Positions 1 through 29,733 of a DNA stretch of 29,733 bases are shown here, one piece after another. Every line of letters begins with the position of its first letter. The stretch's first letter is position 1. The notes beneath the pieces are model-generated. The model made no database searches and was not told the DNA's origin. It was given only the letters and a program-made list of their open reading frames with translations. Source of the DNA: a virus. The DNA lies in IMG/VR virus record IMGVR_UViG_3300006928_000048, positions 1 to 29,733 of that record; one strand, written 5' to 3'. A program made the position numbers and the translations under genes.

Positions 1-587
1 GTTGTAGTAAGTGTACAACTACCACTACCAGATACTCTCTTTACATATGCTAAGACTTGATAGTTCTGCCCATTCAAAGCTGCTGCTGACTTAGCAACAA
101 ATGACTGGACTAAAGTACCATTGTTAGAACCAACAGTTACTTTTAGAGAAGCATCTCCTGACCTAGGGTCAGTAGTATCTCTTTCTGGTGTTACGTTAGT
201 TGCAGTCCATTGGTTGATTTCAGTATCTTCAAATCTACCATTTCTAATAATCATATCTACTTCTTCTTGTGCATAACCTAAAGTTATCTCACCTTCAAAG
301 TTTGCTAAGACACCATCTGAATAACCATATTTAGCATCCTTACCAAAACTTCTATCCTCACCTTGACCAAATCCTCTGTGAAAAGAAGTAAGGTCATACG
401 TCATAGAAGCGTTAGGGTCAACCTGTTGGTAGTTCGCATCATCTGTCGGTTGTCTAGGGGGTAAGAAAGGCTTAGAGCTAAGAGAATAGCCGTTTGTTAA
501 GTTAGGACTATCCTTCCATAATGTTAGTTCTACAGGATTTGAACTGCCGTCTGTGTTTTGTAGTTTTACATCTGTATGTTGTGGCAT
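1..587 (-). CDS. Tail or fibre protein with carbohydrate-binding-like module, partial
   Basis: The gene starts with ATG at 587 on the complement and runs out of the window at base 1, so about 195 residues are visible. Residues 1-110 are an unassigned head domain. From NGRFE at residues 116-120 the chain looks like a galactose-binding-fold carbohydrate-binding module: an N-G-x-F-E opening, a Trp at 127, then SGDASLKVTV and alternating beta strands. Such modules in phage virions usually bind cell-surface glycans. Its start overlaps the stop of the preceding gene in a TAATG junction, so the two are probably translationally coupled. The next protein upstream carries a related module with the same DTTDP motif. 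A virion tail or fibre role is inferred from this module and from its position at the end of the late block; the exact family is not recognised. Confidence 0.6.
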   Translation of the reverse strand, partial: MPQHTDVKLQNTDGSSNPVELTLWKDSPNLTNGYSLSSKPFLPPRQPTDDANYQQVDPNASMTYDLTSFHRGFGQGEDRSFGKDAKYGYSDGVLANFEGEITLGYAQEEVDMIIRNGRFEDTEINQWTATNVTPERDTTDPRSGDASLKVTVGSNNGTLVQSFVAKSAAALNGQNYQVLAYVKRVSGSGSCTLTT

Positions 588-1906
588 TACGAAGCTGTGT
601 TCCTTATCATTGCCATAGGTGTCATACCACCTAGCATTTCATTTGTTCTATTTTTAAAATGATTAAATCTATTTAATGCTTGTTGTTGTTCTGTAGAATC
701 AACTGTATCTATTTCACCTTGGAATAAAATACTAGCAGCTAGATTATACAATAACCTTCTACTGCTTTCATTTATTTCTTGTGCTGAAGAAGATAAGTTC
801 CCAAAGTCTAACATACCCATACCAACAATCATTAGGTTATGGTCTTCAGGTATTGCTTCTGTAATTCTAATTTGTGTGTCTTCTTCTCTCCAGTTTCTAA
901 CTGCAATCCTACCTGCTCTAGGCATTTCTTCTCTACCAGAAGTAGCTATTGCTTCATCTGCATAACAAGTAAAAGCATCACCAGAACTTATTTGTATACC
1001 TGCCTTGATAGAACTAGAAACATTGTTAGCAACTGTAGTAACTGTTATTCTTTCCCAACCGTTTCCTGTGTGTGAATCTCCAGTAACTACAGTATCGGAG
1101 TCTGTTTGTAAAAATGCAGATACACGACTTGCAGTTTTAGAGTATACCCATATAGCAAAGTTTAGTTCTTCACCTTCATAATTAGTAGGGTTAGTTACTG
1201 ATAAATAGAACTGCCCTACAGAAGATGCAGCTACAGTTAGTTTTGCAGATTGAGATTCTCCCCATACCATTGCATTATCTGGGTCAGTAGTATCTGCTTC
1301 TACAGCAGCAGTAATATTACTTGTAGTCCAGTCAGTAATACTAGAGGAAGATTCTTCCATGTCACAGTTCTGGTCACTAAGAATATTATCTGTACTTGTT
1401 TTAGCATCTATTCTTTTTTCTATCCATACCTGTCTAACATATCCTCTTGGGATAGAAGTAGGTCTAGTAAAGTTATATTGAAATGTCTTTGCAGTATTTG
1501 TATTGTTATATACAGGAACATATACTCTAGGGAATATTTCTTGTGCTGCATCTTGCAACGTGTCAGTTAGTCTTTGAGGGTCATATCTATATATTTCAAA
1601 GGTAGCCTGTGTACTACTATCTGAACTAAGACTAGAACCAGATACAGTTATAGTTCCACTACTACCTGTGTAATCAGATATTCTACGAATAGCACCACTA
1701 TTATTTTGTGATGTTATCTTTATATAAAAATCATTTAGTATATCATCTACATCCCAACCTCTATCTCCTAGGGTTGTGCATACTACAGATGTATTTGCAG
1801 CTATAGCAGTTGTAGTTGTAAACGAACCAACATATGCACCAATACGTCTAGCATATTCTGGTAGCATAGTTGCTAATGATGTTGTTGATGAAATTGTTGT
1901 TGGCAT
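587..1906 (-). CDS. Virion neck/tail protein with inserted carbohydrate-binding-like domain
   Basis: This is a 439-residue protein of the late block. Residues 1-130 (with PEYARRIGAYVG near the start) and the helical C-terminus (about 330-439) flank a beta-sandwich insert at about 179-322. The insert opens NCDMEES, has a Trp at 193, a SAKLTV strand and a closing YADEA strand, which is the pattern of carbohydrate-binding modules (CBM_4_9-like). The insert resembles the module in the following gene and both contain DTTDP encoded by identical DNA. Helical ends around a beta insert would fit an adaptor, stopper or tail-tube-associated protein carrying a surface-exposed domain, but the family is not recognised. 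Its stop overlaps the next ATG and its own start overlaps the upstream stop (TAATG at both ends). Confidence 0.6.
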   Translation of the reverse strand: MPTTISSTTSLATMLPEYARRIGAYVGSFTTTTAIAANTSVVCTTLGDRGWDVDDILNDFYIKITSQNNSGAIRRISDYTGSSGTITVSGSSLSSDSSTQATFEIYRYDPQRLTDTLQDAAQEIFPRVYVPVYNNTNTAKTFQYNFTRPTSIPRGYVRQVWIEKRIDAKTSTDNILSDQNCDMEESSSSITDWTTSNITAAVEADTTDPDNAMVWGESQSAKLTVAASSVGQFYLSVTNPTNYEGEELNFAIWVYSKTASRVSAFLQTDSDTVVTGDSHTGNGWERITVTTVANNVSSSIKAGIQISSGDAFTCYADEAIATSGREEMPRAGRIAVRNWREEDTQIRITEAIPEDHNLMIVGMGMLDFGNLSSSAQEINESSRRLLYNLAASILFQGEIDTVDSTEQQQALNRFNHFKNRTNEMLGGMTPMAMIRNTAS

Positions 1907-2202
1907 TATACTAACACTCCAATGTAATGTATTTTATCCCCATCTGATGCAGAATCGCAATAAAATTCTGACAAATCTCCTGGCCTACCCTCTGTAAAAT
2001 CTATAGTTTCTGTTCCCCCTGCTGCTGAAAACTCTATTGCAGCTACAGATGATGAAACATCTGAACCACCAACGTAAGTTATACCAGTATTGCCTGGTGG
2101 TGCTTGAAATCTAACACGTCTTACTGGTGTTGGAGTAGTAGTAACTTGCACTCTTGTACCAGCTGAACTAATTGTTTTAGTACCTGCTGTAAAGGATGCC
2201 AT
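1906..2202 (-). CDS. Small beta-rich virion protein, unknown
   Basis: This 98-residue protein is rich in Thr, Ser, Gly and Val with alternating strand patterns (for example TRVQVTTTPTPVRRVRFQAP). It resembles small phage head-decoration or neck proteins in composition only. It overlaps the downstream gene by one base (TAATG), and only one base separates its start from the upstream gene, so it belongs to one polycistronic late message. The C-terminal YCDSASDGDKIHYIGVLV looks like a final beta hairpin. No catalytic motif is visible. The assignment as structural rests on position and composition. Confidence 0.5.
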   Translation of the reverse strand: MASFTAGTKTISSAGTRVQVTTTPTPVRRVRFQAPPGNTGITYVGGSDVSSSVAAIEFSAAGGTETIDFTEGRPGDLSEFYCDSASDGDKIHYIGVLV

Positions 2203-2203
2203 G

Positions 2204-2656
2204 CTAATCTCCTAATGCTGATGTAATTTCTGTCAATTGTTCTACAGAATAATATTTTTCTTTATGTTCTACTAACCCACTTGCATGAGTAAGCTTTGTT
2301 AAAACAGTATAACCCTTTACAAAACCAAAAGCATCTTCATGAGCAACTAAAGTAAACGCAGGTTTCTTTCCTCTTACTCTTTCTATTGCTCTCTGCCTTC
2401 TTTCAAAAGCTATCTTAGCATCAAAGTCAGTAGTCTCTAACTGTTGCCTTGCTTGTTCATATGCTTTTGTAGCTGCCTTGTTACTGTTGTTAGCATGTTT
2501 ACCAACAACATCTTGGGCCATTTGTGCCACTGACTCTTTATCTCCATATGCGTATCTGTTATCTGGTATAAGAACTTTTAAATCTTTACCTGGAACATCT
2601 ACTTGCACTACGGTTTCGTCAGGCTTTCTAACAATGTGATTTTTATCGTGAGCCAT
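2204..2656 (-). CDS. Late-block protein of unknown function
   Basis: This 150-residue protein starts MAHDKNHIVRKPDETVVQVDVPG. Its middle part is charged and probably helical (KAATKAYEQARQQLETTDFDAKIAFERRQRAIERVRGKK, about residues 60-98), and the end is mixed alpha/beta. It is not recognised. It lies between two small beta-rich virion proteins with one-base junctions, so it is probably a minor virion or assembly protein made in the same message. No signal peptide, membrane segment or enzyme motif is visible. Confidence 0.5.
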   Translation of the reverse strand: MAHDKNHIVRKPDETVVQVDVPGKDLKVLIPDNRYAYGDKESVAQMAQDVVGKHANNSNKAATKAYEQARQQLETTDFDAKIAFERRQRAIERVRGKKPAFTLVAHEDAFGFVKGYTVLTKLTHASGLVEHKEKYYSVEQLTEITSALGD

Positions 2657-2961
2657 TAAATTGCATCCTGAAAGCCAGCTACACCAGATGTGTGTGAACC
2701 ATATGCCACTTTAAGTGAAGCACTTGTAGAAGTAGTTCTTATAAACTTTACTGCATTAAGTACATCAGTTCCCATCAATGTAATACTTCCATCTGCTGCA
2801 ATAGTTGTGCCTTCTGCTGATGTTGGAGCTGTACCATCATATCTAAACCTAACAGCTGCTGTATCACATTGTATGTGTGCAACTGTAGCTTCTGATGGAA
2901 CACTAGCCAAACCAACTGCTGAAGCAGCCACAGCTAATTTCTCATATCCTAATATTGCCAT
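2656..2961 (-). CDS. Small virion protein, decoration or neck family candidate
   Basis: This 101-residue protein reads as a compact beta sandwich. The segment AHIQCDTAAVRFRYDGTAPT, followed by a Gly-rich turn and AVKFIRTTSTSASLKVAYG, resembles a small structural protein common in tailed phages, in which an IRFR-DGT-PT block is followed by K-IR and a final strand. The function in that group is usually only given as virion-associated. The start has a good site, AAGGAATATATAATG on the complement. A 9-bp inverted repeat lies immediately upstream of its ribosome binding site. Confidence 0.55.
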   Translation of the reverse strand: MAILGYEKLAVAASAVGLASVPSEATVAHIQCDTAAVRFRYDGTAPTSAEGTTIAADGSITLMGTDVLNAVKFIRTTSTSASLKVAYGSHTSGVAGFQDAI

Positions 2962-2977
2962 TATATATTCCTTGTCT

Positions 2978-3007
2978 AATAGAGGGAGAAATAAATCCCC
3001 CTCTATT
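2978..3007 (-). terminator. Intergenic hairpin in the late operon
   Basis: AATAGAGGG (2978-2986) and CCCTCTATT (2999-3007) form a perfect 9-bp stem with a 12-base loop in the only sizeable gap of the small-gene cluster. On the minus strand it falls after the 3022-3369 gene and before the ribosome binding site of the next gene. No T tract follows on that strand, so full termination is unlikely. An RNA-processing, mRNA-stability or attenuation element is more plausible. Confidence 0.5.
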
Positions 3008-3021
3008 ATTATTACTAATTT

Positions 3022-3369
3022 TTAGTTGTCTCCAGAAGTTGAAGAAACCCATTGCCCTGCAACGAATTTAAACCAACCACCAGAGTTTTGGTGAACTAAA
3101 CCGATTTGGTTGTCACTGTTATTACCATCTCTAATAGTTAAGTCTTCATCACCATCTGACTCATTTTGTATATAGACTTCCATAAAACTAGTTGTTACAC
3201 CAGTTTCAGAAGCATCTACAGCAATTAAGTCTAAGTTATTACCACTACCACCACAATCAACAAGTTGTAGCTTGTCACTTGCAGCAGTAAGAGTTAAATC
3301 TGCATCTGCACCACCCATAGCAAGAGTAGTTCCATTTACAGATTCATACTGCCTTGTTCCTACGGTCAT
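3022..3369 (-). CDS. Putative decoration-type virion protein
   Basis: This 115-residue protein has regular beta-strand spacing and many Asp, Asn, Gly and Thr residues (DADLTLTAASDKLQLVDCGG, then NESDGDEDLTIRDGN and WFKFVAGQWVSSTSGDN). The repeat of short hydrophobic strands and turns suggests a trimeric or beta-barrel decoration or fibre protein. It lies two bases downstream of the zinc-finger gene in the same late transcript. It is not recognised as a named family. The structural role is inferred from position and composition. Confidence 0.5.
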   Translation of the reverse strand: MTVGTRQYESVNGTTLAMGGADADLTLTAASDKLQLVDCGGSGNNLDLIAVDASETGVTTSFMEVYIQNESDGDEDLTIRDGNNSDNQIGLVHQNSGGWFKFVAGQWVSSTSGDN

Positions 3370-3371
3370 AG

Positions 3372-3845
3372 TTATTTTTCCTTATGTTTCCGAGTAATAT
3401 GAATCTTCATGTTACTCTCTGTAGCAAATCTTTTTCTGCAACCTTTTACAGTACATTTCAAAGATTTACTTTTGTTAATTTCTCTTGTTTCCCGTTTTTT
3501 TAACTCTTGTGCTAACATATCGGTTGCCACCTCAAGACTGCTCTCACTGGAAATTTCTGCACTATCGGCTTCTAACGTCTCAAGCACAGGGCGAGCCATG
3601 AGCCAATTTTTCTGTACGGCAGTGGCGAGACCATGAATATGTCCAGGGTACTTAAGAGTTTCCCATTCACCATTTATCTCACGATAAAATATCGCTTGGT
3701 CTGGTGTAACGTATTCAGGTAACGGTAGTTCCTGTAAATTGTTCCTCTTTAAATATTCCTTAACCATGTCAGGATGTTGTGCAATCACTTCATTCTTCCA
3801 ATAGTTTTGCATTATTTTTGGAGGTGCAACAACTGGTTGTTCCAT
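3372..3845 (-). CDS. Late-block protein with C-terminal C2H2 zinc finger
   Basis: This 157-residue protein lies between the capsid and decoration genes. Residues 1-90 (PKIMQNYWKNEVIAQHP, then PGHIHGLATAVQKNW) are mixed and unrecognised. Residues 91-128 are acidic then basic helix. Residues 131-154 are a canonical C2H2 zinc finger with Cys131, Cys136, Phe140, Met146, His149 and His154 in C-x4-C-x3-F-x5-M-x2-H-x4-H spacing. Such fingers bind nucleic acid or protein in eukaryotes and are uncommon in phage virion operons. It overlaps the upstream gene by one base. A role in DNA packaging, head completion or gene regulation cannot be separated from sequence alone. Confidence 0.65.
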   Translation of the reverse strand: MEQPVVAPPKIMQNYWKNEVIAQHPDMVKEYLKRNNLQELPLPEYVTPDQAIFYREINGEWETLKYPGHIHGLATAVQKNWLMARPVLETLEADSAEISSESSLEVATDMLAQELKKRETREINKSKSLKCTVKGCRKRFATESNMKIHITRKHKEK

Positions 3846-4204
3846 TATCTTTTCCCTCTCTTTCCTCTTTTTCGTTTCTTAGTTTTTGAGATAGCTTTAC
3901 CTGGCCTGGTTACACTATCCTCAATCTTAGAAGGTGGCATCCAATCAAATAATTTTTTGTTGGAGTCTATGTTATCTACAATTGTTCCATTTCTTATTTC
4001 AGAAGTGGTAAACGGTTTTCTTAGATAGATGTTTGCAGCATATCTCGGAACGACTAACTTTGAACCATCTCTCTGGTCATAAAGCGTCACCTTCTCAGCA
4101 TCAGCTGGAATATCAAGGTTTAACTCTGCAATAGAATCACCCAAGAACTGTTTTACTTGTCCTCGTTTTTTGTTAATCCATTGAGACGTATCCTGAGTTA
4201 CCAC
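3845..4204 (-). CDS. Basic-tailed head/neck protein, unknown
   Basis: This 119-residue protein follows the capsid gene. The first 95 residues are mixed alpha/beta (WINKKRGQVKQFLGDSIAEL, then VTLYDQRDGSKLVVPRYAANIYLRKPF). The last 15 residues are almost all Lys, Arg and Gly (SKTKKRKRGKRGKR), a tail that could contact packaged DNA. Position just after the capsid and a size near 120 residues would suit a head-completion or minor head protein. This is inference, as the family is not recognised. Its stop overlaps the start of the zinc-finger gene (TAATG). Confidence 0.5.
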   Translation of the reverse strand: MVTQDTSQWINKKRGQVKQFLGDSIAELNLDIPADAEKVTLYDQRDGSKLVVPRYAANIYLRKPFTTSEIRNGTIVDNIDSNKKLFDWMPPSKIEDSVTRPGKAISKTKKRKRGKRGKR

Positions 4205-4220
4205 AATTTACCTACCTTTC

Positions 4221-5117
4221 TTAGATAGCATCAGTAGCTGAAAGTATTTCAACTCCCCATGTATCTACAATTTCTGACTCACCCCAAGTACCAACAGTTA
4301 CAATTTCTGTTCCTCTTAGTGATGCGTCTCTTTCTTCTTCTGCACTTATTTCACTTTGCATTGCAAGTGCAAGTGCTTCTCTTGCGAAGACTCCACCTTT
4401 AGAGTCTCCTGAACCATCTCTTGAGATGTTACCATCTTCATAGATAGGAACACCAAATACTGGGTCGTTACCTCTCCAGTAAGAACTGATTACATCAGCT
4501 GATGGTCCTTCAGGTACAGTCTGAGCTGGCATTCCTGTACCACCTGCTTGTATACCTGCTAGTTCTTGAGTCAACCTTCGTATCTGCTCTGGATGTAAAA
4601 CTGCATTAGGTTTACTTGGAGCTGGTCCAAATGTTGAGTTGTTGTCAGTTCTCAAATAAGATACTGCACCTGCAATAGTAGTAAATGTTGCATTATTACC
4701 TGCACCTGGTACAGACTTTGAGAAACCGTCTAATAAAGTTACTAGGTCGCTATCTAGCAATCTACCTACTGCTCTTCCGTGCATAGTACCTACTGCTGAT
4801 AGTACGTTTTCGTTATTTTCATGTCGTAATCGGTCACTAACAAATGATAGTATTCCGTGTTCAGAAGCAGTCAAACTAACAACTGTTGCTGTAACTTGCT
4901 GTGGTACAGATAAATCTACACCTTCAGTAAGAGCTACTGCACTTTGTCTTCCCCAAATAGGAACGTTAATTTGTTTGCTTCCAGCTTCTATATCATACCT
5001 CATGACAAGGTCCATCATAGGTGCTGACGGCTCTACGTTATCAATTGATTCAGCGACAATAATTTTAGACATATCACTCAAACTCGAGGAGCTTGAGAGG
5101 GTCAATCCTGTTGCCAT
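4221..5117 (-). CDS. Major capsid protein (candidate)
   Basis: This 298-residue protein lies directly after the scaffold-like gene, the usual place for the major capsid protein. It starts MATGLTLSSSSSLSDMSKIIVAESIDN and contains a stretch ending GSKQINVPIWGRQSAVALTEGVDL (about residues 46-70), typical of the early E-loop or beta region of HK97-fold coats. A long helix-rich middle (SFVSDRLRHENNENVLSAVG to LVTLLDGF) and a DPVFGVPIYED segment near 220-230 follow. An N-terminal prohead-protease site is not evident and no protease gene is in the window. The start has AAGGAAATAATACAATG on the complement. The identification rests on order, size and fold-like pattern, not on a recognised close homologue. 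Confidence 0.75.
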   Translation of the reverse strand: MATGLTLSSSSSLSDMSKIIVAESIDNVEPSAPMMDLVMRYDIEAGSKQINVPIWGRQSAVALTEGVDLSVPQQVTATVVSLTASEHGILSFVSDRLRHENNENVLSAVGTMHGRAVGRLLDSDLVTLLDGFSKSVPGAGNNATFTTIAGAVSYLRTDNNSTFGPAPSKPNAVLHPEQIRRLTQELAGIQAGGTGMPAQTVPEGPSADVISSYWRGNDPVFGVPIYEDGNISRDGSGDSKGGVFAREALALAMQSEISAEEERDASLRGTEIVTVGTWGESEIVDTWGVEILSATDAI

Positions 5118-5129
5118 TGTATTATTTCC

Positions 5130-5912
5130 TTATAATTGTGCTGACCCAGAACTTCTTATTTGTTTCTTGGCTTCTCTATATTGAGTAGAGGTTATATTAC
5201 CATCTGCAAATAATTGTGCTGCATCAGACAAACTGCTAATTGTTTTTACGCTTTTTTGTGGAGCACCTTGAGTTGAAGGAGTAGCTGGAGGTGGTGTAGC
5301 TGCTTGAGGTTGTTGAGTTTGTTGAGGTTGTGAGCCTTTCATTTTCTCAATATTTTTTCTTGCTAAATCAATTGACTGCAATAAAGACATACCTTGGGTA
5401 TATCCTTCCCACAACCTTGAGTCTTCAATATTCATATTGAGACCGTTTTGAGTTATCAAGTCCTGTGTAGCTGTTGCTAAAGCATTTATATTAGGGTCTA
5501 CTGGTTGTTCCTGTTGTACAGGTTCTGGTTGTGCCGTAGCTGGTTGTGACCTTTGTTTTAATACCATCTCTGCTAGTTGTTCATTGTCAAGGTTAAGAAG
5601 TCTTTCTCTTTCTTGTGCATTAGCCATTTGCATCAAAGGTTCTAATCTTTGGTTCAATTGTTCTAATTTACTATCAAGAGATTTTTCAACTGCTGCTATT
5701 TTTTGTCCTGACACTTGTGCCAGTCTACCTTGTTCCTTACCCATAAAGTCTTGTAATGTTTTATTTACAATACTTGTTACGTCTGGAGTTTCGGTAACAG
5801 CTGGTTGTTCTTCCGTAGTTGCTGCAACTTCTTGTGGTTGTTCCGTAGAATTTTCTGCAAGTACTTGTTGTGCAGTATTTTCTGGTGTGTTTTGTTTGAC
5901 TTCTTCTGCCAT
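5130..5912 (-). CDS. Scaffold protein (candidate)
   Basis: This 260-residue protein is very rich in Gln, Glu, Pro and Ala. Its disordered N-terminus (about residues 1-45) is followed by a coiled coil at about 55-120 (LDSKLEQLNQRLEPLMQMANAQ), a second Gln/Pro-rich linker with QPQQTQQPQAATPPPATPST, and a short basic C-terminal helix. Low complexity, a coiled coil and a basic C-terminus immediately before the coat gene are the hallmarks of phage scaffolding proteins, which template the prohead and then leave. Only 12 bases separate it from the capsid start. Confidence 0.7.
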   Translation of the reverse strand: MAEEVKQNTPENTAQQVLAENSTEQPQEVAATTEEQPAVTETPDVTSIVNKTLQDFMGKEQGRLAQVSGQKIAAVEKSLDSKLEQLNQRLEPLMQMANAQERERLLNLDNEQLAEMVLKQRSQPATAQPEPVQQEQPVDPNINALATATQDLITQNGLNMNIEDSRLWEGYTQGMSLLQSIDLARKNIEKMKGSQPQQTQQPQAATPPPATPSTQGAPQKSVKTISSLSDAAQLFADGNITSTQYREAKKQIRSSGSAQL

Positions 5913-5953
5913 GTCCTTAGACCTTTCTATCCATAGATAGTGTTGTTTTATTG

Positions 5954-8900
5954 TTATTGTACAACATTTTCTGCCATTGTGGCATATTGGTCGTACAAGT
6001 TACCTGGTTGGTTTAATGATATAGGAGTTTTATTTCTCCATAAAGTTTGAGCTTCAAGGCTATCATTTTGAGGGTTTACCAAAGTAGTAGTATACCCCCA
6101 TCTATATAAAAAGCCATCTAATGCTGGATTATTCTCTCTCATAATTGTACGAGATTTTGCAATATAACTTGTAACTTCTTTTATTATCTCAGATTCTTTT
6201 AATACTTCTTTTTCTGATACCGTACCTGTTCTGTAAGCATTATACAATTGAGAAACTTCTGACTTAAGTCTTCCTAATTTATTTGCTGTAAAGTTTATAG
6301 CATCTTCTTTTGCACCATCCCAATAAAAAGAAAACCTTTCTCTAGCATCATATAATTCTTGTATTATAGGAGAAGTATTTTTACCTGCAACTAAATACTC
6401 TTGAATATATTCATAGGCATCATTACCATATTGATTAATCCAAGAAGCTTCTGCTTCTGCTTTACCGTCATAATCATAAAAAGATATACCTTGTTCTGTT
6501 TGTTTTTCCCATTCTGAATTATACAAAACATTTTCTAAGTAAGAACTAATCCATATATCTTCTATTTTTTCAGTGTCATTTATACTTTCTAATTGTTTTA
6601 TGTAATTATGTGCATCAGAATACTTACCACCTTCTTCATATATATCTTTATATTTAGATGAATACTCAGCATTTACTGTATTCAATGAAGCTCTTAAATC
6701 TGCTGGAGATTGAGCAACACTTGATACATAAGTATTTAAAGTTTCTGCTACTCTCTCTGCTTTTTCATCTCTAGTTGTTTCTAAGATTTCATAGAAATCA
6801 TCTAATTGAGAAGAATTGCCACCTTTATTTTGTCTGTCAATTTGTATTAATTCATCAGTTGCTTTTAAATCACTTAATATTGCTGCTGAAATTTTATTAC
6901 TTGATTCTTTTTCTAACTCAGAATTAAATAATTTTTTTCTTGTTGGGTCTAAATCTAAATAACTTGAAAATTCTGGGAACATTTCTGTTACTGCTTGGTC
7001 ACGCAAGTCACGCCTTCTTTCATAAGTAGTAAGTGGCCTTGTTCTTAATCCTGCAAATTCAGCTGCTATTCCTCTAAATCCTGTTTTATAAGGGTCACCT
7101 GCTACTGCATCTTGCATCCAAAAAGGAAAAAATCTTTTACCTTGTGCTGTTGCAAAATCAGTCAAACCTTCATAAGGCTCTCCAAAATAATTTTCATTAC
7201 TTATTGCTTCTAACATCATAGAACCAGCTGGTGCAGTAAATGCTCTACCTCGTAAGAATTGAAACCAAGGTTGGTCTGTAACTTCATTCTCTTGGTTTAT
7301 TTCTCTATACACAGCATCTACATCATCTGGCCCAGCTGCCATTCTATAAGCTGCCCTAGGCAAAGAAATTATTTGTGAACCAGGACCTACCCAATCATTA
7401 CCTATTTTTATTTGTAAGTAATGTGGTTGAGTTGGGTCTAAGTTTACATCTTGTCCTAAAGCTTGTCCTATTCCCCAAGTATAAGCTTGCAAACTTGTCC
7501 ATGCTCCTATTGCTCCTTGTCTTGCTAATGCACCTCGTTCTCCACCTCTAGTAAGTGAATCACTAAGTAATCCTAATATAGAACGAGTCATCCTAGGAGA
7601 GAAAAACATAAATGTTGATTCTATTTTTCTTTGAAAACTAGATAAACCAACTGCTTCAGAACTTAATGTTCCTGTTCCTTTTTCTATAAAATCTGCTATT
7701 TCTCTTATTTTTACAGCATCTTGTATTTCATCTAAGCCTGATGTCAATGCTTCAAAAGTAGAAATTTTTATTTCATCTATAAATGTAGACCAACTACCTT
7801 CAAATTTTCTTAACAATTTGCCTATTTGAGTTTTTCCTGGAAAATTAACAGGATTGGTTACTTCTCCACCCCATTTAGTTGTACTAGCTGAGACTGCTTC
7901 ATATGCTTCTACTTGCAATCTACCTAACCCCATATTATTTCTATTCATAAGTGCTAAAGTTTTTTGTCTAGCAGGAGAATAAGTTTTTGCTAATACTCTA
8001 TCTGGATTTACAAGAGATACAATACTATCAACAGTAGCTCTAGCAATACCTTTATATAAATTTTTTCCTTCTGAAATAAGTTTAGGATTATCTGCTGCAA
8101 TACCTTTTAAAATTTTTGCTGAACCTAAACCAAAAACTATTGGTGCATATATTGCAGTTAGACCTAAATCAATACCAGTACCAGCTAAACGAAAAACTTT
8201 TGTTATATCACCTGCCTTAGATATAGGTGCTCCTAAAACACCTGTACCTGTTTTTATTTGATTTTTTATCAAAGCAGGCATACCTACAACATCTTTACTT
8301 GCATTAATAATTAAATCAAAATCATTTGCAAATTTTGCAGCATCTTTTTCTGTACGAAATAACAAACCATCCCAAAGCTTTTCACTTTCTGTTTGTTCTA
8401 ATGGAACATTTCTATTACTTGGTTTTGTTTTCTTTAATGTAATTTCTTTGTTTCCAATTTTATAACCAGGTAAAGTATCTGCTTGTAGTTGAAAACCACT
8501 TTGAGGTGATGTTATTTTTTCAACTACTGTTATACCATACTGTTTTCTTGCTGCTTTACTTTTATTAAAAAAATCAATCAAATCATATTTCAAAACTGAA
8601 TCTATCATTTGATTATAAGCTCCAATAAAAGATAAACTCAAAGCATCTTCTGGATTAGCGTATATAATATTTTTTTCGCCATTAATAATTTCTTCAAATA
8701 TATTATCTGGGTCTAAATATTTTCTATTTTTGTTAAATGATTTTTCTAAACTGTTATTAGAAAATGCTTTATTACCTGTTCTGTTTAAAACATATCTTGA
8801 AGTATAAGCTTTTTCTGATAAATAAAAATCTGCTAAAGCTTTTCCTGATAAAACTTTACCACCAGCTACAATTGGGTTACCATATTCAGCTAATAATTTA

Positions 8901-10870
8901 GCTTTTTCAAATTCTGCTTTTGCTCTCTGGATAACATAGTTACCTTTTTCTGTTCTTGCTCCTGTTTTAAAATTAAAGTATTCACTACCTTGAACTTTAA
9001 ACATTGGTTTCAAATCAAATATTAAATCATCTACTGGTTGCTTTCCTATGGGAGTTACCATATCTTCTCTAACAGCTTTTCTTACATCTACTACAGCACT
9101 AATTATATCTGACTCTAAAAAAGCATTTGTACCTTGGTCAATTGTTTTATTTAAATCTGCTACATTATATCCTGAATTTTTATGTTGGTCTTTTAATACT
9201 CTATATATTCTTGCAGCATCTGCTTCATTAGGTGTAATTATAAAACCATTTATATCTTTTTTAAAAACACGTTTAGAATCACCAGATTTAGTAATAGTAT
9301 TTTTTACACTAATTCCAGCTGCATTCAAAGCATTAGCTTTATTACGAGCATGTTCTAAATACTTAGTTTTTAAATCTGTTGCATCTCCAACTTTTGCTAA
9401 TATCTGAGGGTCAATAGAATTTACTATTGTACGAAAAGGAGTTGTTATAAAAGATAATCCTATCTTGTCTATACCATCAAAAGTTTTTCTTATTCCTTCT
9501 TGTAACTTAGCAGCTTGGTTTTGTTTTAAAGTTTCTTGATTTTTCTTTACTAATTTTTCTCTAAATCTATCACGTCTTTTTATAATATTATCGTCACTAA
9601 AAAAATCTTCTGAATATTTTACAGTTTCTTTATATGTACCAAGTTGTGCATCAAATTGTTCTCTTGTCAAAGGTCTGGATAATCCTTTTGCAAAATCTGG
9701 ATTTGAAATAACATTTGCTGTTATGTTATCAAAGTGGTCATAACCATCAATAAGAGGAATAACATTATCATAAACACCTGGCATCCTAGAAACTAATCTT
9801 CCTTCTGCTGCTGCTGTGTTATATTCTATTGCAGCTCCACCCTTTACTAAGTCTGCACCTTTTTCTTCTATACGTTGTCGCAATAAATCACTAGGGTTTG
9901 TATTATAAGTTACAACATCATCATAATAACTTTTTATATCACTAGCAATTTGTTTTGTTTTTTCTGCAACTTTTTTAGGTTGTGCAACTATTTTACCTGT
10001 TTTAGTAACTGCTTGAACAGGTGCTTTTATAGAAAGCCTAGCTAAACCTTTTAAAGCCTTAGACCCTGTTTTTATATCTGATGCTATTCCTATGCCTGGC
10101 AATACATTTAAAGGGTCAAATATAAACTCTAATGTTCCTTTTACATATGTAGGTTGGTCTGTTTCTTTATATGCTTTTTTAGTTGCATTCAAATCTTCTA
10201 CTGGATTATTAAAAGAACTTAAAAGAGTCCATTCTTCACCAGTAGCTTCTTTAAAATATTGATTTCTTTTTTTTCTAACTTCATCTGAATCAATTCCAAA
10301 AACACCATCTGGTATAACACTAGTTGCTAGAGAAGCTCCATATTCTGCACCTCTTTGTAAAGGAGCTGCACGTCTAGCTGCTTCCGTTCCTGTTGCAAAA
10401 AATCCCCTAAGTCCTCTTTGTTTACCAGCTGCTTCACGTTCTTCTTCTACTATTTTAAGTTGTTTATCAAACTCAGTTTCTCCAGGACTTACAAATCTTG
10501 CAGCTATACCTACTGCTGTGTTGATTCCTGGTTCTATAAATTCTAAAGCACTCAATCCTGCATTTGCTAAGTTTTCTCTAACACCAGATGCAAAACCAGA
10601 ATAACTTATAGGCTCTGCTGTTTCTTGTGGAGGTTCTACAACTGGAAATGGTTTTGGTGGAGAATCAGGTTCATTCAAAGGAACAACAGGTTGTTGAGGG
10701 TTTAAAATATTTTGTTCAGCTACCAAAGCTCTTTCTCTTGCTTGAGCTTCTATAACTAATCTTTCTTGTTCTCTTAAACGGTCTTGTCTTTCCTTGCGAA
10801 GTTTTTTTATTCTTGTATTGTAATCTTCTTTTGGAGTAGAAAAAGGATTTGTATTAAAGGGTGATACCAT
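5954..10870 (-). CDS. Giant internal virion / ejection protein (candidate)
   Basis: This 1638-residue protein is by far the longest in the window. The N-terminus is basic and helical (residues 15-55), then Pro-rich (about 58-85). Long helical stretches follow, with a hydrophobic segment around 895-925 (GLTAIYAPIVFGLG) that could insert into a membrane. The last 400 residues are charged and helical. No transglycosylase or peptidase active site could be identified by eye. Proteins of this size encoded among head genes in podovirus-like genomes are often ejected with the DNA and build a conduit through the envelope. That role is inferred here from length, helix content and the hydrophobic segment. 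Its ATG abuts the stop of the 784-residue gene. Its place between portal and scaffold, rather than after the tail genes, is unusual. Confidence 0.6.
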   Translation of the reverse strand: MVSPFNTNPFSTPKEDYNTRIKKLRKERQDRLREQERLVIEAQARERALVAEQNILNPQQPVVPLNEPDSPPKPFPVVEPPQETAEPISYSGFASGVRENLANAGLSALEFIEPGINTAVGIAARFVSPGETEFDKQLKIVEEEREAAGKQRGLRGFFATGTEAARRAAPLQRGAEYGASLATSVIPDGVFGIDSDEVRKKRNQYFKEATGEEWTLLSSFNNPVEDLNATKKAYKETDQPTYVKGTLEFIFDPLNVLPGIGIASDIKTGSKALKGLARLSIKAPVQAVTKTGKIVAQPKKVAEKTKQIASDIKSYYDDVVTYNTNPSDLLRQRIEEKGADLVKGGAAIEYNTAAAEGRLVSRMPGVYDNVIPLIDGYDHFDNITANVISNPDFAKGLSRPLTREQFDAQLGTYKETVKYSEDFFSDDNIIKRRDRFREKLVKKNQETLKQNQAAKLQEGIRKTFDGIDKIGLSFITTPFRTIVNSIDPQILAKVGDATDLKTKYLEHARNKANALNAAGISVKNTITKSGDSKRVFKKDINGFIITPNEADAARIYRVLKDQHKNSGYNVADLNKTIDQGTNAFLESDIISAVVDVRKAVREDMVTPIGKQPVDDLIFDLKPMFKVQGSEYFNFKTGARTEKGNYVIQRAKAEFEKAKLLAEYGNPIVAGGKVLSGKALADFYLSEKAYTSRYVLNRTGNKAFSNNSLEKSFNKNRKYLDPDNIFEEIINGEKNIIYANPEDALSLSFIGAYNQMIDSVLKYDLIDFFNKSKAARKQYGITVVEKITSPQSGFQLQADTLPGYKIGNKEITLKKTKPSNRNVPLEQTESEKLWDGLLFRTEKDAAKFANDFDLIINASKDVVGMPALIKNQIKTGTGVLGAPISKAGDITKVFRLAGTGIDLGLTAIYAPIVFGLGSAKILKGIAADNPKLISEGKNLYKGIARATVDSIVSLVNPDRVLAKTYSPARQKTLALMNRNNMGLGRLQVEAYEAVSASTTKWGGEVTNPVNFPGKTQIGKLLRKFEGSWSTFIDEIKISTFEALTSGLDEIQDAVKIREIADFIEKGTGTLSSEAVGLSSFQRKIESTFMFFSPRMTRSILGLLSDSLTRGGERGALARQGAIGAWTSLQAYTWGIGQALGQDVNLDPTQPHYLQIKIGNDWVGPGSQIISLPRAAYRMAAGPDDVDAVYREINQENEVTDQPWFQFLRGRAFTAPAGSMMLEAISNENYFGEPYEGLTDFATAQGKRFFPFWMQDAVAGDPYKTGFRGIAAEFAGLRTRPLTTYERRRDLRDQAVTEMFPEFSSYLDLDPTRKKLFNSELEKESSNKISAAILSDLKATDELIQIDRQNKGGNSSQLDDFYEILETTRDEKAERVAETLNTYVSSVAQSPADLRASLNTVNAEYSSKYKDIYEEGGKYSDAHNYIKQLESINDTEKIEDIWISSYLENVLYNSEWEKQTEQGISFYDYDGKAEAEASWINQYGNDAYEYIQEYLVAGKNTSPIIQELYDARERFSFYWDGAKEDAINFTANKLGRLKSEVSQLYNAYRTGTVSEKEVLKESEIIKEVTSYIAKSRTIMRENNPALDGFLYRWGYTTTLVNPQNDSLEAQTLWRNKTPISLNQPGNLYDQYATMAENVVQ

Positions 10871-13225
10871 TTAGTAAGTTCCTAACGTACTTGTAAACGG
10901 ACTTAATCCACCTCTCATTGTATTTGTTCCTTGTGGAGTAACTCCTAAAATTGCTTGTTCTACATCTTGCCCAGTTGATGCAAGGGTTGCTTGAGTTGCA
11001 CCTTGTTGAAATGGAGTTTGGTCTTGATATTGTCCAAGAGTAGGTATTGATGTAACTGTAGGTGTAACTGGTTGAGCAATTGCTACACCATCAGCTGTAC
11101 GAGGTTGAACACGAAGAGGTTGAGTAGTTGTTCCACCTGTAAAGTTTGTTCCTAAAAATGGATTTAATGCACTTCTTAGATTAGCAGTACCACCCAATAC
11201 ACTAGATAAAGCACCCAATGATTGTGGAGATGCTCTAAATAATTCAGGAACTATTCCTAATCTTTGTTCTGCTAATCTTTCTTGAGCAGTTAAACCACCT
11301 CTAGCCAAAGCAGTTTGCAAGTCAAACTGTTCTTGTGCTGATAAACCACCTCTTGCTAATTGTGTTTCTAATGCAAATTGTTGATTAGGAGCAAGACCAC
11401 CTCTTGCTAAACTATTTTGTAAAGCTATTTGTTGTTGAGCTGATAAACCAAAAGGGTTTCCTGAAGCTCTTGCTAACTCAAGTTGTTGAGGTACAGTTAA
11501 TCCACCTCGTTGTGCTTGAAATATTTGTTGAGCTGTAAATGGGTCTTGTCCATTTTGTCCAGGAACTGCTGCTGCTAATGCACCGTAAACTCCACCTGTT
11601 CCTGCAACTTGAGCTTGTCTTCTAGCTTGTGCTTGTTGAGCAGGGGTTTCTATTTCATTTATCCCATAAAATGGTGATAGCTGTGCTTGTATATTAGCTA
11701 TATTTTCTCTAGCTAACCTATCTGCGTCTGCTTGTGCTGCACCTAAATTTAATTGATTTTGAGAAATTACTGAATCTGCACCTGCTCGTATATTTGCAAT
11801 ACTTTCTTCTATTGCTAATCTAGCTTCTTGTAATTGTATTTCTTTTTCTAATTCACTAAGATTTTGATTGTTACGAATAGCATCTTGACGTATAGCTAAT
11901 GCTTCAGATGCTTCACGATTTTTATCATTAACATAATTTTCTATTAAAGCATTACCTACTGGAGATAATATTCTTCCTAATTCAGGGTCATTAACATATA
12001 TAATATCTTCATTTTCTATTAAGAATTGTCTAAACTCTGTATCTCCTACAGTTTGTGTTGTAGGTCCAGCTGGTTGTTGAGTTGCTAATTGGTTTTGCAA
12101 TTCTTGTATTTGTTGTTGCAAAGCTAAAATTTCTGCACTAGTTTCTACAGGAGGAGTAGGGTCTGATGGTGGAACAGGGTCTGGTCCAGGAGCAGGGTCT
12201 GGTGGTGGAGCAGCACTAGGACCTGGGTCATCAAACCTTTGTTCAGTTTCTGCTAAATTAATTTCAGGGTCAAACGGACTTGGTGGTTCATCAAAACCTC
12301 TAACAGCTTCTACTTTTTGTAGGCCTGTTCCTTCATCTATAAATAAATCTAAATTATCTAATCTTTGTTCTGAAGCAAAAGATACTCCTGAGTAATCTGG
12401 AGCTAAACCAAATAAAGTTGCATTGTTATATTGCCTACCACTTTCAGGTATATTATTATTTTCATTTCTAATATATTGTTGAGCTGTAGTATCTGCTGAT
12501 TGTAATAAACCTGACAATTGATTTACATAAGGAGAAACATCTCCTTGCCTAGATTCTGACGCAAAATTTATTTTATCTATCAAATCATTTAGTAAAACAA
12601 TTTGCTGATTTCTTTTAGGAAAATTTTCTCCAAAAGATTTAGTTTTTAAATCTTGAATATAAAGTTCTCTTTCAGCATCAGAAATGTTTGCTTGATTTGT
12701 TATAAAACTTGAACTAATTTGTTGATAGTTTGTTGGATTTATAGGAGTAACAGTATTTTTATTTGCTTCAAATCTTATTTTATTAGTTATATCTGACATT
12801 ATAGAAGCAAGACCATTTGTAATTTCTGCATTAGGATTTGTAATACTTGTTGTAACAATAGGTAATTGTCGTTCAGTACTTAGCCCTAAATTTTCAAGTT
12901 CTTCATTACTGCTTCTATTAATTTGATTATTAATTTGATTAGTATTATATTCATCAAATGTTTGTGGTGTAGAAGCAGTATCTACTGTAGTGGTTTGATT
13001 TAAAAAAGGAGAAGTACCTGTGCCAAATCCTTCATCTATTGCTAATAAATCTCTATCAGAAACAGAAAAATCTCTTTGTTCAACAATATTCCCAATTCTA
13101 TAACTACTATCTGGAGCTTGTGATTGAGCAATATTACGAGCTGCTGCTCCATTTACAGCATTTATTGTTTGCTGAATAGTATCTCCTGTTTCGCTACTTG
13201 TTAAAGTTATATTAAAAACTGGCAT
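10871..13225 (-). CDS. Repeat-rich Gln/Ala virion protein, unknown
   Basis: This 784-residue protein has several compositional zones. Residues 1-60 look folded (NITLTSSETGDTIQQTINAV). Residues 60-330 are Asn/Gln-rich. A Pro-Asp linker (PPPDPAPGPDPVPPSDPTPP, about 335-360) leads into a short coiled coil (ILALQQQIQELQNQLATQQ) and then a long Ala/Gln/Glu helix region (430-530). At about 568-658 there are 17-residue tandem repeats built on LARGGL-x-x-Q-x-Q-x-x-L. The C-terminus is Thr/Gln/Gly-rich. The make-up suggests an elongated internal virion or ejection protein working with the adjacent 1638-residue protein, to which it is joined without spacing. No enzyme motif was seen. Confidence 0.55.
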   Translation of the reverse strand: MPVFNITLTSSETGDTIQQTINAVNGAAARNIAQSQAPDSSYRIGNIVEQRDFSVSDRDLLAIDEGFGTGTSPFLNQTTTVDTASTPQTFDEYNTNQINNQINRSSNEELENLGLSTERQLPIVTTSITNPNAEITNGLASIMSDITNKIRFEANKNTVTPINPTNYQQISSSFITNQANISDAERELYIQDLKTKSFGENFPKRNQQIVLLNDLIDKINFASESRQGDVSPYVNQLSGLLQSADTTAQQYIRNENNNIPESGRQYNNATLFGLAPDYSGVSFASEQRLDNLDLFIDEGTGLQKVEAVRGFDEPPSPFDPEINLAETEQRFDDPGPSAAPPPDPAPGPDPVPPSDPTPPVETSAEILALQQQIQELQNQLATQQPAGPTTQTVGDTEFRQFLIENEDIIYVNDPELGRILSPVGNALIENYVNDKNREASEALAIRQDAIRNNQNLSELEKEIQLQEARLAIEESIANIRAGADSVISQNQLNLGAAQADADRLARENIANIQAQLSPFYGINEIETPAQQAQARRQAQVAGTGGVYGALAAAVPGQNGQDPFTAQQIFQAQRGGLTVPQQLELARASGNPFGLSAQQQIALQNSLARGGLAPNQQFALETQLARGGLSAQEQFDLQTALARGGLTAQERLAEQRLGIVPELFRASPQSLGALSSVLGGTANLRSALNPFLGTNFTGGTTTQPLRVQPRTADGVAIAQPVTPTVTSIPTLGQYQDQTPFQQGATQATLASTGQDVEQAILGVTPQGTNTMRGGLSPFTSTLGTY
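11250..11520 (-). repeat. In-gene 51-bp tandem repeats (17-residue units)
   Basis: The minus-strand coding sequence here encodes successive units of the form LARGGL-(A/S/T)-x-(N/Q)-(E/Q)-Q-x-x-L-x-x-x, preceded by one longer unit (ASGNPFGLSAQQQIALQNS). At least three near-exact units and one or two degenerate ones can be read. The units share the in-phase DNA word for ARGGL, so they arose by duplication and then diverged. They would make a helical rod segment in the 784-residue protein. Confidence 0.7.
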
Positions 13226-13413
13226 TAGCTTCTCCCAAATGGTGTGTTCAACCCATAATTATAGATTGATTTCTTGCTACGTTTTTTTGGTTGTTGTACA
13301 TCAGGAATACTATCTATGTTTTGAAAACTATTAGATACTTGTTTTAAATATCTTTTAGTAGTGTCATCAAATTTCATAAATGCTAATTCTAATGGATGTG
13401 TACTTTTTGCCAT
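13225..13413 (-). CDS. Small basic late protein
   Basis: This 62-residue protein begins MAKSTHPLELAFMKFDDTTKRYLKQVSNSF and ends in a Lys/Arg-rich patch (QPKKRSKKSIYNYG). It overlaps the stop of the portal gene and the start of the 784-residue gene by one base each, so it is a genuine member of the late operon. No family is recognised. A small basic protein beside the portal could be a head-assembly cofactor, but this is a guess from context. Confidence 0.5.
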   Translation of the reverse strand: MAKSTHPLELAFMKFDDTTKRYLKQVSNSFQNIDSIPDVQQPKKRSKKSIYNYGLNTPFGRS

Positions 13414-15338
13414 TATCCTCTTGCTCCTGGTGATATGTCTGCTCCTGGTACTCTAACATTACCACTTCTTGGTCCTGCTACAGCACGAGCTGTTTGATTC
13501 ATTTCATCTATAGAACCTGGTACTACAGGTCTAGTAGTTTGTGGTACTCCTGTACCTGGATTGTTAGGTCTTATACCTGCTTGATTACCTTGTTGGAAAT
13601 TTCCTGCATTAGGCAATTGCATAGCTCCTTGTGTATTTAAAATATTCATTGCAGTCTGTTCAGGAGTTGGTCCTGTTTGTGGTGACTGTTGTCCTGCTGC
13701 TTCAATAATATTTTGTATCGTAGGTATTCTTGATGCTGCTGCTTGTTGTAGCTGCTCTTGAATACCTGGCGAGTTAATAAATTGTTCTTCTAATATCTTA
13801 GCACGAACTTCTAGTGGATTGCTAACTCCACCTTTTCTGAGAGCAGTATCCAAATCAACGTATCCTGAACGCCATAAGTTTGCCCACAGGTTAAGTCTTC
13901 TTTCCTGTTCTTCTGGCGAAACAGAGTTAATACGAACAATGTTGACGTAATGCCCTTTGATGTCAGTAGGCTTGATAGCAGCATCTAAAACTCCAGCTTC
14001 TGTTTTACCGAATACTGTTAGTTTATCATTAATGACGTGTTCTACTATTCTTAGTATTAGTTCACCTTTATCTTGTAACCCACGTTCCATTGCTTCTTTT
14101 ACTGCACCAAAGTTTAGTGACGCAATACCAGCTAGCACAGCAGTATGATAACCAGATGCTGCACCTGTTGGTCTTTGTCCTCTAGCAACAGCAGGAACAG
14201 TATTAGCTTCAATTGCTTCATCTAAGAATTGTTTTGCAATACCAATTTCTGAAGGTGGCCTTGGTGTTTGTGATGCACCAACATTTACCTGTGGTGGTTT
14301 AATATTCTTTGCACCTGGAGTATCATCCCATGCAGCTTGCACTTCTTCTGTAATTCCTGGTGGTCCTGTAAATTCTAGTGTAGGCCAAGCTGATTTACCT
14401 ACAATGTCAATATAGTGTGATGCTAGTTGACTTTGTGCTCTTAGCATATCTATAGAACCATTTAGTAATCCCATGTATAAAGTTTCTGGTTCTGAGTTAC
14501 CTGTATCTAATCCCATCTGTGGCCAGTACATAATCCAAGGGAGTTTACCATAACCGTGTCTTCTAGGTTCTAATACCCATTTGTCATCTGCTATGTATCC
14601 TACTTGAGTTGCTGTCCATACTTCTTGGAAAGTAACGTAACCTTTTTTGTATACATTCCATTCTGGAAAGTGAGCTTGTACCCATTCTGCATCTACTTGA
14701 TATTCATATATAACCCATCTAGGTTGTGTACCATTATTCAAATCCCATATAAGGTTTTGTGGATTTACAGCTACAGATTTTATCGGCCATGATACAGACC
14801 GTTTATCTAATACTTCTTTTATTCGTTCTCTATATTCTGCACTTGCTTCTTGTTCATGTGGTGGTGCTTCTGGAAAGTCACTCCATTCATTTGCAGTAAA
14901 CTCTATCTTTTCCCAAGCAATACCATAAAGACCAGCATGTTTAGTAATCTCTCTGTATACAGGTGTTCTTTGTTCTACCATATGATGTGCACCTGTCAAA
15001 AACTTTTCCATTAGTTCTGCTCTTGCTTGTCCTCGTGCACCAGGAGGTGGAACAGATATATCCAAGAACTGTGGACTAACGTGTGCAACTAGAGTATTTA
15101 TTACTGACTGTGCTGTACCCAGTCTAATCAATGTTCCGTTTTCTGGAACGCTAAAGTCAAAGTTGTTTAGATAAAAGTCATCTAGCTCTTCTGCTTTGTT
15201 ACGAAACTCTCTAAATAATTCGTGACCAGTTTGTGCTTTTTCTTTTACCCATTGAAGTGTAATATCTGGCTCGTCTGTAGGATTTGCTGCTTCTACTTTG
15301 ATTGCTTCTGTTGGGTCTATTTCGTAATCTAAAACCAT
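13413..15338 (-). CDS. Portal protein
   Basis: This 641-residue protein follows the large terminase, the standard portal position. The portal is the dodecameric ring at one head vertex through which DNA is packaged and ejected. The length fits podovirus-type portals. Features include an N-terminal helical region (KEKAQTGHELFREFRNKAEELDDFY), a central mixed domain with VNPQNLIWDLN and WEVQ-like strands, the stem/crown helices around PTGAASGYHTAVLAGIASLN and VKEAMERGLQDKGELILRIVEHVI (about 390-440), and a Gln/Pro/Gly-rich disordered C-terminus from about 550. The start is separated by seven bases from the terminase stop. Identification comes from order, length and the helical stem pattern. Confidence 0.8.
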   Translation of the reverse strand: MVLDYEIDPTEAIKVEAANPTDEPDITLQWVKEKAQTGHELFREFRNKAEELDDFYLNNFDFSVPENGTLIRLGTAQSVINTLVAHVSPQFLDISVPPPGARGQARAELMEKFLTGAHHMVEQRTPVYREITKHAGLYGIAWEKIEFTANEWSDFPEAPPHEQEASAEYRERIKEVLDKRSVSWPIKSVAVNPQNLIWDLNNGTQPRWVIYEYQVDAEWVQAHFPEWNVYKKGYVTFQEVWTATQVGYIADDKWVLEPRRHGYGKLPWIMYWPQMGLDTGNSEPETLYMGLLNGSIDMLRAQSQLASHYIDIVGKSAWPTLEFTGPPGITEEVQAAWDDTPGAKNIKPPQVNVGASQTPRPPSEIGIAKQFLDEAIEANTVPAVARGQRPTGAASGYHTAVLAGIASLNFGAVKEAMERGLQDKGELILRIVEHVINDKLTVFGKTEAGVLDAAIKPTDIKGHYVNIVRINSVSPEEQERRLNLWANLWRSGYVDLDTALRKGGVSNPLEVRAKILEEQFINSPGIQEQLQQAAASRIPTIQNIIEAAGQQSPQTGPTPEQTAMNILNTQGAMQLPNAGNFQQGNQAGIRPNNPGTGVPQTTRPVVPGSIDEMNQTARAVAGPRSGNVRVPGADISPGARG

Positions 15339-15345
15339 TCTTTAC

Positions 15346-16860
15346 CTATATTTCTGTAGTAATTAATTCGTTTTCTTCTAAGTATTGTAATTTTTGTTTT
15401 GTCTTTTGTTGTCTTCTCATTTGCATAAATCGTGACGGTTTCTTAGAGTCTGTAGGTCTTATAGGTCTCATTCTACTTATAGCTCCTAAATAATTATATT
15501 CACCATCATCATAACCTGGTGGGTCACTAGCCATCAAAGCTAACAACTCTGCATCAACCCAATCATCATGTTCCCCTGATTCATTATAAAACACATATGA
15601 ACCATTTCCACTAGGTCTTATACTTATATCTTCTAATTGTTTTTTAAGTGTATCCCAACTTTCTGGGAAATGTACAGTACCATTTTCTAGTGCAATGTAG
15701 TAATTTTGGAATAATTGATATTTACTTTGTGCACTAAATTTAAATGGTGTTACTGGTAATCCAGAAGATAGTAGATGGTCAAATACTACATCTCCCAAAC
15801 CAGTTGAGTCAACTCTAATATCACCTATTTTCCATCTATTTATTTCAGAACTAATAGTTTCTATTTGACTAACCCAATCACTACCAGACATTTCTAAAGC
15901 ATATACAGATTTTCTACTAGCTGCATCCTTTACTATAAATACAGTATAGTCTTGTTTCTTACCCAAGTCTAATCCAGCAACATATCTTCTGCTAGAATCT
16001 GGCATCAATATTTCTTTTCCAATACCAGCTTCTTGTATCTTGCTAGGTCTAAAGAAACCACCACCACCATCTGGTTGTTTAGCCATGTACATTCTATCCC
16101 AAACAATTTCTGGCATAGTTGCTTTTTCGTCTTTGATAGCTTCTTTTTGTTTTTGTGATAGGAAAACGTTATCAAAGCTCGTTGCATGAAAGGATTCGTA
16201 ATCTTCGCTAGGATTTTCTTGTGACCATTTAAAAAGTTTTGAAAACCAATGAGACCTTTTGAATGGTGGTATGCCTTCTACACAACCTTTACCTAGTCTG
16301 CCAGCAGAGTTAAGCATAGGTCTTAGTTTATTCCATGCAGCTTCTTTTATATCTTGTGACTCTGTAATCCAGATAAAGTCTGGTCCTGCTGTCTGTAAAG
16401 ATTCAGGGTCGTCAGCAGATTTTATTTCAATATAGACATCTCGTCTTACTAGGTTAGGACTTTTTAGATATAACCATACAGACTTTGCATCTTCTCTCCA
16501 TCCGTCACCACGACCACCACCTTGTCCTTGTTTTCTTTTGACTACAAGTTCTGGTGGTATGAATTGTTTTAGTTCGTTCCATGCTTGTCTGCTCTGTGCA
16601 AAGTTAGGTGCAACTACCCATATATGGATTGCAGGTTCTAGTGTGTTAGTCAAATCATATCCTACTGGTAGATTAGCAGCTTCTGCCATTTCTTTGTCTG
16701 CTAGGAACGGAGTCTTTGAAGCCTGCGTTATGGCCAGCATTAGCTCAGTAAGCACAGCTCTACCTTTACCTGCTCTACGACCTGCCCATACAACCTTTAT
16801 CCTGCTTTCTGAATTATGAAACTTACGCTGCCAAGGAGATGGTGTGTATTGATATGACAT
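15346..16860 (-). CDS. terL: Terminase large subunit
   Basis: This 504-residue protein is the ATP-driven DNA-packaging motor and headful/concatemer nuclease. The Walker A loop is AGRRAGKG at residues 26-33, after the typical PSPWQRKFHNS opening and a beta strand (IKVVW). The Walker B-like strand is GPDFIWITE near 158-166, with Glu as the catalytic carboxylate but Thr where Asp is common. The C-terminal RNase H-fold nuclease starts YVAGLDLGKKQDYTVFIV near 298, followed by IRVDSTGLGD near 350 and HDDWVDAELLAL near 435, which together supply the acidic metal ligands. Its ATG directly follows the TAA of the upstream gene. The assignment is secure from motif order. Confidence 0.92.
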   Translation of the reverse strand: MSYQYTPSPWQRKFHNSESRIKVVWAGRRAGKGRAVLTELMLAITQASKTPFLADKEMAEAANLPVGYDLTNTLEPAIHIWVVAPNFAQSRQAWNELKQFIPPELVVKRKQGQGGGRGDGWREDAKSVWLYLKSPNLVRRDVYIEIKSADDPESLQTAGPDFIWITESQDIKEAAWNKLRPMLNSAGRLGKGCVEGIPPFKRSHWFSKLFKWSQENPSEDYESFHATSFDNVFLSQKQKEAIKDEKATMPEIVWDRMYMAKQPDGGGGFFRPSKIQEAGIGKEILMPDSSRRYVAGLDLGKKQDYTVFIVKDAASRKSVYALEMSGSDWVSQIETISSEINRWKIGDIRVDSTGLGDVVFDHLLSSGLPVTPFKFSAQSKYQLFQNYYIALENGTVHFPESWDTLKKQLEDISIRPSGNGSYVFYNESGEHDDWVDAELLALMASDPPGYDDGEYNYLGAISRMRPIRPTDSKKPSRFMQMRRQQKTKQKLQYLEENELITTEI

Positions 16861-17436
16861 TTATTTTCCGTTCAAGCTTGCTTCTAAATCAAATAAACTA
16901 GACTCACCAGATATATCTACGTTTTGCACAGCAACTTTTTTCTCAACTTGCTGGTGACTACCATCACTTTGCCAATCATTTACCAATGGTTCTATCTCTA
17001 ACAAGCCAGACTTTTCTATCAACTTGTTTTCAACAGCAGATATTTTACCTAATTCTGCTTTGATAAACGAGGTGATACCAGATTCCATCATATACACTAA
17101 TTGTAACTTACTCCATTTTATCTCAAACGGTAATGGGTTTTTAGAATTAGGATAACGTATAGCTGTTCTGTACCTATAACCATCTTCTATAAAATCATTT
17201 ACTGCTTTAGTAAAACTAGCATTACCATCTATCAACTTACTGGTCTTTTCAAAATCCCACTCAAAGTCTTCACACATAGACTCTAACGCTTCTTTACCAA
17301 CACCATATGACGGCAAGGAAACAAATATTCGCCTAAGCTTCCTAGACCATGTAGGCCACTCAGGATAACCAATCAATATGTTATCTCTAAATTTTTCTGC
17401 TGGTGTTCTTGCTACTACACTACGTTTTTTTGCCAT
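16861..17436 (-). CDS. Terminase small subunit (candidate)
   Basis: The start is taken at ATG 17436 (MAKKRSVVARTP, 191 residues). The frame is open further to 17517, but that extension would need a TTG start inside a hairpin and encodes an atypical Lys-rich stretch. No clear Shine-Dalgarno lies before 17436. The N-terminal half is helical and basic (WSRKLRRIF, KEALESMCEDFEWDFEKTSKLIDG). A middle helix spans LQLVYMMESGITSFIKAELGKIS, and an acidic tail ends SSLFDLEASLNGK. Small terminase subunits bind pac DNA and form rings. The assignment rests on its position directly upstream of terL, its size and its helical content, because the sequence itself is not recognised. Confidence 0.55.
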   Translation of the reverse strand: MAKKRSVVARTPAEKFRDNILIGYPEWPTWSRKLRRIFVSLPSYGVGKEALESMCEDFEWDFEKTSKLIDGNASFTKAVNDFIEDGYRYRTAIRYPNSKNPLPFEIKWSKLQLVYMMESGITSFIKAELGKISAVENKLIEKSGLLEIEPLVNDWQSDGSHQQVEKKVAVQNVDISGESSLFDLEASLNGK

Positions 17437-17497
17437 AGATAATATTCTAACACACTTTCTTTTATTTTTAATTTTCTTTTTAATATAAGCATTAGTA

Positions 17498-17527
17498 GTA
17501 ACACTTATCTTAAACAATAAGTGTTAC
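17498..17527. repeat. 11-bp perfect inverted repeat at the divergent control region
   Basis: GTAACACTTAT (17498-17508) and ATAAGTGTTAC (17517-17527) are exact inverted copies with an 8-base spacer. The element lies upstream of the late minus-strand operon and on the edge of the AT-rich region. Its AACACTT core recurs in the repeats at 17571-17652. It may be an operator for the late operon or the first unit of an origin-type repeat set. Confidence 0.65.
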
Positions 17528-17544
17528 GTTATAACAATATAATT

Positions 17545-17566
17545 TATATATATATATATATATATA
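17545..17566. repeat. (TA)11 tract
   Basis: An uninterrupted alternating TA tract of 22 bases sits between the 17498-17527 inverted repeat and the palindrome cluster. Such DNA melts easily and would suit a DNA-unwinding element next to protein-binding repeats. Confidence 0.7.
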
Positions 17567-17570
17567 GGGG

Positions 17571-17652
17571 GTGTTATATAACACTTTTAGGACTGTTATA
17601 TAACAGTTATAACACTTGTTTTATAACACTTATAACACCTGTTATATAACTG
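17571..17652. repeat. Palindrome/iteron cluster (TGTTATATAACA units)
   Basis: GTGTTATATAACAC (17571-17584) and CTGTTATATAACAG (17593-17606) are perfect 14-bp palindromes, and CTGTTATATAAC (17639-17650) is a third, nearly complete unit. Between them lie three direct half-sites of the form TTATAACAC(T/C)T. Beside a (TA)11 tract, between divergent early and late blocks, this looks like a replication origin with iterons or a multi-site operator. No initiator gene adjoins it; the primase-helicase at 22433 is the only replication gene seen. Confidence 0.65.
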
Positions 17653-17930
17653 TTATAAATACTACAAAAACAATTCAGCACTCTAATGGGGTGTATGTAT
17701 ATACAACAGTAACGGCACAGGTATCGGCGTACCTAAAACAACACTAAAAATAGGCTAAAAATAGGCTAAATATAACACCTAAAAATAAATAAGACCTGCT
17801 TGAAACAATGTCAAGATATCCCAATAAATCGACATCATAACAGTACAAAAATAACAGACTTTTATTACCCATATAAATAATATATCCCATTATTTCCCAT
17901 GATAATATTTATATTTGATTAGTATAATAT
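17653..17930. other. AT-rich gene-free stretch with 11-bp tandem repeats
   Basis: No gene of credible length or ribosome binding site was found here. CTAAAAATAGG is repeated exactly in tandem at 17744-17754 and 17755-17765, and a degenerate copy starts at 17779. A short hairpin AGGTA-tcggcg-TACCT lies near 17719-17734 and is the only relatively GC-rich patch. The 11-bp spacing would place repeats on one face of the helix, as in phased binding sites. This stretch probably belongs to the same origin or regulatory region as the palindromes before it. Confidence 0.5.
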
Positions 17931-17960
17931 TTGACAAATATATTGTTGTTGTTATATTAT
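17931..17960 (+). promoter_or_regulatory. Early promoter P1
   Basis: TTGACA (17931-17936) is followed by a TTGTTGTTGTTAT-containing spacer and a -10 that can be read as TATATT (17953-17958, spacer 16) or TATTAT (17955-17960, spacer 18). The TTGTTGTTGTTAT block is shared with promoters P2 and P4. It would drive the first early genes from 18011. Confidence 0.75.
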
Positions 17961-18010
17961 GGATATCAACAGTAATAAATGTTTACTGAATAAATAAGAA
18001 AAGAGTAAGT

Positions 18011-18220
18011 ATGACAAATATAAAACAAACATCAATTTATAAGATATCTGATAATGATATATTTTATACAGATAAAAAATGTAAAAATATGTATAAGTTA
18101 TTAAATTATGTAGTGGATATTTGGGAAGAAAAATATACATATTACAAGGTACAAAATACAAAAACTAACGAAATAAAATACTTTGATATTGAACACAAAG
18201 TCTACATAAAGGAGTTATAA
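18011..18220 (+). CDS. Early protein 1, unknown
   Basis: This 69-residue protein is the first gene of the early block, about 50 bases downstream of P1. The start ATG at 18011 follows AAAAGAGTAAGT. The chain is rich in Lys, Tyr and Asn, and contains DNDIFYTDKKCKNMYKLLNYVVDIWEEKYTYYKVQNTKTNEIKYFDI, which reads as a small alpha/beta fold with a beta hairpin near the end. First-expressed phage proteins often act on the host, but no family is recognised here. The next gene starts two bases after its stop. Confidence 0.6.
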   Translation: MTNIKQTSIYKISDNDIFYTDKKCKNMYKLLNYVVDIWEEKYTYYKVQNTKTNEIKYFDIEHKVYIKEL

Positions 18221-18222
18221 AT

Positions 18223-18378
18223 ATGAGTTACGGTTTATCAAGATTCGAAATACTCTTAATAAAAGAAGAAGTTATAGACATGTTAATGAATATTGACACT
18301 TTCGCAGATGCAGAGGAAATTAAAAACGAATTAGATAAAATCATTGATTATATTGATGATGAATTAAAAACAGAATAA
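18223..18378 (+). CDS. Small acidic early protein
   Basis: This 51-residue open frame begins MSYGLSRFEILLIKEEVIDML and ends DKIIDYIDDELKTE, immediately after AAGGAGTTATAAAT. It is probably two helices, acidic at the C-terminus. It is too short for a usual length cut-off, but it has an ideal ribosome binding site and fits exactly between two neighbours. Its stop lies just before the AAGGAG of the following gene. The function is not known. Confidence 0.6.
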   Translation: MSYGLSRFEILLIKEEVIDMLMNIDTFADAEEIKNELDKIIDYIDDELKTE

Positions 18379-18387
18379 GGAGTAAAA

Positions 18388-18681
18388 ATGATACACGAAA
18401 TAAATAAAACAGAGTTTATAGATGCGTTCAGAATATGGCATGGTGGCGATTATAAAAACAATTTTTCATATGATGGATTAGATGCTTTGTTTGATTATCT
18501 TGATGAAATTGAAGAGTACGAATTAGATATTGTGGGTATATGTTGCAATTATTCAGAGTATGAAAACCTTGCAGAAATTAAGCAAAGTTATCCAGATATT
18601 GAAACAATTGAGGATTTGAGAGAATTTACAGAAGTTATAGAAATTCCAAATACTGAAAGGTTAATAATAGCAGGATATTAA
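18388..18681 (+). CDS. Conserved phage small protein with NFSYDGLDALFDYL motif
   Basis: This 97-residue protein is preceded by AAGGAGTAAAA. It contains FIDAFRIWHGGDYKNNFSYD, GLDALFDYLDEIEEYELDIVG, ICCNYSEYENL and a Y-P-D-I-E-T-I-E-D-L stretch, ending ERLIIAGY. The combination NFSY-x-GL-x-ALF-x-YLE-x-x-E, then ELD-x-x-x-ICC-x-YSEY, is a conserved pattern I recognise from phage and plasmid proteins of unknown function. The central ICC pair could bind metal, but only two Cys are present. The stop codon ends at 18681 and the hammerhead-like fold begins at the very next base. Confidence 0.75.
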   Translation: MIHEINKTEFIDAFRIWHGGDYKNNFSYDGLDALFDYLDEIEEYELDIVGICCNYSEYENLAEIKQSYPDIETIEDLREFTEVIEIPNTERLIIAGY

Positions 18682-18757
18682 ATAGCCAGAAATCGAAACA
18701 CACTATATTATATGGTGTGTCTACAGGTAAAACCTGTACTGATGTGATAAAGGCTAT
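18682..18757 (+). ncRNA. Hammerhead ribozyme, type II (candidate)
   Basis: Three stems surround a hammerhead core. Open-ended stem II pairs ATAGCC (18682-18687) with GGCTAT (18752-18757) and ATC (18692-18694) with GAT (18746-18748), across an A-rich internal loop. GAA at 18695-18697 is the G12-A13-A14 core. Stem III pairs ACACACTATA (18698-18707) with TATGGTGTGT (18711-18720), ten pairs with one T-G wobble and loop TTA. C18721 is the cleavage-site nucleotide of a canonical GTC triplet. Stem I pairs TACAGGT (18722-18728) with ACCTGTA (18732-18738), loop AAA. CTGATG (18739-18744) supplies C3 to G8. Position 9 is T18745 where A is expected. The predicted cut falls between 18721 and 18722, separating the upstream mRNA from the frameshifted gene. 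The deviation at position 9 may reduce activity. Confidence 0.8.
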
Positions 18758-18793
18758 CAAATCAGAAAATAAAAAGAATAAGGAATTAATAAA

Positions 18794-19101
18794 ATGATAC
18801 CATCAAAACCAATAAAAAAGAATTAGATGTTTTTGAAATTGAAATTACAGAAACAAGAAAAATTACCAGATGGGTTAAGGTAAAAGTTGCGAATGATGCT
18901 TCACAAAAAATGAGAGATAAAGGCGAATTGATAGGATATGTAAATTTATCACATGATGATGAATATACACCAGATGGATATTTAGAAATGGATAGTGCTT
19001 TTAGAAATTATGAAAATCAAGGCTATGAAGTTGACGTAATAGAAACAATATCGGTTGATGAAGATAGAGATGAAGTCGATATAACAGATGGAGATTACTA
19101 A
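18794..19101 (+). CDS. Early acidic protein requiring a -1 shift (A AAA AAG)
   Basis: ATG 18794 follows AAGGA (18780-18784) at good spacing but its frame ends at TAG 18824-18826 after ten codons. The long frame, open from 18793 to TAA 19099-19101, has no start with a ribosome binding site of its own; its first internal ATG (18910) is far in. The two frames join by a -1 move at A AAA AAG (18814-18820), which is correctly phased. The joined product is 102 residues: nine residues, then ELDVFEIEITETRKITRWVK, SDD/E-rich strands, and a very acidic end (SVDEDRDEVDITDGDY). It is probably a beta-rich acidic early protein of unknown function. A one-base error in the six-A run would give the same picture. 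Confidence 0.55.
18814..18820 (+). promoter_or_regulatory. Putative -1 frameshift heptamer A AAA AAG
   Basis: The heptamer is read as at-A AAA AAG in the ATG 18794 frame, the exact phase used by the strong bacterial slippery site of dnaX. The zero-frame stop TAG follows one codon later. A strong downstream stem or internal Shine-Dalgarno at the dnaX distance is not evident, so a sequencing or natural indel remains possible. Confidence 0.45.
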
Positions 19102-19111
19102 ATAAAATAAT

Positions 19112-19136
19112 CCTAAGCATGATTAAAAACTGCTTA
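19112..19136 (+). repeat. Intergenic hairpin element, copy 1 (CCTAAGCATG-N6-AACTGCT)
   Basis: CCTAAGCATG (19112-19121) and AACTGCT (19128-19134) recur with identical 6-base spacing at 24955-24977. Here TAAGCA (19114-19119) and TGCTTA (19131-19136) make a 6-bp stem with an 11-base loop. It lies in the untranslated gap before the 19180 gene. A structured leader or RNA-processing site is possible. Confidence 0.5.
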
Positions 19137-19179
19137 CAAAAATAAAAAAAAATCAAGGCTACTTGAAAGGAAAAATAAA

Positions 19180-19326
19180 ATGGAAATAAAATTAACAAAG
19201 TACATGACAGATGAGGAAATAAATCAGGTATGGGAAATAATCACAAGAATTTATGACTCACAAGTTGTAGGTTTTCACACAGATTTAGACAGTTGTGAAT
19301 TAACAGTTGGAGTAATTAGCGAATAA
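19180..19326 (+). CDS. Small early protein (48 aa)
   Basis: This short frame begins MEIKLTKYMTDEEINQVWEII and ends DLDSCELTVGVISE. It is preceded by GAAAGGAAAAATAAAATG, a plausible ribosome binding site. The phase DEEINQVWEIITRI loosely resembles KDFNEMWEVINWV of the gene at 20621, so the two might be distantly related. The rest is one helix and two strands. It lies after the hairpin element and before the small membrane gene. The function is unknown. Confidence 0.5.
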   Translation: MEIKLTKYMTDEEINQVWEIITRIYDSQVVGFHTDLDSCELTVGVISE

Positions 19327-19346
19327 AAAATAAGGAGTAAATAAAA

Positions 19347-19496
19347 ATGACTGATAGAGAATTAGCAGAATTATTATTAGAAAAAAATAAAGAATTAAAA
19401 TCCAGATTAAAAAATACATCTATTGGATTATGGGTTGCTATGTTGGGTTACATAATAATAATAATATACGCAATTACATTAATTGGAATAAACTAA
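19347..19496 (+). CDS. Small single-span membrane protein
   Basis: This 49-residue protein has a charged N-terminal helix (MTDRELAELLLEKNKELKSRL) followed by one hydrophobic span near residues 26-47 (IGLWVAMLGYIIIIIYAITL). It has no signal-cleavage motif and would sit in the inner membrane, N-terminus probably in the cytoplasm. It has an excellent AAGGAGTAAATAAAA site. Its stop codon touches the operator before promoter P2. A second small membrane gene (20408) likewise ends directly before operator/promoter P3. The function is unknown; early phage membrane peptides often interfere with host processes. Confidence 0.6.
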   Translation: MTDRELAELLLEKNKELKSRLKNTSIGLWVAMLGYIIIIIYAITLIGIN

Positions 19497-19510
19497 GTAC
19501 TAAAGTACCT
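19496..19510. promoter_or_regulatory. Operator-like inverted repeat O2 (GTACT-AA-AGTAC)
   Basis: AGTACTAAAGTACCT is the exact reverse complement of the 15 bases at 20546-20560. It contains GTACT and AGTAC inverted about a 2-base centre and ends on the first T of the P2 -35 box. Both copies share the flank AAACTA(A/G) on one side. A repressor bound here would block polymerase. The small HTH protein at 25765 is a possible binder, which is inference only. Confidence 0.65.
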
Positions 19511-19538
19511 TTACATTGTTGTTGTTATAGTGTACAAT
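19510..19538 (+). promoter_or_regulatory. Early promoter P2
   Basis: TTTACA (19510-19515), a 17-base spacer with TTGTTGTTGTTATAGTG, and TACAAT (19533-19538). The ATAGTGTA block before the -10 is shared with P3 in the same phase. It drives the 19592 gene and those after it. Confidence 0.75.
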
Positions 19539-19567
19539 AAAAATATCAATCATAAATTGATTGAAAA

Positions 19568-19576
19568 ATGAATAAG
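19568..19576 (+). promoter_or_regulatory. Leader word ATGAATAAG upstream of ribosome binding site
   Basis: ATGAATAAG precedes AAAAGAGTAAGTAAA and the start at 19592. The same nine bases occur in leaders at 22412, 24638 and 24988. It is in frame with the gene here, so it could act as an alternative start (MNKKRVSK added). It is also perfectly complementary to two repeats of the candidate small RNA at 28462-28568. Confidence 0.5.
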
Positions 19577-19591
19577 AAAAGAGTAAGTAAA

Positions 19592-19891
19592 ATGAAGTAT
19601 GAAAATACTAATGATGGATTTATAAAAAAGTTTATAAATAATGATACATCATATATAGAAAATAGGAACAGTCTAAACTGTATAGGAGATAAATTATATT
19701 CTTATGCGTTGCTAATAGCAGACCGAAAGAAAAAGAAAATTTATCGTAGTAAATTTAGCCGAACAACATCAGACCATATAGGAACAGTTGAAAATCTTTC
19801 AAACTATAAAACAATTAGTGTTAATGTTTTTGATTCTGGTGTAGGTTATACACTAAGAAACAAAATAACTAATAGAGTAATTAAGGAGTAA
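19592..19891 (+). CDS. Conserved early phage protein, TTSxH type
   Basis: The start is taken at 19592 (99 residues), after GAGTAAGTAAA, rather than at the in-frame ATG 19568, which lacks a Shine-Dalgarno. The core GDKLYSYALLIADRKKKKIYRSKFSRTTSDHIGT fits a pattern seen in many small phage proteins (L-x-SY-x-x-x-IA, then S-R-TTS-x-H), whose function is not established. The C-terminus is a beta hairpin with GYTLRNKITNRV. It is the first gene under promoter P2. The basic character in the middle would allow nucleic-acid contact, but no such role is shown. Confidence 0.65.
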   Translation: MKYENTNDGFIKKFINNDTSYIENRNSLNCIGDKLYSYALLIADRKKKKIYRSKFSRTTSDHIGTVENLSNYKTISVNVFDSGVGYTLRNKITNRVIKE

Positions 19892-19896
19892 GAAAA

Positions 19897-20280
19897 ATGA
19901 GTAACGAAATGAAATTAACAAGGCTTGAAATAGTTAGAGCATTACAAATAGAGGAAAAAAGAGAATATAAAATTTGGAATAAATTATATAGGAATGATAC
20001 TGAATGTTCAGATTATGATGAATTAAATTATGATGAACAAACAGAATTTGTCAGGAAATATGTTTGTAAAAATAAAGAGGAGTTTTTTAGATATTTGAGA
20101 AAGTTAGATAACTATATTGTAGAAAAAAAACATAAGGAAATTAAAAGAAAAATTATACGTTTAGGAGTTGCAGATATATCTAATTATCCAGAATTAAAAT
20201 ACTTTGCTGATAAATTAGTTGACTATCTTGTACCAGATTATGACGAATTAGAAAAAGTATATGAAATATTTAACAAATAA
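19897..20280 (+). CDS. Helical early protein, unknown
   Basis: This 127-residue protein is preceded by AAGGAGTAAGAAAA. It is almost entirely helical and strongly charged: RLEIVRALQIEEKREYKIWN, DELNYDEQTEFVRKYVCKNKEEFFRYLRKL, then KKHKEIKRKIIRL and a Tyr/Asp-rich end (PELKYFADKLVDYLVPDYDELEKVYEIF). No catalytic motif, metal ligands or membrane span are visible. It shares an operon with the genes on either side under P2. Nothing in the sequence identifies its role. Confidence 0.6.
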   Translation: MSNEMKLTRLEIVRALQIEEKREYKIWNKLYRNDTECSDYDELNYDEQTEFVRKYVCKNKEEFFRYLRKLDNYIVEKKHKEIKRKIIRLGVADISNYPELKYFADKLVDYLVPDYDELEKVYEIFNK

Positions 20281-20297
20281 AATAAGGAGTAAATTAA

Positions 20298-20408
20298 ATG
20301 GATAAAAAAACATTACCAAAAATAGAACATAAAAACAAAGTGTTTTATTTTCAAAGCAAAAAAGAGTGGCTTGATTACATAAAAAATATGGATAAGGAGA
20401 ATAAATAA
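20298..20408 (+). CDS. Very small early protein (36 aa)
   Basis: This short frame begins MDKKTLPKIEHKNKVFYF and ends EWLDYIKNMDKENK. The site is AAGGAGTAAATTAA before ATG 20298. Its stop overlaps the next start (TAATG), which supports real translation. It is a strand pair plus one helix. The function is unknown. Confidence 0.5.
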   Translation: MDKKTLPKIEHKNKVFYFQSKKEWLDYIKNMDKENK

Positions 20409-20542
20409 TGAGCATAAAATATTATTATTCAACAACAAATTATAAACTGATGTTCCATTTTGCATTTTGGAGTGCAATATTTGTAACAGTAGTTATGATA
20501 ATGGCATTGATTGAAATAGAAAAATTAAGAAACAGTTGCTAA
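20408..20542 (+). CDS. Small single-span membrane protein
   Basis: This 44-residue protein begins MSIKYYYSTTNYKLMFHFAFW and continues with a hydrophobic span (about residues 16-37, with SAIFVTVVMIMALI) and a short charged end (EIEKLRNSC). AAGGAGAATAAATAATG provides the start, coupled to the previous stop. It ends at the edge of operator O3 and promoter P3, matching the arrangement of the other small membrane gene (19347) with O2/P2. The function is unknown. Confidence 0.55.
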   Translation: MSIKYYYSTTNYKLMFHFAFWSAIFVTVVMIMALIEIEKLRNSC

Positions 20543-20545
20543 ACT

Positions 20546-20560
20546 AGGTACTTTAGTACT
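20546..20560. promoter_or_regulatory. Operator-like inverted repeat O3 (GTACT-TT-AGTAC)
   Basis: AGGTACTTTAGTACT is the exact reverse complement of O2 at 19496-19510 and again ends on the first base of a -35 box (P3). Having the same site next to two -35 boxes in opposite orientation indicates a dimeric DNA-binding regulator rather than chance. Confidence 0.65.
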
Positions 20561-20588
20561 TGACACAACAACAATAATAGTGTAGTAT
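20560..20588 (+). promoter_or_regulatory. Early promoter P3
   Basis: TTGACA (20560-20565), 17-base spacer CAACAACAATAATAGTG, and TAGTAT (20583-20588) followed by TATATT. The spacer end, -10 and TATATT closely match P5 at 28427-28455. It drives the 20621 gene. Confidence 0.8.
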
Positions 20589-20620
20589 TATATTATCAAT
20601 AAAAAAATAAGGAGTTAATA

Positions 20621-20854
20621 TTGAATAATGAAAATGAAATAGACATAACTAATTGGATACCACAAAAAGATTTCAATGAAATGTGGGAAGTAATTAATTG
20701 GGTAACAGATAGCCACGCAAAGTCTGATGATTATCTTGATACTTGGATATTTCCAAAAAGTTATTTCAGAAAATACAGAACAGAATTGGCTAAATTAATC
20801 AAGTCAAATCGTAATGACTATGAAATAAAAATCGTATACAAAAAAATAAAATAA
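20621..20854 (+). CDS. Early protein with TTG start, unknown
   Basis: The 77-residue frame starts with TTG at 20621, decided by AAGGAG at 20609-20614 with 6 bases of spacing; the first in-frame ATG lies 15 codons in and has no site. The sequence NWIPQKDFNEMWEVINWVTD then KSYFRKYRTELAKLI suggests two or three helices with Trp residues. Part of it resembles the 48-residue protein at 19180. The gene is first under P3. The start context TTGAATAATG also resembles the leader word ATGAATAAG. Confidence 0.55.
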   Translation: MNNENEIDITNWIPQKDFNEMWEVINWVTDSHAKSDDYLDTWIFPKSYFRKYRTELAKLIKSNRNDYEIKIVYKKIK

Positions 20855-20869
20855 ATAAGGAGTAAGTAA

Positions 20870-21199
20870 ATGAATAAGTTAAAAGAACTATGGATAACAA
20901 ATAATTGTAGGGTTTTTGAATGGGATGATTATTTGGAACAATTAGACGAAATGTTTTCAGACCATGTTGGTAGGTATGCAGTAGTAACTTCACACAATGA
21001 TGGTTGGGATAATGCAGAAGTGTTAGGTGGTTTTGAAATCAAGGAAACAAGAGATATTGTAGACACGATAGGAACAGATAGCGAGTGGAATATTACAATA
21101 AAACAATTAGGTAAACGTCTTTATGATGTAAGATTGAGTGACCATGATGGTGTATCAGATTACAGAGTAGGAATAACAAATCATTACCAAGAATTATAA
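20870..21199 (+). CDS. Early acidic alpha/beta protein, unknown
   Basis: This 109-residue protein is preceded by AAGGAGTAAGTAA. The first codons form the word ATGAATAAG, here as the true start. The centre (FSDHVGRYAVVTSHNDGWDNAEVLGGFEI) and the end (RLYDVRLSDHDGVSDYRVGI) look like beta strands with Asp/His/Gly turns. No catalytic triad or metal site can be argued with confidence. It belongs to a row of five small genes with nearly identical ribosome binding sites. Confidence 0.6.
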   Translation: MNKLKELWITNNCRVFEWDDYLEQLDEMFSDHVGRYAVVTSHNDGWDNAEVLGGFEIKETRDIVDTIGTDSEWNITIKQLGKRLYDVRLSDHDGVSDYRVGITNHYQEL

Positions 21200-21210
21200 G
21201 GAGTAAGTAA

Positions 21211-21507
21211 ATGAAAAAGTTTATAAGGTTTGCAGTCAAAGATGCTTTAGAGGATTTAGAGTTTCTTATGGACGAGGGATTTCCAGAGGAGAATATAAAT
21301 GACGAGTGGGAAAACCAAGTAGTGTTGAGTGGTAAACATGGTTTGAGGTTTATGTATAACACAGACTATGTAAACAGAACAAAACATTCTCACTTGAAAG
21401 CAAAAGACTTGCATGAATTATTAGATAGATGGATTGCAGAATTTGAGGAGGATAAAGCACGTTGGGAACAAGACATAAAAGATAAAATTTATGACGCAGA
21501 AAATTAA
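21211..21507 (+). CDS. Early acidic helical protein, unknown
   Basis: This 98-residue protein follows AAGGAGTAAGTAA. It starts MKKFIRFAVKDALEDLEFLMDEGFPEENIND and has a long C-terminal helix (LKAKDLHELLDRWIAEFEEDKARW). Acidic residues dominate. It shares the operon and the ribosome binding site type with its neighbours; no family is recognised. Confidence 0.6.
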   Translation: MKKFIRFAVKDALEDLEFLMDEGFPEENINDEWENQVVLSGKHGLRFMYNTDYVNRTKHSHLKAKDLHELLDRWIAEFEEDKARWEQDIKDKIYDAEN

Positions 21508-21518
21508 GGAGAAAAAAT

Positions 21519-21872
21519 ATGAGCCATGTAAATGATTGGTATGATAGTAAGACTGCAAGTAGAGAGGATTTGCTTTCAGATATACGTTATGGATTAGTTT
21601 GTTATTTTGATGATGATGATTTGAAAGAGGACATCATGAAAGCATTGGTAGATTACAGGGTGTATGGAAATAATGACATACTAAACTGGCTAACTGAGAT
21701 TGATGAGAGGGTATTTTCATTAGCAGACGAGAGAAAGATTGCTATACCTAAAGTGTTGAGAGGTAATATTCTTAGTCTTTCAGACTGCGACACAGAATAT
21801 ATCAGACTGATGCACGAGGTAATAGCAACAGAGTTTGATTGCACAGGAGTTAGTACTAACAGAAAGGAGTAA
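21519..21872 (+). CDS. Early acidic protein, unknown
   Basis: This 117-residue protein is preceded by AAGGAGAAAAAAT. It contains SREDLLSDIRYGLVCYFDDDDLKEDIMKALVDY, a four-Asp run, and NDILNWLTEIDERVFSLADERKIAIPKVLRG, followed by SDCDTEYIRLMHEVIATEF. The make-up is largely helical and acidic, as in small phage proteins that mimic DNA or bind host enzymes, but that is speculation without a known relative. Confidence 0.55.
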   Translation: MSHVNDWYDSKTASREDLLSDIRYGLVCYFDDDDLKEDIMKALVDYRVYGNNDILNWLTEIDERVFSLADERKIAIPKVLRGNILSLSDCDTEYIRLMHEVIATEFDCTGVSTNRKE

Positions 21873-21876
21873 GTAA

Positions 21877-22143
21877 ATGAGTGATGAAAAAGTTTTTTAT
21901 AAAAATCTTAGGGCATTTGAGGAGGGTATTTTAGATTATTTTATATTAGGTTATTCTATAGAAAATAATCCTATTGAAAAAAAACCTAATGGCTCTCATA
22001 TAAATAATTATTATCATGAGGGTATATCGTTTGCCGACAAATTAAAAACCCATTTAGGTATTAGCAGAGGGAGTAATAAGTATGGATATTCCAATGAGGA
22101 TTGTGATGTAACAGAGGATTGTCAAGAAATGGGGTATGAGTAA
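21877..22143 (+). CDS. Early protein, paralogue of the 25012 gene
   Basis: This 88-residue protein has the site AAGGAGTAAGTAA. The pattern F-Y-KNL-x-x-F-x-x-G-x-x-D-Y-F, followed by N-x-YY-x-E-G-I-S-F-A, matches the 58-residue protein at 25012-25188 (F-F-KNL-x-x-F-x-x-G-x-x-D-C-F, N-x-YY-x-Q-G-V-A-L-A). It therefore belongs to a small duplicated family in this phage. The longer C-terminus here (GISRGSNKYGYSNEDCDVTEDCQEMGYE) is acidic with two Cys. The function is unknown. The next ATG follows its stop directly. Confidence 0.6.
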   Translation: MSDEKVFYKNLRAFEEGILDYFILGYSIENNPIEKKPNGSHINNYYHEGISFADKLKTHLGISRGSNKYGYSNEDCDVTEDCQEMGYE

Positions 22144-22353
22144 ATGAGTGAAAAAAGATTATCAATAGTATGGTCAACACTAGATATTCAATCACAAGCA
22201 GAGAGCATGGGTTTGTCACTTGATGATGACCAAGCATACGAAATACTAGAACAAGTAATTGATGACCATGATGCAAGTATAGGTGTGTCATGGGATACAA
22301 TAGAATATTACATTACCGAGTCAGAGTATTACAAAGAACAAGTAAACAAATAA
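22144..22353 (+). CDS. Conserved small phage protein, HDASIGVSWDTIE type
   Basis: This 69-residue protein begins directly after the stop of its neighbour. The segments SIVWSTLDIQSQAESMGLSLDD and DQAYEILEQVIDDHDASIGV, followed by SWDTIEYYI, fit a pattern common in phage and plasmid proteins (W-x-x-x-D-V-x, then L-x-x-x-Q-A-x-x-VL, then HDASIG-x-x-WD-x-IE). The function of that group is not established. The protein is acidic and probably three helices. It ends just before the 22361-22399 inverted repeat. Confidence 0.7.
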   Translation: MSEKRLSIVWSTLDIQSQAESMGLSLDDDQAYEILEQVIDDHDASIGVSWDTIEYYITESEYYKEQVNK

Positions 22354-22360
22354 TATTACA

Positions 22361-22399
22361 GGGCATGGATTTTTTTTCTTATTCATTTAGTCCATGCCC
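22361..22399 (+). repeat. 9-bp inverted repeat upstream of the primase-helicase
   Basis: GGGCATGGA (22361-22369) and TCCATGCCC (22391-22399) pair perfectly around a 21-base loop that begins with a run of eight T. This is one of the most GC-rich patches in the early block. No T run follows the 3' arm, so it is not a standard terminator. It may structure the leader of the 22433 gene or be a protein-binding or origin site. Confidence 0.6.
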
Positions 22400-22411
22400 A
22401 TCCTTAATCAA

Positions 22412-22428
22412 ATGAATAAGCAAGGAGA
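22412..22428 (+). promoter_or_regulatory. Leader/RBS of primase-helicase, antisense target candidate
   Basis: ATGAATAAGCAAGGAGA holds the leader word ATGAATAAG and the Shine-Dalgarno AAGGAG of the 22433 gene. The candidate small RNA contains complementary stretches to ATGAATAA and to AAGGAGA at matching spacing (28476-28494). ATG 22412 is also in frame with the gene. Confidence 0.5.
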
Positions 22429-22432
22429 TAAA

Positions 22433-24466
22433 ATGAATAACTTAGAGATGGCACAACAGTATATTGCAGAGGGTTTTAGTGTCTTAGCAGTCAAGTCAAA
22501 TAACAAAGAGCCATTATATGATAGCGAGTTGCAACCTAATGGTGGAAAAAGTGCTACCAATGATTACGAGATAGCAGAAAAACTATTCAAAAAATATCCA
22601 GATGCAAATATTGGAATAGCAACAGGTAAAATATCTGGAATAAATGTAATAGATTTAGATGATAAGTCAGCAGTTGCTAATCTGAAAGAGGTAGGATTAG
22701 AAATACCAAAAACTAGGTATGTAAAAACACCAAGAGGTTACCATTTTTATATTGAGTATGACGAAAACTTATCACAAACTGCTGGTCTTGTAGAGAAAGT
22801 TGATATTCGAGCAGATGGTGGGTACGTTTTAGCACCTCCAAGCATTGTAAATGGCAAAGAATATACAAGCAGTAAAGAAGTTTCGATACTTAAATGGCCA
22901 GAGATTACAGAATTTCAACAGAATAAAGTAAAACAGAAACGTTCACAGAACTTCATTGAAAGTATGAATGGTAGCAAACAACCTACGTGGGTGTCGGATG
23001 CCCTTAGAGGGGTAGGAGAGGGTCAAAGAAACGATATGGCGAGTAGACTGGCAGGGTATTTTAGAAGTAAGAACATCAGTAAAGATATTGCGATAACATT
23101 GATGGAACAATACAGGAGTAAGTGTGACCCTCCTATGGAAGTAGTTGAGTTGATGCAAGTGATAGATAGTATTTATTCTGGTAGGTATCAGACGTTTGAG
23201 AATTATGAAAACCAAGAAATAGAAACACCTATCGTAGAAGTTTCAATAGCAAACAGGAGAGTGTTTAGATATCCAGAACAAGGCATAGTAATAAACTGTA
23301 CTTCTATTACAAAACGAGGAGATAGTCTAAGTTGTCAGATAGAGATAGAGGATGAGGGTACACCAATTACTGCACCAAGACGTATCAATATGCTATCGTC
23401 TAGTAGTGTTGATAGTTTAAGAAAAGAACTTACATCAATAGACGCAGAGAGAAATTGGAAATCTATACTGTCTAATACTTTTATTCTGATACATAAGAGT
23501 TTAGAAACATCATCAGTAGGACATGACATGAGAACTTACAAGCCAGAAATCACGCAAGATGGATGGAGTGCTAAACCATATGTCAAAGAAAACCAAAGTA
23601 ACTTAATTATGGGAGCAGGTGGTACTGGGAAATCTACTATTGCAATAGCAACACTACTCTCAAAGGCTTCTGGCAAAAATTTATTACCTAACCTTTATAT
23701 CAGAGAGCCAAGTGCAGTTATGTTCTGTGACTGGGAAGCAAGTGAGCAAGAATTTTATTCCATCATGTATGGATTACTTAGAGGTGCAGGTCTTACAGAA
23801 AAAGATTTATTACATCCTGTAATTTACAGGAGATTTGATGCACCTTTAGTAAATCATTTAGAGGAGATACAAAGAGATATTTCTAAGCACAACATAGAAT
23901 TAATCTGTATTGATAGTGTAGTTGCTAGTGGTAACGAGGATACTAACAGTCCAGAAAGTGCTAGAACATACCATCAAGCAGTTAGAAGTCTAGGTGTTTC
24001 GTCACTTGGCATTACTCATATTACTAAGTCTGGGTCAGATACTCATGCTTATGGTAGTGTGTTCTTTACTAACCTATCTAGGAACATTTGGTCAGCAGAG
24101 AAAGATGATGACCAAGATGGAAACACCAGCATAATTGGTATGTATCACAGGAAAGGTAACAATACAGGTGGTGTTCATAAACCTATTGGATATGAGGTTA
24201 CATTTGTAAATGATGATGAGGACAATACTGTCAGCATAAGTTATGACTTTGGAGATTTGAACAAGAGCAGTAACCTGTCAGCAAAACAAACTAATCCAGA
24301 GAAAATTTTGTATCAATTGAAAACAAGACCAATGAATAGAGAGGAACTATCAGAGGAAACAGACATACCTCTACCAACATTGAGAGTAACATTACAAAGA
24401 CTTGAAGCAAGAAATAAAATTAGAAATTCTGGTGGACAGTATTACATTAATGAAAATGATATTTGA
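22433..24466 (+). CDS. Primase-polymerase / RepA-like helicase fusion
   Basis: The start is set at ATG 22433, six bases after AAGGAG at 22422-22427 (677 residues). The N-terminal archaeo-eukaryotic primase (Prim-Pol) domain, about 1-165, shows N-V-I-D-L-D-D (Asp74, Asp76), TPRGYHFYI (His104) and KVDIRADGGYVLAPPS (Asp124), the three usual active-site motifs. A linker with GEGQRNDMASRLAGYFRSKN resembles a PriCT-type helical domain. The C-terminal RecA-fold ATPase has Walker A GAGGTGKST (394-402), Walker B ELICIDS (Asp494), and ITHITKSG plus SAEKD downstream. A winged-helix end (NREELSEETDIPLPTLRVTLQRLEARNKIRN) closes the protein. It would prime and unwind DNA at the phage origin and is the only replication enzyme visible. 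Confidence 0.9.
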   Translation: MNNLEMAQQYIAEGFSVLAVKSNNKEPLYDSELQPNGGKSATNDYEIAEKLFKKYPDANIGIATGKISGINVIDLDDKSAVANLKEVGLEIPKTRYVKTPRGYHFYIEYDENLSQTAGLVEKVDIRADGGYVLAPPSIVNGKEYTSSKEVSILKWPEITEFQQNKVKQKRSQNFIESMNGSKQPTWVSDALRGVGEGQRNDMASRLAGYFRSKNISKDIAITLMEQYRSKCDPPMEVVELMQVIDSIYSGRYQTFENYENQEIETPIVEVSIANRRVFRYPEQGIVINCTSITKRGDSLSCQIEIEDEGTPITAPRRINMLSSSSVDSLRKELTSIDAERNWKSILSNTFILIHKSLETSSVGHDMRTYKPEITQDGWSAKPYVKENQSNLIMGAGGTGKSTIAIATLLSKASGKNLLPNLYIREPSAVMFCDWEASEQEFYSIMYGLLRGAGLTEKDLLHPVIYRRFDAPLVNHLEEIQRDISKHNIELICIDSVVASGNEDTNSPESARTYHQAVRSLGVSSLGITHITKSGSDTHAYGSVFFTNLSRNIWSAEKDDDQDGNTSIIGMYHRKGNNTGGVHKPIGYEVTFVNDDEDNTVSISYDFGDLNKSSNLSAKQTNPEKILYQLKTRPMNREELSEETDIPLPTLRVTLQRLEARNKIRNSGGQYYINENDI

Positions 24467-24469
24467 TAG

Positions 24470-24513
24470 AACATAACATACTACTCTCTTAAGAGAGAGT
24501 ACGTTGTTATGTT
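24470..24513 (+). terminator. Two-part hairpin after primase-helicase
   Basis: AACATAAC (24470-24477) pairs with GTTATGTT (24506-24513), and inside it TACTCTCT (24482-24489) pairs with AGAGAGTA (24494-24501), loop TAAG. The 16 pairs make one of the most stable folds in the early block, right after the 24466 stop. No clean T tract follows, so it may be a factor-aided terminator, an mRNA end stabiliser or an operator for P4. Confidence 0.6.
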
Positions 24514-24571
24514 ATCTATAATTTATCTTTGGCAAATGTTTGGGAAACAAAATAATTATTATAACTAAGAC

Positions 24572-24600
24572 TTGACATGTTGTTGTTGTTATGATATCAT
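24572..24600 (+). promoter_or_regulatory. Early promoter P4
   Basis: TTGACA (24572-24577), 17-base spacer with TTGTTGTTGTTATGA, and TATCAT (24595-24600). The TTGTTGTTGTTAT block is that of P1 and P2. It restarts transcription after the 24470-24513 hairpin. Confidence 0.8.
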
Positions 24601-24637
24601 GTTAAGGAGCAGTCAAAAAAGATTGCAGTAAAAATAA

Positions 24638-24655
24638 ATGAATAAGTAAGGAGAA
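24638..24655 (+). promoter_or_regulatory. Leader/RBS with MNK-stop minicistron, antisense target candidate
   Basis: ATGAATAAGTAAGGAGAA contains a three-codon frame (ATG AAT AAG TAA) whose stop overlaps the AAGGAG used by the 24661 gene. Sixteen of its 18 bases (ATGAATAA and AAGGAGAA) are complementary to 28476-28494 of the candidate small RNA, with only a 2-by-3 base internal loop. Confidence 0.55.
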
Positions 24656-24660
24656 AATTC

Positions 24661-24945
24661 ATGAGTAAAAAATACCACGATACAAATAACGCAACAAAAG
24701 AAGAATTATTGCAGGATATAAACCACATTGAAAGACGATGGTTTGAACATAACATACCTGTTGAGGGTACTTACTGTAACAGGTGTAGTAAATACACTAC
24801 ACAGGAGTGGCATGAAATTGTTAACGAAAACTTAAACCTAAAAAGGAATTATTGGAAAGAAAGTTATGGAGAATTAGCCAGTAGAAAAATAGAATTGATA
24901 AAAGAATTACATAAAGTTTTAGTAGAAGAATATACGAACTACTAA
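24661..24945 (+). CDS. Early protein with CxxC motif, unknown
   Basis: This 94-residue protein is first under promoter P4, after AAGGAGAAAATTC. It begins MSKKYHDTNNATKEELLQDINHIERRWFEHN and then shows YCNRCSKYTTQEWHEI (a single C-x-x-C with a nearby His), which might form half a zinc site or a disulfide-free knuckle in a dimer. A long charged helix follows (NYWKESYGELASRKIELIKELHKVL). The function is unknown. Confidence 0.6.
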   Translation: MSKKYHDTNNATKEELLQDINHIERRWFEHNIPVEGTYCNRCSKYTTQEWHEIVNENLNLKRNYWKESYGELASRKIELIKELHKVLVEEYTNY

Positions 24946-24954
24946 TTAAGTTCA

Positions 24955-24977
24955 CCTAAGCATGTGACTAAACTGCT
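24955..24977 (+). repeat. Intergenic hairpin element, copy 2 (CCTAAGCATG-N6-AACTGCT)
   Basis: CCTAAGCATG (24955-24964) and AACTGCT (24971-24977) match the element at 19112-19134 with the same 6-base spacing. The stem here is reduced to AGCA/TGCT. Conservation of the loop-side bases AACTGCT and the 5' CCTAAGCATG in two non-coding gaps six kilobases apart indicates selection. Confidence 0.5.
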
Positions 24978-24987
24978 CAATAAATAA

Positions 24988-24996
24988 ATGAATAAG
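24988..24996 (+). promoter_or_regulatory. Leader word ATGAATAAG before the 25012 gene
   Basis: ATGAATAAG precedes AAAGAGG and the start at 25012 and is in frame with it. It is the fourth leader copy of the word and is perfectly complementary to two repeats in the candidate small RNA at 28497-28516. Confidence 0.5.
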
Positions 24997-25011
24997 AAAG
25001 AGGAAATTAAA

Positions 25012-25188
25012 ATGAACAAAGAATACATAGAATTAGAAAAATTATTCTTCAAAAATTTAGAAAATTTTAAGCAAGGTGCTATAGATTGTTTTTCACAAAA
25101 CGAACTAAATCAATCAGATAATGATTATTATAATCAAGGTGTAGCATTAGCAAAGGAAATGATTAATTTAGAAAAGAGTAAGGAGTAA
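25012..25188 (+). CDS. Small early protein, paralogue of the 21877 gene
   Basis: The start is taken at ATG 25012 (58 residues) after AAAGAGGAAATTAAA; the upstream in-frame ATG 24988 belongs to the leader word and has no site. The chain MNKEYIELEKLFFKNLENF, then KQGAIDCFSQNEL and NDYYNQGVALAKEM, aligns with the FYKNL/NNYYHEG pattern of the 21877 gene. It is probably a helical pair. Duplication within one early region suggests a useful but unknown role, perhaps as alternative binding partners. Confidence 0.6.
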   Translation: MNKEYIELEKLFFKNLENFKQGAIDCFSQNELNQSDNDYYNQGVALAKEMINLEKSKE

Positions 25189-25191
25189 GTA

Positions 25192-25497
25192 ATGGGTAAA
25201 GAAATTTGTGATGCGTGTGCCAGACCAGTTGGTGGAGATAACACAAGACTGGTAGGCAGAGACTGGATATGTCCATCTTGCGAACAAGACATGGACATGC
25301 ACAGTAACGCAGGATTGGTAGAGAGAATGACTAAAACTTTAGATGATATAAAAGAAGCCTGTGACGAAGTGAAAGAAAGAAACAGAGAGACTGCAAGAGA
25401 TAATGATATGCAAAGTATTGATGACTGGGATGATGAGATGAGAGGATATGAATATTTTGCAGATGATGTTTTAGCAATAATAGAAAGGAGTAAATAA
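25192..25497 (+). CDS. Zinc-ribbon-like early protein
   Basis: This 101-residue protein has two C-x-x-C knuckles, CDACARPVGG (Cys6, Cys9) and CPSCEQDMDMH (Cys27, Cys30), the spacing of a small zinc ribbon that commonly binds nucleic acid or protein. The remainder is an acidic helix pair (MTKTLDDIKEACDEVKERNRE, then EMRGYEYFADDVLAIIERSK). The start has AAGGAGTAAGTA. The stop overlaps the next ATG (TAATG). A regulatory or scaffold role is possible but not shown. Confidence 0.65.
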   Translation: MGKEICDACARPVGGDNTRLVGRDWICPSCEQDMDMHSNAGLVERMTKTLDDIKEACDEVKERNRETARDNDMQSIDDWDDEMRGYEYFADDVLAIIERSK

Positions 25498-25736
25498 TGA
25501 GTTTAGATAGAATAGTTTTTACACTAGAGGAGTATATGTTCTTTAGCCAAAATGGTGGTAAGCAACACAGTTTTCCAGAGGGAGACCAGGGTGCTATCAA
25601 AAGATTTAAGGAACGAGTGGAAGCAACAGGAAATAGTATAGTGGCAACGCATAGGGAACAAGACTTGCAGAGGTGGACAACAAGTGATGGTCTTCAATTA
25701 GAGGATGGAGACCTAACTATGGAGGGGTGGATGTAA
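25497..25736 (+). CDS. Early protein, unknown
   Basis: This 79-residue protein begins MSLDRIVFTLEEYMFFSQNGGKQHSF and continues GAIKRFKERVEATGNSIVA, ending EDGDLTMEGWM. Ribosomes reach it through AAAGGAGTAAATAATG, overlapping the previous stop. It is a mixed alpha/beta fold with an acidic end. No motif is recognised. It precedes the HTH protein by 28 bases. Confidence 0.55.
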   Translation: MSLDRIVFTLEEYMFFSQNGGKQHSFPEGDQGAIKRFKERVEATGNSIVATHREQDLQRWTTSDGLQLEDGDLTMEGWM

Positions 25737-25764
25737 TGAAAAAAAAATTTAGAAAGGAGAAACA

Positions 25765-25983
25765 ATGATAACTGAAACAACAAAAAAAATAATTGCTTTG
25801 AAAGATAAGATAGGAACATCAGAACTAGCAGATGCTACTGGTGTCAGAGCACACGAGACCATCAGGAGATGGGTAAGAGGAGAGTCTCATCCTACTTATG
25901 ACAAGGCACAGATTATAGATAAGTTATACGAAAAAAACATAGATAAAAAAACAAATACAAATCCATTTGAACAAGGAGAATAA
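25765..25983 (+). CDS. Small helix-turn-helix DNA-binding protein
   Basis: This 72-residue protein follows AAAGGAGAAACA. Residues 8-50 (IALKDKIGTSELADATG, then VRAHETIRRWVRGESHPTYDKAQIIDKLY) fit an XRE/Cro-type helix-turn-helix: helix, SELADATGV turn, recognition helix ETIRRWVRG, then two short helices. Such proteins bind inverted repeats as dimers and often control phage promoters. The GTACT/AGTAC operators at P2 and P3 are natural candidate targets. The C-terminus is polar and disordered. No dimerisation or protease-sensitive domain follows, so it is Cro-like rather than CI-like in size. Confidence 0.75.
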   Translation: MITETTKKIIALKDKIGTSELADATGVRAHETIRRWVRGESHPTYDKAQIIDKLYEKNIDKKTNTNPFEQGE

Positions 25984-25985
25984 AT

Positions 25986-26729
25986 ATGGAATTACAATCA
26001 CCAGACCTAACATGGCCTCCAAAAGTAAAAAGATTAAATAATGGTGTAGATAAACACAAAAATCCTACAAAGAGAGTAGTCTTTGAGTATGTCAATGGAA
26101 CTATCTCAAGAACTTTTGATAAGTATGGATATGGCATTGCATTTAGCGAGGACAACGCAAGTAAAATATGGAACTTGAAAGGCTCATGGAATACAGATAT
26201 AGGTGGCTTCAATCCATATACAGGAGAGAAGTTTTCACAGGGAGATTATGTTTCTGTGCAATTGAAACATGAGATTTACATTGATAAGAATGGACAAGAA
26301 AAAGAAAACTTTCTAGTCCAGACTTACAAGGGAGATGATGGAAACGAAGCATGGGCAATAAAAAAATCTGATGCACCTGCTCCTGTAAGTCAACCAACAC
26401 CTACGCAACCAGTACAAAACTCTGGTAGCACAGTAGATGAAAGAATATTAATGGGCATGGGTTTCAATAACTTTAGTACTATACTTGGTAGTGGTTTGAT
26501 TGGTAAACACTTTGGAGATGAGGTAGAAAAACAATGGTTGACAGACTGGAAACACGAGTTTGATAAGGCAAAACAAGGAAAGCCAATCTTTCAAGACGAA
26601 CATCCATTACAGGATATAGCAGGCATAGATGATTTAGATGATAGTCCAAGTGTTGCTAAGGCAAAAGAACTAGGTGCAGTTGAAGTAACTGATGATACTG
26701 TTGAACAAGAAACTTTTAGTTGGGATTAG
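25986..26729 (+). CDS. Putative single-stranded DNA-binding protein
   Basis: This 247-residue protein follows AAGGAGAATAAAT. Residues 1-115 are beta-rich with aromatic and basic residues (RVVFEYVNGTISRTFDKYGYG, then QGDYVSVQLKHEIYIDKNGQEKENFLVQTY), which suits an OB-type fold. A Pro/Gln/Thr linker (APVSQPTPTQPVQNS, about 130-145) leads to a helical part. The last 12 residues are acidic and end in an aromatic (DDTVEQETFSWD), like the acidic tip of bacterial SSB proteins that recruits partners. With the primase-helicase and RusA genes nearby, an SSB role is likely but not proved, since no SSB signature motif is clear. Confidence 0.55.
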   Translation: MELQSPDLTWPPKVKRLNNGVDKHKNPTKRVVFEYVNGTISRTFDKYGYGIAFSEDNASKIWNLKGSWNTDIGGFNPYTGEKFSQGDYVSVQLKHEIYIDKNGQEKENFLVQTYKGDDGNEAWAIKKSDAPAPVSQPTPTQPVQNSGSTVDERILMGMGFNNFSTILGSGLIGKHFGDEVEKQWLTDWKHEFDKAKQGKPIFQDEHPLQDIAGIDDLDDSPSVAKAKELGAVEVTDDTVEQETFSWD

Positions 26730-26731
26730 TC

Positions 26732-26775
26732 ATTCCAAATCGCAGGGAAATAAACTGTCCAAGTAACCTTGGAAT
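26732..26775 (+). repeat. Intergenic inverted repeat
   Basis: ATTCCAA (26732-26738) and TTGGAAT (26769-26775) form a 7-bp stem enclosing a weaker inner CAG/CTG hairpin (26743-26757). It lies between the SSB-like gene and the 26802 ribosome binding site. It could be a leader structure or mRNA processing signal. Confidence 0.45.
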
Positions 26776-26801
26776 CAATTCTAAACATAAGGAGAAATAG
26801 A

Positions 26802-27026
26802 ATGAAGCATGAAATAATAGATAAAGAAATAACTGAAATACTTTCAGACATAGATTATGACTTGACGACTACTAAGGATGATTTACTTGACACACTTTGG
26901 GAGATACAAAGAGTACAAGTAAAGCAGATGCAAGAGTTACACAAGTATCTTGGTAACTTGAAAGACTTAGAGCATAAAATGACAAAACTCAGAGGGGAGT
27001 TGAAAGTCAGAGGAGTAACAAAATGA
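26802..27026 (+). CDS. Small coiled-coil early protein
   Basis: The start is set at ATG 26802 after AAGGAGAAATAGA (74 residues), not at an upstream TTG that would lie in the inverted repeat. The chain is one or two long helices, KHEIIDKEITEILSDIDYDL, then LLDTLWEIQRVQVKQMQELHKYLGNLKDLEHKMTKLRGEL, with heptad-like hydrophobic spacing, and so probably forms a coiled coil. Its last bases overlap the next gene in ATGA. The function is unknown. Confidence 0.6.
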   Translation: MKHEIIDKEITEILSDIDYDLTTTKDDLLDTLWEIQRVQVKQMQELHKYLGNLKDLEHKMTKLRGELKVRGVTK

Positions 27027-27334
27027 GTGACTTTATAGATATAGGAAACGAGTGTGTAGAGTGTAGACAGGATACAAGTTTCGGTAGTGGTAGGTTTGTA
27101 AACAGAATACCTGCGTTTGTAGACAGGAAAGTTGATGGCAAGTGGCTAGAGTTAAAAGGTTATTTCTGTGCTGAATGTAGTTTGATGGAGTGCGAGGGAA
27201 AAGATTGTGACTACATGGTACTAGATGATTACACAATTATTGATGGAACTGTATTATGTGATACCTGCGTGGCAGAAATACCCCCAGAGGAGAAACTAAG
27301 ATTACAAAAAGAACAGTTAGCATGGTTTGGGTAA
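27023..27334 (+). CDS. Cys-rich zinc-binding early protein
   Basis: This 103-residue protein starts inside its neighbour (ATGA overlap). It has several C-x-x-C knuckles: CVECRQD near the start, CAECSLMEC in the middle, then CEGKDC and CDTCVAEIPPEE. Eight or more Cys arranged in pairs suggest two zinc-binding treble-clef or ribbon units. Strands separate the knuckles. Such small zinc proteins are frequent in early phage regions and may bind nucleic acid or host proteins. It is followed by a short gap with AGAGGAGCAACAA before the nuclease gene. Confidence 0.6.
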   Translation: MSDFIDIGNECVECRQDTSFGSGRFVNRIPAFVDRKVDGKWLELKGYFCAECSLMECEGKDCDYMVLDDYTIIDGTVLCDTCVAEIPPEEKLRLQKEQLAWFG

Positions 27335-27366
27335 GGATAAAATGACAAAAACCAGAGGAGCAACAA

Positions 27367-27750
27367 ATGGAATATAATAATGATTTCAAATATGATTTAC
27401 TTTTAGGTCAGATTAGAGAGAAACAAATCGCTAAGATACTGAAAAATAAATCAATAGAAATAAAAAGCGAGGAGAATAATGGGTGGCTTAAGTCTGGGAA
27501 TATAGCAATAGAAATTAATTCCAGAGGAAAACCATCTGGTTTATCTACTACACAAGCAGATTACTGGTGGCATTGTTTACAAATAAATGATGAGGATGTT
27601 GCTCATGTTGTGTTCCCAGTAGACTAACTAAGAAACCTAGTAGAGAAAATGTTTCATAATGAAACTGCAAAAGTAGTAAAAGGTGGAGATAATAACACTA
27701 GCGATTTAGTGTTGTTACCTCTGTCTACATTATTTAAAAATTTAAAATGA
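27367..27750 (+). pseudogene. PD-(D/E)XK-like nuclease with one in-frame TAA
   Basis: ATG 27367 follows AGAGGAGCAACAA. The first 86 residues hold YDLLLGQIREKQIAKIL, a core KSIEIKSEE with Glu32 and Lys34, then SGNIAIEINSRGKPSGLSTT and ADYWWH. This is the pattern of phage endonuclease-like proteins of the PD-(D/E)XK superfamily. A TAA at 27625-27627 stops translation after FPVD. The same frame then remains open for 40 more codons (LRNLVEKMFHNETAKVV, then LVLLPLSTLFKNLK) to TGA 27748-27750, which overlaps the rusA ATG. The frame and the coupling junction therefore survive, so a recent nonsense change, a sequencing error or readthrough is indicated. The nuclease core lies before the stop. Confidence 0.7.
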
Positions 27751-28172
27751 CACAAACTAAACTAAATTACTTTCTAACGATAGTAGGCAAACCTTTACCT
27801 AAATCTGTAAGGTACAGTAGGTTTGGCTCGTACAATAGCAAGCCAGTAAGAGAGTGGATGAGTACAGTAAGAGATATTGCTAAGGCAGAAATCGCTTCTA
27901 AAGGGCTTAGAGCAGACGAGGGAGTACCAGTAACCATAATTGTAACTGCACACATGCCTATGCCCAAGGCAGTAGCCAAAAAAAGGCAGGATGGTCTAGT
28001 ATTCACACCTCATATAAAGAAACCAGATGTTGACAATTTATTAAAGCCAATTGTTGATGGGTTGACAGAAGCAGGAATGTGGGCAGATGATAATCAGGTC
28101 TGGTCAATGAAAATACAGAAAGTATTATGTAAACAAGGAGACCAGAGAGTAGAGGTATCAGTATTATGGTAA
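27747..28172 (+). CDS. rusA: RusA-type Holliday junction resolvase
   Basis: This 141-residue protein has the length and pattern of RusA-family endonucleases, dimeric enzymes that cut four-way DNA junctions. KKPDVDNLLKPIVDGL at residues 91-106 gives the catalytic Asp94 and Asp96, and WADDNQV at 112-118 supplies the further acidic residues. The N-terminal strand FLTIVGKPLPKSV and the basic stretch KAVAKKRQDG also fit. In the phage it would debranch DNA before packaging. The ATG overlaps the TGA of the interrupted nuclease frame, and its own end overlaps the next gene by seven bases, so three genes are coupled. Confidence 0.9.
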   Translation: MTQTKLNYFLTIVGKPLPKSVRYSRFGSYNSKPVREWMSTVRDIAKAEIASKGLRADEGVPVTIIVTAHMPMPKAVAKKRQDGLVFTPHIKKPDVDNLLKPIVDGLTEAGMWADDNQVWSMKIQKVLCKQGDQRVEVSVLW

Positions 28173-28435
28173 AACCAAACAGGATAAACAAAGAGGATTG
28201 GGATGATTTGATGGAAGAATTTGAGGGAGCATTAATGGCTACTGGGTTTGAGGAAGCATTGATAGGCTTTGGTTATCAGTTCAATAAAACTTTAGCAGTT
28301 TATGATAGAACTAAATGCTTGAACATTTTGATGTCTACTGGCATGGATTATGAGGAAGCAGTAGAATACTTTGAATTTAATGTAGTCGGCTCTTATGTTG
28401 GAGAAACAACACCAGTCTTTATTTCCTTGATATAG
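28166..28435 (+). CDS. Conserved small phage protein, EFNVVGSYVGETTP type
   Basis: This 89-residue protein starts within rusA. It begins MVKPNRINKEDWDDLMEEFEGALMATGFEEALIGFGYQFN, then LAVYDRTKCLNILMSTGMDYEEAVEYFEFNVVGSYVGETTPVFI. The final pattern E-A-x-E-[YF]-x-E-F-N-x-x-G-x-YVGE-x-TP-x-F is a conserved ending I recognise from phage hypothetical proteins placed near resolvase or nuclease genes. The function is not known. The -35 of promoter P5 lies inside its last codons. Confidence 0.7.
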   Translation: MVKPNRINKEDWDDLMEEFEGALMATGFEEALIGFGYQFNKTLAVYDRTKCLNILMSTGMDYEEAVEYFEFNVVGSYVGETTPVFISLI

Positions 28436-28455
28436 TAACACTAATAATGTAGCAT
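28427..28455 (+). promoter_or_regulatory. Promoter P5, for the candidate small RNA
   Basis: TTGATA (28427-28432), a 17-base spacer ending CTAATAATG, and TAGCAT (28450-28455) followed by TATATT. It matches P3 in spacing and in 18 of 20 bases around the -10 (TAATAATGTAGCATTATATT against TAATAGTGTAGTATTATATT). No gene follows it in this direction; the terminator ends the transcript after about 107 bases. Confidence 0.7.
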
Positions 28456-28485
28456 TATATTGAGATGCAAATGAGTTCTCCTTCA

Positions 28486-28551
28486 GTTATTCATAACTTA
28501 TTCATGGCTTATTCATCTCTTACTCGTCTCCTCTCTAGTTCTTACTCGCTA
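28486..28551 (+). repeat. Six 11-base tandem units
   Basis: The units start at 28486, 28497, 28508, 28519, 28530 and 28541. Five of the six follow (C/G)TTA(T/C)TC(A/G)(T/C)NN and the fifth is diverged (CCTCTCTAGTT). The run leads straight into the terminator stem, which uses part of the last units. Confidence 0.65.
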
Positions 28552-28568
28552 GAGGGGAGATTTTTTTT
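28527..28568 (+). terminator. Intrinsic terminator of the early block
   Basis: TCTCCTCTCTAG (28527-28538) pairs with CTAGAGGGGAGA (28549-28560) in a 12-bp stem with one T-G wobble, loop TTCTTACTCG, followed by eight T (28561-28568). It is a textbook plus-strand terminator. Confidence 0.92.
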
Positions 28569-28730
28569 AAATAAAAAAGACACTAAACCAAAGGATTAGA
28601 ACGTACTTATCTTATGAAAAAAAGTTTATGAATTAAAAAAGAATGTTGAATACTTATTAATTACGTTATGGTTTAGTGCCTTAAATTTATTATAACACCT
28701 TAAGACTGCAAAGAAAATTTAACAGTAAAA
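28569..28730. other. Gene-free stretch with 10-bp terminal inverted repeat
   Basis: CACTAAACCA (28581-28590) and TGGTTTAGTG (28669-28678) are exact inverted copies 78 bases apart. Nothing between them looks coding: there are short frames only, without ribosome binding sites. The stretch separates the converging early and lysis-region genes. A long-range stem at the 3' end of minus-strand messages, or a remnant of a small mobile sequence, are possible readings. No flanking target duplication is visible. Confidence 0.45.
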
Positions 28731-28937
28731 TTATTTTTTACCAAATACACCTAGAGATTTGCCTATCTTAGTCCACTCTATAGTTGTAATCTTGCCATCT
28801 TTTAGTGCTTCCATTACTGTATTTGCTGCTGCTAGTCTTTCTTCTTTGGTATCCAAAGACTGAACTATGTGCATTGCTAAATCAAGTAATACTTTCTTCT
28901 CTTTACTCAAGAAAAGACTTGCTATATTATTGAACAT
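28731..28937 (-). CDS. Small phage protein of the late/lysis region, unknown
   Basis: This 68-residue protein has an excellent site (GGAAGGAGAGTAATATG on the complement). It reads MFNNIASLFLSKEKKVLLDLAMHIVQSL then EERLAAANTVMEALKDGKITTIEWTKIGKSLGVFGKK. The ending A-VMEALKDGK-x-T-x-x-EW-x-KIGK-x-LG is a pattern I have seen in small phage proteins near lysis genes. Its function is not established, and I see no membrane span that would make it a holin. The message would be minus-strand, downstream of the tail-spike gene. Confidence 0.65.
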   Translation of the reverse strand: MFNNIASLFLSKEKKVLLDLAMHIVQSLDTKEERLAAANTVMEALKDGKITTIEWTKIGKSLGVFGKK

Positions 28938-28970
28938 ATTACTCTCCTTCCTAATAACATTTTATCACAA

Positions 28971-29051
28971 TTATTTTATATTCAATTTGTTGAATATTTT
29001 TAAACGCAAATCCTGCATTCTGTCTATGAAAAAAGTCAAAACAAAAATCAT
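28971..29051 (-). CDS. Possible 26-residue membrane peptide
   Basis: A tiny frame MIFVLTFFIDRMQDLRLKIF, plus six more residues, lies in the gap between two lysis-region genes. It has a short hydrophobic start and a basic helix, but no Shine-Dalgarno before ATG 29051. It fills otherwise unexplained space. It is reported only as a possibility. Confidence 0.25.
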   Translation of the reverse strand: MIFVLTFFIDRMQDLRLKIFNKLNIK

Positions 29052-29090
29052 TGTTTTGAAAAAATAATAAATCAAAACTTAAGGGATTGT

Positions 29091-29240
29091 TTATTCTGAC
29101 TCTAGGACTTTCATACCTAGAGCAATGATGCCACCAATAGCACCACTAGCAATCTCGTTATGCCCTTTATACAGACCAACCACAGATAAAACAGCTAGGA
29201 CAATTATCGCTAGAAATATCTGTGGTCTTAGTTTACCCAT
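29091..29240 (-). CDS. Small membrane protein, holin candidate
   Basis: This 49-residue protein begins MGKLRPQIFLAIIVLAVLSV and continues VGLYKGHNEIASGAIGGIIALGMKVLESE. It has a hydrophobic segment near residues 8-23 and a second, Gly/Ala/Ile-rich one near 31-43, so it could span the membrane twice as a small pinholin-like protein. It lies just downstream of the tail-spike gene and upstream of other small genes, a common place for lysis functions. The ribosome binding site is weak (AAAGTAG on the complement). No endolysin is visible in the window. Confidence 0.6.
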   Translation of the reverse strand: MGKLRPQIFLAIIVLAVLSVVGLYKGHNEIASGAIGGIIALGMKVLESE

Positions 29241-29250
29241 CATAATAGAA

Positions 29251-29733
29251 CTACTTTACGCTAATCGGAACTTCAGCATTGTTAGTCAATGTTGACTGTG
29301 CAATCTTAGTATCTGATTGGATAATAAAATCTGCACTATCTATACCGTCACCATCTCCGATGCTTGAATTTTGTATCGTCAGTTTACCTACTTTGAGGTT
29401 ATTCAAGACAATGCCTTCATCATACGCCTTCAAGTTCTTGATGTGTAACTTGCCTATCTGTGCATCAGCACCACTCGTGTTGATGACTATTCGGTCATAA
29501 TCTGAACCTGTAACTGCTGGCAGGTCAATTGCACCACGAGTAGATGCTAATGTAATATCTGCTATCCCATTGGTTAGGGTAGGGGAGAATGAGTTACCAT
29601 CTGCTTTGTTGTCTTTTACGACCAACTCATAAATCTCACTATTACCTAGCACGAAGTCTGGTGCAGTAAGATTATCTATTAGCAATTCATCTACCATTAT
29701 CCAATGAGAACCTGTTGCGAATATCTTTAGTGA
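29251..29733 (-). CDS. Beta-helix tail spike or fibre, partial (C-terminal part)
   Basis: The frame is open to the right edge of the window, through SLKIFATGSHWI before the internal ATG at 29697, so that Met is not the real start. About 160 C-terminal residues are visible. Short repeating units (IDNLTAPDFVLG, IYELVVKDNKAD, IGKLHIKNLKAYDEGI, VGKLTIQNSSIGDGDGI) with N/D-G turns are typical of a right-handed parallel beta-helix, the fold of phage tail spikes and pectate-lyase-like depolymerases. The end (IAQSTLTNNAEVPISVK) closes the helix. Enzymatic residues cannot be judged from this part. It stops eleven bases before the small membrane gene. Confidence 0.75.
   Translation of the reverse strand, partial: SLKIFATGSHWIMVDELLIDNLTAPDFVLGNSEIYELVVKDNKADGNSFSPTLTNGIADITLASTRGAIDLPAVTGSDYDRIVINTSGADAQIGKLHIKNLKAYDEGIVLNNLKVGKLTIQNSSIGDGDGIDSADFIIQSDTKIAQSTLTNNAEVPISVK

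Follow-up and report, generated by a model that had tools for sequence, protein, structure and literature searches.

The window analysed here is the whole 29,733-nucleotide stretch of DNA, which comes from an uncultured phage contig (IMG/VR virus record). Between two of its genes we found an element that we interpret, with a probability of about 0.72, as a natural variant of the type II hammerhead ribozyme, with U instead of A at core position 9 (U9), which would cleave itself and so punctuate a polycistronic transcript of the phage. The structural identification as a type II hammerhead is practically certain. Against the full reading we counted the near-invariance of A9, an Rfam score below the gathering threshold, absence from two close relatives (L003 and L004), and a competing "anti-core" fold whose predicted stability exceeds that of the ribozyme fold when tertiary contacts are ignored.

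On the minus strand, as far as about 17.5 kb, lie structural genes such as those for terminase and the major head protein; the plus strand carries small genes, a primase-polymerase and a RusA-like resolvase. The features of the ribozyme region are as follows; RF02276 is the Rfam type II family and R1 a viral covariance model described below.

17931-17958, plus strand: sigma-70-like promoter TTGACA-16-TATATT, 5' of the gene cluster (consensus match only)
18388-18681, plus strand: upstream cistron, 97 aa, PHROG 9974, stop codon TAA at 18679-18681
18682-18757, plus strand: U9-variant type II hammerhead ribozyme, whole (sequence, fold, shuffles, covariance model)
18682-18687, plus strand: 5' strand of outer stem II, AUAGCC, 6 pairs with 18752-18757 (sequence, energies)
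18692-18694, plus strand: 5' strand of inner stem II, AUC, 3 pairs with 18746-18748 (sequence, model R1, energies)
18695-18697, plus strand: core G12 A13 A14 (sequence, model R1)
18698-18720, plus strand: stem III hairpin, 18698-18707 with 18711-18720, 10 pairs including one G-U, loop UUA
18721-18722, plus strand: predicted cleavage site between C17 and U1.1 (register with RF02276 and model R1)
18722-18738, plus strand: stem I hairpin, 18722-18728 with 18732-18738, 7 pairs, loop AAA
18739-18745, plus strand: core CUGAUG followed by U9 at 18745, where the consensus is A9 (sequence, RF02276, model R1)
18746-18757, plus strand: 3' strands of stem II, inner GAU at 18746-18748 and outer GGCUAU at 18752-18757
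18755-18765, plus strand: anti-core segment UAUCAAAUCAG, which can pair with 18739-18749 and excludes stem II
18780-18784, plus strand: AAGGA, resembling a ribosome-binding site, for the downstream cistron (sequence)
18794-19101, plus strand: downstream cistron, ATG at 18794, 102 aa in contig L001, frameshifted in the window at the A run 18814-18819

Three helices surround one core, with stems I and III closed by loops and stem II open, which is the type II topology. The initial annotation had described three stems, GAAA, GTC and CTGATG in hammerhead order and spacing. When checked pair by pair, all of them were in register and its pair counts (7 in stem I, 10 in stem III, 3 plus 6 in stem II across an A-rich loop) matched, as did cleavage after 18721 and a start at the base next to the upstream stop codon. 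The GAAA segment is 18695-18698, its last base A15.1 (18698) pairing with U16.1 (18720), and the cleavage triplet GUC is 18719-18721, so that H17 is C18721, i.e. not G. An A-rich 4x3 internal loop separates the outer from the inner stem II. In the register of the viral subclass discussed below, stem I has 6 pairs and the loop UAAAA; this loop and the flanking A, examined for the stem I-stem II contact, match the subclass consensus. Between loop I and the tail of the window copy no Watson-Crick pseudoknot was seen. The one core deviation claimed, U9, was also borne out: against the core C3 U4 G5 A6 N7 G8 A9, CUGAUGU matches at six of seven positions, and the rest of the core is intact. Because of the U at position 9, we filed the element as a variant and not as a canonical member of RF02276.

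Chance origin was rejected on the basis of shuffling and of an independent covariance model. The fold of 18682-18757 has -24 kcal/mol (z = -4.85), and none of 200 shuffles was as good. A descriptor of GAAA, U-H17, CUGANG and three stems, applied to both strands, matched once in the window, with 20 stem pairs; in 400 dinucleotide shuffles of the whole window it gave five matches of at least 10 pairs, and none of these exceeded 14. Rfam returned nothing for the window at the gathering threshold, and hammerheads were absent from the results for a 676-base query at E up to 10. With a 96-base query, RF02276 was the best family, but the 25 bits obtained (E 0.0015) fell short of the 37 required for gathering. 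Model R1 was built from 58 aligned A9 members with a 17-nt stem I hairpin, taken from type II hammerheads that we gathered from viral contigs by pattern scan; the window was excluded. It gave the window element 47.8 bits (E 8e-13, filters off), the next best score in the window being 6.8 bits. The covariance check proposed in the initial annotation therefore came out divided, below gathering with the Rfam type II model (25 versus 37 bits) and positive with R1. Pair counts of the R1 members are inflated because pairing was itself a requirement of the descriptor that chose them; no such selection acted on the loop consensus UNANG or on the bases next to stem II, and at most of these positions the window conforms.

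The position of the ribozyme between genes follows a rule that we found in viral type II hammerheads at large. Counting stop codons that end open frames of at least 50 codons, a stop lies within 8 nt of G12 in 128 of 179 viral type II hammerheads, versus 80 of 1778 control GAAA sites (4.5%). A ribosome site plus start codon lies within 60 nt in 147/179 versus 325/1778 controls, and a stop within 40 nt together with a ribosome site plus start occurs in 128/179 versus 68/1778. The window ribozyme follows this placement, its stop-to-G12 spacing being 13 nt because of the outer stem II helix. Perreault et al. described phage hammerheads flanking genes and proposed transcript processing (PMC3088659); the stop-adjacent register is sharper than what we found stated in the text of that paper. 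These figures point to intercistronic cutting as the common job of most of the viral type II hammerheads examined. Of the operon-separator role suggested earlier, the intercistronic site and its placement statistics held, while cleavage itself and its relevance to the phage are what we infer.

According to the proposed mechanism, stems III, I and then II would form once RNA polymerase has passed about 18757. By analogy with hammerhead chemistry, G12 as general base and the 2'-OH of G8 as general acid would break the 18721/18722 linkage by promoting attack from the 2'-OH of C17. The upstream message would keep its stop codon and have the stem III hairpin at its 3' end, terminating in a 2',3'-cyclic phosphate; the downstream message would carry a 5'-OH and open with the stem I hairpin, some 70 nt ahead of its start codon. 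With type II topology both new ends would be closed hairpins, which should protect both messages from exonucleases and uncouple their decay. The placement of most viral type II hammerheads examined also suggests why type II, with a hairpin left on each new end, is suited to phages. A review (PMC6155905) describes the biological function of hammerheads in prokaryotes as an open question.

The element shares with bacterial and phage type II hammerheads (RF02276; text of PMC3088659) the topology open at stem II, GAAA, GUC, CUGAUG, the stem lengths and an intergenic phage location. It differs from the RF02276 type by U9 in place of A9, the sub-gathering score, the extra outer stem II helix, the lack of a Watson-Crick loop I-tail pseudoknot and the anti-core segment downstream. 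With the viral subclass of 17-nt stem I hairpins on which R1 is based, it has in common U at loop position 1, A at position 3, A before stem II and the stop-adjacent placement; it departs from this subclass in its fourth stem II pair, an A-A mismatch replaced by the internal loop and outer helix, and in U9, which it shares with L058. Among the viral loci L116-L235 we also observed two main type II architectures: one combines a 17-nt stem I hairpin (loop UNANG) with a 4-pair stem II; the other has a longer stem I hairpin of 21-24 nt and a shorter stem II, and its loop is often complementary to the tail that directly follows stem II (pseudoknot).

Other natural exceptions to the "invariant" core, likewise in phage intergenic contexts, are described in the text of PMC3088659: A6C in phage Bcep176, the saltern HHmeta and HHphage, U15.1-A16.1 and the viroid U4C. 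HHphage lies, like the window element, just 5' of a start codon in an early-gene transcript. Unlike U9, these variants have changes at other positions or insertions. The same text reports that type II and phage hammerheads cleave in vitro, that a triple array of A. tumefaciens cleaves in E. coli, and that natural core variants have reduced yet real activity.

Nearly invariant in the hammerhead core, A9 makes a sheared pair with G12, the general base, in the crystal structure of a pseudoknot hammerhead (PMC11300833). Position 9 is treated as fixed because of this pairing, and for the same reason an effect of U9 on the rate is expected. A search of the available literature for A9U found nothing, and no position 9 variant was found in the text of PMC3088659. 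We scanned position 9 with GUC triplets and two stem II types (TC/GA and GC/GC). For TC/GA, at least 119 distinct cores with stems had A9 and four had U9, whereas none of 33 distinct C9 or G9 cores had stems. For GC/GC, three more U9 cores (L249, L264 and L265) and one C9 core (L329) were found, and no G9. A further U9 scan of genome contigs with stem II GTC/GAC gave six sequence matches, none of them with stems, and these were discarded.

In total, seven U9 cores with intact stems (versus one C9 and no G9) belong to six lineages, the window plus five further viral contigs, and each of the seven is preceded by the stop codon of an open frame and followed by a start codon. Two of them, L045 and L055, are copies in one phage with the same loop I pseudoknot, and the L055 copy scores above the Rfam gathering level. 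Were the three non-A bases equally probable, U in at least six of seven lineages would have P = 0.007 (hand calculation). Sequencing error is an unlikely source of U9 in the window since contig L001 has the same base. U9 is a rare but recurrent natural variant. Its presence in at least five unrelated viral sequences makes it probable that the variant works and cuts mRNA between genes, and judging from sequence we hold it rather probable that the U9 form is active in cells. With natural U9 ribozymes in several phage lineages and A9 cousins beside them, the tolerance of position 9 is directly testable.

In two contigs with U9 or C9 hammerheads, further core variants were observed as well, at 3399-3459 (minus strand) in L249 and at 10051-10128, 10523-10597 and 9263-9328 (minus strand) in L329. 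A CUGAUGAU core, with an extra U before stem II, is present in both contigs, and a CCGAUGA core (U4C) in L329. The two phage contigs look like a reservoir of core variation.

The best-surviving alternative, which we nevertheless consider unlikely, is a decayed hammerhead, recently acquired and now inactive or nearly so through U9, with hairpins that are neutral or mildly stabilising. It would account for the rarity of U9 (7 cores versus at least 119 A9 cores in one scan), and it fits the contact of A9 with the general base G12 (PMC11300833), the Rfam score under the gathering threshold and the close relatives without a ribozyme. However, 29 of 29 pairable nucleotides of stems I and III are paired and all other core bases are intact, U9 occurs in six lineages with intact stems and twice in one phage, and the near absence of G or C at position 9 is contrary to what random decay predicts.

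A working U9 hammerhead has also to be weighed against the sequence that follows it. Both the 6-pair outer stem II helix and the anti-core segment appear to be particular to the window copy; the segment was noticed after the fact, in that one copy. It pairs through CUGAU, a G-A mismatch and UGAUA, with U9 opposite A18759, and the resulting hairpin (-8.6 kcal/mol) was equalled by 0.1% of shuffled tails. The hairpin is the predicted preferred fold of the 3' product, and in a nearest-neighbour model that ignores tertiary contacts it is also preferred in uncut RNA. For growing transcripts, the ribozyme fold is predicted to dominate at ends 18755-18763 and the anti-core fold from 18765. Anti-core tails as a family-wide feature were unsupported, since the own tails of 66 subclass members were no better than swapped tails (p = 0.57), and because of this lack of enrichment we regard the segment as a property of the window copy. 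U9 as a general anti-core partner was likewise rejected, as most other U9 copies had no such hairpin on inspection.

A bistable switch could be built from these parts: with the anti-core segment competing against stem II, cleavage would occur only in a short transcription interval (about 18757-18765) or while 18682 to about 18693 is free of ribosomes, and uncut RNA would be locked. Phage mRNA would then be cut or spared according to translation of the upstream gene. The energy of the hairpin and its rarity among shuffled tails, the change of favoured fold along the transcript, the stop codon abutting stem II and the use of U9 as a pairing base all agree with such a switch, but we judge it still less likely than decay. 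The segment was found after looking and in one copy, the tail comparison gave p = 0.57 across the family, the energies leave out tertiary contacts, which favour the ribozyme, the hairpin is missing from most other U9 copies, and a trap after cleavage explains the same hairpin more simply. For the self-cleaving punctuation mark, the simplest reading is such a trap: refolding of the anti-core hairpin after stem I would make the cut hard to reverse.

Copies of the ribozyme were found in the window and in L001 only, which are 99.8% identical over 5 kb. The within-lineage comparison thus consists of L001 alone, with an identical ribozyme and no variation that could reveal selection. L003 and L004, close relatives by terminase, are without the ribozyme; in L003, the same place between the same two genes holds a 47-codon ORF and a different hairpin. 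When relatives of the two flanking genes were sought by protein, only L001, essentially identical, and L003 came up. R1 and RF02276, run over related phage records, revealed no hammerhead in any other relative; a weak match inside a coding gene of L038 and a weak match in G006 were both taken as chance. DNA matches in named phages were limited to short chance ones. Since L003 and L004 do without it, the ribozyme is dispensable; it is a small intergenic module, gained or lost recently.

At 19111-19137 of the window there is another intergenic hairpin, whose loop region AUGAUU(N)AAAAC is conserved; it also occurs in L003 (about 8097-8060, minus strand) and L004. Its stem varies by paired changes, AAGCA/UGCUU in the window and AGACA/UGUCU in L003, and in L003 it occupies the ribozyme's place between the two genes.

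That the element might consist of mere intercistronic hairpins, stabilising or separating messages without cleavage, is very improbable: the minimum-energy fold of the region is indeed three tandem hairpins and related phages have other hairpins between genes, but GAAA, GUC and CUGAUG mark the three junctions precisely and stem II closes, an independent hammerhead model gives 47.8 bits, and no shuffle matched the window element. The earlier view of an intercistronic type II hammerhead with one core change is supported by the U9 comparison and the placement data, and its cleavage is predicted from sequence. New here are the recurrence of U9, the placement statistics and the anti-core segment.

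The downstream cistron is frameshifted in the window by a missing A (6 A at 18814-18819 versus 7 A in L001, where the 102-aa frame is open); this may be an assembly error or a real frameshift. The "early" status of the ribozyme-bearing mRNA is inferred from gene order and the promoter-like site at 17931-17958; the promoter region as a whole has no excess of sigma-70-like matches. Two further promoter-like sites, at about 19497-19538 and about 20545-20588 of the window, are each preceded by a GTAC..GTAC palindrome (GTACTAAAGTAC and GTACTTTAGTAC), and the two palindromes resemble a putative operator common to early genes.
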